Positions 1-64,000 are shown, numbered from the stretch's first letter. The stretch: DNA of 64,000 nt from Eubacterium sp. (GCA_021769965.1 JAETRU010000001.1:62001-126000), one strand, 5' to 3'. Notes: generated by a model from the letters alone, not told the origin. Made by a program: numbers and translations.

Positions 1-2
1 CG

Positions 3-389
3 GAGGACATTCCGCTGCTGGACAGCGAACCGGAAAAGGTGAAGGCAGACGCGTATGATATCGTCTTAAACGGCGTAGAACTGGGCGGCGGCAGCATCAG
101 GATCCATGATGCCGATCTGCAGGCCAGAATGTTCAGAGCGCTGCGTCTGACCGACGAAGAGTGCCAGGAAAAGTTCGGTTTCCTTCTGGAAGCTTTTAAA
201 TACGGCGTACCGCCTCACGGCGGCCTTGCTTACGGTCTGGACCGTCTGGTCATGCTGCTTACAGGAAGCAGCAGCATCCGTGAAGTTATGGCTTTTCCAA
301 AGAATCAGAACGCGCAGTGCATGGTATGCGAAGCGCCGGGCGTGGTAGAAGAAAAACAGCTTGAGGAGCTGGGCATCAAATTGGTGTAA
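3..389 (+). CDS. aspS: Aspartyl-tRNA synthetase, C-terminal part (5' truncated by window edge)
   Basis: Class II synthetase motif 3-like [15 protein letters not shown] and [10 protein letters not shown]; frame open to window start. Confidence 0.93.
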
Positions 390-401
390 ACCGGGGTAAT
401 T

Positions 402-1004
402 ATGCGAGAAATTGGAATTCTGGGCGGTTCTTTTGATCCGTTTCACCGGGGACATCTGTCCATTGCCAAGGCGGCGATGAAAGAATGCGGTCTTTCCAGG
501 ATCATCCTGCTCCCTACAAAAGTGCAGCCCTTCAAGATCGGCAGGGAGATGGCCAGCAGTGAGGACAGGGTCAACATGGTAAGTCTGATCGCCCGTGAAA
601 ACGAAAATTTCATCGTTTCCGACATAGAAGCATGCAGTCAGGAAGTATCCTATACGTACAGGACTCTTCAGAGACTTCAGGAGGAGTATCCTGCGGACAG
701 GCTTCACTTTATCATGGGGACAGATTCTTTCCTGACATTGGAAAGCTGGTACAGGAGCGAAGAACTGCTTCGCGAGTTTTCCATCATCGTAGGGATCCGT
801 CCCGGCTATAAGGAGAGCGAGACTGTGGAGTACATGCATCTTCTGCGGAAGAAGTACGGTTCCCGTATCCGGGTGCTTCACAATCGTGTGATGGAGGTCT
901 CCTCCACAGAAATAAAAGAAAACGTAAAATCAGGAAAGAGCATCAGAGAGTTAGTCCCTTTCCAGATAGAAAGGTATATTTGTGAACACGGACTCTATAA
1001 ATAG
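402..1004 (+). CDS. nadD: Nicotinate-nucleotide adenylyltransferase
   Basis: GILGGSFDPFHRGHLSIA nucleotidyltransferase motif, SSTEIK motif; followed by yqeK. Confidence 0.95.
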   Translation: MREIGILGGSFDPFHRGHLSIAKAAMKECGLSRIILLPTKVQPFKIGREMASSEDRVNMVSLIARENENFIVSDIEACSQEVSYTYRTLQRLQEEYPADRLHFIMGTDSFLTLESWYRSEELLREFSIIVGIRPGYKESETVEYMHLLRKKYGSRIRVLHNRVMEVSSTEIKENVKSGKSIRELVPFQIERYICEHGLYK

Positions 1005-1560
1005 TTACATTGAGAAGAATTTTTCAGAGAAGAGAAAGATTCATACAGAGGGCGTGAGAAAGACAGCGGTCAGACTGGCCGAAAAGTATGGGGCTGACCC
1101 GGAGAAGGCAGAAGTGGCAGCTTTGTTCCATGATATGTACCGCGGAGTTCCCGTAAATGCGCTGAACTATTATGTGAAGCATCTGGGATTGGACAAGAGG
1201 TATATGGATAACTGCAATCTGGCCCACGGGAAAATCGCAGCCATTATCATGAAGAGAGATTACGGCATTGAGGATCCAGACATCCTCAATGCGGTCAGCT
1301 TTCATACCACAGGAAGAGCAGGCATGTCTCTTCTGGAGAAAATCATCTATATTGCTGACGCGATCGAGCCAAGCAGACGGTATCCGGGCGTAGATGAGCT
1401 GCGGGAGGCGGCGGACCAGGATCTGGATCTGGCCTGTCTTCTGTCGCTGGAACATACGATCGAATATGTGAAGAGTCAGGACAGCTTTCTGGATGAGGAT
1501 ACGCTGCTGGCCAGAGATGATCTCAGGGGACTTAGAGAAAAGGAGAAAGAGAATGGATAA
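982..1560 (+). CDS. yqeK: HD-domain protein, YqeK family (symmetrical Ap4A hydrolase)
   Basis: ALFHDMYRG HD motif, AHGKIAA, IADAIEPSRRYPGV; GTG start overlapping nadD. Confidence 0.9.
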   Translation: MNTDSINSYIEKNFSEKRKIHTEGVRKTAVRLAEKYGADPEKAEVAALFHDMYRGVPVNALNYYVKHLGLDKRYMDNCNLAHGKIAAIIMKRDYGIEDPDILNAVSFHTTGRAGMSLLEKIIYIADAIEPSRRYPGVDELREAADQDLDLACLLSLEHTIEYVKSQDSFLDEDTLLARDDLRGLREKEKENG

Positions 1561-1897
1561 TAAGAGTTTTGCACTTTTGGCAGCAAGAACACTGGATAAT
1601 AAAAAAGCATTGGATGTCGTAGTGATCGATATAGCGGAAAAATCATCCTTTGCGGACTATATGGTCATAGCGTCCGGCGGATCAGAACGGCAGGTACAGG
1701 CTCTGGTAGATGACGTAGAAGAGGCTTTAGCGAAAGAGGGCCTTCTGGTCAAAAGCATTGAGGGAAGACAGAATTCTGGCTGGGTGCTGATGGACTTCGG
1801 CGATGTGATCGTCAACGTCTTTACCCGGGATACCAGGGAAAAATACAACATTGAAAAGGTGTGGGGCGACTGCAGCTTTTTAGATCTGGAGGAATAA
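1553..1897 (+). CDS. rsfS: Ribosome silencing factor RsfS
   Basis: [28 protein letters not shown]...[18 protein letters not shown] at 1553 overlaps the yqeK stop. Confidence 0.93.
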
Positions 1898-1898
1898 T

Positions 1899-4376
1899 TT
1901 GGAAATGAACGAGAAATACAACTTCAAAGAGATCGAAGCCAAATGGCAGAAATACTGGAAAGAAAACAACTGTTTCAAGACACAGGAAGATGAGAGTAAA
2001 GAAAAGTATTACGTACTGGAAATGTTCCCGTATCCGTCAGGCAAGCTCCACATGGGTCATGTGAGAAACTATTCCATCGGCGACGTAGTGGCCAGATGCA
2101 AATCCATGCAGGGCTTTAACGTGCTGCATCCGATGGGTTTTGACTCTTTCGGTCTGCCGGCGGAAAACGCCGCCATCAAGCATGGCGTGGCGCCGGGCAA
2201 GTGGACCTGGGATAATATTCACGAAATGGAAGAACAGCTGGCACAGCTGGGTCTTTCCTATGACTGGGACAGAGAGGTGCAGACCTGCAGTCCGGATTAC
2301 TATAAGTGGATGCAGTGGATATTCATTCAGTTCTATAACAAAGGACTGGCGTACAAAAAGGAAAATCCGGTCAACTGGTGTCCGAGCTGTCAGACTGTAC
2401 TGGCCAATGAGCAGGTCGTTGATGGCTGCTGTGAGAGATGTAAATCTCCGGTAGGCAAGAAAAATCTGTCTCAGTGGTATCTGAAGATCACTGATTACGC
2501 CGACAGGCTTTTAGATAATCTGGATAAGCTGGAAGGCTGGCCGAACAAGGTCAAGACCATGCAGAGAAACTGGATCGGCAAGTCTACCGGTGCTGAAGTA
2601 GAATTCAAGATCAAAGACAGTGAGGAGACTCTGACCGTATTCACGACCAGAGTAGACACGATCTACGGAACTACCTATATGGTACTGGCTCCGGAATATC
2701 CGTCCGTGCTGTCCATGGTGGAAGGTACAGAGTATGAAGGACCTGTAAAGGAGTATATCAACAAAGTTGAGCACATGAACGACATCGAGAGGACTTCCAC
2801 CACCAATGAAAAGACAGGTGTATTCATCGGTAAATATGCTGTCAATCCGTTCACGAAAAAGGAGATTCCTATCTATATTTCCGACTATGTCCTGATGGGC
2901 TACGGTACTGGCGCTGTCATGGGCGTACCGGCACATGACCAGAGAGACTTTGACTTTGCTACAAAGTTCGGTATCGACATCATTCCTGTAGTAGATCCGG
3001 GCGATCCTGAGATCGATCTGAACAACCTGAAGGCGGCCTGCGCTGCTGAGGGAACGCTGATCAACTCCGGCGAGTTCAACGGTCTGAATAACAGAGTGGC
3101 TATCGACAAATTCATCGAACTGGTCGAAAAGGAAGGCATCGGCAAGAAGACTGTCAACTACAGACTTCGCGACTGGCTGATCTCCAGACAGAGATACTGG
3201 GGAACGCCGATCCCGATGATCTATTGTGATGACTGCGGATGGGTGCCGGAGAAGGAAGAGAATCTGCCGGTTCTGCTGCCGACAGACGTAGAGTTTACCG
3301 GAAAAGGCGAATCTCCGCTGACCACTTCCAAGGTCTTTGCTGAGTGTACCTGCCCGAGATGCGGCAAGAAGGCGAAGAGAGAGATGGATACCATGGATAC
3401 CTTCCTCGATTCTTCATGGTACTTCCTCAGATACTGCGATCCGAAAAATGAGAAAGAAGCGTTTAGCAAAGAAAAAGCAGACTACTGGATGGACGTCGAT
3501 CAGTATATCGGCGGCGTAGAACATGCCATTCTCCATCTGATGTACGCCAGATTCTTCCAGATGGCTCTGTACGATCTGGGATTGACAAAATATGAAGAGC
3601 CGTTCAGAAACCTGCTGACACAGGGCATGGTAAACAAGGACGGCAAGAAGATGAGTAAATCTCTGGGCAATGTAGTCAGCCCGGAAGAGATCATCAAAAA
3701 ATACGGCGCGGACACTGCCAGACTGTTCATTCTGTTTGCGGCGCCGCCGGAAAAAGAACTGGACTGGTCCGATACAGGCGTAGAGGGAAGCTACAGGTTC
3801 CTCAATCGTGTATACCGTCTGGTATATGATTTTGCAAAGAATTACGAAGGCGGACAGGCAGACTGCCAGGTCAGCTCCGACGCTGATAAAGAGCTGAACT
3901 ATGTCCTCAACACGACGGTCAAGAAGGTTACCGACGATGTTGCGGGAAGATTCAGTTTCAACACCGCGATCAGCTCTATCATGGAACTGGTCAACGAATT
4001 ATACAGATACAAGGAATTGGAAGAGAGAAACGAAGCTTTCATGAAGAAAGCTATTGATACACTGGTTATCATTCTTTCACCGTTTACACCGCACATCTGT
4101 GAAGAGATGTGGGAGATCCTGGGCTATGACCAGTCTCTGACGAAAGTGGCATGGCCGTCTTACGACGAGAACGCTCTGGTTCGCGACACGGTCGAGATCG
4201 TCGTACAGATCAACGGCAAGGTGAAAGAAAAATTAAACGTCGCAAACAGTCTTTCCAGAGAAGAACTGGAAAAGGAAACTCTCTCCAATGACAAGGTGAA
4301 AGCCCTCACAGACGGCAAGAACATCGTAAAGGTGATCGCTGTCCCGGGAAGGCTTGTAAATATTGTTATAAAGTAG
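1899..4376 (+). CDS. leuS: Leucyl-tRNA synthetase
   Basis: [22 protein letters not shown] motif, full length 825 aa. Confidence 0.98.
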
Positions 4377-4386
4377 AGGGATATAT

Positions 4387-6240
4387 ATGCGAGAAAACAA
4401 CAGCAAAAAGCCATCCGTAAAAAGGATGGCTGTCAGGAGACCGGCTGCGAAGGATCAGCCTGCGAAGCGGGGGTCAGGCCGCAGGCCTGCTTCCGGCAGG
4501 CAGACGCCTTCTAAGGGGTCATCAAAGCCGATGCAGAAGAATGTGCAGAAGGCGGTACAGAAGCCGGTTTCCAGACAGGCAAAGAAGGCGGATAATCTGA
4601 AGATCATCCCCATCGGCGGCCTGAATGAGATCGGTAAGAATCTGACCGTCCTTGAATACAAAGATCAGATCCTGCTGATCGACTGCGGTATGACATTTCC
4701 CGAAGAGGAGATGTACGGCATCGACGTAGTCATTCCTGACTTCAGCTATCTTGTCAAGAATGCCGCGAAGATCGTCGGCATGGTCATTACCCACGGTCAC
4801 GAGGACCATATCGGCGGCGTGCCGTATCTGCTGAAGCAGGTCAACGTACCGATCTACGGAACCAGACTGACGCTGGGACTCATTGAGAATAAATTGAAGG
4901 AACACGGCCTTCGGGCTGATTTCCATACGATCAAAGCAGGCGAAAAATTCAGAGTAGGAGAATTCAAGGTAGAAGCGATCCGAACGACGCATTCTATCGC
5001 AGATGCGATCTGCCTGTACATTCAGACTCCTGCGGCGACACTGTTTCATACCGGCGATTTTAAGATCGACTATACGCCCATCGATGGAGAGCCTATCGAT
5101 CTGGGAAAGTTTGCGGAAGTGGGACGCAGAGGCGTGGACATCATGCTGGCAGACAGCACCAACGTGCTCCGTCCGGGCTTTACCCAGTCTGAGCGGAAAG
5201 TGGGTGAAACCCTGGACGGCATTTTCAGAGAGGCAAAAGGAAGAATTATCATTGCAACCTTTTCCTCTAATGTGCACCGCGTTCAGAAGATCATCGAGCT
5301 GGCAGCTAAATACGGCCGCAAGGTAGCGGTCTCCGGAAGAAGCATGGACAACGTGGTCAATCTGGCTATTGAACTGGGCTATCTTCATCTGCCCGCAGGC
5401 ATCTATGTAGAGCTGAACAAGACGAAGAATATTCCGGACAGCCAGCTGGTTATCATTACTACAGGCAGCCAGGGAGAACCGATGTCCGCGCTTTCAAGAA
5501 TGGCTAACAACGAACATCGTAATGTAAAGCTGAAAAAGGGCGACATGGTCATCTTCTCATCTTCACCGGTACCGGGTAATGAGAAGACCGTGACCAGCGT
5601 GGTCAACAAGCTTTATGAAAAGGAAGTAGAAGTCATCTATAATGACATCGCAGATATTCACGTTTCCGGCCACGCCTGTCAGGAGGAGCTGAAGCTGATC
5701 CATACCCTGATCAAACCGAAATTCTTCATGCCGGTTCACGGCGAACATCGTCATCTGGTGCAGCACGCCCGTCTGGCTGAATCTATCGGAATGAGAAAGG
5801 ACAGAATTTTTATTCTGGCAAATGGAGATCAGCTGACAGTGGATAAACGAAACGCCACGAAGTTCCAGAATGTAGTCAGTGCCGAGGATGTTCTGGTAGA
5901 CGGCCTGGGCGTCGGCGATGTAGGCAATATCGTGCTGCGGGACAGAAAGCTTTTGTCTGAATCAGGTCTGATCATTGTTGTGGCAGCCATCGACAGGGCC
6001 AGCGCCGAGATCATCTCCGGACCGGACATCGTTTCCAGAGGTTTTGTCTATGTCAGAGAAAACGAAGATCTGATCAAGGACGCCAGAGAGGTGGCGCTGC
6101 AGGCGCTGGAAGACAGTCTCTACGCAGGGAATAAAGACTGGAACGCTATCAAAAACAGCGTCAGAGAAGAGCTTCGCAGGTTCATCTTCCGTCGGACCAA
6201 GCGGGATCCTATCATCCTGCCGATCTTTCTGGATGTATAA
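4387..6240 (+). CDS. rnj: Ribonuclease J (MBL/beta-CASP), with about 70-aa basic N-terminal extension
   Basis: GGLNEIGKN, THGHEDHIGG, HTGDFKID, PVHGEHRH motifs. Confidence 0.95.
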   Translation: MRENNSKKPSVKRMAVRRPAAKDQPAKRGSGRRPASGRQTPSKGSSKPMQKNVQKAVQKPVSRQAKKADNLKIIPIGGLNEIGKNLTVLEYKDQILLIDCGMTFPEEEMYGIDVVIPDFSYLVKNAAKIVGMVITHGHEDHIGGVPYLLKQVNVPIYGTRLTLGLIENKLKEHGLRADFHTIKAGEKFRVGEFKVEAIRTTHSIADAICLYIQTPAATLFHTGDFKIDYTPIDGEPIDLGKFAEVGRRGVDIMLADSTNVLRPGFTQSERKVGETLDGIFREAKGRIIIATFSSNVHRVQKIIELAAKYGRKVAVSGRSMDNVVNLAIELGYLHLPAGIYVELNKTKNIPDSQLVIITTGSQGEPMSALSRMANNEHRNVKLKKGDMVIFSSSPVPGNEKTVTSVVNKLYEKEVEVIYNDIADIHVSGHACQEELKLIHTLIKPKFFMPVHGEHRHLVQHARLAESIGMRKDRIFILANGDQLTVDKRNATKFQNVVSAEDVLVDGLGVGDVGNIVLRDRKLLSESGLIIVVAAIDRASAEIISGPDIVSRGFVYVRENEDLIKDAREVALQALEDSLYAGNKDWNAIKNSVREELRRFIFRRTKRDPIILPIFLDV

Positions 6241-6255
6241 TGGAGGTAACGAAAT

Positions 6256-6594
6256 ATGAATGTATATGATCAGGCTCACGGCCTGGCTAAAGCCATCCGC
6301 GAGAGTGAGGAATTTAAACAGTTCGACCAGTATCAGAAGCTGGTAGACCAGAACCCTGAATTATCCGCATCCCTGAAGGACCTTCAGGCTAAGCAGCTGG
6401 AAATGCAGGCTAAGCAGATGATGGGTGAGCAGATCGGACCGGAAGCCATGCAGCAGATGCAGGAACTTTCCCAGATCATGATGCGGGATCCTCTCGCTGC
6501 ACAGTATCTTCAGGCCCAAATGCGTTTTTCACTGATGATGAATGATGTTTATAAAATTCTAGGTGAAGTAATAGGACTTGGCAACATGCAATAA
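6256..6594 (+). CDS. YlbF/YmcA family protein
   Basis: AKAIRESEEFKQFDQYQKLVDQNPELSASLKDLQAKQLEMQAKQMMG matches family pattern. Confidence 0.8.
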   Translation: MNVYDQAHGLAKAIRESEEFKQFDQYQKLVDQNPELSASLKDLQAKQLEMQAKQMMGEQIGPEAMQQMQELSQIMMRDPLAAQYLQAQMRFSLMMNDVYKILGEVIGLGNMQ

Positions 6595-6606
6595 ATCTGC
6601 TATAAT
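6578..6606 (+). promoter_or_regulatory. Sigma-A type promoter for efp (TTGGCA-N17-TATAAT)
   Basis: TTGGCA 6578-6583, TATAAT 6601-6606, upstream of efp. Confidence 0.7.
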
Positions 6607-6653
6607 ATCAGCAGAAGTTATTTAACAATAATGTAGAAAGTGAGAATAGACCG

Positions 6654-7214
6654 ATGATTTACGCAAGTGATTTTAGAAAAGGCAGAACATTCCAGATTAA
6701 CGGTGAGCCTCATGTAGTTCTTGATTTCATGCATGTTAAACCCGGTAAGGGCGCAGCATTCGTAAGAACCAAGTACAAGAACATTATTACCGGAGCTACC
6801 AGAGAAGAAGCTTTCAATCCAGACGACAAGTTTGAAGAAGCGATCATTGAGACTAAGAAGATGTCTTATTCCTACAATGACGGCGATTTATATTACTTTA
6901 TGGATAACGAAACCTTCGACATGATCCCGATCGCTTACGATATGGTAGAAGACGCGATCAAGTACATGAGAGAAAACGACGAAGCGACGATCAAATTCTA
7001 TAAGGATCAGCCGTTTATCGTAGAAGCGCCTAATTTCGTAGACTTGATGGTAGTTGAAACTGAGCCGGGCGTTAAAGGCAATACAGCTACCAACGTAACA
7101 AAAGCTGCGACTGTAGAAACCGGTGCAGTTATACAGGTTCCTATCTTCATCGAAGAAGGAGAAAGAATCCAGATCGACACGAGAAGCGGTGAATATCTGG
7201 GAAGATCGAAATAA
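6654..7214 (+). CDS. efp: Elongation factor P
   Basis: Full-length [15 protein letters not shown](Y)KN, typical C-terminal [18 protein letters not shown]. Confidence 0.97.
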
Positions 7215-7227
7215 AATTTATTTAGAA

Positions 7228-7251
7228 GAAGGGACGCAGGCTCGTCCCTTC
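7228..7251 (+). terminator. Rho-independent terminator candidate after efp
   Basis: GAAGGGACG-CAGGCT-CGTCCCTTC 9-bp stem, imperfect T-rich tail. Confidence 0.65.
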
Positions 7252-7291
7252 CTTTGTAGTTTTTGACGTGTGAGAAACGAGGTATTGGACA

Positions 7292-8338
7292 TTGAAAAAG
7301 TCAAGATTGATTATCGTTATAATCGTAGCTGTTATTCTGATCGCGGCCGCGGCAGGCTTTGCCGTATACAGCAGCGGCCTTGACGCGGCAGAGCCGGGAA
7401 ATACCGATCCGGTTACCGTGGAAATACCTTCCGGCAGCGGCGCCTCCGCTATCATTGATATTCTGGATGAGCAGGGTCTGGTGAAAAACAGACTGGCCGC
7501 GAAGCTCTGTATCAGATTTGGAGAATATGATTCACTTCAGGCAAATAATTATATTTTCAATAAAAATATGACCCTGAAGGAGATCCTGGAAGCGATCAAC
7601 ACCGGCGATTTTAACTACCTCTCCAAGAACGCCTTTACGATCATAGAAGGAGCGACTGTTCCTCAGGCTGCAGAGGCCATCGCGGAAAAAATGCCTTTTA
7701 CAGCTGATGATCTGAGGAAGAAGTGGAGCGATAAGAAATACCTTCGTCAGCTCATTGATCAATACTGGTTCCTGACTGATGAGATCCTGCAGGATGATAT
7801 TCTGTTCCCTCTGGAAGGCTATCTTTATCCTGAGACCTATTTTGTGACGGCAGAGAACCCTACAGAAGAGGAGATCACAGAAATGCTGCTGGATATGACA
7901 GAGCAGATCCTGTCTGAAAGAAAGGATAAGATCGCGGCTATGGATATGACGGTCCATGAGTTTCTGTCTCTGGCTTCCATCGTGGAGAACGAGTCTCTCT
8001 TTGAGAAGGACAGGCCGGTCATAGCGGGAGTCTTTATGAACCGTCTGGCAAAGGACATGCCTCTGCAGAGCGATATCACAGTCCTTTACGCGATGCAGGA
8101 AAAAAAGGTGGATGTAACCTACAGGGATCTGGAGATCGATTCCAAGTACAATACATATATGTACGCCGGTCTTCCTGTCGGTCCTGTCTGTTCGCCGTCC
8201 GCGGCAGCTATGGACGATCTGATCTCCTATGAGAAGACAGATTATCTGTACTTCTTTGCAACAGAGGACGGAGAGGTCATCTATTCCAAGACTTTAGCCG
8301 AACACGAAAAAGTGGTCGACGAGAATATGTGGTACTGA
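7292..8338 (+). CDS. mltG: Endolytic transglycosylase MltG (YceG-like)
   Basis: N-terminal TM, FPLEGYLYPETY, LASIVENE, LQSDITVLYA, YNTYMYAGLPVGPVCSPS. Confidence 0.93.
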   Translation: MKKSRLIIVIIVAVILIAAAAGFAVYSSGLDAAEPGNTDPVTVEIPSGSGASAIIDILDEQGLVKNRLAAKLCIRFGEYDSLQANNYIFNKNMTLKEILEAINTGDFNYLSKNAFTIIEGATVPQAAEAIAEKMPFTADDLRKKWSDKKYLRQLIDQYWFLTDEILQDDILFPLEGYLYPETYFVTAENPTEEEITEMLLDMTEQILSERKDKIAAMDMTVHEFLSLASIVENESLFEKDRPVIAGVFMNRLAKDMPLQSDITVLYAMQEKKVDVTYRDLEIDSKYNTYMYAGLPVGPVCSPSAAAMDDLISYEKTDYLYFFATEDGEVIYSKTLAEHEKVVDENMWY

Positions 8339-8339
8339 T

Positions 8340-9005
8340 ATGAACATTACAAATGATATAGTAACTTCGTATATTAACAGGCACTACGAGCCGTTAAACG
8401 ATGAACTGGGCGCTCTGCGGGCTATGGGTGAAGCCGACCGGGTCCCTATCATACTGAAGGAAACGGAACAGTGCCTCAGTTTCCTGCTGGCTTTGAAGCA
8501 GCCGGGGCGGATTCTGGAGATCGGTACAGCCATCGGATATTCTTCCATCTATTTCGCTCATCGCTGCCCCCAGGCTGAGATATATACGATAGAAAAAGAT
8601 GAAACGGCCGTTCAGGCGGCAAGACACAATATCGCCGCCTTTGGTCTTGAACCGCGCATTCACAGCTGTTTCGGCGACGGCCAGGAACAGATAGAGAAGC
8701 TGCGGGACGCCGGCATCGACGGTTTTGACTTTGTCTTTATCGACGCGGCAAAGAGTCATTATAAGCGGTTCCTCGACGCGGCTCTTTCTGTCTGCAGGAA
8801 GGATGCGCTGATCGTCAGCGATAACATCCTGCAGAAAGGGATGACGGTCTCTGACCAGTATGATCCCCAGAAGAAACATAAGACAAATATTAAGAAAATG
8901 AGAGAATATGTGGACTACATCTGCAGCAGCCGGGAACTTGAGACCTCGCTGCTCAGTACGGGCGACGGCCTGGCAGTGTCCATTTTTAGAGGTGAACATG
9001 GATAG
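8340..9005 (+). CDS. trmR: O-methyltransferase, YrrM/TrmR family (tRNA 5-hydroxyuridine methyltransferase)
   Basis: ILEIGTAIGYSSIYFA, DFVFIDAAKSHYKRFL, ALIVSDNIL; gene order mltG-yrrM-U32. Confidence 0.87.
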   Translation: MNITNDIVTSYINRHYEPLNDELGALRAMGEADRVPIILKETEQCLSFLLALKQPGRILEIGTAIGYSSIYFAHRCPQAEIYTIEKDETAVQAARHNIAAFGLEPRIHSCFGDGQEQIEKLRDAGIDGFDFVFIDAAKSHYKRFLDAALSVCRKDALIVSDNILQKGMTVSDQYDPQKKHKTNIKKMREYVDYICSSRELETSLLSTGDGLAVSIFRGEHG

Positions 9006-10233
9006 AGAACACTTTGAACTGCTTGCGCCGGCAGGAGATCTAGAAAAACTGAAGGCGGCTGTTATTTACGGTGCTGACGCGGTATATTTCGGCGGCGAGA
9101 TGTTTTCGCTGCGTGCCGGCGCAGGCAATCTGACGATCGATGAGATGCGGGAAGGTATCGCGTTTGCCCATGAGCGGGGCAGACGGTGCTATCTCGCGCT
9201 GAATATCTTTGCTCATAACGAGGATATAGAGCCGCTGACCGCGTATCTGTGGAGCATCAGGGATCTGGAGCTGGACGCGTTCATCATTTCTGATCCGGGT
9301 GTTATTGACCTGGTCCAGGAGATCATTCCGGATGCCGAGATCCATCTGAGCACACAGGCCAACATGACAAACTACCGAACTGCCGGATTCTGGAATAAGA
9401 TGGGAGTTAAACGGCTGGTTCTGGCAAGGGAACTTACCTTTGACGAGATCAGAGGAATCAGAGACCATATTCCTGAAGGCATGGAGCTGGAAGCCTTTGT
9501 TCACGGCGCTATGTGCATCTCCTATTCCGGCCGCTGTCTTTTAAGCAACTTTATGATCGAGCGCGACGCCAACAGGGGCATGTGCGCGCATCCATGCCGC
9601 TGGAAATACTCGCTGGTAGAGGAAAAGCGTCCCGGCGAGTATTATCCGGTGGAAGAGGATGAAAGAGGCACCTATATCCTGAATTCCCGTGACCTGTGCA
9701 TGATCGAGCATATTCCGGAGCTGGTGGAGAGCGGTATCATGAGCGCCAAGATCGAAGGACGCATGAAGAGCGTATTCTATGTGGCGACGATCGTTCACGC
9801 ATACAGACAGGCTATCGACGCTTACTTTGATGATCCTGAGCACTACTGCTTTGATCCCTCGTGGCTTTCAGAGCTGAAGAAGGTCAGTCATCGTGAGTTT
9901 ACTACAGGTTTCTATTTTGATCAGCCTACAAATAAAGATCAGAATTACCAGACCAGCGCCTATACGCGGGACTACAGCTTCGTGGGCCTTGTCAGAAGCT
10001 ATGATCAGCAGACCGGCTATGCTGTAGTGGAGCAGAGAAATAAAATGTCTCTCGGCGAGGAGATCGAGGTATTCGGTCCGGATATCCCGTTCTTTACGCA
10101 GCAGATCACGGAAATGTACGACTTTGAAAGCGGAGAATCTCTGCAGTCCGCGCCGCATCCGCAGCAGATCCTGAAAATGAAAATGGACCGGCCGGTGAAA
10201 CCGGACTATATTTTACGTAAGAAAAAAATCTAA
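8998..10233 (+). CDS. U32 family peptidase (YrrN/YrrO/TrhP-like, tRNA U34 hydroxylation)
   Basis: LAPAGDLEKLKAAVIYGADAVYFGG, AFVHGAMCISYSGRCLLSN; adjacent to trmR. Confidence 0.88.
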   Translation: MDREHFELLAPAGDLEKLKAAVIYGADAVYFGGEMFSLRAGAGNLTIDEMREGIAFAHERGRRCYLALNIFAHNEDIEPLTAYLWSIRDLELDAFIISDPGVIDLVQEIIPDAEIHLSTQANMTNYRTAGFWNKMGVKRLVLARELTFDEIRGIRDHIPEGMELEAFVHGAMCISYSGRCLLSNFMIERDANRGMCAHPCRWKYSLVEEKRPGEYYPVEEDERGTYILNSRDLCMIEHIPELVESGIMSAKIEGRMKSVFYVATIVHAYRQAIDAYFDDPEHYCFDPSWLSELKKVSHREFTTGFYFDQPTNKDQNYQTSAYTRDYSFVGLVRSYDQQTGYAVVEQRNKMSLGEEIEVFGPDIPFFTQQITEMYDFESGESLQSAPHPQQILKMKMDRPVKPDYILRKKKI

Positions 10234-10243
10234 GGAGTGTGAT

Positions 10244-11545
10244 TTGAATATGTCATCTGGTCCCAGTAACATACCTTTACAATTGCAGTTTTTCATTATT
10301 GTCCTTACAATAGCTGCCAACGGGCTTGTGGTTCTGGCCAATACGGCCATGAATACCGTAAGCCGGAGCAGGCTGCAGCAGCTTGCCGATGAGGATCAAA
10401 AGGCAGCCCGCCTTGTCGCGTTGCTGAAGCGGCCGACAGATTATCGTTTTACCAACCGGCTGCTCAGTTATATCTTCATCGCCGCAGGGCTGTTCTTTAC
10501 CATCCGGCTGCCATATAAGGATATCGCGTCTATGATCGTCTATGTTGCGGCCTCGATCATCTTCAGTGAATTCTTCACGAGAAAGATCGCGCAGCAGCAC
10601 AGTGAGTCGGTAGCGATAGCCATGGTATCTCTGCAGCGTTTCAACCTGACAGTTCTGAAACCTTTCGTGGTTACGCTGGCGTTTATTGCCAATCTGTTTC
10701 TGAAGATGTTCCATCAGGAGACAGATGTACAATACAGCGGATATTCTGAAGATAAGGTCATGTCCATGCTGGAAGTGGGGCAGCAGAGCGGTGAGATCAA
10801 GGAAGAAGGAAAGAAGATGATCAACAGCATCTTCCAGTTTGATGACGAGCTTGCCTATGAGATCATGACGCCGAGGACAGATGTATTTGTAATAGACGTC
10901 AACGATCCGGCCGAGGAATATCTGGACGAGCTGATGGAGCTGCGGTATTCCAGAATACCGGTCTGCGAGGATGATACAGACAATATCATCGGTATCCTGC
11001 ATATAAAGGACTATCTGATCAAGGCAAGGGAGACCGGTTTTGACAAAGTTGATATCCGCTCTATCCTGAGAAAACCGTATTTCGTACCGGAGACAAAAAA
11101 TATAGATTCACTGTTCTATGAACTGCAGATCGAAAAGCAGCATATTGCCGTGCTTATAGACGAGTATGGCGGGTTTTCCGGCATCGTGACCATGGAAGAT
11201 ATTATTGAAGAGATCGTCGGCGATATCGACGATGAGTACGATCAGGAAGAACACATCATCGAAAAGATTGACGATAATCATTATCTTGTCGACGGAAATG
11301 TGTCCCTCAACGATCTCAGCGAGGAGACCGAGATCGATCTGGAATCAGAGAGCAGCGAGACTATCGGCGGATTTATCATCGATATTCTGGGCGAGATACC
11401 GGAAGAGGGCGACGAAAACCGTGATATCGAGTTCGAGAATTACGTATTTACCATTCTGTCTGTCAAGGAGCGGAGGATCGAGAAGGTGAAGGTCTTCATC
11501 AGGCCGCCTGCTCCGGAGAATGATGAGGATGAAAATGAAGGATAG
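10244..11545 (+). CDS. CNNM/HlyC-CorC family membrane protein (DUF21-CBS-CorC_HlyC)
   Basis: N-terminal TM helices, IMTPRTDVFVIDV CBS pair, DEYGGFSGIVTMEDIIEEIVGDI. Confidence 0.88.
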   Translation: MNMSSGPSNIPLQLQFFIIVLTIAANGLVVLANTAMNTVSRSRLQQLADEDQKAARLVALLKRPTDYRFTNRLLSYIFIAAGLFFTIRLPYKDIASMIVYVAASIIFSEFFTRKIAQQHSESVAIAMVSLQRFNLTVLKPFVVTLAFIANLFLKMFHQETDVQYSGYSEDKVMSMLEVGQQSGEIKEEGKKMINSIFQFDDELAYEIMTPRTDVFVIDVNDPAEEYLDELMELRYSRIPVCEDDTDNIIGILHIKDYLIKARETGFDKVDIRSILRKPYFVPETKNIDSLFYELQIEKQHIAVLIDEYGGFSGIVTMEDIIEEIVGDIDDEYDQEEHIIEKIDDNHYLVDGNVSLNDLSEETEIDLESESSETIGGFIIDILGEIPEEGDENRDIEFENYVFTILSVKERRIEKVKVFIRPPAPENDEDENEG

Positions 11546-14084
11546 ATATGTAACGGTCGGTATTCTGGCTCATGTGGACGCCGGTAAGACGACACTTTCA
11601 GAATCGATCCTCTACACACAGGGCGTCACCCGGTCTCTGGGCCGCGTAGATCACGGCGACGCTTTTCTGGATACTCACGCCCTTGAGCGGCAGCGGGGTA
11701 TCACGATCTTTTCCAAACAGGCTGTTTTCCCTCTGGGCGGTCTGGAGGTGACCCTTCTGGACACGCCGGGCCATGCTGACTTCTCGGCGGAAATGGAACG
11801 TACACTGCAGGTGCTCGATTATGGGATCCTGGTCATCAGCGCCACTGACGGCATCACCGGCCACGTGCAGACGCTCTGGAAACTTTTGGAGACCTACAGC
11901 GTGCCGGTCTTTGTCTTCATCAACAAAACAGATCTGGCCGGGGCAGATCCCGCAGGAGTTCTGAACCAGCTTGCGGAAGGCTTCAGCGACGGCCTGATAT
12001 CCTTTGAACAAATAGACGGAGACTTCTTTGAAAAAGCAGCGCTTTGTGATGAAGCCGCTCTGGAGATGCTCCTTGACAAAGGGACCATCGAAGACGATAT
12101 GCTGCGAAGGCTGATCCTGCAGAGAAAGCTGTTTCCTGTCTACAGCGGCAGCGCTCTGAAGATGGAAGGCGTACAGCGGTTTCTCGACGGGCTGGCCCGG
12201 TATATGGAAGAACCCGCGCGGCCTGAGGATTTCGGAGCGAGAGTCTATAAGATCAGCAGAGACAGTCAGGGCAAACGGCTGACCCATTTGAAAATAACAG
12301 GCGGGACCCTTCACGTGCGGGACGCCGTAGGAGAAGAAAAGATCACGCAGCTCCGTATCTACAACGGAGCTCGTTTTGATGCTGTGGATAGTGTCTCCGC
12401 AGGTCAGGTTTGTGCTGTATGCGGCCTGGAATCCACCAGCTGCGGTCAGGGACTGGGCGTTGAAGCCACAGGCTCCAAGCCGAAGCTGGATACGATTCTT
12501 TCCTATCAGGTCCTGCTCCCTGACGGCTGTGACGCTCACGACGTCTACGGCAGATTCCGCATGCTGGAAGAGGAGATACCTGAGCTTCACACATGCTGGG
12601 ACGAAGCTTCACGCCAGATCAGGATCCAGCTTATGGGTGAGGTCCAGATGGAGATACTGACTGATCTGGTACGTGAGCGATTCGGACTTTCCATCGAACT
12701 GGGGCAGCCGACCATCAACTATAAGGAGACCATTGCTAAAAAGGCCGAGGGCGTCGGTCACTTTGAGCCTCTCCGCCATTACGCGGAGGTCCATCTGATC
12801 CTGGAGCCCCTTCCTGCCGGCAGCGGGCTGGTTCTGGATACGAACTGCAGTGAAGATCTGCTGGATCGAAACTGGCAGAATCTGATCCTGACTCATCTGG
12901 CCGAGCGGGAACATCCCGGCGTGCTTACCGGTTCACCGATCACGGATATGAAGATCACTCTGGCAGCAGGCAGGGCCCATGTCAAACACACAGAAGGCGG
13001 AGATTTCCGTCAGGCCACTTACAGAGCTGTGCGCCACGGACTTCGCCGGGCTGAAAGCGTTTTGTTAGAGCCGTATTATGACTATACGCTGTCGGTGCCC
13101 GCAGACTGCATCGGCCGTGCCATGAACGATCTGCAGCGCATTGCAGGTTCCTGTGAGCCGCCTGTGACCCAGGGCGATACAGCTGTTCTGACGGGAAGAG
13201 CGCCGGTCGCGGCCATCGGGGAATACGCTAAAGAAGTTTTGTCCTATACAAAAGGATACGGAAATCTGCAGCTGACCTATGCCGGATATTTTCCGTGCAG
13301 GGATGCGGACGCGGTCATTTCTGCCAGAGGTTATGATCCGGACCGCGACCCGGACAATCCGTGCGGCTCCGTGTTCTGCAGCCACGGCGGCGGGATCAGC
13401 GTGCCGTGGGATGAGGTGGAAAGCTATATGCACCTTCCTGCCTGTCTTGCGGAGACAAAAGCAGCGGCGGAAGAGACCGTCCGGCGGACGGGACGGCGTG
13501 AATACAGTGACGCGGAGCTTGAAGCGGTATTCCGTCAGACCTATGGTATCAGCAAAAGAGAACAGAATCGATTTAAACGCAGCTCCAGAGTGGTGACCGG
13601 CTCTGCCGCGGACAGGTATCCGAAAGTGAAGAGCGGCTACAATGACAGCAAGGCTCCGTCTGTACTTCTCATCGACGGATATAACGTGATATTCGCATGG
13701 GACGAGCTGAAGGAGATGTCGAAGCTGAATCTGGAAGCGGCCAGAAGCCTTTTGATCGAAACGCTGCAGAACTATCAGGGTTATACAGGCGAGGCCATGA
13801 TCCTGGTCTTCGACGCGTACAAGCAGGTGGGAAATATCGGCATGACGGAAAAATACGGCGAACTGACCGTGGTCTACACCAGAGAAGGGCAGACCGCCGA
13901 TCAGTATATTGAAAAATATGTGCTGGAAAATGTGAAAAAGCAAAAGATCACTGTAGCGACCTCTGACGGACTGGAACAGATGATGATCTTCGGACAGGGC
14001 GCGCTGCGAATGCCTGTTCGCGAGCTGCAGGAGCGCGTGTTATCCGCCAGCCGGGAGATCCGGGAAAGGTATCTGGGAAAATAA
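11520..14084 (+). CDS. TetM/EF-G-like translational GTPase fused to C-terminal YacP/Rae1-type NYN endoribonuclease domain
   Basis: G1 AHVDAGKTT, G3 LLDTPGHADF, G4 FINKTDLAG; C-terminus VLLIDGYNVIFAWDELK...LVFDAYK...ADQYIEKYV...VATSDGLEQMMIFGQGALRMPVREL. Confidence 0.92.
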   Translation: MMRMKMKDRYVTVGILAHVDAGKTTLSESILYTQGVTRSLGRVDHGDAFLDTHALERQRGITIFSKQAVFPLGGLEVTLLDTPGHADFSAEMERTLQVLDYGILVISATDGITGHVQTLWKLLETYSVPVFVFINKTDLAGADPAGVLNQLAEGFSDGLISFEQIDGDFFEKAALCDEAALEMLLDKGTIEDDMLRRLILQRKLFPVYSGSALKMEGVQRFLDGLARYMEEPARPEDFGARVYKISRDSQGKRLTHLKITGGTLHVRDAVGEEKITQLRIYNGARFDAVDSVSAGQVCAVCGLESTSCGQGLGVEATGSKPKLDTILSYQVLLPDGCDAHDVYGRFRMLEEEIPELHTCWDEASRQIRIQLMGEVQMEILTDLVRERFGLSIELGQPTINYKETIAKKAEGVGHFEPLRHYAEVHLILEPLPAGSGLVLDTNCSEDLLDRNWQNLILTHLAEREHPGVLTGSPITDMKITLAAGRAHVKHTEGGDFRQATYRAVRHGLRRAESVLLEPYYDYTLSVPADCIGRAMNDLQRIAGSCEPPVTQGDTAVLTGRAPVAAIGEYAKEVLSYTKGYGNLQLTYAGYFPCRDADAVISARGYDPDRDPDNPCGSVFCSHGGGISVPWDEVESYMHLPACLAETKAAAEETVRRTGRREYSDAELEAVFRQTYGISKREQNRFKRSSRVVTGSAADRYPKVKSGYNDSKAPSVLLIDGYNVIFAWDELKEMSKLNLEAARSLLIETLQNYQGYTGEAMILVFDAYKQVGNIGMTEKYGELTVVYTREGQTADQYIEKYVLENVKKQKITVATSDGLEQMMIFGQGALRMPVRELQERVLSASREIRERYLGK

Positions 14085-14228
14085 AGACACTGCGCCATGA
14101 CCGTGATTGTCAAAGGATTTTTACATCTTTTTTCGTAATATAAAAGGAAATTGGTAGAAAATGATTCATAGATTTTGTATATTGAGTATGCTTCTGTTAG
14201 AAGCAGAACTAAACGAGGTGGATAGCAT

Positions 14229-14401
14229 ATGGAAATAGGAAGTAAACTCAAAAATGCACGGAATGAAAAAGGAATCATGCAAGAACAAGCGGCCGAGTTA
14301 CTTGACGTCAGCAGACAGACAGTTTCTAAGCGGTAGGCATCATCGTTTCCATTTGCGGTATCGTAACAGGAACTCTTTGGAGGAAGAGAACTACTTCCTA
14401 A
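14229..14401 (+). pseudogene. Decayed HTH-XRE regulator (N-terminal 35 codons plus out-of-frame TM-like C-terminal remnant)
   Basis: MEIGSKLKNARNEKGIMQEQAAELLDVSRQTVSKR* then, in another frame, GIIVSICGIVTGTLWRKRTTS*. Confidence 0.7.
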
Positions 14402-14431
14402 AGAACTTTACAAAGAAATAAATCAAACTGA

Positions 14432-14462
14432 CAGAGCATGCGCGTTTCATGCTCTGTTTTTA
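14432..14462 (+). terminator. Rho-independent terminator upstream of spoIIIAA
   Basis: CAGAGCATG-CGCGTTT-CATGCTCTG then TTTTTAT. Confidence 0.82.
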
Positions 14463-14484
14463 TATTCCGCGGTCAAAAAAATTA

Positions 14485-14535
14485 TCATATCTGCCTGTCC
14501 TGCGAATATGATGTTAGAGAAAGAAAGGACAGGCA
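14485..14535 (+). promoter_or_regulatory. Candidate sigma-E promoter and inverted-repeat/SpoIIID-like site upstream of spoIIIAA
   Basis: TCATATCT - N12 - AATATGAT; IR TGCCTGTCCT (14492-14501)/AGGACAGGCA (14526-14535), AAGGACAGGC fits WWRRACARNY. Confidence 0.4.
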
Positions 14536-14539
14536 AACT

Positions 14540-15421
14540 ATGAACCATTTTGAAAAAGTCTTTCAGTGCTTTCCGCAGGACATTCAGCGGCAGATACAGA
14601 CTCTGGACCGGACTATGAGAGAGGGCATTGAAGAAGTAAGGGTATATCGGGGCCGGCAGGTATGGCTTCTGTGCCGGGGCAGACATATCCGGCTGAACGG
14701 CTGCATCGACGGCAGCGACATCACCAATATTCTCAACAATCTTCTCAAATTTTCCTATTACGCGTATGAAGACGATCTGGCAAAGGGATTTGTGACTATC
14801 GACGGCGGCCATCGGGTAGGGATCTGCGGCAAAGCTGTGATGGAAAAGGGCAGCGTCACGCTGCTCCGCGAGATCAGTTCTCTGAACATACGCTGCGGCC
14901 ATGAGATCATCGGCTGCAGCGATCCGCTGAAACCGCTTCTGATCAAAGGGGACGGCAGACCGGCCAGCCTGCTTATAGTTTCGCCGCCGGGCTGCGGCAA
15001 GACCACCATGCTGCGGGATATTGCCAGAACTCTGGGTGAAGAAGGCGGCTGGAAGATCGCCATATGTGACGAACGTTCTGAGATCGCGGGGATGCACGAC
15101 GGCGTCAGCAGCTATCGTCTGGGATCCATGACCGATGTGTTAGACGGCTGTCCGAAAGCAGAAGGGATCCTCATGCTGATCCGCGCCATGTCGCCGGATG
15201 TGATCATCACCGATGAGATCGGCAGGCCTGAAGACGGAGAGGCCATCAAAGACTGCAGAAACTGCGGCGTCAGCGTCATCGCCAGCGCCCATGGCAGCAA
15301 TATGGAGGACATTAAAAAGCTTCCTATAGCCGGAATCATCGAAAACGGAACTTTTAATCATATCGTGTTATTAACGAACCGTCCAACTGTTGGAACTATA
15401 CGGGAGGTCCTTCATGATTAA
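14540..15421 (+). CDS. spoIIIAA: Stage III sporulation protein AA (ATPase)
   Basis: SPPGCGKTTMLRDIAR Walker A, ICDERSEIAG, DVIITDEIG. Confidence 0.95.
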   Translation: MNHFEKVFQCFPQDIQRQIQTLDRTMREGIEEVRVYRGRQVWLLCRGRHIRLNGCIDGSDITNILNNLLKFSYYAYEDDLAKGFVTIDGGHRVGICGKAVMEKGSVTLLREISSLNIRCGHEIIGCSDPLKPLLIKGDGRPASLLIVSPPGCGKTTMLRDIARTLGEEGGWKIAICDERSEIAGMHDGVSSYRLGSMTDVLDGCPKAEGILMLIRAMSPDVIITDEIGRPEDGEAIKDCRNCGVSVIASAHGSNMEDIKKLPIAGIIENGTFNHIVLLTNRPTVGTIREVLHD

Positions 15422-15935
15422 AATAGCGGGACTGTCTCTGGCTTTTGTGGCAGCTGCAGCGACAGGCATGATGAAAGCGTCGGAGATACGCCGCCGCAGG
15501 CAGCTGCTGGAAGAATTTCGGGATCTTATCGCCCACATCGCCACAGAGATCAGCTATTTCAAAGAACCTCTGCCGCAGATCTTTGCGAGACTGACATCCG
15601 GCGACAACAGAGAGACCTCTGTTTTACTGCGGTCTGTTATAACGTCCTACAGAGATGGATCCGCCGCGCTGTCGCTGCAGCAGATGTGGGATCAGGGCAT
15701 AGATCTGGTCTATGAGAAAAGCCCTTTGACAGCGGAGGATATCTCCGTCATGAAAAAATGCGGCCAGTTTCTGGGGCAAAGCGATTTTCGAGGCCAGCAG
15801 GATCATTTTCGGCTGCTGGACGGCCAGCTTGTGCGGCAGCTTTCTGAAGCAGAGGATGCCATCAGAACAAAAGGACGCATGTATTCGCGTCTTGGAGTCT
15901 CCGTCGGACTGGTCATCGTCATCGCTTTGATATAG
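15414..15935 (+). CDS. spoIIIAB: Stage III sporulation protein AB
   Basis: Position in operon; RRRQLLEEFRDLIAHIATEISYFKEPLPQIF; C-terminal TM. Confidence 0.9.
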   Translation: MIKIAGLSLAFVAAAATGMMKASEIRRRRQLLEEFRDLIAHIATEISYFKEPLPQIFARLTSGDNRETSVLLRSVITSYRDGSAALSLQQMWDQGIDLVYEKSPLTAEDISVMKKCGQFLGQSDFRGQQDHFRLLDGQLVRQLSEAEDAIRTKGRMYSRLGVSVGLVIVIALI

Positions 15936-15965
15936 AATGCGAAACGCAGAAGGGAGGAACCGAGA

Positions 15966-16160
15966 TTGGGTGTAAGTGTCATATTTAAAATAGCAGCTAT
16001 CGGCATCTGTATCGCGCTTTTAAATCAGCTGCTGATCAAATCGGGCAAAGAGGAGATGGCTATGATGACAACGCTTGCCGGGGTGATCATCGTGCTTGCT
16101 ATCATCGTCAAGATGCTGATGGAATTCTTTGATACTATCAAGGTCTTTATGGAGTTTTAA
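15966..16160 (+). CDS. spoIIIAC: Stage III sporulation protein AC (TTG start)
   Basis: 64-aa two-TM protein in operon; IFKIAAIGICIALLNQLLIKSGKEEMA. Confidence 0.92.
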   Translation: MGVSVIFKIAAIGICIALLNQLLIKSGKEEMAMMTTLAGVIIVLAIIVKMLMEFFDTIKVFMEF

Positions 16161-16164
16161 AACT

Positions 16165-16548
16165 ATGGAAATACTGAAGATAGCGGCGCTGGCGCTGTGC
16201 GCGGTGATGCTCATCGTGCTGGTGAAAAATTACAAACCGGAATTCGGCGTGTTTACAGCCATAGCCTGCAGCGTTCTGATCCTGTATTTTCTGGCAGACA
16301 GTCTGAAATACGCTTTTGCCTATATGTCACAGCTCTACGGACAGCTGTCACTGGGAAAAGCATATTTTCCAGTCATCATCAAAGTGCTGGCCATCGCATA
16401 TATCACAGAATTCACTTCGCAGCTGTGCCGGGACGCGGGAGAAGGGTCCATCGCCTCAAAGGTGGAGCTGGCAGGAAAGGTCATCATATTCTGCGTGGCT
16501 GTCCCGGTCTTCATCTCTATCCTGGAGCTGGTGGAACTGCTGCTTTAA
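16165..16548 (+). CDS. spoIIIAD: Stage III sporulation protein AD
   Basis: Membrane protein, LLKNYKPEFGV-like segment, operon position. Confidence 0.92.
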   Translation: MEILKIAALALCAVMLIVLVKNYKPEFGVFTAIACSVLILYFLADSLKYAFAYMSQLYGQLSLGKAYFPVIIKVLAIAYITEFTSQLCRDAGEGSIASKVELAGKVIIFCVAVPVFISILELVELLL

Positions 16549-16569
16549 TACAAAGAGAAGAGGAACCAT

Positions 16570-17658
16570 ATGAATTTTGATGAAGTTGTAAAGGAACAGA
16601 TGAAAAAAATCGTGGATCAGGAAGAGATCGGCTCTCTGGAAGATTACGCGGATCAGCTGTCAGGCGGGATTTCAGATCACTTTACACTGGAAAGCATTCT
16701 GGACGCTACTTTATCAGGTAAAAGCATCTTTCAGTCCCAGGACATCATCGACAGCCTGAAGACCCTGCTGCTATACGAGGTCAAAGGCGCTTTGATCATC
16801 GGCGTAGAGATTCTGACTGTCTGCATTATCATTGGTCTCCTGAAGAATCTGTCCGGTTCCTTCGGAAGAAAAGGAACAGCTGATATCGCGTCTCTGATCT
16901 GCTGTATTGTCATCGTAGGCCTTGCTATGACAAGCTTTCAGGATATCTATGAGATGACGCTGGACGCTGTCAGGACCATTACATATACCATGGAGATTCT
17001 GCTTCCCGTACTCATCGCGATCCTTATATCCATGGGACAGGTGGCTTCCGGTACTATTATGAGTCCTCTGCTTCTGACAGCAGTGACCATTTTCCAGACC
17101 ATTATCAAAAATGTGGTTCTGCCGGCAGTTTTTCTGTCTACCGTGTTCTCCCTGCTCAACTGTTTAACGGAAAAAGATTATGTAAACCAGCTGTCAAAAT
17201 TTCTGAGACAGGCGGCATTGTTCGTCACAGGTATCATCATCACTCTGATGACGGGTATCATCGCCATTCAGGGGCTGATAGCCAAAACCAGCGACAGTCT
17301 CATCGTAGGCACAGCCAAGTATTCACTGGACTCGTTTATTCCTATCGTAGGCGGTTTTGCTGCCGATACAGTAGAGCTGTTCATCAAATGCATGGGATCG
17401 ATCAAAAGTGTCATAGGTGTCTTCGGCATTCTGTTGATCCTGTGTCTGATCCTGACCCCGATCATCAAGATCCTGGTCATCTCTCTGATCTACAAGGTTA
17501 CAGCGCTGCTCGTAGAACCAGTAGCATCAAAGAAACTGGCGTCCGGCATCGCGGATGTGGGGAGCTGTCTGATCATCATGGGAAGTGTGCTTTTTTTCGC
17601 GTCACTCCTCTTCATCATCTTCATCACATCTATTATCAGTCTGGGAGGCAGCGCATGA
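16570..17658 (+). CDS. spoIIIAE: Stage III sporulation protein AE
   Basis: Multi-TM, 362 aa, operon position. Confidence 0.93.
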   Translation: MNFDEVVKEQMKKIVDQEEIGSLEDYADQLSGGISDHFTLESILDATLSGKSIFQSQDIIDSLKTLLLYEVKGALIIGVEILTVCIIIGLLKNLSGSFGRKGTADIASLICCIVIVGLAMTSFQDIYEMTLDAVRTITYTMEILLPVLIAILISMGQVASGTIMSPLLLTAVTIFQTIIKNVVLPAVFLSTVFSLLNCLTEKDYVNQLSKFLRQAALFVTGIIITLMTGIIAIQGLIAKTSDSLIVGTAKYSLDSFIPIVGGFAADTVELFIKCMGSIKSVIGVFGILLILCLILTPIIKILVISLIYKVTALLVEPVASKKLASGIADVGSCLIIMGSVLFFASLLFIIFITSIISLGGSA

Positions 17659-17825
17659 GCACGGTCACAGAATGGGTGAAGGACATCTTCATCGTTATAT
17701 TATCTATAACCTTTATTGAGATCCTGATGCCGGAGGGAAATATGGCAAAATACCTGAAGTTTATCTTCTCCATCATAGTCCTGGCAGTGATTTTATCTCC
17801 CATCAGTGATTTCGTTCATAAATAG
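17655..17825 (+). CDS. spoIIIAF: Stage III sporulation protein AF, severely shortened (56 aa, TM part only)
   Basis: MSTVTEWVKDIFIVILSITFIEILMPEGNMAKYLKFIFSIIVLAVILSPI matches the SpoIIIAF N-terminus; stop before any soluble domain. Confidence 0.85.
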   Translation: MSTVTEWVKDIFIVILSITFIEILMPEGNMAKYLKFIFSIIVLAVILSPISDFVHK

Positions 17826-17860
17826 AGAAAATTTTCATAGGTATAAGAAGAGAGGGTACT

Positions 17861-18235
17861 ATGTTTGAAAGACCTGAAATCAGAAAAGAAACCATGGTAA
17901 AGATCATCGGAGCTGTTATTGTCGCTGCAGTTTTTCTGCTTACGATCAGCATACTTACAGACAGCCACGACAGCCGCAGACAGATATCCGATGATGATGG
18001 TGCTACAGAAAGCGCCTTATGCAGCTTTCTGTCAGAGATCAAGGGGGTGGGTGATGTCAATGTTATGATCCGGTACGGCGGGGAAAGCAAAGTCAGCGGC
18101 GTCATTGTCACCGCTCAGGGCGCGGAGGATCCAGTGGTCAGAACCAGCATTGTCAAAGGCGTTTCCACTCTCTTTGACATCCCGGCGTCCAGCGTTATGG
18201 TATTTGAAAAAAATCAGGAGGAAAAGACAGAATGA
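17861..18235 (+). CDS. spoIIIAG: Stage III sporulation protein AG, short form (124 aa)
   Basis: TM then ALCSFLSEIKGVGDVNVMIRYG...GVIVTAQGAEDPVVRTSIVKGVSTLFDIPASSVMVFEK. Confidence 0.9.
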   Translation: MFERPEIRKETMVKIIGAVIVAAVFLLTISILTDSHDSRRQISDDDGATESALCSFLSEIKGVGDVNVMIRYGGESKVSGVIVTAQGAEDPVVRTSIVKGVSTLFDIPASSVMVFEKNQEEKTE

Positions 18236-18840
18236 AAAAAAGAAAATTGGATATCAAAGGATTTTTGAATAAAAAAGAAAATGTAGCCATCATGGCTGTA
18301 GCGGTGATCTTCTGCGCCGGTCTGGTGGTGACCAATGTGAAATCAGGAAAGATCCCGCTCCACGACGGCGATGTGCTGGTAGACAGCCAGAATGTGGCTC
18401 AGGCTGTCGATCCGGAATCAGAAGATGGAGATACAGGGGCAGGGGAAGACACAGCCGCTAAAGCCGGAGACTCTGACGATGAGGATGCCTCCGGTGGAAG
18501 CACCTTTGCCGAAAAGCGGGCAGCTCTGGAACTGGAACGCAATGATCTGATCGCCAAGTATGACGATACGATCAAAAACTCCAGTAATGACGCGGAAAAG
18601 AAAAACGCGGTGGCCCAGAAGGAAAAACTGACAGGCTACATGGAGCAAGAGGTCGCGATCGAGGGCATCATCAGTACCAAAAATCTGCCGGAATGCCTGG
18701 TCATTATGACAGACAGCACCGTAACGGTAACGGTAGACGAGCAGGATCTGAAGCAGAACACAGTAGCCAAGATCTGCAATATCGTCATGGAAGAAACAGG
18801 CCGCACGGCCGACAAGATCATCATACAGAGCAGCTATTAA
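18232..18840 (+). CDS. spoIIIAH: Stage III sporulation protein AH
   Basis: N-terminal TM, YMEQEVAIEGIISTKNLPECLVIMTDSTVTVTV; end of operon. Confidence 0.92.
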   Translation: MKKRKLDIKGFLNKKENVAIMAVAVIFCAGLVVTNVKSGKIPLHDGDVLVDSQNVAQAVDPESEDGDTGAGEDTAAKAGDSDDEDASGGSTFAEKRAALELERNDLIAKYDDTIKNSSNDAEKKNAVAQKEKLTGYMEQEVAIEGIISTKNLPECLVIMTDSTVTVTVDEQDLKQNTVAKICNIVMEETGRTADKIIIQSSY

Positions 18841-18852
18841 TTCATGAAAAAG

Positions 18853-18881
18853 TTGATAAAAGCAGGTATCAATGATATAAT
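18853..18881 (+). promoter_or_regulatory. Sigma-A type promoter for Asp23/nusB operon
   Basis: TTGATA-N17-TATAAT. Confidence 0.65.
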
Positions 18882-18908
18882 ACTTCTAAGGGAGAAACGA
18901 GGAACTTT

Positions 18909-19268
18909 ATGCAGCAGGAAAATCTGGGAACAATCAAAATATCAGACGATGTGATCACGACCTGCGCTGCCAGAGTCGTCACAGGCATTAAAGGCGTGCA
19001 TCAGCTGGCGGGTGGTCTGACGGACAGTCTGCACATCAATCTACCGGGTCTTGACTCGGGCGCCCGCGGCGTTCGGGTTGCCCGGGGAGAGGACGGACTG
19101 GTGCTGGATGTCTATGTTATCGTAGAATATATGGTAAAGATACCCCAGCTTGCCTGGGACATTCAGGGAGAGGTCAAGCGTGAAATCGAATCTGTCACAG
19201 ATCTGAAGGTGCGTGAAGTCAATATACATGTGCAGGGCGTGCACCTGCCGGGAGAGGAAGACGAGTAA
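18909..19268 (+). CDS. Asp23/Gls24 family envelope stress protein
   Basis: GTIKISDDVITTCAARVVTGIKGV...LDVYVIVEY; upstream of nusB as in other Firmicutes. Confidence 0.88.
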   Translation: MQQENLGTIKISDDVITTCAARVVTGIKGVHQLAGGLTDSLHINLPGLDSGARGVRVARGEDGLVLDVYVIVEYMVKIPQLAWDIQGEVKREIESVTDLKVREVNIHVQGVHLPGEEDE

Positions 19269-19272
19269 ATCT

Positions 19273-19731
19273 ATGAGCAACACTATGACAAGAAAACAGG
19301 CGAGAGAATTCATGATGCAGGTGTTCTTCCAGATGGAAGCCTGCGGTGATTTCGATGTGAACAACAAGACGGACTATATGAATCAGAATCGTATCGACCA
19401 GAAACAGCGGAGCTATTGCAACGATCTGTACTCTCTGATCTGCAACAAAAAGGATCAGATAGACAGCCGTATTGAAGCCCACAGTACCGGCTGGAAGCTT
19501 TCCCGCATGCCGAAGACCGATCTGGCAGTCCTGCGTATTGCCGCCTGCGAAATATTATATCTGGAGGATATTTCACCGGCTGTATCTATCAATGAGGCTG
19601 TAGAGCTGGCGAAGAAATACGGAACTGATGCTTCTCCGAAGTACGTCAACGCGATCCTGGGAAAAGTAGCGGAAGACGCGGCTCACATGGAAAAGATATC
19701 TGATGTGTCTTCGGAGGATACAGATGCCTAG
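19273..19731 (+). CDS. nusB: Transcription antitermination factor NusB
   Basis: TRKQAREFMMQVFFQME...ISPAVSINEAVELAKKYGTDASPKYVNAILG. Confidence 0.95.
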   Translation: MSNTMTRKQAREFMMQVFFQMEACGDFDVNNKTDYMNQNRIDQKQRSYCNDLYSLICNKKDQIDSRIEAHSTGWKLSRMPKTDLAVLRIAACEILYLEDISPAVSINEAVELAKKYGTDASPKYVNAILGKVAEDAAHMEKISDVSSEDTDA

Positions 19732-20731
19732 GGCTGCGGGAGATCAGCATATCCGAACGGTTCTGGGAATCGATACCAGCAACTACAAGACTTCTGTGGC
19801 GCTGGTCACTTCAGAAGGCAAGATCATATGCGATCTCCAGAGATTTCTGGAAGTAAAAAAGGGCGAGAGAGGGCTTCGGCAGTCCGTCGCTCTTTTTCAG
19901 CATGTAAATCGACTGCCGGAAATGCTGGAAGAGGCATTCAGGCTGCTTCCGGCTGACGCGGCTGTGGACGGCGTAGCGGTTTCATCAAAGCCCCGTCCCG
20001 TGGAAGGCTCCTATATGCCGGTCTTTCTGGCCGGGGTTTCCGCGGCGCGTACCATCGCGGCTGCCCGCGGTATCCCGCTGCTTGCTTTTTCTCATCAGGA
20101 AGGCCATGTGGCTGCTGTTCAATTCGGCTCGCCGCTTGCAAAAGCAGACAGGTTCCTGTCCTTTCATTTCAGCGGAGGAACGTCAGAATGCCTGCTGGTA
20201 TCCGGCAGACAGCTTACGATCGCAGGCGGATCAAGGGATCTGGCTTTTGGACAGGTTCTGGACCGGGTCGGGGTCGCTATGGGATTTGATTTTCCCTGCG
20301 GCCAGGAAATAGACCAGATGGCCCTGGATGAGATCAGTCATGCAGCCGGACTGCCTGACAGGACCGGAAAGGTCAGGAATAATCTGATTCCAAAGATCAA
20401 ATGCGAAGACGGATATATCAATCTTTCCGGTATAGAGACCAAATGCCAGCGGATGATAGGATCAGAAGGGAGGACGATCTCTGACGGCCTTCTTTCCGCT
20501 ATGCTGATGGACCGGATCTGTCAGGCCATGGCTGACCAGACCAGGCAGCTGGCTGAGAAATACTGTGTGGCCGACGCTCTCTTTGCCGGAGGCGTATCTG
20601 CCAGCAGGTATATACGAAAATATCTGCCGGAAAGACTTTCCGGCATCCGATGCTGTTTTGGAGAGCCCGCGCTCAGCTGCGACAACGCAGTGGGGACAGC
20701 GCTGCTTGGAGGTAGAGAATTATGGCGCTGA
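19724..20731 (+). CDS. Peptidase M22 / TsaD-like ASKHA paralogue
   Basis: LGIDTSNYKTSVALV, SKPRPVEGSYMPVFLAG, SHQEGHVAA HxxxH motif, CDNAVGTALLG. Confidence 0.83.
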   Translation: MPRAAGDQHIRTVLGIDTSNYKTSVALVTSEGKIICDLQRFLEVKKGERGLRQSVALFQHVNRLPEMLEEAFRLLPADAAVDGVAVSSKPRPVEGSYMPVFLAGVSAARTIAAARGIPLLAFSHQEGHVAAVQFGSPLAKADRFLSFHFSGGTSECLLVSGRQLTIAGGSRDLAFGQVLDRVGVAMGFDFPCGQEIDQMALDEISHAAGLPDRTGKVRNNLIPKIKCEDGYINLSGIETKCQRMIGSEGRTISDGLLSAMLMDRICQAMADQTRQLAEKYCVADALFAGGVSASRYIRKYLPERLSGIRCCFGEPALSCDNAVGTALLGGRELWR

Positions 20732-21870
20732 AACCAGTGACTGTATCACAGTTAAATGAATATATCGCCCGGGTCATCGGCACAGATCCGCTGCTTGGCG
20801 CTGTGGTAGTCAAAGGGGAGATCTCCAATCTGAAGTATCATTCCACCGGCCACGTATACTTTTCCATTATGGATGCGGCCAGCAAGCTGAACTGCTTCCT
20901 TAACCGGGAATATGCGGCGGCGCTTCCCTGGATGCTGCAGGACGGTATGGAGGTGATCCTGACCGGCAGTATCAGCGTGTTTAAGAAAAACGGCACATAC
21001 TCTCTGTATGTGAAAAATATAGAACTTTCAGGAGCCGGAGGACTGGCTGCGGCTTTTGAGCAGATGAAAACCAAACTGAGCAGAGAAGGACTTTTCGATA
21101 CCGCTCATAAAAAGCCCATACCTGCTTTTCCTGAAAAAATAGGAGTTATTACCGCCAGAACAGGCGCTGCGGTTCGCGATATTCTGAAGATCATACAATC
21201 CCGAAACCATCTGGTTGACGTGATGATCTTCCCTGTAGCAGTTCAGGGAGACGGCGCGGGAGCTGAGATTTCTGCCATGATCAATTACGTCAATGAGAAT
21301 TATGACGATATTGATACTTTGATCGTAGGAAGAGGAGGCGGTTCCGCGGAGGATCTCTGGGCATTCAATGAAGAAGCGGTAGCGCGCAGCATTTATGCCT
21401 CCCGGATTCCGGTGATCTCGGCAGTCGGTCATGAAATAGACTTTACCATCGCGGATCTGGCAGCTGATATGCGGGCAGAAACGCCTACGGCTGCCGCCCA
21501 GATAGCGGTGCCTGACTGCAGTCAGCTGTCACGCCAGCTTGCGGATATGGCAGGCCAGCTGCAGCTGCATCTATCCAATAAGCTGATGTATCACAGACTG
21601 TTTATCGACAGAGAAGCAGAATCCATGAAACGGCAGCTTTCTGAACGGATGGAACGGCTCGCGGCCGGAATGGAACGCTGCCGTCTGGTTTTGGAGGAAA
21701 ACAATCCTGCCAAGGTCCTGCAGAGCGGATATACGGTGCTTCATGACGCAGAAGGCCGCATAGTCACAGAAACTGCAGCTCTGAGAATAGGAGAAAGATA
21801 CGGCCTGACGCTGCGGGATGGCCATGCGGAATGCGTAATAACAGAGATTGGAAGTGAAAAAGATGGGTGA
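20722..21870 (+). CDS. xseA: Exodeoxyribonuclease VII large subunit
   Basis: VKGEISNLKYHSTGHVYFSI, GVITARTGAAVRDI, VGRGGGSAEDLWAFN. Confidence 0.97.
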   Translation: MALKPVTVSQLNEYIARVIGTDPLLGAVVVKGEISNLKYHSTGHVYFSIMDAASKLNCFLNREYAAALPWMLQDGMEVILTGSISVFKKNGTYSLYVKNIELSGAGGLAAAFEQMKTKLSREGLFDTAHKKPIPAFPEKIGVITARTGAAVRDILKIIQSRNHLVDVMIFPVAVQGDGAGAEISAMINYVNENYDDIDTLIVGRGGGSAEDLWAFNEEAVARSIYASRIPVISAVGHEIDFTIADLAADMRAETPTAAAQIAVPDCSQLSRQLADMAGQLQLHLSNKLMYHRLFIDREAESMKRQLSERMERLAAGMERCRLVLEENNPAKVLQSGYTVLHDAEGRIVTETAALRIGERYGLTLRDGHAECVITEIGSEKDG

Positions 21871-22051
21871 AGGAAGGTTTGAGCAGGCGCTGAAGGCCCT
21901 GCAGGATATGTCAGAAAAGATAAAGTCTCAGGATACGACGCTGGAAGATGCGGTTGCATGCTACGAGGAAGGCATGAAGCAGTATCGGATCTGCAGCGAG
22001 ATATTGGAAAATGCGAAACAGAAGATTGAAACGTTTGAAGGCGAGGTGTAA
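21863..22051 (+). CDS. xseB: Exodeoxyribonuclease VII small subunit
   Basis: FEQALKALQDMSEKIKSQDTTLEDAVACYEEGMKQ. Confidence 0.93.
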   Translation: MGEGRFEQALKALQDMSEKIKSQDTTLEDAVACYEEGMKQYRICSEILENAKQKIETFEGEV

Positions 22052-22057
22052 GAAATT

Positions 22058-22954
22058 ATGATGAGAGAAAACTACGACGAGTACAAGGATATGATCAATG
22101 CGCATCTGCTGGATTTTATACCGGGAATCGATACCAAGAGCAGTTCCCTGTATGAATCCATGAAATATTCCCTGACGGCCGGAGGAAAGCGGCTCCGTTC
22201 TGTACTGCTGCTTGCGTCCTGCGAGTTTGCCGGAGGCGACGCCAGAGACGCGCTGCCGTTTGCCTGTGCCATGGAGTACATTCATACCTATTCTCTGATC
22301 CACGATGATCTGCCGGCTATGGACAACGATGATCTGCGCCGTGGCATGCCGACCAACCACAAGGTCTACGGAGACGCCATTGCTATCCTGGCAGGAGACG
22401 GCCTTCTGACTACCGCCTTCGAGGTCATGAACCGGGATATGTTCCTCTACTTTGACAATCTGAAAGAACTGAAGAAGCGTATCAACGCTTCCTATGCCAT
22501 CACCTCTAACTCCGGCGTGCGCGGGATGGTGGCTGGACAGGTCTCTGACATCGAATCTGAGCATAAGCAGTGCTCCAACGAGATGCTGGAATACATCCAT
22601 CTGAATAAGACAGGGGCTTTGATCGTCGCTGCGGTCAGAGCCGGATTGTATCTGGGCGGCGCTGATGAAGACATGATGAAGAATATGACCGCTTACGCGG
22701 AAAATCTGGGTCTTGCTTATCAGATCGCGGACGACATTCTGGATATCAAGGGTAATGAAGAAGAGCTGGGGAAGAAGACCGGTGTAGACGCTCAGAATGA
22801 AAAGATCACCTACGTTTCACTAAACGGCATGGAAGCATCCGAAAAGAGACTTCATGAGCTGACAGAAAACGCCGTGAAGGCTATCGAAGAGTATTATGAC
22901 AACGCAGAGTTTTTCCGTGAACTGGTCCTGAAACTGGAGACACGGACAAAATAG
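22058..22954 (+). CDS. ispA: Polyprenyl (farnesyl) diphosphate synthase
   Basis: GGKRLRSVLLL, HDDLPAMDNDDLRRG, DDILDIKG. Confidence 0.95.
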   Translation: MMRENYDEYKDMINAHLLDFIPGIDTKSSSLYESMKYSLTAGGKRLRSVLLLASCEFAGGDARDALPFACAMEYIHTYSLIHDDLPAMDNDDLRRGMPTNHKVYGDAIAILAGDGLLTTAFEVMNRDMFLYFDNLKELKKRINASYAITSNSGVRGMVAGQVSDIESEHKQCSNEMLEYIHLNKTGALIVAAVRAGLYLGGADEDMMKNMTAYAENLGLAYQIADDILDIKGNEEELGKKTGVDAQNEKITYVSLNGMEASEKRLHELTENAVKAIEEYYDNAEFFRELVLKLETRTK

Positions 22955-22955
22955 A

Positions 22956-22990
22956 GCGCGGGGGATGCTGCAGGCATCCTGATCCCGCGC
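22956..22990 (+). other. Strong hairpin between ispA and dxs without poly-T tail
   Basis: GCGCGGG-GGATGC-TGCAG-GCATCC-TGAT-CCCGCGC. Confidence 0.7.
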
Positions 22991-23016
22991 AAATACAAAG
23001 GATAAAGGAGCGATTT

Positions 23017-24849
23017 ATGAACAAGGATTTAACAGAATATGATTTTCCATCTGATCTGAAATCAATGGATGAAGATCAGATGGAACTTCTTTCTTATGCG
23101 ATCCGTGATTTTTTAATCGATAAAGTATCAAAAACCGGAGGACATCTTGCCTCCAATCTTGGTATCGTGGAGCTGACGATTGCCCTGCACAGGGTTTTTG
23201 AAAGCCCGCGTGATAAAATTATCTGGGATGTAGGGCATCAGTCCTATGTTCACAAGATCCTGACAGGACGGGCGAAAGGATTTGATCATCTTCGTCAAAT
23301 GGACGGCCTCAGCGGCTTTCCCAAAGCAAAGGAAAGCGAACATGACGTCTTTGACACCGGTCATTCCAGCACGTCTGTTTCTGCTGCCGCTGGCATGGCC
23401 GCGGCCCGCGATCTGAAGGGTGAGGATCATGAAGTCATCGCGGTTATCGGCGACGGTTCACTGACAGGCGGTATGGCCTATGAGGCCCTGAATAACGCAG
23501 GCGCGTCCAAAGCAAAGATGATCGTGGTACTGAACGATAACGGCATGTCCATTTCCCGCAACATCGGCGGTGTTTCCCAGCACCTGTCAAAGCTGCGGAC
23601 CAGCAGAGGTTATCTGAAAGCGAAAAAAGCCATTAAGCGGACGGTACAGAATATCCCTCTCATCGGCGACGAGCTTTCCATGGATCTGGGGCATATCAAG
23701 GATCGTGTCAAATACGCGCTTTTGTCCGGCGGCGTCATTTTCGAGGAGCTGGGCTTTACCTATCTGGGACCGGTGGACGGCCACAATATCCGGGAAACCA
23801 TAGAAGTCCTGGAGCTGGCAAAGCAGGCCGCCGGCCCCGTGTTTGTTCACGTGATGACAAAGAAGGGAAAAGGGTACCGGACCGCGGAAAAGGACCCCAA
23901 CAAGTTCCATGGCATCGGCCCCTTTGATCCTGAGACCGGCAAAGTTCTGGCTGATTCCGGTATGACCTATTCGCAGGTTTTCGGACTGACTCTGCTTGAT
24001 CTGGCGGAACATGACGATCGGATCTGCGCCGTCACCGCAGCCATGTGCGATGCCACCGGTCTGGGACCGTTTTCTAAAAGATATCCCCGCAGGTTCTTTG
24101 ATGTAGGCATTGCGGAGGCACATGGCGTCACATTCGCCGCTGGCCTTGCCAAATCCGGCATGCGTCCTGTGGTCGCTATCTATTCATCCTTCCTGCAGAG
24201 AGCATATGATCAGATCATGGAGGATGTATGTCTGCAGCAGCTGCCGGTGATTTTCGCTATTGACCGGGCAGGCGTCGTTGGTGCCGACGGTGAGACACAT
24301 CACGGCATCTTTGATCTTTCTTATCTGTCCGCCATGCCGAATATGACGGTCCTGGCGCCTGCGGACGGCAGACAGCTCGCGGCCATGCTCGGCTATGCGA
24401 TGACATTAGACGGTCCCGCGGCCATCCGATATCCGAGAGGCGGATGCAGCTTTGATCCTGACGGAAAACCTTTTGACGGAAAAAATATACGGCTGGCATT
24501 GGGAAAAGACCTTGATATCTGGGCCGTAGGCAAAATGACCGGAACGGGCCAGCAGGTCAGAGAGCTGCTTGCGCGGCGGGGGATCGACGCAGGGCTGGTC
24601 GATGTTACCACTGTCAAGCCGATGGATCTGGCGCCTCTTGCAGACGCGCCGAAAAAGATCATCACCCTGGAGGACGGCGTGCTGACTGGCGGCTTCGGTG
24701 AGAGACTCGCAGCGGCGGCAAAGGATTTTGATGTGACTTCCTTCGGGTGGCCGGATCAGTTCATTGAACACGGAAGCTGCGGCGAGCTTTATAAGAAATA
24801 CGACCTGGACGCCGACTCTATCACAGAAAGGATTTGTGAATCATTTTGA
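23017..24849 (+). CDS. dxs: 1-deoxy-D-xylulose-5-phosphate synthase
   Basis: VGHQSYVHKILTGR, GDGSLTGGMAYEALNNAG, full length. Confidence 0.97.
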   Translation: MNKDLTEYDFPSDLKSMDEDQMELLSYAIRDFLIDKVSKTGGHLASNLGIVELTIALHRVFESPRDKIIWDVGHQSYVHKILTGRAKGFDHLRQMDGLSGFPKAKESEHDVFDTGHSSTSVSAAAGMAAARDLKGEDHEVIAVIGDGSLTGGMAYEALNNAGASKAKMIVVLNDNGMSISRNIGGVSQHLSKLRTSRGYLKAKKAIKRTVQNIPLIGDELSMDLGHIKDRVKYALLSGGVIFEELGFTYLGPVDGHNIRETIEVLELAKQAAGPVFVHVMTKKGKGYRTAEKDPNKFHGIGPFDPETGKVLADSGMTYSQVFGLTLLDLAEHDDRICAVTAAMCDATGLGPFSKRYPRRFFDVGIAEAHGVTFAAGLAKSGMRPVVAIYSSFLQRAYDQIMEDVCLQQLPVIFAIDRAGVVGADGETHHGIFDLSYLSAMPNMTVLAPADGRQLAAMLGYAMTLDGPAAIRYPRGGCSFDPDGKPFDGKNIRLALGKDLDIWAVGKMTGTGQQVRELLARRGIDAGLVDVTTVKPMDLAPLADAPKKIITLEDGVLTGGFGERLAAAAKDFDVTSFGWPDQFIEHGSCGELYKKYDLDADSITERICESF

Positions 24850-25643
24850 AAGAACGATTGGACGTACTCTTAGTAAAAAAAGGATATTATCAGTCCCGTG
24901 AGCGTGCCAAGGCGGCTATCATGGCCGGTATCGTCTTCGTAGACGGCCAGAAAAGCGATAAAGCCGGCAACATGGTCGACACGGACGCGGAACTCTTTGT
25001 TAAGGAGAATCTCTGTCCTTATGTGAGCCGGGGCGGTCTGAAGCTGGAAAAATCGATAAAGGAATTCGATCTGTCGCTGGACAAAGCGGTCTGCATGGAC
25101 ATCGGCGCATCCACCGGAGGCTTTACGGACTGTATGCTGCAAAATGGAGCAGCTAAGGTCTACGCCATCGACGTAGGCTACGGACAGCTGGACTGGAAGC
25201 TTAGAAGCGACCCGCGGGTAGTCAATATGGAAAAGTGTAACGTGCGTTATCTGGACACGGCTCTGATAGAGGAACCCATCGACTTTATCAGTATCGACGT
25301 TTCCTTCATCTCACTGCGGCTGATATTCCCTGTAGCAGTGCAGGTGCTGGCAGAAAGCGGCGAGATCGTCTGTCTGGTAAAGCCTCAGTTTGAAGCCGGC
25401 CGTGATCAGGTAGGCAAGAAGGGGATCGTGCGGGACCGGAAGGTCCATCAGGAGGTCATCGAAAATGTGATCGGATATGCCGCCGCGAATGGTCTGTATC
25501 CGCAGGGATTAACATTTTCTCCGGTTACCGGCGCAAAAGGTAATATAGAATATCTTTTACATCTTTGCAAACAGGAAAATTTGTGTTATAATGTATCATG
25601 TATACAAGAGATTGTTAATAACTCTCATGCAGAGTTGGAGTAA
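24846..25643 (+). CDS. tlyA: TlyA family rRNA (cytidine-2'-O)-methyltransferase
   Basis: S4 domain N-terminus, YVSRGGLKLEKSI, DIGASTGGFTDCMLQ, VKPQFEAG. Confidence 0.95.
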   Translation: MKERLDVLLVKKGYYQSRERAKAAIMAGIVFVDGQKSDKAGNMVDTDAELFVKENLCPYVSRGGLKLEKSIKEFDLSLDKAVCMDIGASTGGFTDCMLQNGAAKVYAIDVGYGQLDWKLRSDPRVVNMEKCNVRYLDTALIEEPIDFISIDVSFISLRLIFPVAVQVLAESGEIVCLVKPQFEAGRDQVGKKGIVRDRKVHQEVIENVIGYAAANGLYPQGLTFSPVTGAKGNIEYLLHLCKQENLCYNVSCIQEIVNNSHAELE

Positions 25644-25672
25644 GATTTATGAATTAAAGGAGACCGAAAGAA

Positions 25673-26872
25673 ATGAAATTATCTAACAAAGTGGAATCCA
25701 TGCAGTTTTCACCGATCAGAAAATTCAACCCGATCGCGCAGAAAGCCAAAGACGCCGGAAAAAAAGTGTACCATCTGAACATCGGACAGCCGGACGTTGA
25801 AACACCTGCATGCTTCATGGACGCAATCAGAGCCTACCAGAACAAGGTTATCGCTTATGCTGAATCCGGCGGTATCACAGATCTGCAGGACGCTGTAGGC
25901 GATTACTTCAAGACTTACGGCATGAACATCGGCAGACAGAACATGATCGTTACTACCGGTGGCAGTGAAGCTCTGACCATGACATTCCTCGCACTCTTAA
26001 ACGAAGGTGATGAAGTTCTTATCGCAGAACCGTTCTATACCAACTACCATACCTTTGCAACTTCCGCAGGCGGCAAAGTCGTTCCTATTACGACAAAGGC
26101 TGAAGAAGGCTACCACTATGCGAAGAGAGAGCAGATCGAACCGCTGATCACAGAAAAGACTAAGGCTATCTGCTGTATCAATCCGGGCAACCCGACCGGT
26201 ACCGTTCTGACTATGGACGAGATGAAGCTGATCGGTGAGATCGCGAGAGAACATGATCTGTGGATCATCGCTGACGAAGTATACAGAGAATTTGCTTATG
26301 ATGGAAGAACAGCTGTTTCCTTTGGACAGATCCCGGAAATCGAAGACAGAGTCATCATTATCGATTCTGTTTCCAAGAGATTCTCCGCGTGCGGAGCAAG
26401 AATCGGCTTCCTGATCTCCAAGAATGAGGAATTCATTTCCAACGTTATGAAGATCGCTCAGGGCAGACTCTGCGTATCCACTGTTGACCAGATAGGTGCC
26501 GCTGCACTGTTCAGACTGCCGACTTCCTATTATGATGAAGTAAAGGCTGAATACTGCGGCAGAAGAGATGTTGTATACGAGGAACTGATGAAGATCCCTG
26601 GCGTTGTCTGCCAGAAACCTGGCGGCGCGTTCTATATGACCGCGAAACTGCCTGTTGACAGCGTTGAAGATTTCCTGATGTTCCTGCTGACTGAATTCGA
26701 GGATAACGGTGAAACTGTTATGTTCGCGCCGGCTGAAGGCTTCTATGCGACCCCGGGTCTTGGCAAGGACGAAATGCGTATCGCATATGTCCTGAAGCAG
26801 GAAGACATGAGAAGAGGCGTTGAGCTGATCAGACTGGGTATCGAAGCTTACAACAAGAAGCAGGGCAAATAA
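25673..26872 (+). CDS. Pyridoxal phosphate-dependent aminotransferase (AspC/AlaT class I)
   Basis: LNIGQPDVETP, NPGNPTGTVL, SVSKRFSACGARIGF (PLP lysine). Confidence 0.93.
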   Translation: MKLSNKVESMQFSPIRKFNPIAQKAKDAGKKVYHLNIGQPDVETPACFMDAIRAYQNKVIAYAESGGITDLQDAVGDYFKTYGMNIGRQNMIVTTGGSEALTMTFLALLNEGDEVLIAEPFYTNYHTFATSAGGKVVPITTKAEEGYHYAKREQIEPLITEKTKAICCINPGNPTGTVLTMDEMKLIGEIAREHDLWIIADEVYREFAYDGRTAVSFGQIPEIEDRVIIIDSVSKRFSACGARIGFLISKNEEFISNVMKIAQGRLCVSTVDQIGAAALFRLPTSYYDEVKAEYCGRRDVVYEELMKIPGVVCQKPGGAFYMTAKLPVDSVEDFLMFLLTEFEDNGETVMFAPAEGFYATPGLGKDEMRIAYVLKQEDMRRGVELIRLGIEAYNKKQGK

Positions 26873-26915
26873 TCTGATTTGATCTGAATACGAGTACATA
26901 ATTGTATATGTCAGG

Positions 26916-26948
26916 CGCGGCCGTCATGAAGACGGCCGCGTTTATGTT
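26916..26948 (+). terminator. Rho-independent terminator
   Basis: CGCGGCCGTC-ATGAA-GACGGCCGCG followed by T-rich TTTATGTTTG. Confidence 0.75.
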
Positions 26949-26978
26949 TGTAGTGTGATGCTTCAGAACAGAACAGCA

Positions 26979-27007
26979 TTGACGAAAGAACGAACGTTAT
27001 GTATAAT
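26979..27007 (+). promoter_or_regulatory. Sigma-A promoter for tandem-GNAT gene, with LexA-like sequence in spacer
   Basis: TTGACG (26979-26984)-N17-TATAAT (27002-27007); GAACGAACGTTA at 26988-26999. Confidence 0.7.
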
Positions 27008-27030
27008 GATTCAAAAGCAGCACAGGAGGT

Positions 27031-27918
27031 ATGGAAAGCATGGATCTTATAAAAAGCGATGGCATGAAGATCTCGTTGAGTGAAGAAGATCTGGCGCAGC
27101 TCTCTTCGCCGGAAAAAATACAACGGGCTATAGACGAAAAACGGGCGTTCGCTTTTGATATATTTAAAGATCAGGATATGATCGGATTTGCTCTGCTCCG
27201 TCAGTTCAGCAGCGACGGATTCTTTCTCTGGGATTTTGCCATTGACGCGGCATGGCAGGGGAAAGGCTATGGTGAAACAGCTCTGCGTGAGCTGATAACG
27301 CTGCTGAAAAAAGAGTATCATGCGCAGGTCCTTACGCTTACGTATAATTATGGAAATCTAAGAGCGAAGAAGCTTTATGAAAAAATCGGATTCCGAGAAA
27401 CTAACGTGGTCCGCCAAAACGAGATCCATGAGGTGGATATGGAATTGCTGCTGACAGGAGCAATAATGGTTTTGAAAATCCGGGAACACGGCGAAATGGC
27501 TGATACAGCCGCAAAGTGGTTTCATTCCAAATGGAGAGTGCCCCTTGAGGCATATCAGGAAAGCATCGGGGAATGTTTGGCCGGCGGCGGCGCGGTTCCC
27601 CAGTGGTATTTAGCCGTTGATGGCGACAGGATCGCAGGCGGCGTCGGCATCATAGAAAATGACTTCCATGACCGCAAGGATCTGGCGCCAAATGCCTGCG
27701 CTCTGTATGTTGAGCCTGAATATCGCTGCAGGGGTATTGCCGGACAGCTGCTGCAGTATGTCTGTGACGACATGCACAGTTTCGGCATAGATACGCTCTA
27801 TCTTATTACAGATCATACATCCTTCTATGAGCAGTACGGATGGTCATTTCTGTGCATGGTCCAGGGAGACGACGAGCCTGATATGACGAGGATGTATGTG
27901 CACACAATAGAGAACTGA
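27031..27918 (+). CDS. Tandem (two-domain) GNAT family acetyltransferase
   Basis: First GNAT: FAIDAAWQGKGYGETALRELI...NLRAKKLYEKIGF; second: LYVEPEYRCRGIAGQLLQYV...FYEQYGW. Confidence 0.85.
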   Translation: MESMDLIKSDGMKISLSEEDLAQLSSPEKIQRAIDEKRAFAFDIFKDQDMIGFALLRQFSSDGFFLWDFAIDAAWQGKGYGETALRELITLLKKEYHAQVLTLTYNYGNLRAKKLYEKIGFRETNVVRQNEIHEVDMELLLTGAIMVLKIREHGEMADTAAKWFHSKWRVPLEAYQESIGECLAGGGAVPQWYLAVDGDRIAGGVGIIENDFHDRKDLAPNACALYVEPEYRCRGIAGQLLQYVCDDMHSFGIDTLYLITDHTSFYEQYGWSFLCMVQGDDEPDMTRMYVHTIEN

Positions 27919-27921
27919 GGC

Positions 27922-28026
27922 GTGAAAAAAGTAATTATTATCGGAAGCCCGGGTGCAGGTAAAAGCACCTTTGCCAGAAAGCTGTTCAGAATTTCCTGTT
28001 TCACTGCAGGTCTTTTTTTGGTATAA
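27922..28026 (+). pseudogene. N-terminal remnant of P-loop (adenylate kinase/topology modulation-like) NTPase
   Basis: VKKVIIIGSPGAGKSTFARKLFRISCFTAGLFLV*: intact Walker A then abrupt stop. Confidence 0.65.
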
Positions 28027-28060
28027 TAAAATGTAGCAAAAGAAAAGGAGTAAAACATTT

Positions 28061-30691
28061 ATGGTAAAAGACAAATTATCCCCGATGATGCAGCAGTATC
28101 TGGACATCAAGGCGAGCTATCAGGATTGCATCCTGTTTTTCAGGCTGGGAGACTTTTATGAAATGTTTTACGAAGACGCCAAGACCGCTTCAAGAGAGCT
28201 GGAATTGACGCTTACGGGAAAAAACTGCGGACAGGAAGAACGGGCGCCCATGTGCGGCGTTCCTTTTCATTCTGCCGACACCTATATTGCAAGGCTGGTA
28301 GAAAAGGGCTACAAGGTCGCTATCTGTGAGCAGATGGAAGATCCTGCCGCCGCCAAAGGCATCGTCAAACGGGAAGTGATTCAGATCGTCACCCCGGGCA
28401 CGGTCACCTCTCAGTCCATGCTCAATGAGAAGGAGAACAACTATCTGGCCTCCGTCTACGTGGACAAGCGGGGCATGTCCATCTCTTACTGCGATATCTC
28501 TACCGGCGAGCTGTATACCACCGAGGAGAGCAGCAATCTGAACCTGCAGGCCGATGTGCTCAATGAACTGGCAAAGATCAACGCTAAGGAGATCATGATC
28601 AACGAGGCCTTTGCGGAAAACTGCGATCAGGAAGAGATCAAAGCGGTCACCGGAGGTTTTCTCTTTGTCATGGGCGATGCCTACTACAACCCTAAATCCT
28701 CCGAAGACGCTGTCCGCGCCCAGTTTAACGGACTTTCCACCACCGCTCTGGGTCTGGCCGGCCGGGATCTCTGCATCCTGTCTTTGGGCGCTCTGCTGGC
28801 TTATCTGCTGGAAACACAGAAGCAGAGCCTTTCTCAGCTGACCCGGTGCCAGTTTTACGAACTGGGGAAACACATGTCGCTGGACAAAGCCACCCTGCGC
28901 AATCTGGAGATCACCGAGACCCTCTACGACAAGCGTGTGCAGGGTTCCCTGCTTGGCGTTCTGGATAAGACCGCTACGGCTATGGGAAGCAGGAAGATGA
29001 AGCAGTGGCTGCGGGAACCTCTGAACAACGCTGATGAGATCAACAGCAGGCTGGACGCTGTGGAATTCCTCACAGAAAATCCTATGGTAGAAAACAATAT
29101 CCGCGAAGCCCTGAAACAGGTCTATGATTTTGAACGTCTGGCCGGCCGCATCGCGTCAGGCAACGCCAACGGCAAAGACCTGATCGCGCTGAAGTCCTCT
29201 GTAAGAGTTCTTCCAGAGATCAAAGAGTGTCTGTCCTACGCTGATACCCAGATGCTGACGCTGCTTTCTGAGCAGATTCACGACCTTTCCGGGATCTATG
29301 ATCTGATAGAGTCTGCGATCTGCGAAGAACCGCCGTTTACCATCAAAGAAGGCGGCATCATCAAGGACGGCTATTCTGAGGAGCTGGATAAGCTGAAATT
29401 CTCTATCAAAGACGGAAAGCAGTGGATCGCCGGGCTTGAAAACGCCGAAAGAGAACGGACCGGCATCAAAAATCTGAAAGTCGGCTTCAACAAGGTCTTC
29501 GGCTATTATATCGACGTGACCAAGTCCAACACCCATCTGGTACCGGAGGATTACATTCGCAAACAGACTCTGGTCAACAACGAGCGCTATATTACGCCGG
29601 AACTGAAGGAGATGGAAAATCTGGTCCTGGGGGCAGAAAGCCAGATCAATCAGATGGAATACGAGCTGTTTACAGCTGTCCGGCTGGAGATACAGAAATA
29701 TATCCATCAGATTCAGGAAACCTCACAGGCCATCGCGCAGCTGGATGTTCTCTGCAGTTTTGCCAGAGTCAGCGGCAGTCTGGGCTATGTCAAACCCGTG
29801 ATCGATAACAGCTATGAGCTGATCATAGAGAAGGGAAGGCACCCGGTCATCGAGCAGATGACAGGCGGCAGCCTGTTCGTCTCCAACGATACATATCTGA
29901 ACAATACCGATACCTCCATGCTGGTGATCACCGGTCCTAACATGGCAGGTAAATCCACCTATATGCGGCAGACCGCTTTGATCGTCCTCATGGCCCAGGC
30001 CGGCTGCTTCGTTCCGTGTCAGTCTGCAAGGATCGGCGTTGTCGACAGGATCTTTACCAGAATCGGTGCGTCCGATAATCTGGCGCAGGGCCAGTCCACC
30101 TTTTTTGTAGAGATGAGCGAACTGGCATATATCCTTTCCTGCGCCAAAGAAAGAAGCCTGATCATTCTGGATGAGATCGGCCGCGGCACCAGCACCTATG
30201 ACGGGCTGTCCATCGCATGGGCCGCCGTTGAATATCTGTGCAACGAAAAAAAGCACATCAGAACACTGTTTGCCACCCACTATCACGAACTGACTGTGTT
30301 AGAAGAGCAGATCAGAGGGGTGAGAAATCTGAACGTAGACGTTTCAGAGGAGGATGGCGATATCGTATTCCTCCACAAGATCATCCCCGGCTCCGCAAGC
30401 CGCAGCTACGGGATACATGTAGCCAAGCTGGCCGGTATTCCGTCATCACTCCTTGCAAGCGCCAGAGATAAACTGTCCCATCTGGAGGAAAACAGCGCAC
30501 AGGTCAGCCTTTCGGCAGAGACCGCCGCGTCGTCCTCTGCGGCATCCGCCGCCTTCGAAGAACAGATATCCTTTTTCATTCCGCAGCAGAGTCCTGTCGT
30601 AGAGAAACTGAAGAAGCTGGATCTGATGGATGTAACACCGTCTCAGGCCATCAGGATCCTGGAAGAATTAAAGGAAGAGATCGATGATTAG
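28061..30691 (+). CDS. mutS: DNA mismatch repair protein MutS
   Basis: FYEMFYEDA, ITGPNMAGKSTYMRQ, full length 876 aa. Confidence 0.98.
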   Translation: MVKDKLSPMMQQYLDIKASYQDCILFFRLGDFYEMFYEDAKTASRELELTLTGKNCGQEERAPMCGVPFHSADTYIARLVEKGYKVAICEQMEDPAAAKGIVKREVIQIVTPGTVTSQSMLNEKENNYLASVYVDKRGMSISYCDISTGELYTTEESSNLNLQADVLNELAKINAKEIMINEAFAENCDQEEIKAVTGGFLFVMGDAYYNPKSSEDAVRAQFNGLSTTALGLAGRDLCILSLGALLAYLLETQKQSLSQLTRCQFYELGKHMSLDKATLRNLEITETLYDKRVQGSLLGVLDKTATAMGSRKMKQWLREPLNNADEINSRLDAVEFLTENPMVENNIREALKQVYDFERLAGRIASGNANGKDLIALKSSVRVLPEIKECLSYADTQMLTLLSEQIHDLSGIYDLIESAICEEPPFTIKEGGIIKDGYSEELDKLKFSIKDGKQWIAGLENAERERTGIKNLKVGFNKVFGYYIDVTKSNTHLVPEDYIRKQTLVNNERYITPELKEMENLVLGAESQINQMEYELFTAVRLEIQKYIHQIQETSQAIAQLDVLCSFARVSGSLGYVKPVIDNSYELIIEKGRHPVIEQMTGGSLFVSNDTYLNNTDTSMLVITGPNMAGKSTYMRQTALIVLMAQAGCFVPCQSARIGVVDRIFTRIGASDNLAQGQSTFFVEMSELAYILSCAKERSLIILDEIGRGTSTYDGLSIAWAAVEYLCNEKKHIRTLFATHYHELTVLEEQIRGVRNLNVDVSEEDGDIVFLHKIIPGSASRSYGIHVAKLAGIPSSLLASARDKLSHLEENSAQVSLSAETAASSSAASAAFEEQISFFIPQQSPVVEKLKKLDLMDVTPSQAIRILEELKEEIDD

Positions 30692-32516
30692 AGTATTAGA
30701 GAAAAAGGTCGCAGATAAAATAGCCGCCGGAGAGGTCATTGAACGGCCCGTCTCCATTGTCAAAGAGCTTGCAGAAAACGCTGTAGACGCAGGGGCTTCT
30801 GTCATCACAATAGAGATCAAAAATGGAGGGAAAAGCTATATCCGCGTTACTGACAACGGCTGCGGCATTCCGGCCGCGGAAACAGAAACCGCTTTTCTGC
30901 GCCACGCCACAAGCAAGATCAGCACCGCTAAAGATCTTGACGCTATCCGCTCTCTGGGATTCCGGGGGGAGGCCCTGGCCAGCATTGCGGCAGTGACCCA
31001 CACAGAGCTGATCACCAAGACCGCGGACGAAAAAGCAGGCGTCCGGCTGCTGATCCACGGCGGCGAGATCCTTGCCAAAGAGGCCACAGGCTGTCCTGAC
31101 GGAACGACTATGGTGGTCACAGATCTGTTTTATAACACGCCGGCCCGCCGTAAATTTCTCAAATCCGACGGCGCGGAAAGCGGTCAGATCATCGACTTCG
31201 TATCACAGATCGCGCTTGCCTATCCGGGTATCCGGTTCCGGCTGATCAACAACGGCAGGCATCTCTTCTCAACGGCAGGGAAGGGAGATCTTCACGGGGC
31301 TATTCTGTCCGTGTACCAGCTTGCGGAATACCGTGATCTGGTCGCCGTGGATTATACGGAAAACGGGACCTGCGTCAAAGGCTATATTTCCCGTCCGTCC
31401 CTGACCCGAACTACCCGCAGGAACCAGATCTTCTTTGTCAACGGACGCGTGGTCGCTAGCAAGGTCATTGAAAAAGGCGTCAATGAAGGCTACCGGGAAA
31501 GGCTTTTCGAAGGCCGCCATCCTGTGGCGTTCCTGTTCATCGAAACCGATCCTGCCCGGCTGGACGTCAACATCCACCCCAATAAACGAGAAGTCCGCTT
31601 CGACGATGAGAAGGCGGTCACAGAGATCGTATCAAAGGGTGTCCGCCAGGCTCTCGGCACCATGGCCGCGGTGACCGAGGTGAAGAACATTTTCACTGCG
31701 GCTCCGAAGGAGACTGAGATCAGGGCAGAGCAGACTGAAAGGAAAGAAGAACAGGTAGACATAAAACAGATATTGTCAACTAAACGCCGACCGGAACGAA
31801 AACCGGAACCTGAAGTCAAACCGCAGCCAGCGGTGCCTTCCGTTCGGGAAGAAAACGCGCCGTACACAGCAGATCTTTCAGTGAAAGTTCCTACAGTCAA
31901 AGCGTCCATTTCCATCGAAGCGCCGGGACAGAAACCCTTTGATTTCGCTGATCTGGAGATCACCGGCGTCATCTTCGACACGTATATTACCGCCGTGGAC
32001 AGAGAGAATTTCTATCTCATCGACCAGCATGCCGCCCATGAGCGGGTGTTCTACGAGAAGCTGGTGGGCGAGTATCTGGCGGACGAAAAGCTGCGCCAGC
32101 CGATCCTGACGCCGATCATGGTGGAAGTGCCGCTGGACGTGAAGGAAAACGAGTACGACTGGCTGGATTCCCTGGGCGATATGGGCTTTGCCATCGAACC
32201 TTTTGGGATGAATTCCTATGTGATCCGGGAGATCCCGACTTTTATGAGCCTTTCGGAGGCGGAGGATTTCGTCAATGTGTTTGTAGAAAACATTTCTTCC
32301 GGAACGCAGCTTTCCAACACGGTGGTGATCAATAAGCTGATCACCAGGTCCTGTAAATCCGCGGTAAAGGCCCATGACAAGCTGTCCATGCCGGAGCTGC
32401 GGGCTCTGATGGATCAGCTGGCCGCCTGCCGCAATCCTTTTTCCTGCCCGCACGGACGGCCTACTTTCATTCGTCTGTCTCAGTATCAGATCGAAAAAAT
32501 GTTTAAACGGGTGTGA
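30684..32516 (+). CDS. mutL: DNA mismatch repair protein MutL
   Basis: IAAGEVIERPVSIVKELAENAVDAGA, DNGCGI, GFRGEALASI. Confidence 0.97.
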   Translation: MIRVLEKKVADKIAAGEVIERPVSIVKELAENAVDAGASVITIEIKNGGKSYIRVTDNGCGIPAAETETAFLRHATSKISTAKDLDAIRSLGFRGEALASIAAVTHTELITKTADEKAGVRLLIHGGEILAKEATGCPDGTTMVVTDLFYNTPARRKFLKSDGAESGQIIDFVSQIALAYPGIRFRLINNGRHLFSTAGKGDLHGAILSVYQLAEYRDLVAVDYTENGTCVKGYISRPSLTRTTRRNQIFFVNGRVVASKVIEKGVNEGYRERLFEGRHPVAFLFIETDPARLDVNIHPNKREVRFDDEKAVTEIVSKGVRQALGTMAAVTEVKNIFTAAPKETEIRAEQTERKEEQVDIKQILSTKRRPERKPEPEVKPQPAVPSVREENAPYTADLSVKVPTVKASISIEAPGQKPFDFADLEITGVIFDTYITAVDRENFYLIDQHAAHERVFYEKLVGEYLADEKLRQPILTPIMVEVPLDVKENEYDWLDSLGDMGFAIEPFGMNSYVIREIPTFMSLSEAEDFVNVFVENISSGTQLSNTVVINKLITRSCKSAVKAHDKLSMPELRALMDQLAACRNPFSCPHGRPTFIRLSQYQIEKMFKRV

Positions 32517-32523
32517 GGTATCT

Positions 32524-33456
32524 ATGAAAGAAAAACGTGAGATCATTGTGATCTGCGGTCCTACGGCCGTGGGAAAAACCGCATATGCCATCGAAACAGC
32601 TTTGGAATTCGGCGGCGAGATCGTATCCTGCGACTCCATGCAGCTGTATCGATACATGGATATCGGCAGCGCCAAGCCAACAGCAGAAGAACAGGCCCGG
32701 GTAAAGCATTATCTGGTGGATCAGATCGACCCGTCAGAGCCTTTTTCTGCTGCCAAATATCAGACACTGGCCAAAGCCGCGATCGAGGAGATATTTGACA
32801 AAGGCAGGGTTCCTGTCATCGCAGGCGGTACGGGTCTTTATCTCAACGCTCTGCTCTACGATATGGATTTCAGCGCGCCTCCGGGAGATCCCGCGCTGAG
32901 AGAACAGCTGTACGCGCTGGCTGAGTCAGAATCTCCCATGGTACTTCATGACAGGCTGCGGGAACTGGATCCGGACGCGGCAGACAGGATCCACCCCAAT
33001 AATGTAAAAAAAGTAGTACGGGCCGTGGAAGCGGCTATGCTGGGCAGTAAAGTAAGGGACTTTTCTACAGATCCGAAACCGACATCGGATTACAGCGCTG
33101 TTTTGATCGGACTGACCAGAGACCGGGCAGAGCTTTACGCGCGGATCAACCAGCGGGTGGATCTGCTCATGGAAGCCGGGCTTCCTGACGAAGTGCGGAG
33201 ACTTCTTGCCATGGGTCTTGACGAAGGAAATATCTCCATGAAAGGCATCGGCTATAAAGAGCTGATCGGCTATTTTCATGGCAGGTACGATCTTGCGGCT
33301 GCTGTAGATCTGGTAAAGAAAAACACCCGTCACTACGCCAAGCGCCAGCTGACCTGGTTCAAACGGTATAAAGATATGAAATGGTTCAATATTTCGCAGT
33401 ACAGCAGTGACGCGCAGTGTCAGGAGGATATATTCCAATGGCTGAGAAACAGATAA
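32524..33456 (+). CDS. miaA: tRNA dimethylallyltransferase
   Basis: CGPTAVGKTAYAIE, SCDSMQLYRYMDIGSAKPT. Confidence 0.97.
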   Translation: MKEKREIIVICGPTAVGKTAYAIETALEFGGEIVSCDSMQLYRYMDIGSAKPTAEEQARVKHYLVDQIDPSEPFSAAKYQTLAKAAIEEIFDKGRVPVIAGGTGLYLNALLYDMDFSAPPGDPALREQLYALAESESPMVLHDRLRELDPDAADRIHPNNVKKVVRAVEAAMLGSKVRDFSTDPKPTSDYSAVLIGLTRDRAELYARINQRVDLLMEAGLPDEVRRLLAMGLDEGNISMKGIGYKELIGYFHGRYDLAAAVDLVKKNTRHYAKRQLTWFKRYKDMKWFNISQYSSDAQCQEDIFQWLRNR

Positions 33457-34565
33457 AAATTCATAATAAAAGCGATAAACCGGACAACATCGTGGAAAAA
33501 GAGGCACGGATCTTTCAGGAATGTGAGGAACTGGAGCGGCAGCTTCCGGGATTTCTGCGGGGATTCTTCATCTATCTGAAGGGCAATGTGCTGCCTATGA
33601 CGCGCTGCGCGTATCTCCACGATATCAGGTTTTTCTGCCAGTATCTGATCCAGGAGACAGATCTGACTTCCGCCAGACAGACAAAGGATATCAGGCTGGC
33701 CGATTTTCAGCGGATCCAGGCTGCAGATGTAAATGTCTATCTGGATTACTGCCGGAAATACAAGGTGGAAACGGAGAAGAACATCTACGTTTATGAGAAC
33801 AACAGCAAGACCCTCGCAAGAAAAAAATCCTCTGTTTCTGTCATGTTCAAACAGCTGTACCGTGACCAGCTGCTGGAAAAGAACATCACTGACGGGTTTG
33901 ACCCGATCCGGGTTCCAAAGGCGGGAGAACAGGAGATCAAGGCGCTGCAGGACGATGAGGTCATGGTCATGCTGGATGCTGTATCGACCGGCACGGGACT
34001 GACCAAACACCAGTACGCCTATTGGGAAAAGACAAAGAAGCGCGACAAGGCGATCCTGATGATCTTTCTGACCTATGGCCTGCGGCTCTCAGAGCTGCAG
34101 CAGCTCAACGTATCTTCTTTTAACTTTTCCCGCGGGGAATTTAAGATCTACCGAAAACGGGGGAAAGAATCTATCATGCCTCTCAACGAATCTGTTACCG
34201 CAGTTGTTGAGGATTATCTGGAAAATGAACGTCCGGCAGAAGAAACTTTGATGGAAGATCACCGGGACGCGTTATTTCTGTCACTGCAGGGAAAGCGTAT
34301 GACAGAACGGCAGATCCGCGAGCTTGTGAAAAAATACACGGCTATCGCTCTGGGAACGAGTAAAAAGGGCGGTTACAGTCCTCACAAACTGCGCGCCACA
34401 GCGGCTACCAGCCTGATCGGACGGGGCAATTCCATCTATGATGTGGCGGCCCTTTTAGATCATGAGCAGGTAACTACGACCCAGCTCTACGCCAAACACA
34501 AGCAGAATGTCAAACGCGATCTCGTAAAAGACATGGAGTGGGAAAAGGAGAGAACGGAAAAATAG
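33438..34565 (+). CDS. Tyrosine recombinase, XerS-like
   Basis: Catalytic pattern GLRLSEL, PHKLRATAAT, LLDHEQVTTTQLYAKH; long linker KKRDKAI as in XerS-type enzymes. Confidence 0.82.
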   Translation: MAEKQIKIHNKSDKPDNIVEKEARIFQECEELERQLPGFLRGFFIYLKGNVLPMTRCAYLHDIRFFCQYLIQETDLTSARQTKDIRLADFQRIQAADVNVYLDYCRKYKVETEKNIYVYENNSKTLARKKSSVSVMFKQLYRDQLLEKNITDGFDPIRVPKAGEQEIKALQDDEVMVMLDAVSTGTGLTKHQYAYWEKTKKRDKAILMIFLTYGLRLSELQQLNVSSFNFSRGEFKIYRKRGKESIMPLNESVTAVVEDYLENERPAEETLMEDHRDALFLSLQGKRMTERQIRELVKKYTAIALGTSKKGGYSPHKLRATAATSLIGRGNSIYDVAALLDHEQVTTTQLYAKHKQNVKRDLVKDMEWEKERTEK

Positions 34566-34615
34566 TAGAATAGTGAAGATTTTGTTAAGGCTTCCTTAAA
34601 ATCAGCCCCAGGGGA

Positions 34616-34643
34616 TTTACAAACGCCCCGTAAGGGCTATAAT
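34616..34643 (+). promoter_or_regulatory. Promoter (TTTACA-N16-TATAAT) flanked by nested GC-rich inverted repeats
   Basis: TTTACA 34616-34621, TATAAT 34638-34643; AGCCC/GGGCT and GGGG/CCCC arms. Confidence 0.55.
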
Positions 34644-34678
34644 TATATATGTAGAAAAGAACGGAGATTATAACTATT

Positions 34679-35977
34679 ATGGATACGAATTTTACAGATG
34701 AACTTTTGATCAAGGAGCTGGGGATCCGTCCGGCTGTGCTTTCTCTGGTCAAAGAAGCTGAGACGCAGGTCAGAGACGAATTTGCCGGCATTGATGATAT
34801 CACAGCGTACAACCAGTATAAGGTTTTGGGCGCGCTGCAGAAAAACAGGATCGCCAACATGCACTTCGCGTGGAATACCGGCTACGGCTATGACGATCCC
34901 GGCCGTGACGCGGTGGAGAAGGTCTACGCGGATATTTTCGGAACAGAGGCAGCACTGGTACGGACCACCATTGTCAACGGAACTCACGCGCTTGCCATCA
35001 CTCTGATGGGAATTCTGCGGCCCGGGGACGAACTGATCTATGCAAGCGGAGGTCCCTACGACACGCTGGAAGAGGTCATCGGTATCAGAGGAGAGGGCAT
35101 GGGCTCTCTCGCTGATTACGGCATCACCTACAAGCAGGTGGAACTGAAACCTGACGGCTCGCTGGATCTGGAAACACTGGGATCTGTGATTTCTGATAAA
35201 ACTAAGATGGTATGCGTGCAGCGTGCCACAGGCTATGGTTGGCGTAAAGCTATCACGGTAAATCAGATAGAAGAACTGGCTGCTTTTGTACACGGCATCC
35301 GAAGCGACATCGTCTGCATGGCCGATAACTGTTACGGAGAATTTCTGGACGTTAAAGAACCTACAAACGTCGGAATTGACGTTATGGCAGGTTCACTGAT
35401 CAAAAATCCCGGCGGCGGTCTGGCGCTTTCCGGAGGATATGTCTGCGGCAGAAAGGATCTGATCGAGAAGATCGCATACCGGATGACCTGTCCCGGTATC
35501 GGAGGAGAGTGCGGTTTGACATTCGGTCAGACCAGGGCTGTGCTGCAGGGTATATTCATGGCGCCGAAGGTCACCAGCGGCGCGGTCAAAGGGGCTATCC
35601 TGTGCGCACGTGTGTTCGAGATCCTGGGATATCCGGTCTGTCCTCCGTCATCTGACACCCGCAGCGATATTATCCAGGCTGTGCAGCTGGGCTCGCCGGA
35701 GGCTGTGTGCGCTTTCTGCGAAGGCATTCAGGCCGCGGCTCCTATCGATTCCCACGTGACGCCGATCCCATGGGCTATGCCGGGCTATGAGTCCGAGGTC
35801 ATTATGGCAGCCGGTGCTTTTGTTCAGGGATCTTCAATTGAACTCAGCGCTGACGCGCCGATCAGAGAGCCTTATAATGTGTATTTTCAAGGCGGATTAA
35901 CCTATGAGCACTCCAGATTCGGCGTGCTGAAAGCAGTCAACCAGATGTATGAAAAGGGGCTTTTAAAGAATTTCTGA
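34679..35977 (+). CDS. Methionine gamma-lyase family / aluminium resistance-type PLP protein
   Basis: MHFAWNTGYGYDDPGRDAVEKVYADIFGTEAALVR, SLIKNPGGGLALSGGYVCG. Confidence 0.9.
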   Translation: MDTNFTDELLIKELGIRPAVLSLVKEAETQVRDEFAGIDDITAYNQYKVLGALQKNRIANMHFAWNTGYGYDDPGRDAVEKVYADIFGTEAALVRTTIVNGTHALAITLMGILRPGDELIYASGGPYDTLEEVIGIRGEGMGSLADYGITYKQVELKPDGSLDLETLGSVISDKTKMVCVQRATGYGWRKAITVNQIEELAAFVHGIRSDIVCMADNCYGEFLDVKEPTNVGIDVMAGSLIKNPGGGLALSGGYVCGRKDLIEKIAYRMTCPGIGGECGLTFGQTRAVLQGIFMAPKVTSGAVKGAILCARVFEILGYPVCPPSSDTRSDIIQAVQLGSPEAVCAFCEGIQAAAPIDSHVTPIPWAMPGYESEVIMAAGAFVQGSSIELSADAPIREPYNVYFQGGLTYEHSRFGVLKAVNQMYEKGLLKNF

Positions 35978-36012
35978 TTCCAGGGGGATATGGATTAGAG
36001 GGAGTTTTTAAA

Positions 36013-36786
36013 ATGGACAAAGAAACGATCAGAGAAAATGCCCATCGTACAAAAGATGAGGTCAAGGACAATTTAAAAAAGGCGAAGAAAACAAAGGTTC
36101 TCCTGTCAGTATTGAAGCTCACGCTGCTGCTTATTATCGTAATAGCGATTCCGGCATATGTGATCTTCTTCCACCGTGATTTTCTGCTGCAGTTCAGATC
36201 CTTTGACGATGTGCTCGCTTTTCTTCAGCATTATCACACAGAGAGCATCTTCATATATATAGGCATTCAGGTTCTGCAGATCATCATCAGTGTCATTCCG
36301 GGACAGGCCTTTCAGTTTGCCGCAGGATATCTGTACGGTTTCATACCCGGTCTGATCTTCTCCTGCATCGGCGCAGTCCTGGGGACCAGTATATCCTTCT
36401 ATCTGGCTAAAATGCTGGGCAAAGACGCCGTACATCTGTTCTTTGGCGAAGAGCGCATGGCTTATTTTCTTGAACGGCTCAACAGCAAAAGGGCATACAC
36501 CATCGTATTCCTGCTCTATGTGATACCGGGGCTTCCAAAGGATGTGGTCAGTTATGCCGCGGGCGTCTCTGAAATGAAGTTCAAGGCGTTTCTCATCCTC
36601 TCTCTGCTGGGACGGATTCCGGGCATGGCGGGGAGCCTTCTAATAGGCGCGTTCTATATGAAGCAGCACTATATCGGTATGGCGATAGTAGGCGTGATAG
36701 CTGTAGCGGCTTTTTGCATATGTATCGCTTATAGAAAGAAGATCAACAAATACCTTGACCGGTTCTATGATAAGATCGCGAAATAA
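36013..36786 (+). CDS. TVP38/TMEM64 (DedA/SNARE-associated) family membrane protein
   Basis: IPGQAFQFAAGYLYGFIPGLIFSCIGAVLGTSISFYLAKMLG. Confidence 0.9.
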   Translation: MDKETIRENAHRTKDEVKDNLKKAKKTKVLLSVLKLTLLLIIVIAIPAYVIFFHRDFLLQFRSFDDVLAFLQHYHTESIFIYIGIQVLQIIISVIPGQAFQFAAGYLYGFIPGLIFSCIGAVLGTSISFYLAKMLGKDAVHLFFGEERMAYFLERLNSKRAYTIVFLLYVIPGLPKDVVSYAAGVSEMKFKAFLILSLLGRIPGMAGSLLIGAFYMKQHYIGMAIVGVIAVAAFCICIAYRKKINKYLDRFYDKIAK

Positions 36787-36804
36787 AGCACATAGCTGCC
36801 TGCG

Positions 36805-36845
36805 GCCGCCGCGTGAGAGAACTTCTTACGAGGCGGTCTTTTTTA
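36805..36845 (+). terminator. Rho-independent terminator
   Basis: GCCGCCGCGT...ACGAGGCGGT stem followed by CTTTTTTTA. Confidence 0.75.
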
Positions 36846-36859
36846 TCGTCAGATTTTGA

Positions 36860-36930
36860 GAACATTTGTTTATTTTCTGCTTGACAGAGAACATTTATTC
36901 TGCTACAATATAGAAAACGAACAAATGTTT
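36860..36930 (+). promoter_or_regulatory. SOS-type promoter: sigma-A promoter with three LexA-like boxes
   Basis: TTGACA (36881-36886)-N17-TACAAT (36904-36909); GAACATTTGTTT (36860-36871), GAACATTTATTC (36889-36900), CGAACAAATGTTT (36918-36930). Confidence 0.8.
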
Positions 36931-36944
36931 AAGAAGGTGAGATC

Positions 36945-37247
36945 ATGAACAGAAAATATAGAATTACATCTAAACTGAGATTTACATTATTTGTTGCGGC
37001 GGCGATCCTCTGCGTCTTTACAGCATTTAACTCCCTGATCGGATTTAATACAGTAAGCAGTTCTTCCGTGGATCAGTATTATCAGGTCAAGGTCCAGTCC
37101 GGTGATACGCTCTGGCAGATCGCATCGGAATACGGTCCTGAGGACGCTGATATCCGTCAGATCGTTCATGAGATCTGTGATATTAACGAAATCACCGCGG
37201 ACAGCCTGGAAGCCGGTCAGAAAATTATCGTGCCGGTCTATGAGTAA
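36945..37247 (+). CDS. TM + LysM protein, YneA-like SOS cell division suppressor
   Basis: N-terminal TM, LysM YQVKVQSGDTLWQIASEYG...VHEICDINEITADSLEAGQKIIVP; LexA boxes upstream. Confidence 0.82.
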   Translation: MNRKYRITSKLRFTLFVAAAILCVFTAFNSLIGFNTVSSSSVDQYYQVKVQSGDTLWQIASEYGPEDADIRQIVHEICDINEITADSLEAGQKIIVPVYE

Positions 37248-37402
37248 CGCAAAGAGTATTACAACCTGAATTTTTAGATACTTCCATGTGTCAACGCCAG
37301 ACAAGCAGTTTCAGAAGGATATTTTAAGGTATAAGTTATCGACCCATGGAAATAAAATCGCTTAAAACGCAAAATAGAGCCTCAAATATTCAATCCCATA
37401 AT

Positions 37403-37450
37403 AAGAACTCTCCATACGGCGATGTCTGGACGTGGAGAGTTCTTTTTTGC
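37403..37450 (+). terminator. Strong rho-independent terminator inside the start of ORF 37346-37759
   Basis: AAGAACTCTCCA ... TGGAGAGTTCTT 12-bp perfect stem followed by TTTT. Confidence 0.8.
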
Positions 37451-37759
37451 CTCGCAAACCATATAAATGCATTTGATCAGGATAACCAGATCCGCTATGA
37501 TCTGATGAAAGCGTATCTGATGACCAGGGCTGCAGAAAACGTAATGACAGTAGCATCAGCCAACAGCATTTCAAGATATCAGACGGTGCCGACAGCAGTC
37601 TTTGATTATGACGGCGAAGTCAATATGGAAGCACAGAGAAACCGTGAAGAAATGCTGGTATATGATTTTGAAATTCCGGAGATCACATTTGGCATGAAAG
37701 GCAGAATTGTCAACAACGATCATTTCATCGAATTAGAAAAAAACGGGTTTCAGGATTAA
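37445..37759 (+). pseudogene. C-terminal remnant of nitrilase/CN-hydrolase family protein
   Basis: YLMTRAAENVMTVASANSISRYQTVPTAVFDYDGEVNMEAQRNREEMLVYDFEI resembles nitrilase C-terminus; catalytic Glu/Lys/Cys region absent. Confidence 0.5.
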
Positions 37760-37870
37760 ATTATTTGGAATGTATTTATAACTATTCCCAAAATTATGAT
37801 TTTAGGAATAGTTTTTACTATCCAAAAAGAAAAGCGGAGCTGATAGATCATTACCGCCCCGCTGCTTTTA

Positions 37871-39112
37871 TTATTTTTTAATTGCTCCCGCTTGTTCCAT
37901 CTTGCGGATCTGTTCATCGGAATATCCGATTTCTTTCAGCACCTCACAGGTATCAGCACCGATCGTACCGGCTTTTTGAAATTCGTTTCTGCCATATGCG
38001 GAAAACTCGAACGGCGGTCTTGGAATGGATGTGACCACTTCTTCCGGATACTTCACGTCATCGAATGCGTCCATCGCTCTGGCCTGACTATCCTTGTATA
38101 CATCTTTGAAGTGATGTGCCAGTTCATGCGGAATATCTTCTTTCGTTAGGATCTGATCCCATTCCTCTGAGGTCTTCTGTATCACGATATCCTGCATCCT
38201 GTGCGTAAACTGCGGTATTTTTCCGGATTCACGCATGGTCTGAAGAGTCTTTAGATCGGGATCTGTCAGCAGTTCAGTCAGTCCGAACAGATCCGCGAAC
38301 TTTTTCCGGTCTTTTTGATAATCATTCTGAATGATCGTGATGTATTCTCCATCCTTACACTCATAATAATCTGACAGTGGATTTCCCGGATTAAAACGAT
38401 CCACAGGATACTCTTTTCCATATTGAGGCTGCGCATTGATAGCAGCCACAGCGCTGCACCATATTCCGGACTGCAGCAGAGATGTACTTACCATAGTTCC
38501 CTGCCCTGTCTGGCTGCGTCCAATCACCGCCATCAGGATCGCTGCCAGAAACTCTGATGCTGTCGCAATATCACCAAAGGCAAAAGCAGGCCTTAACGGA
38601 AAGTTACCAGGCGTCGAGATATCTAAGGATCCCCCGGTTCTCAGCCAGAAGGCGCTGGAATCATATCCGGGTTTGTTCTTTTCCGGTCCGTTAAGTCCGA
38701 ATCCAGAGAAATGAGCGTAGATCAATCGCGGATACCGCTCTTTGACGCTGTCATAGTCAATGCCCATGCGTTCCAGAGACTGCATACGGACATTTGTGAC
38801 AAAGATATCCGCCTGCTCCATCAGTTTCAGAAACGCTTCCATTCCTGCTTCTGTTTTCAGGTTCAGCGCCGCCATCCGTTTGCCTGTATTGCACAGATCA
38901 AAGAGCGGATTATGGTCATCGTCAACCGGCAGCTCATGCCATAATCCGGTCGTTCGGAGCAGATCGCCTGCCGGTGCTTCCGCCTTTGTTACTTCCGCGC
39001 CATAATCCGCTAAAAGCCTTGCTGTGATAGGTGTTGCTACAACTGTTGCTAATTCCAATACCTTCAGCCCTTCTAACGGTAACTTTTTGCTCATCACCAT
39101 TCCTCCTTGCAA
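37871..39112 (-). CDS. CaiB/BaiF family (class III) CoA-transferase
   Basis: PLEGLKVLELATVVATPITARLLADYGAEVTKAEAP; DLCNTGKRMAALNLKTEAG. Confidence 0.93.
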   Translation of the reverse strand: MQGGMVMSKKLPLEGLKVLELATVVATPITARLLADYGAEVTKAEAPAGDLLRTTGLWHELPVDDDHNPLFDLCNTGKRMAALNLKTEAGMEAFLKLMEQADIFVTNVRMQSLERMGIDYDSVKERYPRLIYAHFSGFGLNGPEKNKPGYDSSAFWLRTGGSLDISTPGNFPLRPAFAFGDIATASEFLAAILMAVIGRSQTGQGTMVSTSLLQSGIWCSAVAAINAQPQYGKEYPVDRFNPGNPLSDYYECKDGEYITIIQNDYQKDRKKFADLFGLTELLTDPDLKTLQTMRESGKIPQFTHRMQDIVIQKTSEEWDQILTKEDIPHELAHHFKDVYKDSQARAMDAFDDVKYPEEVVTSIPRPPFEFSAYGRNEFQKAGTIGADTCEVLKEIGYSDEQIRKMEQAGAIKK

Positions 39113-39193
39113 GATAGATTTTCATGATATTAAATCTAAAAGTCATGATTATTCTATCAGATTGCAAAGCGGCATGCAAGTTTGAATCAGGCA

Positions 39194-39685
39194 TTAATTA
39201 TAAAACAGACTGGTCGGCAGGAAAAACAGATAAGGCGCCGTAAATACGGCCAGCGACAGCGCCAGACGTTTCTTCTCAGGCCCGGCCAGATCCGCTTTGT
39301 TCAGACAGTAATGATAGTTAAAAAGATAGATGCACACTGCGCTCAGCAGAACGCAGGCGGCAGTCCAGCAAAATGAGAAGAAATTATCAAAAGGATCGTA
39401 CGCCACAGCTGTCAGGCTGTCTGCAGATTCACTGGCCAGTATAGAAAGAAACATCGCCGCTGTTCCGATGAAGTCTGCCAGAAACCCGAAGATCCACACT
39501 TTCAGAATAACAGATTTGACTCTTTTTTTAATATCTGTGATTTTCAGATATCTCATAGTAAGACCGACGACCAGAAGATCCACGATAAAATTCCCCGGCA
39601 GCACAACGATCCACGCAACAGGCATCAGCCATAACAGCCATATTGGAAATATGATATTATACAGTTTTATATCTTTCTTCTTCAT
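39194..39685 (-). CDS. Uncharacterised membrane protein, multiple TM helices
   Basis: Hydrophobic segments; RBS-spaced downstream of HTH gene. Confidence 0.7.
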   Translation of the reverse strand: MKKKDIKLYNIIFPIWLLWLMPVAWIVVLPGNFIVDLLVVGLTMRYLKITDIKKRVKSVILKVWIFGFLADFIGTAAMFLSILASESADSLTAVAYDPFDNFFSFCWTAACVLLSAVCIYLFNYHYCLNKADLAGPEKKRLALSLAVFTAPYLFFLPTSLFYN

Positions 39686-39715
39686 AACATTCTCCTTTTC
39701 GATGTTTGCTCTCTT

Positions 39716-40183
39716 CTACAGCTGCTGCAGATGCAGCCTGATCTCCTCGTAATCAAAGGTGGAGTAGATCCGCTGGTCTTCACCATTCAGAATCCGGTAG
39801 TGCTGAGATATGATATTCTGCTGTATCTTAAACTCCCCTTTTGTTTCGATCTCGCGCCACCAGACGTTGCCGCCCATGGTTTTCGGATAGACTCTGTCAC
39901 GATGCGCAAAGGCCAGGGCCTGGATCATATCTGTCGGATCTCCGCCAAAAGCCCCTGCCAGTACCTGACTGTCATCGAACAGCGTGCACAGTACCACGCT
40001 GCTGCTCCAGCCCAGAGATCGTCTCCCCTTCTCGATCTCTACCAGTGTTTTTTTCGACATGCCCAGAATCTCAGACATATGCTCCTGACTGTAACCGAAC
40101 TCTGTGCGGATCAGTTTTTCTATTCTGTTGCATTCTGCGATAAATTCTTCCCTCGTCATGGATCTCACGCTCCAGTTCATCAA
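39716..40183 (-). CDS. HTH (XRE-type) transcriptional regulator with C-terminal domain
   Basis: GYSQEHMSEILGMSKKTLVEIEKGRRSLGW helix-turn-helix; alternative start at 40159. Confidence 0.8.
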   Translation of the reverse strand: MMNWSVRSMTREEFIAECNRIEKLIRTEFGYSQEHMSEILGMSKKTLVEIEKGRRSLGWSSSVVLCTLFDDSQVLAGAFGGDPTDMIQALAFAHRDRVYPKTMGGNVWWREIETKGEFKIQQNIISQHYRILNGEDQRIYSTFDYEEIRLHLQQL

Positions 40184-40194
40184 GTAGATTTATA

Positions 40195-40220
40195 TTTATA
40201 GTGTAATATTACACTATAAA
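40195..40220. promoter_or_regulatory. Perfect 26-bp palindrome, probable operator
   Basis: TTTATAGTGTAATATTACACTATAAA between divergent genes. Confidence 0.8.
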
Positions 40221-40315
40221 CGATATTTTGTCAAGAAAAGAAGACCTACTTTCTTTTTACAAAATTTTAGAGTATAATGATGGAAAGAATAAAACAATGA
40301 TTTTGGAGGATCCCT

Positions 40316-42311
40316 ATGTCATATACTTATCCCGATCAAGAAGACAAACTGACCTGTCAGCTTATTGAAACAGAATACGATTCCCTTTACTGGGGAAAAA
40401 GCGAAGAGGCTGTATTGAAAAGAGCAAAAGCAGCAGTTCGCAGTCTGCCCGGAGAACAACTGAGTCTGTTGGATGCCGGCTGTGGTCTTGGACGGCTTTT
40501 TTCTGTATTCGCAGAAGCCGGAATAAAAAAAATCACCGCAGTAGAACCGGATATAGACAGATACAAAGGCGCGCTGCAGACCGCGGGCGAAATCAATGCC
40601 GCAGAAAAAGAAGAGCTTGTCACCGTCCTGCATGGAGACTGCAGTGTGCTGCCTGATAACAGTCGTTTTCAGGTGGTTCTTTCCAGTCATGTACTGCAGC
40701 AGCATGGCTGATGATCTGATGGCTCAAATGGCTGAAAAACTGGCGCCCGGCGGGCTTCTGATCCTGACTACGACCTGCACATCTGAGGATGAGGATCAAT
40801 ATTACCGTGAAAAATGGCAAAACGGCAGACGAAGCGAAGAAAGCATCGACGGAAACACCTTTGATGAGACTTTCGGAATGCCGGATGTCCTGCCGGTACG
40901 CATCTTCTCTTTGAACACAGTGAAGGCTATGGCGGCTCATCACGGTCTGGTCTGCCGGGATGTCTATGCGTATCATTACAAGACGCACACCTCAGCGGCG
41001 GAAGACCGGGATGCCAATGCGCGGCAGGATTACACCGGCGCGCGGGATGCCATGTATCTCTTTGTCAAAGCACCGGAGGGTCCGCGTACCGCCATCGACG
41101 GAAATATCTGCTATCACTTCAGCTTCAGCATTTTTGACGAGGCTGTCGGCCTGCGTACAGACGACGAATCAGAGCTGCGCGCAGCCATCAGAGATGCCTA
41201 CCCCGACGCTGTATTTTTTGACGAGACGGCTGCCGCCTCTGAAGCGCTGTTTCGGGACCTTGCTGTCGGTCAGTCTTTCCTGCACGGCGACGGGCTCCCC
41301 TTTGGCTGTTTCCGGGTGCTGTTAAAGAATTATCGTCTCACGCTGCAGGATTATACAGTGTCGGATTCGACAGTTTTTCTCACGGTATTTCCTGAGTCTG
41401 ACACAGTACAGATGTGTATATGTCTCAGTATCAAAGACGCCTGCATCGATGATTACGTCTATCTGAGACATGTGCAGGGCAACGGCGCGAAGCTGAAAAA
41501 CGCTGACGGCCGTATGGTTTCGGTAAGGGAAATTTTTGATGAAGCCAGCAGCTGTCTGGGCAGAAAGATCACAGATGTAGAGGAAACCTATCTCCTTGAG
41601 ATCAAAAAGTGGAGCGGCTATAAAAATGCCGCAAGTCTGGATCCTATTATCGCGGCGGAGACAAAGCCGATATATGGTATGATGACCGGCGATGAGGGCT
41701 GGCGCTATGTACCGCTGGCACTGGCAAGGCAGCGCATGGAAAACGTCTGGGGAAGCCGTGACTTTATCCGGTTTATATCTTTTGGCGCTAACTCTGTGTT
41801 CTTTAACTTTTACGACAGCCCATGCGCAGCGGCATACCGGGAAAACCGACGCTGCTTTGACGCGGCCCATTACGGTGATATGAACCCTTATTTTCTCATG
41901 GACAGCCCGGTCGCAGGCGTAAATCACGGCATTCTGCTTTCCATGGAGCTGGTCATGGTCATCAAGACTACCTGTAACCTGATCCTGCGCCGACAGGCCA
42001 GTTACTATATCGGCGGACAGAGCAATCAGATGCGGACCGAGATCCGAAAGCTGAAGGCCTATCGCGGCGAGCTGATCACTACACTGAACAAGGTGGAGAA
42101 CCTTTCAATTTCTGAGATCGGAGAACTTGAAAAGGTCATGCTGACCAGTCAGCAGATCGAGCCGCTGATAGAAAAGATCAAGTATCTTCTGGAACTGCTG
42201 GAATCAGAACTGGATCTGTTGTATCAGACCAGTACGAACCGTTTGATCAATCTCCTGACGGTTGCGGGTCTGGTACTGGCCGGTATACAGGTACTTGTGG
42301 AGTTTGCGTAG
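40316..42311 (+). pseudogene. SAM-dependent methyltransferase with large C-terminal domain, coiled coil and terminal TM; interrupted by a frameshift near 40.70 kb
   Basis: Frame 1: LLDAGCGLGRLFSVF...VVLSSHVLQQHG*; continues in another frame: MADDLMAQMAEKLAPGGLLILTTT...STNRLINLLTVAGLVLAGIQVLVEFA. Confidence 0.75.
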
Positions 42312-42318
42312 AAAATAA

Positions 42319-42714
42319 TCATTCTTTCGCAGTTTCCGGCGATTCCCCGCTGACCAGCTCTCTGACAAAGCTGTTTGCCGGATGCTGCAGGATTTCTTCC
42401 GGCGAGCCTAACTGGGAGATTGCTCCCTGATCCATAACCAGAACGCGGTCTCCCAGACGCAGAGCTTCCCGTATGTCATGGGTAATAAAGAGAATGGTCA
42501 CGCCGGTCTTTTTCTGCAGAGCTTTGACTTCCTCCTGCAAGGAGCGCTTTGTTATTTCGTCCAGCGCACCAAAAGGTTCGTCCATCAGCAGGATACGGCT
42601 GTCCATGGCAAGAAAGTGGTTCTCTTTTTTATTCTTTTTACCACAGATGACAGGCACCTATGTAATGTTCTGCTCCACAGTCATGTGCGGGAACAGTCCT
42701 TTTCTGTGGTATCC
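42319..42714 (-). pseudogene. Remnant of osmoprotectant-type ABC transporter ATPase
   Basis: GYHRKGLFPHMTVEQNIT* ... LLMDEPFGALDEITKRSLQEEVKALQKKTGVTILFITHDIREALRLGDRVLVM; no Walker A or signature motif. Confidence 0.8.
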
Positions 42715-42893
42715 GTAATGCCGTGAGGGCCAAGAGAAAGCCCTGCATTATTCACAAGAATATTCACCTTTCCAAAGTGCTGCTTTGCTGTCATTACGAT
42801 CTTATCCCAGTCCTCCGCCGAAGCAACATTGGCTTTTACCGCAATAATCGAAGGGTTCTCAAGATCGCGGAGCGCCTGCAGCCGTTCCTCCCG
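42711..42893 (-). pseudogene. Remnant of short-chain dehydrogenase/reductase (SDR)
   Basis: Reverse-strand translation REERLQALRDLENPSIIAVKANVASAEDWDKIVMTAKQHFGKVNILVNNAGLSLGPHGITD. Confidence 0.75.
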
Positions 42894-42911
42894 TCAATCA
42901 CATCATAAAAG

Positions 42912-43265
42912 TTAACTGAATTCCACCATGATACCGTCAGGGTCAAACACAGTGAAAAAGGTCGGTTTCGGCGGCATTTCGATAATTTCTGATGGTTCGT
43001 AACCTAACTCTATCGCTTTTTCTCGCAGCACAGGAAGCTCCATGCCTGCTTCAAAAGCTAAAACCATTGCTTTGGCTTCCACCTTTTCAGTTTCCGCAAA
43101 TCCAACCAGTTCTATCATGGTTTCCCCGTCATTATTGCCGAGGAACACGATTTTTCCCATAGGAGGATTGATTTCGCACATATATTTCAGACCGACCAAT
43201 TCCTGATAAAAACGCTGAGATTTTTCTAAATCCCGCACATTGATTGTAATATAACTGAGTTTCAT
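42912..43265 (-). CDS. VOC family (glyoxalase/bleomycin resistance) protein
   Basis: ITINVRDLEKSQRFYQELVGLKYM...PTFFTVFDPDGIMVEFS. Confidence 0.9.
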   Translation of the reverse strand: MKLSYITINVRDLEKSQRFYQELVGLKYMCEINPPMGKIVFLGNNDGETMIELVGFAETEKVEAKAMVLAFEAGMELPVLREKAIELGYEPSEIIEMPPKPTFFTVFDPDGIMVEFS

Positions 43266-43346
43266 TTAAATACCTCTCTTTATAAAACTCAGCCTCCGGA
43301 AGCTTTTCGCAGGCGGAGGCCAGTCTGTTTAACCTATATTCAGATT

Positions 43347-46300
43347 TTACTTAAAATATTCTACAGCTGCTCTGAACATGCCCATATCAAAGTCTCCAGG
43401 CACATTCTTATAAAGATTTGCACCTGTACGTTCGGAATGGCCCATCTTTCCCAGCACTCTGCCATCTGGTGAAGTAATACCCTCGATAGCGAAGTAGGAA
43501 CCGTTCGGATTGTACTGAATATCCGAAGTGACCTTTCCTTCCAAATCGACATACTGCGTGATGATCTGTCCGTTTGCGGCAAGCTGGCGAATCAGCTCTT
43601 CGGAAGCAATGAATCTGCCTTCACCGTGTGAGATCGGCACGGTATAGATCTCATCCGGCTTGGTGTTTGCAAGCCATGGAGATTTGTTGGAAGCGATTCT
43701 GGTTCTGACCAGTTTGGACTGGTGACGGCTGATCTCGTTGAAAGTCAGGGTCGGACAATTCTCATCAGTATCGATGATCTTGCCGTAAGGCACCAGACCC
43801 AGCTTGATCAGCGCCTGGAATCCGTTACAGATACCCAGCATTAAACCGTCTCTGTTGTCCAGAAGATCTGTCACCGCTTCTTTGACTTCCTGATTTCTAA
43901 AGAACGCAGTGATAAATTTTCCGGAACCGTCCGGCTCATCTCCGCCGGAGAAACCGCCCGGAATGAAGATGATCTGCGATTCACGCACCTTTGCGGCAAA
44001 GTCTTCCACAGACTTTGCGATGGAAGAAGCGGTCAGATTATTGACAACGAAAATTTCAGCTTCAGCGCCGGCATCTCTGAATGCCTTTGCGGAGTCATAT
44101 TCGCAGTTGGTACCCGGGAATACCGGAATCAGAACCTTCGGCGTGTCGACCTTTACCTTGGCATGTAGTCTTTCAGAAGCTTCATAAGTGAAAGTTTCCA
44201 GTTTATTTGCTTCTGTTTCGATGTTGCAGGCGTAGATCGGCTCCAGCTTGTTTTCGTAGACAGCCTCCAGCTCAGAAAGCGGAATCGTCTCATCTCCTTT
44301 GATGATGTACTCAGTTCCATAAGTAGCACCCAGAGAAATGATATCGAACCCATGGTCGCCATAGAACATCAGTGAAGCACTGCTGTTAAGTTCTAAAATC
44401 ATGCTGCCGTAGTTATATCCGAACAGGGTATCCATATCAAGATCTTCTGCGAATTTAAATCCGATCCCGTTGCCCATACTCATCTTCAGTACAGCTTCCG
44501 CCGCACCGCCGAAGCCCGGCGTATATGCGCTGATTGCGCGGCCCCAGTGTCCGTCTTCTCTTGTTGCGGCTGTCACTGCATCGTAAATCTTCTTCAAAGA
44601 TTCAGCCTTCGGCAGTCCGTCTTCATCTTTATGCGGAATTAACATAATTACATTATGGTCAACTTCTTTAAACTCCGGCGAAATGATGTTCTTCACATTA
44701 TCGGTAGTCACTGCAAAGGAAACCAGTGTCGGCGGTACATCGATATTTTCAAAAGTGCCGCTCATGGAGTCCTTGCCGCCGATGGCCGCGACGCCCAGTT
44801 CCTTCTGTGCCTTGAAAGCGCCCAGAACTGCTGCCATCGGTTTACCCCACCGCTTCGGATCTCTCATCGGTTTTTCAAAGTATTCCTGGAAAGACAGGTA
44901 CACATCTTCAAAGGAAGCGCCAGCGGCTATCAGCTTGGATACAGATTCCACGACCGCCAGATATGCGCTGTGGTACGGGCTCTTTTCCGCAATGTATGGG
45001 TTATAGCCCCATGCCATCAATGAGCAGGTATCCGTGTGCCCTTTTTCTACGGAAATCAGGTTTACCATCGCCTGGTTCGGAGTTCTCTGTCTGATTCCGC
45101 CAAACGGCATCAGCACAGTACCTGCGCCGATGGTGGAGTCAAACCGCTCAGATAAACCTCTCTTGGAGCAGACGTTAAGATCGCCCGCCAGAGCTTTGTA
45201 TTCTTCTGTAAAGCTGCCGGAAACTTTCTTTTCAAAGTCCTCGTGCATTGGAATTTCAATATCGATATGTTTTTCTGCTCCGTTGGTATCGAGGAATGCT
45301 CTGGAGATATTCACGATCGCTTTGCCGTTCCAGAAGATCTTTAAGGTCGGATCATCCTTGACTTCCGCCACGATGGTAGCTTCCAGATTTTCCTGCTCTG
45401 CCAGCTCGCAGAAACGATCCGCATCAGAAGCGGCAACCACAACAGCCATTCTCTCCTGAGATTCACTGATGGCAAGCTCTGTGCCGTCAAGACCGTCGTA
45501 TTTCTTAGGAACCGCGTTCAGATTGATCTCAAGGCCGTCAGCCAGCTCACCGATGGCAACGGAAACACCGCCTGCGCCGAAGTCGTTGCAGCGTTTGATC
45601 AGCTTGGAAGCTTCAGGATTTCTAAAGAGTCTCTGCAGTTTTCTTTCTTCCGGTGCATTACCCTTCTGTACCTCTGCGCCGCAGCTTTCCAGAGATTCTG
45701 TTGTATGAGATTTGGAAGAGCCGGTTGCGCCGCCGCAGCCGTCACGGCCGGTTCTGCCGCCAAGCAGAATGACGATATCACTGTCAACAGGACGTTCTCT
45801 GCGGACGTTTTCAGCTGGAGCAGCAGCGATAACAGCGCCGATTTCCATTCTCTTGGCTACATAACCCGGATGATAAAGTTCATCTACCTGTCCGGTAGCA
45901 AGACCGATCTGGTTACCGTAGGAACTGTATCCGTTAGCTGCGGTAGTGACGATCTTTCTCTGCGGCAGCTTGCCTTCCATGGTCTCGGAAACAGGTTTCA
46001 GCGGATCTGCCGCGCCTGTTACACGCATAGCGGAATAAACATAGCTTCTGCCGGAAAGCGGGTCACGAATCGCGCCGCCTACGCAGGTTGCCGCGCCGCC
46101 GAAAGGCTCGATTTCAGTCGGGTGGTTGTGGGTCTCGTTCTTGAATAAAAGCAGCCATTTCTGGATCTCACCGTCCACTTCTACATCCATTTTTACGGTG
46201 CAGGCGTTAATCTCTTCGGATTCATCCAGTTTATCCAGCATACCGTTCTTTTTCAGATATTTGGCAGCCAGTGTGCCGATATCCATCAGGTTGATCGGCT

Positions 46301-47078
46301 TGGTTCTGCCCAGTTCCTGACGAGTCTTTATATAGTCCTCGTATGCAGCCTGAATGGCCGCGTCTTCAAATTTCACATTGTCAATAGTGGTATTGAAGGT
46401 GGTGTGTCTGCAGTGATCCGACCAGTATGTATCGATGACTCTGATTTCCGTAATAGTCGGATCTCTGTCCTCACTTTTGAAGTAGTCCTGGCAGAATTTC
46501 AGGTCAGCAAGGTCCATAGCAAGACCGTAATCCTTCACAAATTCAGAAAGTCCGTTCTCATCCAGCCGGTTAAAGCCGTCCAGAACCGCTACTTCTGTCG
46601 GGATCTCGTAGTCCACTTTCAGTGTTTCAAAAGTCTCCAGGGAAGCTTCTCTTGCTTCCACAGGGTTGATGACATACTTTTTGATCTCAGCAAGTTCAGC
46701 CTCGGTCAGCGGACCGGACAGCAGATATACCTTTGCCGTTCTGACAGCAGGTCTTTCACCCTTTGATATGATCTGAATACATTCCGCGGCAGAGTTGGCC
46801 CGCTGGTCGAACTGTCCGGGCAGGTATTCTACAGCAAAGACAAAGTCAGCTTCAGTAAAATCAATGGCTTCTGACGCAACGTCAACCTGCGGTTCAGAGA
46901 ATACAGTGTCTACCGCATAGTCAAAAAGCTCTCTGTCCAGGTTTTCCACATCGTATCTGTTGACGATACGAAGGTCTGTCAGATGGTCTATCTGAAGCAG
47001 CTTTACAATATCGTTTTTCAGGGACGCTGCCTCATGAGCAAACCCTTTCTTCTTTTCTACATATATTCTATATACCAT
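43347..47078 (-). CDS. purL: Phosphoribosylformylglycinamidine synthase (single-chain PurL with glutaminase domain)
   Basis: ETHNHPTEIEPFGGAATCVGGAIRD, C-terminal VLIPVFPGTNCEYDSAKAF...GICNGFQALIKLGLVP. Confidence 0.97.
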   Translation of the reverse strand: MVYRIYVEKKKGFAHEAASLKNDIVKLLQIDHLTDLRIVNRYDVENLDRELFDYAVDTVFSEPQVDVASEAIDFTEADFVFAVEYLPGQFDQRANSAAECIQIISKGERPAVRTAKVYLLSGPLTEAELAEIKKYVINPVEAREASLETFETLKVDYEIPTEVAVLDGFNRLDENGLSEFVKDYGLAMDLADLKFCQDYFKSEDRDPTITEIRVIDTYWSDHCRHTTFNTTIDNVKFEDAAIQAAYEDYIKTRQELGRTKPINLMDIGTLAAKYLKKNGMLDKLDESEEINACTVKMDVEVDGEIQKWLLLFKNETHNHPTEIEPFGGAATCVGGAIRDPLSGRSYVYSAMRVTGAADPLKPVSETMEGKLPQRKIVTTAANGYSSYGNQIGLATGQVDELYHPGYVAKRMEIGAVIAAAPAENVRRERPVDSDIVILLGGRTGRDGCGGATGSSKSHTTESLESCGAEVQKGNAPEERKLQRLFRNPEASKLIKRCNDFGAGGVSVAIGELADGLEINLNAVPKKYDGLDGTELAISESQERMAVVVAASDADRFCELAEQENLEATIVAEVKDDPTLKIFWNGKAIVNISRAFLDTNGAEKHIDIEIPMHEDFEKKVSGSFTEEYKALAGDLNVCSKRGLSERFDSTIGAGTVLMPFGGIRQRTPNQAMVNLISVEKGHTDTCSLMAWGYNPYIAEKSPYHSAYLAVVESVSKLIAAGASFEDVYLSFQEYFEKPMRDPKRWGKPMAAVLGAFKAQKELGVAAIGGKDSMSGTFENIDVPPTLVSFAVTTDNVKNIISPEFKEVDHNVIMLIPHKDEDGLPKAESLKKIYDAVTAATREDGHWGRAISAYTPGFGGAAEAVLKMSMGNGIGFKFAEDLDMDTLFGYNYGSMILELNSSASLMFYGDHGFDIISLGATYGTEYIIKGDETIPLSELEAVYENKLEPIYACNIETEANKLETFTYEASERLHAKVKVDTPKVLIPVFPGTNCEYDSAKAFRDAGAEAEIFVVNNLTASSIAKSVEDFAAKVRESQIIFIPGGFSGGDEPDGSGKFITAFFRNQEVKEAVTDLLDNRDGLMLGICNGFQALIKLGLVPYGKIIDTDENCPTLTFNEISRHQSKLVRTRIASNKSPWLANTKPDEIYTVPISHGEGRFIASEELIRQLAANGQIITQYVDLEGKVTSDIQYNPNGSYFAIEGITSPDGRVLGKMGHSERTGANLYKNVPGDFDMGMFRAAVEYFK

Positions 47079-47092
47079 GATTTCTCCTTTGG

Positions 47093-48364
47093 TTATTTCT
47101 CATCTAATGCTGCCAGTGCTCTCTGACCGATGTCATGTCTGTAGAAGGCGTTATCAAAATGGACCTTTTCAACAGAAGCGTAAGCTTTTCTGATGGCTTC
47201 CGCGATATCTTCCCCTCTTTCGGTGACGCCTAATACCCGTCCGCCGTTTGTCAGCAGTTTTCCGTCTTCGGAAAGCTTTGCTCCTGCGACATAGACGTCC
47301 TCTACATCATCAGAAATGGTGATCTCAAAGCCTTTTTCGTATTTGACAGGATAGCCTTCTGATGCCATAACCACGCAGCACGCCGCGTCATCAGCAAAGT
47401 TGACCTCCGCCTGATCGAGGGTTCCGTCAGCCACATGTTCCATGATATCAAAGAGGTCACTGTCTAACAGCGGCAGAACTACCTGTGTCTCAGGATCGCC
47501 GAAACGGCAGTTGTACTCTATGACCTTCGGCCCGTCTTCTGTGAGCATCAGTCCGAAGTACAGGCATCCCGCGAAGGTTCTGCCCTCTTTATTCATAGCT
47601 TCCATAGTCGGCAGGAAGATCTCCTTCATGCAGCGATCCGCGATCTCAGCCGTATAGTATGGATTCGGCGCGATCGTTCCCATACCGCCTGTGTTCAGGC
47701 CTTTGTCTCCGTCCAGCGCTCTCTTGTGATCCATGGAAGATACCATCGGGATCAATGTCTTTCCGTCTGTAAAAGACAGTACGGAAACTTCCGGGCCTGT
47801 TAAAAATTCCTCGATAACGACCTTGCTTCCGCTTTCGCCGAAGACCTTGTCTTCCATCATGTCTCTGACTGCTTTTTTCGCGTCATCCAGTGTTTCCGCG
47901 ATGATGACGCCTTTTCCCAGCGCCAGACCGTCAGCCTTTACGACTACCGGGATCTTGCAGGTGTCCAGATAGGTCAAGGCGCTTTCCATATCGGTAAAGG
48001 TCTCATATGCCGCTGTCGGAATGCCATATTTCTTCATCAGGTCTTTAGAGAAGGCTTTGCTGCCCTCAATGATAGCAGCCTTCTTTTCCGGACCGAAGCA
48101 TGGAATATTCTCCGCCTTCAGCAGATCGACCAGTCCCAGTACGAGCGGATCATCCGGAGCTACGATAGCGAAATCGACAGCCTTTTCCTTTGCGAATTTT
48201 ACGATCGCTTCAAGATCTTTGGCGCCGATATCCACGCAGACTGCGTCAGATGCAATGCCGCCGTTGCCCGGCAGCGCGAAGATCTGGCTGACTTTCGGGC
48301 TTTTCTTTATTTTTTTGATGATGGCGTGCTCTCTGCCGCCGCCGCCAACAACCATTACTTTCAT
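47093..48364 (-). CDS. purD: Phosphoribosylamine-glycine ligase
   Basis: MKVMVVGGGGREHAI; VKADGLALGKGVIIAET. Confidence 0.97.
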   Translation of the reverse strand: MKVMVVGGGGREHAIIKKIKKSPKVSQIFALPGNGGIASDAVCVDIGAKDLEAIVKFAKEKAVDFAIVAPDDPLVLGLVDLLKAENIPCFGPEKKAAIIEGSKAFSKDLMKKYGIPTAAYETFTDMESALTYLDTCKIPVVVKADGLALGKGVIIAETLDDAKKAVRDMMEDKVFGESGSKVVIEEFLTGPEVSVLSFTDGKTLIPMVSSMDHKRALDGDKGLNTGGMGTIAPNPYYTAEIADRCMKEIFLPTMEAMNKEGRTFAGCLYFGLMLTEDGPKVIEYNCRFGDPETQVVLPLLDSDLFDIMEHVADGTLDQAEVNFADDAACCVVMASEGYPVKYEKGFEITISDDVEDVYVAGAKLSEDGKLLTNGGRVLGVTERGEDIAEAIRKAYASVEKVHFDNAFYRHDIGQRALAALDEK

Positions 48365-48409
48365 GTTATTCTCCTTTTCATTATGCTGACAGAAGTATTG
48401 CAGCAGCAT

Positions 48410-48618
48410 GGCTGTTCTTCACTAGTCCTCGGCGCCTGGCGCCTGCGGGAAACGTTCAGATACAGCCATACTGTGTAAAAAATGTCAGAATTAGAAACTC
48501 TATCATGTCATTATTCGACTTGCGACTTGCCAATCGAGCATCTCGCTCGTTCGCTCTCTTGGGTCGCAAAAGCATAAGGCCTTCCATCAGTTTACTTCGT
48601 AAACTGTGGCAAGCGCCA
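48410..48618. other. Structured purH'-purD intergenic region with several hairpins
   Basis: TTGCGAC..CCAA / TTGG-GTCGCAA stem (48520-48569); CAGTTTAC-TTC-GTAAACTG (48588-48606). Confidence 0.55.
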
Positions 48619-49803
48619 TTAATGGTGGAACAATCTCATTCCCGTAAACACGGTGACCATATCGTATTTATCGCAGGTTTCGATGACCTGATCGTCGCGG
48701 ACGCTGCCGCCCGGTTCTGCGATATAGGATACGCCGCTCTTTTTCGCGCGTTCGATATTATCGCCGAACGGGAAGAACGCGTCGCTTCCCAAAGAAACGC
48801 CGGTGACAGTGTCTAAATAAGCGCGCTGCTCTTCACGGGTAAACGGCTGCGGTTTTTCGGTAAACAGAGTCTCCCAGACGCCGTCTGCCAGCACATCCTC
48901 ATACTCGTCTCCCAGATAAACGTCGATGGTGTTGTCGCGGGTAGTGCGGGCGATGTCATCCTTAAACGGCAGATTGATGACTTTATCTGCCTGTCTGAGA
49001 TGCCAGAAGTCAGCTTTGTTGCCGGCAAGACGGGTGCAGTGGATTCTGGACTGCTGCCCCGCGCCTACGCCGATCGCCTGACCGTCCTTTGCGTAAGCCA
49101 CAGAGTTGGACTGGGTATATTTCAGAGTGATCAAAGCGACGATCAGATCACGCTTTGCTTCTTCCGGCAGATCTTTGTTGACCGTTCTGATGTCAGTCAG
49201 CTGGTCAGCATTGATCCTGTAGTCGTTTCTGCCCTGCTCAAAGGTGATGCCAAAGACCTGCTTGGTCTCCTGCGCGGCCGGCACGTAGTCCGGATCGATC
49301 TTTATAATATTGTAATTGCCTTTTTTCTTCGATTTCAGAATTTCCAGTGCTTCTTCTGTATAATCCGGTGCAATGATGCCATCGGAGACTTCTCTCTTTA
49401 AAATCGTAGCAGTTACAACGTCGCAGGTATCGCTTAAAGCTACCCAGTCGCCGAAGGAAGACATTCTGTCCGTACCTCTTGCTCTGGCATAAGCTGTCGC
49501 GATAGGAGAATCATCCAGACCTTCGATATCGTCTACAAAGCAGGCTTTTTTCAGGGTCTCGCTCATCGGCACGCCTACTGCCGCAGAAGTCGGGCTGACA
49601 TGCTTAAAGGAGGCTGCCGCCGGCATTCCCAGAGCTTCCTTCAGTTCCTTTACCAGCTGCCAGCTGTTGAAAGCATCTAAAAAGTTAATATATCCCGGTC
49701 TGCCGTTTAAAATCTCTACAGGCAGCTCGCTTCCGTCGGCCATGTAGATCTTCGCAGGCTTCTGGTTGGGATTACAGCCGTATTTCAGTTCAAATTCTTT
49801 CAT
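48619..49803 (-). CDS. purH: AICAR transformylase, stand-alone domain of PurH
   Basis: LKYGCNPNQKPA, SFKHVSPTSAAVG, AGQQSRIHCTRLAG, SDAFFPFGDNIE; lacks N-terminal MGS-like IMP cyclohydrolase domain. Confidence 0.93.
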   Translation of the reverse strand: MKEFELKYGCNPNQKPAKIYMADGSELPVEILNGRPGYINFLDAFNSWQLVKELKEALGMPAAASFKHVSPTSAAVGVPMSETLKKACFVDDIEGLDDSPIATAYARARGTDRMSSFGDWVALSDTCDVVTATILKREVSDGIIAPDYTEEALEILKSKKKGNYNIIKIDPDYVPAAQETKQVFGITFEQGRNDYRINADQLTDIRTVNKDLPEEAKRDLIVALITLKYTQSNSVAYAKDGQAIGVGAGQQSRIHCTRLAGNKADFWHLRQADKVINLPFKDDIARTTRDNTIDVYLGDEYEDVLADGVWETLFTEKPQPFTREEQRAYLDTVTGVSLGSDAFFPFGDNIERAKKSGVSYIAEPGGSVRDDQVIETCDKYDMVTVFTGMRLFHH

Positions 49804-49826
49804 CTTTTACATCCTTTCCGAAACGA

Positions 49827-50543
49827 TCAGGCATTCTTGTTAATCATGCGATTTTCGAAGACACCGGTTTCTAAATCAATATATCTTACATAAAGAGAAA
49901 TTTTATTGTTTTCGTCCAGATTCTCCCAGATCTCTTTGGTAAACGCATCGATATCATCAGGGATCTCCACTCTCTCCGGTTCTCCGCAAAAAGTCGGGAT
50001 CGGATTTCCGTCCTGCACATAAGTGTGGATAAAGTGCCCCAGACCGTCAAGAGCGTCATAGTTGAAATAGTAACGGTTGCAGGCTGTTCCTTCCGGGTCC
50101 GCGCTCTTTAAAATACTCATTTTATAAGTCAGCTTTTCGCCGAAAGTAAACATACCGCTGATCCTCGGCGTCCAGTTTGGGCCATCCGGTTCGAAGCATC
50201 TGGTATCCAGAGCTTCCTCAAAGGATTTTCCCTCTTTCAGGAACTCATAGATCGTATCGGTCTGGTCGCCGTTGGTGACGATCAGCTTGTCCTCGTACTT
50301 TCTCATAGGATAATAGATGATCAGAGACGGATCTTCCACCTTGGATTCATCGAAAGGTTTAATCATTACATTTTCCCCTTCGTCAAGGAAGATCCTGTTT
50401 CTGCTGTTTTCACTTCTTCCCATGATGAAGTAGGCGCTGACTGCTTTTTTTCCGTCTCTGCTTTTCCCGAGAACAATGCCGCGGCCTACATAGGAATTGC
50501 CTTTGATCCGTTCTTCCATTGTTTTTATTTCATATACGTTCAT
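49827..50543 (-). CDS. purO: IMP cyclohydrolase, PurO-like (archaeal-type) family
   Basis: SYVGRGIVLGKSRDGKKAVSAYFIMGRSENSRNR, LIVTNGDQTDTI, WTPRISG. Confidence 0.85.
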   Translation of the reverse strand: MNVYEIKTMEERIKGNSYVGRGIVLGKSRDGKKAVSAYFIMGRSENSRNRIFLDEGENVMIKPFDESKVEDPSLIIYYPMRKYEDKLIVTNGDQTDTIYEFLKEGKSFEEALDTRCFEPDGPNWTPRISGMFTFGEKLTYKMSILKSADPEGTACNRYYFNYDALDGLGHFIHTYVQDGNPIPTFCGEPERVEIPDDIDAFTKEIWENLDENNKISLYVRYIDLETGVFENRMINKNA

Positions 50544-51130
50544 TACTCGATCTTTCCTTTCGCAAGTTTGCGGCTGATCTCTTCCACTGCGCGGGGCAGC
50601 AGGATCCATTCCGCCTGTTCCATAACTCTTTTCTGTAAAATCTCCGGTGTATCTCCGTCCTGGATCTCCACAGCTTTCTGGGCGATGATCTGTCCGCCGT
50701 CCGGTATCTCGTTAACGTAGTGTACCGTGGCGCCGGTAACTTTGACGCCGTATTCTAAAGCCTTTTCATGAACGTGAAGTCCGTAACAGCCTTTGCCGCA
50801 GAATGACGGGATCAGGGACGGATGGATATTGATGATCCTGTTTTCGTACGCCTGGATAAACTCCTTGCTCAGGATCTTCAGAAAACCGGCCAGAACGATC
50901 AGCTCGATCCCTTCTTCACGGAGAATTTTCAGCAGAGCCGCCTCATCAGTCATGAGCACAGCTTTGATCCCGTTTGCTTCCGCCCGTTTCAGAGCATAGG
51001 CGTCAGCTTTGTTGGAAGCTACCAAAGCGATCTCACCGCTTTTGATGATGCCGCTTTTCTGCGCGTCGATGATAGCCTGCAGGTTAGTGCCGCCGCCGGA
51101 GACCAGCACGGCGATCTTCGTCTTTAGCAT
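50543..51130 (-). CDS. purN: Phosphoribosylglycinamide formyltransferase
   Basis: IAVLVSGGGTNLQAIID, INIHPSLIPSFCGKGCYG. Confidence 0.96.
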   Translation of the reverse strand: MLKTKIAVLVSGGGTNLQAIIDAQKSGIIKSGEIALVASNKADAYALKRAEANGIKAVLMTDEAALLKILREEGIELIVLAGFLKILSKEFIQAYENRIINIHPSLIPSFCGKGCYGLHVHEKALEYGVKVTGATVHYVNEIPDGGQIIAQKAVEIQDGDTPEILQKRVMEQAEWILLPRAVEEISRKLAKGKIE

Positions 51131-52167
51131 ATTTCCACGCCTTCCTCGGATCTTACAACTTCACCTAATATGTAAGCGTCTTCTCCGTTTGCTTTCAGCA
51201 CTTCCAGCGTCTTGTCCGCATCTTCTTCTGCCACGATGCAGGTCATGCCTACGCCCATGTTGAAGGTGTTGAACATATCTCTTTCCGGAATATTGCCTCT
51301 TTCCGCGATCAGCTTGAAGATCGGCAGAACTCTGATATTCTCTCTTCTGATCTTCACGCCGAAGCCTTTCGGCAGGCTTCTTGGAATGTTCTCGTAAAAG
51401 CCGCCGCCGGTGATATGGGCTACGGACTTGACAGTAACCTCTTTGAACAGGTTTACCATCGGCTTTACATATATCTTGGTCGGCGTCAGCAGAGTCTCGC
51501 CGATAGACTTGCCGTCAAGCTCAGCGAGAGGCGTTTTGATGTCGGCGTTTTCTACATCCAGGACTTTTCTGACCAGGGAAAAACCGTTAGAATGTACACC
51601 GGATGACGGAAGACCGATGATCACGTCGCCTTCGCACACAGTTTCTTTTCTTAACACTTTGGATTTATCCACAACGCCTACGGCAAAACCGGCCAGGTCG
51701 TATTCGTCCTCAGGATAGAAGCCCGGCATTTCCGCTGTCTCGCCGCCGATCAAAGCTGCCTCGGACTGGATACAGCCTTCTGCCACGCCGCTGACGATCT
51801 GCGCGACTTTCTCAGGATAGTTCTTGCCTACCGCGATGTAATCCAGGAAGAACAAAGGTTTCGCGCCTACACAGATGATATCGTTGACGCACATTGCCAC
51901 ACAGTCGATCCCTACGGTATCATGCTTATCCATGAGAAAAGCCATCTTCAGCTTGGTTCCCACGCCGTCTGTACCGCTGACCAGAACAGGTTTTTCGATG
52001 CCGTCAAGATCCAGCTCCAGCAGTCCGCCGAAGCCGCCGATGTCGTCTGGCACATTGCCGAATACCATAGTCTTTGCCACATGTTCCTTCATCAGTTCCA
52101 CTGCTTTGTACCCGGCTGTTATGTCTACGCCGGCTGCCTTATAGCTTTCGCTGAAACTTTTTCCCAT
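51124..52167 (-). CDS. purM: Phosphoribosylformylglycinamidine cyclo-ligase
   Basis: YKAAGVDITAGYKAVELM, GTDGVGTKLKMAF, GGETAEMPGFY. Confidence 0.97.
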   Translation of the reverse strand: MGKSFSESYKAAGVDITAGYKAVELMKEHVAKTMVFGNVPDDIGGFGGLLELDLDGIEKPVLVSGTDGVGTKLKMAFLMDKHDTVGIDCVAMCVNDIICVGAKPLFFLDYIAVGKNYPEKVAQIVSGVAEGCIQSEAALIGGETAEMPGFYPEDEYDLAGFAVGVVDKSKVLRKETVCEGDVIIGLPSSGVHSNGFSLVRKVLDVENADIKTPLAELDGKSIGETLLTPTKIYVKPMVNLFKEVTVKSVAHITGGGFYENIPRSLPKGFGVKIRRENIRVLPIFKLIAERGNIPERDMFNTFNMGVGMTCIVAEEDADKTLEVLKANGEDAYILGEVVRSEEGVEIC

Positions 52168-52232
52168 TTCTTACTTCTCCTCTTTTTTCCTTTAATTTAT
52201 TTCCAATAAACTGCTCAGAATGTCCGGCGCGG

Positions 52233-52949
52233 TCATTCACCCAGAAGTCTCCGCAGGACTTCCTGATAAGCGTCTTCTACGCCGCCCAGATCTCTTCTGA
52301 ATCTGTCCTTATCTAGTTTTTCGTGGGTAACAGTATCCCAGAATCTGCAGGTATCCGGAGATATCTCATCTGCCAGTACGATGGTCCCGTCAGAAGTCTT
52401 GCCGAATTCCAGCTTGAAGTCGATCAGCTCAATATTGGCGTCCTTCAGATATTCGGAAAGAATCTCGTTGATCTTCAGAGCGTAATCCTTGATCGTCTGC
52501 AGTTCTTCCTCTGTAGCGTATTCCATGGCCAGAATATGATAGTCGTTGACCATAGGATCACCCAGATCGTCATTCTTATAGCTGAATTCCAGTACAGGCC
52601 GTTTCATCTTATAGCCTTCCTCAAGACCCAGCCTCTTTGCCAGAGAGCCGGCCGCGATATTTCTGACGATGACCTCCAGAGGAACGATGCCTACTTTTTT
52701 TACCACAGTTTCTCTGTCATTCAGTTCTTCTACGAAATGAGTCGGAATGCCTTTTTTCTCCAGCATCTGCATCAAAAAGTTCGTAACTCTGTTATTGATG
52801 GCGCCTTTTCCCATGATAGTTCCCTTTTTCAGACCGTTAAACGCAGTTGCGTCATCTTTATAGGATACGATGCACAGATTTTCGTCTGTAGTCGCATAAA
52901 CCTTCTTTGCTTTGCCTTCATATAATTGTTCTGTCTTTTCTACGCGCAT
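52233..52949 (-). CDS. purC: Phosphoribosylaminoimidazole-succinocarboxamide synthase
   Basis: [35 protein letters not shown]. Confidence 0.97.
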
Positions 52950-52974
52950 CTTTACTTACCTCTTTTCTTGTTAT

Positions 52975-53469
52975 TTAGTTGTTATATTTTTCCTCGACTG
53001 CCTGGTTCTTTGCCAGAACCTTTTCGGCAGCGGTTTTTCTCTGTGCATCCAGTTTTGCCGCAACTTCACTGTCTTCGATGCCCAGCATCTGAATCGCCAG
53101 CAAAGCCGCATTCTGCGCGCCGTCAATAGCTACAGTGGCCACAGGGATTCCTCCCGGCATCTGTACGGTAGAAAGCAGCGCGTCCAGTCCGTCTAAAGTA
53201 GACGATTTTACAGGGATACCGATAACCGGCAGCGTGGTGCTTGCGGCAATGGCTCCTGCCAGATGGGCAGCCTTTCCGGCAGCGGCTATGATCGCTCCGA
53301 AGCCGTTATCTCTGGCGTTTTCAGTAAAGATCTTTACCTCAGCCGGCGTCCGATGGGCGGAGTATACGTGTACTTCATAAGGAATGCCGAACTCGTCCAG
53401 GGTGTTCATAGCCTTTTCCACCACCGGAAGATCGCTGTCGCTTCCCATGATGATTCCTATTTTCTTCAT
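52975..53469 (-). CDS. purE: N5-carboxyaminoimidazole ribonucleotide mutase
   Basis: [35 protein letters not shown]. Confidence 0.97.
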
Positions 53470-53635
53470 CTATTTATACCTCCAAATTTATAATCAAAAT
53501 TACTACTCTAAAACTTTATCACATCTGTAACAAGTGTCAATATTTGTTCAGAAAAAATCCGGTTTTTGCTGAATTATTCTCCGTAAAAACATCAAAAAAC
53601 CGCAAAAACTCGAACTATTTCTTTACATGATCCAT

Positions 53636-54097
53636 TTAAAGTTCGTTCTGTTCCTGTCGGCGCTTTTCCATAGCCCGGGAGTCCAGATAGCTCTGCATGA
53701 TCAGAACGGCCGCCTGCTTGTCGATAACAGCCTTACGTTTTTTCCGACTAACATCGGCCTCAATGAGCACCTTCTCTGCCATAACTGTAGTCAGACGTTC
53801 ATCCTGCCAGACGACTTCAATGCCTTTCATGCCGGTACTGCGCATTTTGTTTTCCAGCATGGTGCGAAATTCGTAGACCTTTTCAGTCTGGATACTGTCA
53901 GTCCCGTCCAGCTTTTTTGGAAGGCCGATGACAATGGTATCGCAGTTATATTCTCTTACCAGATCCAGTATCTTTCCCGTATCCTTTCGGATGCCTACAC
54001 GCTCCAGGGTCATGAGCCCCTGCGCAGTGATCCCCAGTTCGTCGCTGAGGGCTATGCCAACGGTCTTGTCTCCTACGTCCAGTGCGATCTTTCTCAT
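53636..54097 (-). CDS. ruvX: Holliday junction resolvase-like RuvX/YqgF
   Basis: IALDVGDKTVGIALSDELGITAQGL; VWQDERLTTVMAE. Confidence 0.94.
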   Translation of the reverse strand: MRKIALDVGDKTVGIALSDELGITAQGLMTLERVGIRKDTGKILDLVREYNCDTIVIGLPKKLDGTDSIQTEKVYEFRTMLENKMRSTGMKGIEVVWQDERLTTVMAEKVLIEADVSRKKRKAVIDKQAAVLIMQSYLDSRAMEKRRQEQNEL

Positions 54098-54175
54098 AAA
54101 ACTCCTCTTCTTACAGTAATTGCTTCTCAAAGAAAACGGCAGGTGAAATACGACCTGCCGTTACTCCCGTTTTTC

Positions 54176-54421
54176 CTATTTTCTTAAATAATCCTTCAGT
54201 ATCTCCTCTACCAGATCATCTCTGTCAATACGGCTGATCATTGTGCGCGCATTATTGTGGCTGGTAATATAGGAAGGGTCACCTGAAAGAATGTATCCAA
54301 CCATCTGGTCGATACCATTGTAACCTCTTTCTTCCAAAGCCGCATAAACCGTTTCCAGTACTTCTTTCGTAGTCTTCTGCTGGGTTTTTGCCGCGTCAAA
54401 CATGATTGTCTTTCTCTCCAT
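54176..54421 (-). CDS. ireB: IreB family regulatory phosphoprotein (UPF0297)
   Basis: VLETVYAALEERGYNGIDQMVGYILSGDPSYITSHNNARTMI; ruvX-ireB-alaS order. Confidence 0.93.
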   Translation of the reverse strand: MERKTIMFDAAKTQQKTTKEVLETVYAALEERGYNGIDQMVGYILSGDPSYITSHNNARTMISRIDRDDLVEEILKDYLRK

Positions 54422-54473
54422 GATAACGACCTCCTTCTCTGTTTTTGCTTTATTTTGCCTTATCTATAGTATA

Positions 54474-57092
54474 CTATGACAAGAGCTCTTCTGCAACCCG
54501 AAATGCGTCAGAAATCTTTGACGGATCCTTTGCGCCGGCCTGTGCCATATCGGCTTTTCCACCGCCGCCTCCTCCGCATGCCGCCGCGATCTCTTTGATC
54601 ATTTTGCCAGCGTGAATACCGCTTTCCACAAGATCGTCGGTCACCGACACGAGGAATGTCACCTTCGGACCGTTTACGGTAGCAAATACCATGACGATCC
54701 CCTTATGCTCCGCCTTGATATCGTCGGACAGGTTTCTCAGATCATTTATATTATAATCCTTAAACTCTCTGGTTACAAGTCTGATATCGCCGATTTCTTT
54801 AGCTGATTTCACCATTTCGTCCACTTCGCTGCCCATGGCGGCCTTTTTAAACTCTTCCAGTTCTTTCTTCGTATCTTTCAGCTCTTCGATAACGGAGGCT
54901 GCTTTCTGTACTACAGCAGATCTGTTAGTTTTCAGCGCGCCGGAGATCTCATCGATCGTATCTTCTGCCGCGATGGCCGCGAGAAGAACTCCGGTACCTG
55001 TAACAGCTTCAATTCTGCGGACTCCGGAAGCTACGCCGGATTCACTGACGATCTTGAACACGCCGATCTGTCCGGTATTGGCTACATGGGTACCTCCGCA
55101 CAGTTCCATGCTCCAGTCTCCCGCGTTGACAACTCTGACTCTGTCTCCATATTTTTCACCAAAGAGTGCCATAGCGCCCATAGACTGCGCGTCATCCATA
55201 GACATTTCAGTCGAAGTAACAGGCAGGAACTCTATGATCTTCTGGTTGACCAGCTGTTCGATCTGTTCCAGCTGCTCCGGCGTTACAGCTTCGAAGTGGT
55301 TAAAGTCAAAGCGGAGCGCCTCGTCGCTGACGCTGGATCCGGCCTGCCGCACGTGGCTGCCTACGACCAGCTGCAGAGCTTTCTGCAGAAGATGAGTTGC
55401 CGTATGGTTTCTCGCACAGGCGTTGCGGCGGTAGATATTGACGCCGCACTCTACTGTATCGCCTTTCGCCAGACTGCCCTTTTCGATGAGGACTCTATGT
55501 GCAAACACGCCGTTGCTCTTTTCTACAGAAGTCACTTTGGCGTGACAGGTTCCGGTCGACATAAAACCGTTATCGCATGCCTGTCCGCCTCCTTCTGCGT
55601 AGAAAGGCGTCCGATCCAGATAAATGACGGCATTCTGATAGATATCTGCCTTTTCGACTTCTCCCGCTTCTGTATAGACTGCCAGTACTGTGGCCGTATC
55701 TTCCGTGCGTTCGTAACCGGTGAACACTGTTTCCGGCAGATCAGCCGGACCTGCGGCTTCTTTCCAGGCTTCTCCCGCGGTGGACTTTCTTCCGGCCCTG
55801 GCCATCTCTTTCTGACGGCGCATATTCTCATTGAAGCCTTCTTCATCTGCGCTGCAGCCTTCCTCAGCCAGGATCTCCATAGTGAGTTCCAGCGGGAAAC
55901 CGAAGGTATCATACAGTTTAAAGACCTTCTCGCCTTCGAGAACTGTCCTTTCGGCGCTTTTCAGTTCTTCCACATACTCATGGATGATATTCGTGCCCTG
56001 ATCGATGGTAGCCGCGAACTTCTCCTCTTCTACGGAGATGATCTTCTGAATGTAGTCCTTCTTCTCTACCAGTTCAGGATAAGCCTCACCGGACACTTCA
56101 ATGACCCGGTTGGAAAGCTCAACGAGGAACTTGCCCTGGATACCCAGGATCTTTCCGTGTCTGGCCGCTCTTCTGATCAGTCTTCTAAGAACGTAACCTC
56201 TTCCCTCGTTAGACGGAATGATGCCGTCCGCGATCATGAATACCATGGAACGCAGATGGTCTGTGATGATCCTGATCGACACGTCTGTCTTTGCGGCGCC
56301 GTCCTCGTATCTGACACCGCTGGCATCAACTACGCCCTCCAGAATGTGATGGATCGTATCTACGTCAAAGATGGAGTCCACGCCCTGCATGATGCACGCG
56401 ATCCGCTCAAGGCCCATACCCGTATCGATGTTCGGATGCTCAAGATCGCTGTAGCTTCCGTCTTCTTCCTTAGAAAACTGCGTAAATACATGGTTCCAGA
56501 ATTCCAGGTATCTGTCGCAGTCGCAGCCGGGCTTACAGTCAGGGCTGCCGCATCCGTATTCTTCTCCTCTGTCAAAGTAGATCTCTGAACACGGTCCGCA
56601 GGGACCCAGGCCGATCTCCCAGAAGTTGTCGTCTTTTCCCAGTCTGACGATCCGCTCTTCCGGCAGGCCGATCTTTTTCCAGATCTCGACTGCCTGATCA
56701 TCGTCCTCATAGACTGTGGCCCACAGTTTGTCCACAGGCATTTTCAGATATTCAGTAATGAACTCCCAGCCCCAGTTCAGGGATTCTTCTTTAAAGTAGT
56801 CTCCAAAAGAAAAATTACCCAGCATTTCAAAGAATGTACCGTGGCGGGACGTAATGCCAACATTGTCAATATCGCCGGTTCTGATGCACTTCTGGCAGGT
56901 CGTCATCCGTTTTGACGGCGGCGTTTCAAGACCCGCAAAGTAAGGCTTCAGCGGCGCCATACCGGAGTTGATGATGAGCAGAGATTTGTCGTTTCTCGGA
57001 ATCAGAGAAGCGCTGCCGGCAGCATAGTGCCCCTTGCTCACGTAAAAATCTCTGAACATCTGACGGATTTGATTTAAGCCTAGTTTTTCCAT
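54474..57092 (-). CDS. alaS: Alanyl-tRNA synthetase
   Basis: FRDFYVSKGH, NSGMAPLKPYFAG, HTATHLLQKAL, CGGTHVANTGQIG. Confidence 0.98.
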   Translation of the reverse strand: MEKLGLNQIRQMFRDFYVSKGHYAAGSASLIPRNDKSLLIINSGMAPLKPYFAGLETPPSKRMTTCQKCIRTGDIDNVGITSRHGTFFEMLGNFSFGDYFKEESLNWGWEFITEYLKMPVDKLWATVYEDDDQAVEIWKKIGLPEERIVRLGKDDNFWEIGLGPCGPCSEIYFDRGEEYGCGSPDCKPGCDCDRYLEFWNHVFTQFSKEEDGSYSDLEHPNIDTGMGLERIACIMQGVDSIFDVDTIHHILEGVVDASGVRYEDGAAKTDVSIRIITDHLRSMVFMIADGIIPSNEGRGYVLRRLIRRAARHGKILGIQGKFLVELSNRVIEVSGEAYPELVEKKDYIQKIISVEEEKFAATIDQGTNIIHEYVEELKSAERTVLEGEKVFKLYDTFGFPLELTMEILAEEGCSADEEGFNENMRRQKEMARAGRKSTAGEAWKEAAGPADLPETVFTGYERTEDTATVLAVYTEAGEVEKADIYQNAVIYLDRTPFYAEGGGQACDNGFMSTGTCHAKVTSVEKSNGVFAHRVLIEKGSLAKGDTVECGVNIYRRNACARNHTATHLLQKALQLVVGSHVRQAGSSVSDEALRFDFNHFEAVTPEQLEQIEQLVNQKIIEFLPVTSTEMSMDDAQSMGAMALFGEKYGDRVRVVNAGDWSMELCGGTHVANTGQIGVFKIVSESGVASGVRRIEAVTGTGVLLAAIAAEDTIDEISGALKTNRSAVVQKAASVIEELKDTKKELEEFKKAAMGSEVDEMVKSAKEIGDIRLVTREFKDYNINDLRNLSDDIKAEHKGIVMVFATVNGPKVTFLVSVTDDLVESGIHAGKMIKEIAAACGGGGGGKADMAQAGAKDPSKISDAFRVAEELLS

Positions 57093-57200
57093 ATATGAAT
57101 TTCCTCCTGAAATATCTTGCAATAATCAAATATTTTATCACAAAAAACAGCCTCTGTCTACGGATTTGGCTGATTTTACACGTTTTTGACGGTATTAAGC

Positions 57201-58871
57201 CTACATTGCCTCTCTGAAACGCTCCATGATCTCCTCGATCTCCTTCTGCAGCCGGACACTGCTTTCCGTCTCAAAGACATAGACCTTTATCTTGGCCTCC
57301 GTGCCTGAAGGCCGTATGATCAGCTGCGTTCCGCCTTCAAGTCTGTATGCCAGCACATTGGACCGCGGCAGCCCTGTTTCCTCCAGATAGTCGGTTCTGT
57401 CTGTTACTTTTCTGCCGCCGATGGCGCTGCCCTGTGTCAGATTTCCGCGGAAATGATCCATCACATCTTCCATGGCCATCTTTCCAAAAGGCCCTTCAAA
57501 GAAGTAATTCCATGTCTTATCGCGGCACACGCCATACTGCTCGTAAAGCTGCTGCAGTCTTTCGATCAGATCCGTTCCGCAGACTTTGCACCACGCGGCC
57601 ATCTCTACAGCCAGCATAGCGGAACTGACGCCGTCTTTATCCCGTATGAACGGATCCATCAGATAGCCGTTGCTCTCTTCAAATCCGAAGTAATATTCAT
57701 CAAGACGGCCTTCTCTTTCCAGCTTTGTAATGATTTCTCCGATGTATTTGAACCCTGTCAGCGTATTGACCACCCTCAGTCCATGGCTTTCGGCAACGCG
57801 CTCGGCAAGGGGCGTGGTAACGATGCTCTTGATGATGAACTGATTCTTCTTCGGCGGCCGGACGTGGCACAGGTAATCCAGCATCAAAACGCCCAGCTGG
57901 TTTCCGGTAAGCAGCACTTTCATACCGTCGTGGTAGATGCTGACGCCTACTCTGTCGCAGTCGGGATCTGTAGCTACAATGATATCGCCTTTCACCGCAT
58001 CCAGCGTCTTAAACCCTTCAGTATATGCGGTGATCTTCTCCGGATTAGGCGCCGGACAGGTCGAAAACGAAGGATCCGGCAGTTCCTGACTGCCTACCAC
58101 GGTCAGACTGGTAAATCCAATGCCAGAAAGGACCCCTCGCACATAGCGGTTGCCTGTGCCGTTGAGAGGCGTATAGACGACAGACAGATCATTGAGACGA
58201 TCGCCTAAAACGCCGCCTGCTCCGGACATTGCGATGACGTCTTGACAGAAACCCTTTGATATATCCTCAGGCACAGCCAGAATACCGTCGCTGCTCTCCC
58301 GTATGCCGGAGAAAAAATCCAGCTTGTCTATTTCGGACAGGATAGCGTCGGGCACATCGCCGACGATCTGATAACCGTCGCTGCCGTAGACTTTGTAGCC
58401 GTTGAAGATCTTGGGATTATGGCTTGCGGTGATCATGATGCCCATATCGCAGCCCAGGGCCCGGATGGCGTAGGAAAGAACGGATACCGGAGCAAGACGG
58501 GAAAACAGATGCACCTCTATATCGTTGCCCCGCAGCACTTTAGCGGTCTCACGCGCGAAAACGTCAGACTTCAGGCGGCTGTCGTAGGAAATGACCACTT
58601 TTGGCTGGCCGCTGCAGGTCTGATTCAGGTAGTTAGCCAGACCCTGGGTCGTCCTGCGGACTACATACTCATTCATCCGGTTGGTGCCTACGCCGAGAAT
58701 GCCGCGGATCCCGGAGGTCCCGAAGCGAAGGTCAGCGCAAAAAGCGTCGATCAGCTCGTCCTGGCTTGCGGCCAGAGCACGGAGACCGTCTCTGGTTTCC
58801 TTGTCTTTGGCGGCAGACAGCCACCATGTATATTCAGCGATTGCTTTTTTCTTTAATTTTTCTTTATCCAT
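57201..58871 (-). CDS. Phosphoglucomutase/phosphomannomutase family
   Basis: FGTSGIRGILG, MITASHNPKIFNGYKVYG, DPDCDRVG. Confidence 0.94.
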   Translation of the reverse strand: MDKEKLKKKAIAEYTWWLSAAKDKETRDGLRALAASQDELIDAFCADLRFGTSGIRGILGVGTNRMNEYVVRRTTQGLANYLNQTCSGQPKVVISYDSRLKSDVFARETAKVLRGNDIEVHLFSRLAPVSVLSYAIRALGCDMGIMITASHNPKIFNGYKVYGSDGYQIVGDVPDAILSEIDKLDFFSGIRESSDGILAVPEDISKGFCQDVIAMSGAGGVLGDRLNDLSVVYTPLNGTGNRYVRGVLSGIGFTSLTVVGSQELPDPSFSTCPAPNPEKITAYTEGFKTLDAVKGDIIVATDPDCDRVGVSIYHDGMKVLLTGNQLGVLMLDYLCHVRPPKKNQFIIKSIVTTPLAERVAESHGLRVVNTLTGFKYIGEIITKLEREGRLDEYYFGFEESNGYLMDPFIRDKDGVSSAMLAVEMAAWCKVCGTDLIERLQQLYEQYGVCRDKTWNYFFEGPFGKMAMEDVMDHFRGNLTQGSAIGGRKVTDRTDYLEETGLPRSNVLAYRLEGGTQLIIRPSGTEAKIKVYVFETESSVRLQKEIEEIMERFREAM

Positions 58872-58946
58872 AGGTATAGTATACCACAAGGGCGGCTGTT
58901 TTGCATCAGTAATCTGTACCGGCTATGTATCAACTGAAAAAAACAC

Positions 58947-58970
58947 ACGCAGGTTTTCGGCCTGCGTGCA
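58947..58970. terminator. Hairpin terminator candidate
   Basis: CACGCAGG-TTTTCGG-CCTGCGTG flanked by A/T-rich ends. Confidence 0.6.
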
Positions 58971-58978
58971 TTCTTTAC

Positions 58979-59173
58979 TTAAAACGTATCCCTGATGGTG
59001 CTTGCCATTCTGCTCACGTCGTGGCGGACGTCTCCCATATCCTCCACGGTGCGGTGCATATCTCTGGTGATCTTCTGCTTGTCGGACGGTGACATCCATT
59101 TGTAGGCGCAGAATCCAGCGGTGCCTGCCGCCGCCAGCAGAGCAGCGTCTTTGATCATTTTGCTCATCTCCAT
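58979..59173 (-). CDS. Small single-TM hypothetical protein
   Basis: MEMSKMIKDAALLAAAGTAGFCAYKWMSPSDKQKITRDMHRTVEDMGD; RBS AGGGGAG upstream. Confidence 0.65.
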   Translation of the reverse strand: MEMSKMIKDAALLAAAGTAGFCAYKWMSPSDKQKITRDMHRTVEDMGDVRHDVSRMASTIRDTF

Positions 59174-59265
59174 ATTTCTCACTCCCCTTTCAATTTTAGT
59201 ATGGCACCGGGGAAGCGAAATATGCCCGCCACAGTCTGGCAAAAGAAGACGCGCAGGGTCGGGTC

Positions 59266-60339
59266 TTACTCTATGAATCCCCCGCCGATGACCCTGTCTC
59301 CATCATAGAACACGATGGACTGGCCCGGCGTAGCGGCCCGCTGCGGTTCTTCAAAGGTGGTCAAAAGGTGTCCGTCCGGGGTTTTTGTAACGACAGCGGC
59401 TGCGGCTTTTGCGGCGTAACGGATCTTGGCGCTCACCGCAATCTCTTCGTCAAAGTCCGCGGGAAGTCCGCTTCCAGAAGTTTCCGCAAAGAAATTGTCT
59501 CTGGAACGCACTTCGCGGCTGAAGAGGTCCTCATTATCGCCAAGTGTCACATCGCCTGTAGCCGGATCGATCTTTGTTACAAAAGCCGGTTTGCCCAGTG
59601 CAATGCCAAGGCCCTTGCGCTGGCCGACAGTATAATTGCTGATGCCCTGATGCTTTCCCAGGATCTTTCCGGAAGCGTCTATGAAATTTCCGAAGACAGC
59701 CGGTGTCCCCCGGCGTTTCAGAAAATCTCCGTAGGATTCCTTTTGGTCATCGATGAAGCATATCTCCTGACTGTCAGAAGCGTCCGCATTGGACATACCA
59801 TATTCTCTTGCCATTTCGCGGGTCTGCTCCTTATTTTCGAAGCCGCCCAGCGGCAGGATCAACCGTGACAGAACATCCTGCCCCAACCGGTAAAGCATAT
59901 AGGACTGGTCTTTCCTTTCGTTGGCGCCCTTTCTGATATAGCTGAGACCGCTGGCTTCGTCACGGATCACGCGGGCGTAATGGCCGGTAGCAATGTAATA
60001 CGCGTCATTTTCTTCTGCCACGTCCAGCAGCTGACGGAACTTGATCGACGGGTTGCAGATGACGCAGGGATTCGGCGTTCTGCCGCAGGCATATTCGCCG
60101 CAAAAGTTTTCGATAACTGTTTTATCGAAAACCTCTGATACGTCACGGCTGACAAACTCGATGCCCAGCTGCTTCGCGAGATCCGTGGCGGCCTTCGCGC
60201 CGGCGTCGTTGTTTCCCAGCACATCAAAATAGAAACCGATGACGGTCAGTCCCTGTTTCTGTAATAACAAAGCAACGGTGGTGCTGTCCACACCGCCGCT
60301 TAAACCAAGTACAACTCTATTCTTCTTCAATGTGGTCAT
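59266..60339 (-). CDS. mnmA: tRNA-specific 2-thiouridylase
   Basis: VVLGLSGGVDSTTVALLL, ACGRTPNPCVICNPSIKF, YTVGQRKGLGIA. Confidence 0.95.
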   Translation of the reverse strand: MTTLKKNRVVLGLSGGVDSTTVALLLQKQGLTVIGFYFDVLGNNDAGAKAATDLAKQLGIEFVSRDVSEVFDKTVIENFCGEYACGRTPNPCVICNPSIKFRQLLDVAEENDAYYIATGHYARVIRDEASGLSYIRKGANERKDQSYMLYRLGQDVLSRLILPLGGFENKEQTREMAREYGMSNADASDSQEICFIDDQKESYGDFLKRRGTPAVFGNFIDASGKILGKHQGISNYTVGQRKGLGIALGKPAFVTKIDPATGDVTLGDNEDLFSREVRSRDNFFAETSGSGLPADFDEEIAVSAKIRYAAKAAAAVVTKTPDGHLLTTFEEPQRAATPGQSIVFYDGDRVIGGGFIE

Positions 60340-60763
60340 GATCGTCCTCTTCCGCGTCGGGATCGAAACCTTCAAGACCGGCATAGGTTTTGCCGTTCTT
60401 CTGCGCGTAGTCATAAATCGCTGATTTGATCGCGTGATCTGCCAGCACGGAGCAGTGTACTTTCACCGCGGGCAGGCCTCCCAGTTCCTCGATGATCTGC
60501 TTGTTGCTGATCTCCAGCGCTTCATCGATGGTTTTGCCGATGATCATGGAAGTAGCCATGCTGGAAGACGCAATAGCGCTGCCGCAGCCAAAGGTCTTAA
60601 ATTTCGCGTCGGTGATCACATCGTTTTCCACGTTGATCTGGATCTGCATCATGTCGCCACAGACGGGACTTCCGTAAGTGCCCGTGCCGTCCGGATTTTC
60701 CAGCTCACCTACATTTCTCGGATTCATAAAATGATCCATGACTGTATCGTTATATAATGCCAT
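60317..60763 (-). CDS. Fe-S cluster assembly scaffold NifU/IscU-like
   Basis: YNDTVMDHFMNPRNVG, GSPVCGDMMQIQI, TFGCGSAIASSSMAT, VKVHCSVLA. Confidence 0.95.
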   Translation of the reverse strand: MALYNDTVMDHFMNPRNVGELENPDGTGTYGSPVCGDMMQIQINVENDVITDAKFKTFGCGSAIASSSMATSMIIGKTIDEALEISNKQIIEELGGLPAVKVHCSVLADHAIKSAIYDYAQKNGKTYAGLEGFDPDAEEDDHDHIEEE

Positions 60764-60768
60764 TGCTT

Positions 60769-61938
60769 TTACCATCCTTTCTCGCCGTTTACAGGAGACA
60801 GCGCTCTGAGCTTTGCTACGATCTCCTTCAGGCTTTCTATTACGTAATCTATGTCTTCTTTTGTTGTAAAGTCTCCTACAGTAAACCGTACTGTTCCGTG
60901 GATCATCTCTACCGGAACGCCCAGCGCGGTCAGCACATGAGACGGCTCCAGAGATTTTGACGAACAGGCTGAACCGGTGGAAACAGCGATCCCCTTATAA
61001 TCCAGCAGCAGCAGGATCGATTCGCCTTCAATGTATTTGAAGGTGATGTTGGCATTGCCCGGATGACGGTGCTCCATGGTTCCATTGACAAAAGTGTCAG
61101 GAATTTCACTGGTCACTCTTTCGATCAGATAATCTCTCAGCTCCTTGCAGTGGCTGATGTGTTTCTCCATATTTGCTTCTGCCAGTTCCGCGGCCTTGCC
61201 GAAACCAATGATGGACGCCAGATTCTCTGTACCGGCTCTGCGCCCCATTTCCTGCGCGCCGCCGTGAAGATAGTTTGCGATCCGCAGGCCTTTACGCATG
61301 TACAAAGCACCTACTCCTTTCGGTCCGTAGATCTTGTGGGCAGACATACTCATCAGATCTACCCCCAGATCCTTCACATCGATAGGCACATTTGCCAGCG
61401 CCTGCACTGCGTCTGTATGAAACAGGATCCCATGTTTCTTTGCGATCGCTGCCAGTTCTTTGATCGGCTCTACCGTGCCGACTTCGTTATTGACCATCAT
61501 AACGCTGATCAGGATCGTTTTATCTGTGATCGCCTTCTCCAGTTCGGCCGGATCGACCAGACCGTCAGGCTGCACATCCAGATATGTAACTTCATATCCG
61601 TTCTTTTCCAGGAATGCGCAGGAATGGAGCATCGCGTGGTGTTCGATCCTCGTGGTGATGATGTGATTGCCTTTATCTTTTAACGCCTGCGCTGCGCCGA
61701 ATACCGCCCAGTTATCTGCTTCACTGCCGCAGCCGGTGAAATAGATCTCTTTCGGATCGGCGTGGATCAGTTTCGCAACCTGCGCTCTTGCCTGATCCAG
61801 CGCTGCCTTTGCTTCCAGCCCCTGAGAATACAGGCTGGACGGATTGCCGAATTTCTCAGTAAAGTACGGGAGCATCGCGGAGAGCACCTCTTCCTTTACC
61901 GGAGTGGTCGCAGAATAGTCCAAATAAACTTGTCTCAT
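60769..61938 (-). CDS. Cysteine desulfurase NifS/IscS-like
   Basis: VYLDYSATTPV, SMSAHKIYGPKGVGALY, STGSACSSKSLEPS. Confidence 0.96.
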   Translation of the reverse strand: MRQVYLDYSATTPVKEEVLSAMLPYFTEKFGNPSSLYSQGLEAKAALDQARAQVAKLIHADPKEIYFTGCGSEADNWAVFGAAQALKDKGNHIITTRIEHHAMLHSCAFLEKNGYEVTYLDVQPDGLVDPAELEKAITDKTILISVMMVNNEVGTVEPIKELAAIAKKHGILFHTDAVQALANVPIDVKDLGVDLMSMSAHKIYGPKGVGALYMRKGLRIANYLHGGAQEMGRRAGTENLASIIGFGKAAELAEANMEKHISHCKELRDYLIERVTSEIPDTFVNGTMEHRHPGNANITFKYIEGESILLLLDYKGIAVSTGSACSSKSLEPSHVLTALGVPVEMIHGTVRFTVGDFTTKEDIDYVIESLKEIVAKLRALSPVNGEKGW

Positions 61939-62059
61939 AAGAGTTTCTCCTTGTATACTTAGCTTGTGACCCGTTGCGGGCTGCAAACTTTTCTTTTTTT
62001 GGTTACAAGCATATTATACCAAACTCTGTCCCCGATTAAACAGGCAGATTTTGCGTTTT

Positions 62060-62503
62060 TCAGATTTTTTTCAGCTGAGTCAGCTTTGTCTTCCTGTTTT
62101 GATCCTCCGCTGTAAAGTAATACTGCTGCTTGTCCTGCCACTTTCCCTGCTGACCGCTCATGACGTAAGATATCTCAGCTTTGCCTTTGATGATGCCGTA
62201 GCTGCTCCTTCTGCAGGATCTGATCTTTATCTTATATTCCTGAATGCGGTCCATATCTGTAGCGCTGTACGCCTCCATCAGGGTCAGATCGTTTTTCAGA
62301 AGACTGTCCTTTTCGATTTTTTTGAGTTCTCCCTCTGTTTTATCAAAACTGCTCTTCTGGCTGTAAAAGTCATTGAGCACAATGATACGGCCGGCGATCA
62401 GCTCTTTGATCTGCTGGTTGTCCGTATTGGGCCGTCCTACGATACCTGCTGTCAGAAACATGATCAAAAGCACGCACAGATTCACAACATACAGTTTTTT
62501 CAT
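62060..62503 (-). CDS. Hypothetical exported/lipid-anchored small protein
   Basis: N-terminal hydrophobic segment MKKLYVVNLCVLLIMFLTAGIVG, no recognised family. Confidence 0.55.
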   Translation of the reverse strand: MKKLYVVNLCVLLIMFLTAGIVGRPNTDNQQIKELIAGRIIVLNDFYSQKSSFDKTEGELKKIEKDSLLKNDLTLMEAYSATDMDRIQEYKIKIRSCRRSSYGIIKGKAEISYVMSGQQGKWQDKQQYYFTAEDQNRKTKLTQLKKI

Positions 62504-62549
62504 TTTCTTATCCTCCCTTAAATTCCCCTTGTTATGTATATGCGGCCGG

Positions 62550-62810
62550 CGCTGGTTTCGTTTTTGGACATTTTGGTTTCTATTGAAACAAAAATTCCTG
62601 AAAATGAAACCAAATTTTCTTGCTAACGCCAATTCACGCTTAAATACTTGATTTTTTTATAGTATTCTCCTTTATCTTCCAGCATAAATATTCCATTTTA
62701 TGATTTCACAGGCATTCAGATCACTGCCAGAAGACTTTAGAAGGCATTTGGTTTCTGTTTTTTAGAAAATGGTTTCTATTGAAACCAAAACAGTAAAAAA
62801 AGAAACAGCG
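62550..62810. repeat. AT-rich element with long imperfect terminal inverted repeats, MITE-like
   Basis: CGCTGGTTTCGTTTTTGGACATTTTGGTTTCTATTGAAAC... versus reverse complement of right end CGCTGTTTCTTTTTTTACTGTTTTGGTTTCAATAGAAACC... Confidence 0.6.
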
Positions 62811-62885
62811 CATTCCGCCGCTTCTTCATCATAACTTAAAAAGCGAGCAGAATATGTAGAATCCTGCCCGCTCTGAGATTTATTT

Positions 62886-63101
62886 TCAACTGTGTTTTGT
62901 TCTGCCCGGTTTCGTGATCTTTCCGTCCTTTTCAACGATCTCGATCTGATCCAGCTGGGATCTGAGATTCGCTTTAAACGAATCGATGTATTCTCTTCGC
63001 AGCATCTGCTGCTCATTCTTTTCCGCTTCTGTCAGACCTTCTGGTGTCTTGGCCTTTCGCGCCAGTTCATTGATACGGTTAATTTTTTCCTGTGTGATCA
63101 T
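62886..63101 (-). CDS. DUF896 family protein (YnzC/UPF0291)
   Basis: KINRINELARKAKTPEGLTEAEKNEQQMLRREYIDSFKANLRSQLDQIEIVE. Confidence 0.93.
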   Translation of the reverse strand: MITQEKINRINELARKAKTPEGLTEAEKNEQQMLRREYIDSFKANLRSQLDQIEIVEKDGKITKPGRTKHS

Positions 63102-63211
63102 GCATTTTATCCTTCTTTCAAACTAATGTCTAACCTTTAATTTACATGACAAAAAATCATGTGTCAATAGCATTTCGAAATTTTACCGGGCAAACCTTAT
63201 ATTCAAGCCTT

Positions 63212-64000
63212 CTATTCCTGATACCATTGGGCCTGAGCACGATACATCTTGGCGTAATATCCGTCCAGCGCCATAAGGCTGTCATGTGTACCGTCCTCCA
63301 CGATCTGTCCTTCATGAAAGACCAGAACTCTGTCCACCATGCGGGTGATTCCAAGCCGGTGAGAGATGAGCAAAGTCGTCTTTCCCGCCGTCATACCCGC
63401 GAAGTTCTTATACAATTCTGCCTCTGCCAGCGGATCAAGCGCCGCCGTCGGCTCATCGAGGATCATAAGCGCTGAACTTTCCGATCTCCTCATCTGCTCC
63501 ATTTGGCTGCCTGTTCACCAGATCATCAATATTGGCCTGACGAAGAAGCTGTAAAAGTTCTTTTTCATCCATTGTAAATCCTGTCTCCGAAGCCTCTATA
63601 TTTTCCCGGATCGTGCCTTCATAATGGCAAAAGTCTTGAAATACCGCTGCGGTGGACTTTCTGATCCTGCTGATCTGTGTTTCTTCCAAAGCCTCTCCGT
63701 TCACAGTGATCTTTCCCTCCTGCGGCGTATAGAACCCCATGATCAAATTGATAAAAGTGCTCTTACCGCTGCCGTTCTCACCAACGATGGCCACGGTTTC
63801 CCCATCCTTAATGCTGACAGAAAGGTCTCGAATAACTATTCTGTCTGACGACGGATATGTAAAGGACACGTGATCAAAACCAATAGAAACAGACGCAAGT
63901 CCCTTGTCCGCGCATTGCTCGCCCTCTGTCGAAAGTTCCTGCAAATCAAAGAAATCCTTCATATATGAAATATTCTGTCCGAACTCCATCAAAGAGATCA
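63212..64000 (-). pseudogene. ABC exporter ATPase (edge-truncated) with internal deletion removing the signature motif
   Basis: IVGENGSGKSTFINLIMG...GADEEIGKFSAYDPR* in one frame; MILDEPTAALDPLAEAELYKNF...LLISHRLG in another; no LSGGQ. Confidence 0.85.

Follow-up and report, generated by a model that had tools for sequence, protein, structure and literature searches.

A YacP/Rae1 nuclease domain fused to an EF-G-like GTPase in Eubacterium and related Clostridia

In Bacillus subtilis, the gene yacP sits by rlmB and sigH, and its product Rae1 is said by its discoverers to act inside the A site of the ribosome. To our knowledge, how Rae1 reaches the A site and picks paused ribosomes is unsettled. 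The enzyme is described as a ribosomal A-site endoribonuclease (PMC6613710; PMC12320835) and cleaves mRNA in a translation-dependent manner (PMC10100781). NYN domains were first predicted to take part in rRNA and tRNA maturation (cited in PMC4342817). The fusion of such a domain to a GTPase was already published in 2015, when Tet proteins with a YacP-NYN domain were reported from ten Clostridiales and a role in antibiotic resistance was suggested (Atkinson 2015; PMC4342817). No later work on the fusion was found in the literature searched, the original Rae1 papers falling outside that search.

The gene described here lies in a 64,000-nucleotide stretch of DNA from Eubacterium sp. (JAETRU010000001.1:62001-126000, hereafter “the window”). 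Like the 2015 fusions, it encodes a Tet/EF-G-type GTPase with a C-terminal YacP-NYN domain in a member of the Clostridia. In contrast to the ten species of that report, the present samples contain the fusion in well over a hundred genomes, it has replaced the stand-alone Rae1, and its GTPase is placed in a clade apart from TetM and TetO with domain IV loops of its own. The mutual exclusion and replacement of Rae1 and the results on the GTPase subfamily are apparently new.

Architecture of the fused protein

The fused gene was translated as one reading frame without a break (Table 1). Its exact start is uncertain by up to five codons because four ATGs share the frame (11520, 11523, 11529, and 11535), all of them inside the 3' end of the upstream CorC/HlyC-like gene. 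The overlap between the two genes, together with an order that is kept in the nearest relatives (loci L006-L008), suggests that they are co-expressed. A conserved gene neighborhood was also considered as a clue to function and was set aside, since in the neighborhood comparison only the nearest relatives had the neighbors seen in the window.

Table 1. Features of the fused gene and its upstream neighbor (positions counted from the first nucleotide of the window).
Feature	Position	Strand	Basis
CorC/HlyC-like CBS protein gene, upstream	10244..11545	+	Named from sequence; 3' end overlaps fused gene by 26 bp
Fused gene, EF-G/Tet-like GTPase, linker, and YacP/Rae1 NYN, 854 aa	11520..14084	+	ORF call, Pfam
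G domain, residues 9-230 (AHVDAGKTT, RGITI, DTPGH, NKTD, GSAL)	11544..12209	+	Pfam (GTP_EFTU, residues 9-230, 1e-47), alignment, motifs
EF-G domain II, residues 239-312	12234..12455	+	Under Pfam cut-off; EF-G-like fold in model
EF-G domain III, residues 347-395	12558..12704	+	Under Pfam cut-off
EF-G domain IV, residues 397-511	12708..13052	+	Pfam (EFG_IV, residues 397-511, 4e-18), alignment identity
Domain IV loop III, GRAHVKHTEGGDFR (TetM: GLYYSPVSTPADFR; EF-G: GSYHEVDSSEMAFK)	12969..13010	+	Loop comparison
EF-G domain V, residues 514-595	13059..13304	+	Pfam (EFG_C, residues 514-595, 3e-17)
Cys/His module, residues 593-645 (C593, C620, H622, H638)	13296..13454	+	Alignment
Variable linker, residues 646-713, ~68 aa	13455..13658	+	pLDDT, alignment
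YacP/Rae1 NYN nuclease domain, residues 714-854	13659..14081	+	Pfam (NYN_YacP, residues 716-851, 2e-47), alignment, 5mq8 match

The GTPase half has the features of the EF-G/EF2 family, namely GTP_EFTU, domains II to V, and intact G1-G5 motifs, with D81, P83, G84, and H85 invariant in 49 relatives. GTP_EFTU, EFG_IV, and EFG_C, like NYN_YacP, scored far above their Pfam cut-offs, and domains II and III (EF-G_D2 and EFG_III) were detected with scores just under theirs and take the EF-G fold in the model. The closest matches among solved structures were TetO/TetM over residues 10-593 (1.7e-74) and, in the NYN region, B. subtilis YacP (5mq8/5mq9; 4.5e-28). An AlphaFold model built with the 49 relatives as input (mean pLDDT 84.8, pTM 0.65) shows an EF-G-like body, a disordered linker, and a folded NYN domain, and its top PDB matches by Foldseek were EF-G structures. 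The linker has a pLDDT below 50 along most of its length, with low-confidence stretches at residues 646-663 and 675-708, and a mean pairwise identity of only 0.20; the model leaves the placement of the NYN domain relative to the GTPase unfixed.

The NYN half scored 162 bits against a cut-off of 24.6 (PF05991). Residues D719, N722, D765, T787, D794, and D816 are invariant in the NYN domains of the 49 fused relatives, and the catalytic acids (D719, D765, D794, and D816) and N722 of the window protein also match 5mq8. The match stops at Pfam position 138-139 of 166, so that about 28 profile positions, a C-terminal tail of about 30 residues, are absent. The sequence-only reading had described a single 854-aa ORF joining a TetM/EF-G-like GTPase with intact G motifs to a complete NYN domain; the frame and the GTPase are as it stated, and the NYN domain is complete in its catalytic residues but not at its C-terminus. 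Relatives were matched at 68 loci in named genomes, and about 65 of them show the identical architecture within one readable ORF, which rules out a sequencing artefact or a chance ORF. These fused loci are mostly from Lachnospiraceae and Oscillospiraceae, with two from Longicatena (Erysipelotrichaceae).

The missing tail is common among fused proteins. On a 170-position model, 31 of 38 fused NYN domains stop before position 160 and 7 retain the tail, whereas all 20 stand-alone domains reach position 167 or beyond; fusions outside the window's class, in the phylum sample, also retain the tail. In B. subtilis Rae1, the substitution R166P and a deletion at nt 469-473, both in the tail region, behave as loss of function (PMC6613710). 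The loss of the tail would be understandable if docking had passed to the GTPase, which fits the 31 truncated members, although the 7 others and the out-of-class fusions run counter to it.

Fused and stand-alone NYN_YacP genes

The class sample comprised 243 genomes of the window's class, of which 160 have NYN_YacP, and matches were listed for 149. The domain was classed as fused in a frame of at least 800 aa, as stand-alone in a frame of at most 216 aa, and as partial in between. Among the matches listed for these 149 genomes, 81 were fused, 61 stand-alone (at least one of which, in G338, belongs to a fused gene truncated where its contig stops), and 7 partial, and no genome had both a fused and a stand-alone form, whereas about 22 such genomes would be expected by independence. 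The hypergeometric probability of this exclusion (P ~5e-15) serves as a guide only, because the genomes are related by shared ancestry. Apparent cases of co-existence were rejected, the second hits being matches below the cut-off (~21 bits), a second fused copy (G247), or fragments at contig edges. The fused gene is widespread and mostly single-copy in the class sample, and a profile search of the window's genome found the fused NYN_YacP as the sole one. Outside the class, the phylum sample showed a predominance of stand-alone yacP, rare fusions, and one NYN_YacP per genome.

That genomes with the fusion would lack a stand-alone yacP had been predicted from the window alone; the prediction holds, and the rlmB-sigH loci agree with the domain counts. 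At 20 stand-alone loci, yacP adjoins rlmB, sigH, or both in all but one. The window's genome has the order cysE-cysS-mrnC-thyA-dfrA-rlmB-sigH with no yacP between the last two genes, which overlap by 11 bp (rlmB 7875-8783 and sigH 8773-9414 on L108). Among 16 other fused genomes checked, none had an NYN domain near rlmB, and rlmB was still beside sigH in 10. In one fused genome, G143, a broken yacP lies in the rlmB-sigH gap, its homology divided between two frames (E 5e-17, compared with 0.006 for the best of 50 shuffles), and a weaker remnant was found in G226. In G176, a genome congeneric with G143, the stand-alone yacP is intact and nothing matches the fusion-type GTPase.

Such loss and decay are what one would see if a stand-alone gene had become dispensable through the fusion. 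Judged from these comparisons, the fusion has replaced stand-alone Rae1 one-for-one, and the replacement and the decaying copy, which are the best evidence on this point, fit a protein that performs Rae1's work. The fusion is likely a housekeeping mRNA-cleavage factor on ribosomes. It shares the NYN fold and the catalytic acids with B. subtilis Rae1 (5mq8, 5mq9) and fills the only NYN_YacP slot of its genome, but Rae1 is a stand-alone protein of about 170 aa encoded in the rlmB-sigH operon, whereas the NYN domain of the window lacks the tail and is carried on a GTPase encoded elsewhere.

Alternatively, the GTPase may bring the NYN domain to ribosomes or 30S subunits to act on rRNA or tRNA, either in maturation or in cutting defective or hibernating particles. 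This would recall the original prediction for NYN domains, and an EF-G-like body could reach many sites on the ribosome; we nevertheless regard it as very improbable, as the characterized relative, B. subtilis Rae1, cuts mRNA during translation and the fused domain stands in for exactly the Rae1 gene.

Carriage as mobile cargo was considered and rejected. Coverage of at least 80% of the query was reached at just two places in the 1,261 plasmid records that gave a match; the one that was examined belongs to a 518-kb Monoglobus replicon. The full fused gene also occurs in two faecal records named “UNVERIFIED Bacteriophage sp.”, which are probably bacterial DNA.

The GTPase subfamily and the origin of the fusion

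Within the fused family, conservation is highest in domain IV (mean pairwise identity 0.71); the G domain reaches 0.55 and the NYN domain 0.50. The loops of domain IV, HFEPLRHYAEVHL and GRAHxKHTEGGDFR, are shared by the fused and the unfused proteins and differ from those of TetM/TetO and of EF-G. The fusion GTPase resembles EF-G in its fold, its G motifs, and a His at the corresponding place of loop III in most members of the subfamily, but differs in the sequences of loops I and III. It is colinear with the five-domain GTPases TetM and TetO over residues 10-593, with only about 29-30% identity, and differs from them in every domain IV tip loop, in the C-terminal Cys/His module, and in the NYN domain. 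The Cys/His module, a possible metal site, also ends the unfused GTPases and is absent from TetM/TetO and EF-G.

The window protein has AHVKHTEGGDF where TetM has YSPVSTPADF, as the sequence-only reading had noted in arguing against simple tetracycline protection, and the loop comparison and the curated tet_protect model (NF012153) bear out both points: the fusion reached 397 bits, far below the cut-off of 775 and close to the score of EF-G itself. According to the 2015 proposal, a Tet-type protein would release tetracycline or a different A-site drug from ribosomes, the RNase activity being an extra. The proposal has in its favor that TetO and TetM are the closest solved relatives, that related unfused copies are annotated as TetM-family, and that the GTPase clade adjoins Tet on an EF-G-rooted tree, although this kinship is not secure on a quick tree rooted with three EF-G rows. 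The low score and the divergent tip loops speak against it, as does a gene that is mostly single-copy and widespread and overlaps a housekeeping gene in the window, and three genomes (G144, G153, and G165) have the fusion plus a bona fide tet gene above the cut-off. Drug protection of this kind is therefore improbable as the role of the fusion, and tetracycline protection in particular appears unlikely. Since the GTPase has its own domain IV loops, scores at the level of EF-G, and co-occurs with a true tet gene in some carriers, it is probably best seen as a separate translation factor, whose tip may be tuned to something at the decoding center. The window's genome also encodes a separate EF-G in a 696-aa frame.

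Members of the GTPase subfamily also occur free of the NYN domain, as proteins of 640-655 aa that end in SVFC.(H/K)G..(15-20 aa).MH(C), just before the place of the linker in the fused form. They share the domain IV loops and the Cys/His module (e.g., L142, L144, L148, L149, and L188-L193), and the first four are 43-46% identical to the window GTPase. Some of their genomes have a separate yacP (G235, G303, G282, and G325), and in others (G147, G152, and G194) the matches include no NYN_YacP. Judging by the latter, the GTPase has a function independent of the nuclease.

In the tree of the GTPase part, the whole subfamily forms one clade (SH-aLRT 100), which divides into a group of ten unfused chromosomal sequences (90) and a group that unites 42 fused sequences with a plasmid copy from Ligilactobacillus (93). 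The plasmid copy nests among the fused sequences and lacks the NYN domain. In the NYN tree, 19 stand-alone domains are set apart from 39 fused ones (support 100/100). A lone NYN domain of G356, located outside the rlmB operon, nests among the fused ones, and an unfused GTPase is encoded elsewhere in that genome, which reads as a later fission or exchange. The sequences show a separate GTPase subfamily that existed before the fusion. The trees fit, without proving, a single fusion followed by vertical and horizontal spread and rare splits.

The same observations bear on whether the two halves are mechanistically coupled at all. Two working enzymes, a GTPase active on the ribosome in a role of its own and an NYN domain in that of Rae1, may have been fused solely for co-expression or for general proximity to the ribosome. 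Unfused GTPases with the same domain IV, a long, variable, and disordered linker, the plasmid copy without NYN, and the apparently split pair of G356 would all suit such an arrangement. On the other hand, the fused state is kept across dozens of sampled families with both halves conserved, and some fused members, including that of the window, lack the Rae1 tail as if the GTPase took over docking. We consider the absence of coupling rather unlikely.

Proposed action on the ribosome

The reading that we favor, which we hold to be evenly balanced between right and wrong, is that the GTPase-carried Rae1 is the only Rae1 of the cell and acts as a ribosome-dependent A-site mRNA endonuclease with hand-over by the GTPase and rescue by tmRNA. 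This is close to the sequence-only reading, in which the GTPase delivers a nuclease to stalled or particular ribosomes; that idea is plausible and partly supported, being strengthened on its Rae1 side, while GTP-driven delivery is conjectural. The GTPase would bind paused ribosomes in which the A site stands open or is wrongly filled, and the conserved, His/Arg-rich tip of domain IV would probe or clear the decoding center. Upon GTP hydrolysis, which would time the hand-over, the GTPase would withdraw, and the NYN domain, on its flexible tether of about 68 residues, could then cut the exposed mRNA in or beside the A site. The truncated complex would pass to tmRNA rescue (trans-translation), and a tmRNA gene is present in the window's genome. 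The ribosome binding, the nuclease activity, the GTP-gated hand-over, and the substrate are inferred, whereas the fusion, the intact motifs of both halves, the replacement of stand-alone Rae1, and the tmRNA gene are seen in the sequences.

A difficulty not raised in the sequence-only reading is that, if Rae1 works inside the A site, domain IV and the NYN domain cannot occupy it together; the A site would then have to pass from one to the other, or the fusion would have to work on a different ribosome or at a different site. This exclusion counts against the favored reading, as do the missing Rae1 tail, the unfused GTPases of genomes with no NYN_YacP among their matches, and a model that leaves the NYN domain unplaced relative to the GTPase.

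In its full form, the protein would be a GTP-gated mRNA endonuclease in which the GTPase senses stalled ribosomes by its new domain IV tip and passes the A site to the tethered Rae1, a single-polypeptide enzyme of ribosome rescue and mRNA decay that would serve as the standard Rae1 of a large part of the gut Clostridia. We put this forward tentatively, with somewhat more doubt than belief.

A sizeable group of genes, which may be automatically annotated as TetM-family resistance, probably consists of housekeeping translation factors, and this matters for resistome counts. In many Clostridia, evolution has joined Rae1 to a GTPase expected to bind at the A site too, and their union in one protein makes the question of how Rae1 reaches the A site and picks paused ribosomes testable.

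Copies in plasmid and phage-labelled records

An unfused GTPase of the same subfamily is encoded on a Ligilactobacillus salivarius plasmid. This GTPase groups inside the fused sequences and, because it is nested amongst them, its NYN domain was probably lost secondarily. Two records carrying a complete fused gene are labelled "UNVERIFIED Bacteriophage sp." in GenBank and are probably bacterial DNA within a virome set.

Features and their coordinates (L, locus with its own numbering)
Feature	Location	Record or remark
Unfused GTPase	L153 3983-5917	plasmid pLS2102-15_1
Complete fused gene	L202 5397-8009	MT835563
Complete fused gene	L203 5883-8414	MT835514
Fused gene split by frameshift	L061 6001-8795	MAG
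Broken stand-alone yacP	L214 2251-2833	genome G143, rlmB-sigH interval
Lone NYN, fused type	L150 8787-9308	genome G356, outside rlmB operon
Unfused GTPase	L193 1987-3936	elsewhere in G356
C593/C620/H622/H638 pattern	window 13296-13433 (residues 593-638)	3' of domain V part
Terminator-like stem	window 14430-14458
spoIIIA sporulation operon	window 14438-18840	named from sequence

Gene remnants, fission and duplicates

Genome G143 carries the fusion as well as a broken stand-alone yacP, and in G176, a member of the same genus, yacP is intact and the GTPase is absent. The lone NYN and separate GTPase of G356 represent an apparent fission. Two distinct fused genes occur in a 61% complete genome (G247; C16 and C48), and the frameshift at L061 reflects either sequencing error or decay.

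Gene neighborhood and a putative metal site

The spoIIIA operon is the immediate downstream neighbor of the fused gene in the window, separated from it by the terminator-like stem. The Cys/His pattern, C-terminal to domain V, is conserved and is possibly a metal site. The plasmid-borne GTPase is neighbored by rpsN (S14) and a "putative metal homeostasis" gene, a metal context that may be linked to the Cys/His module.
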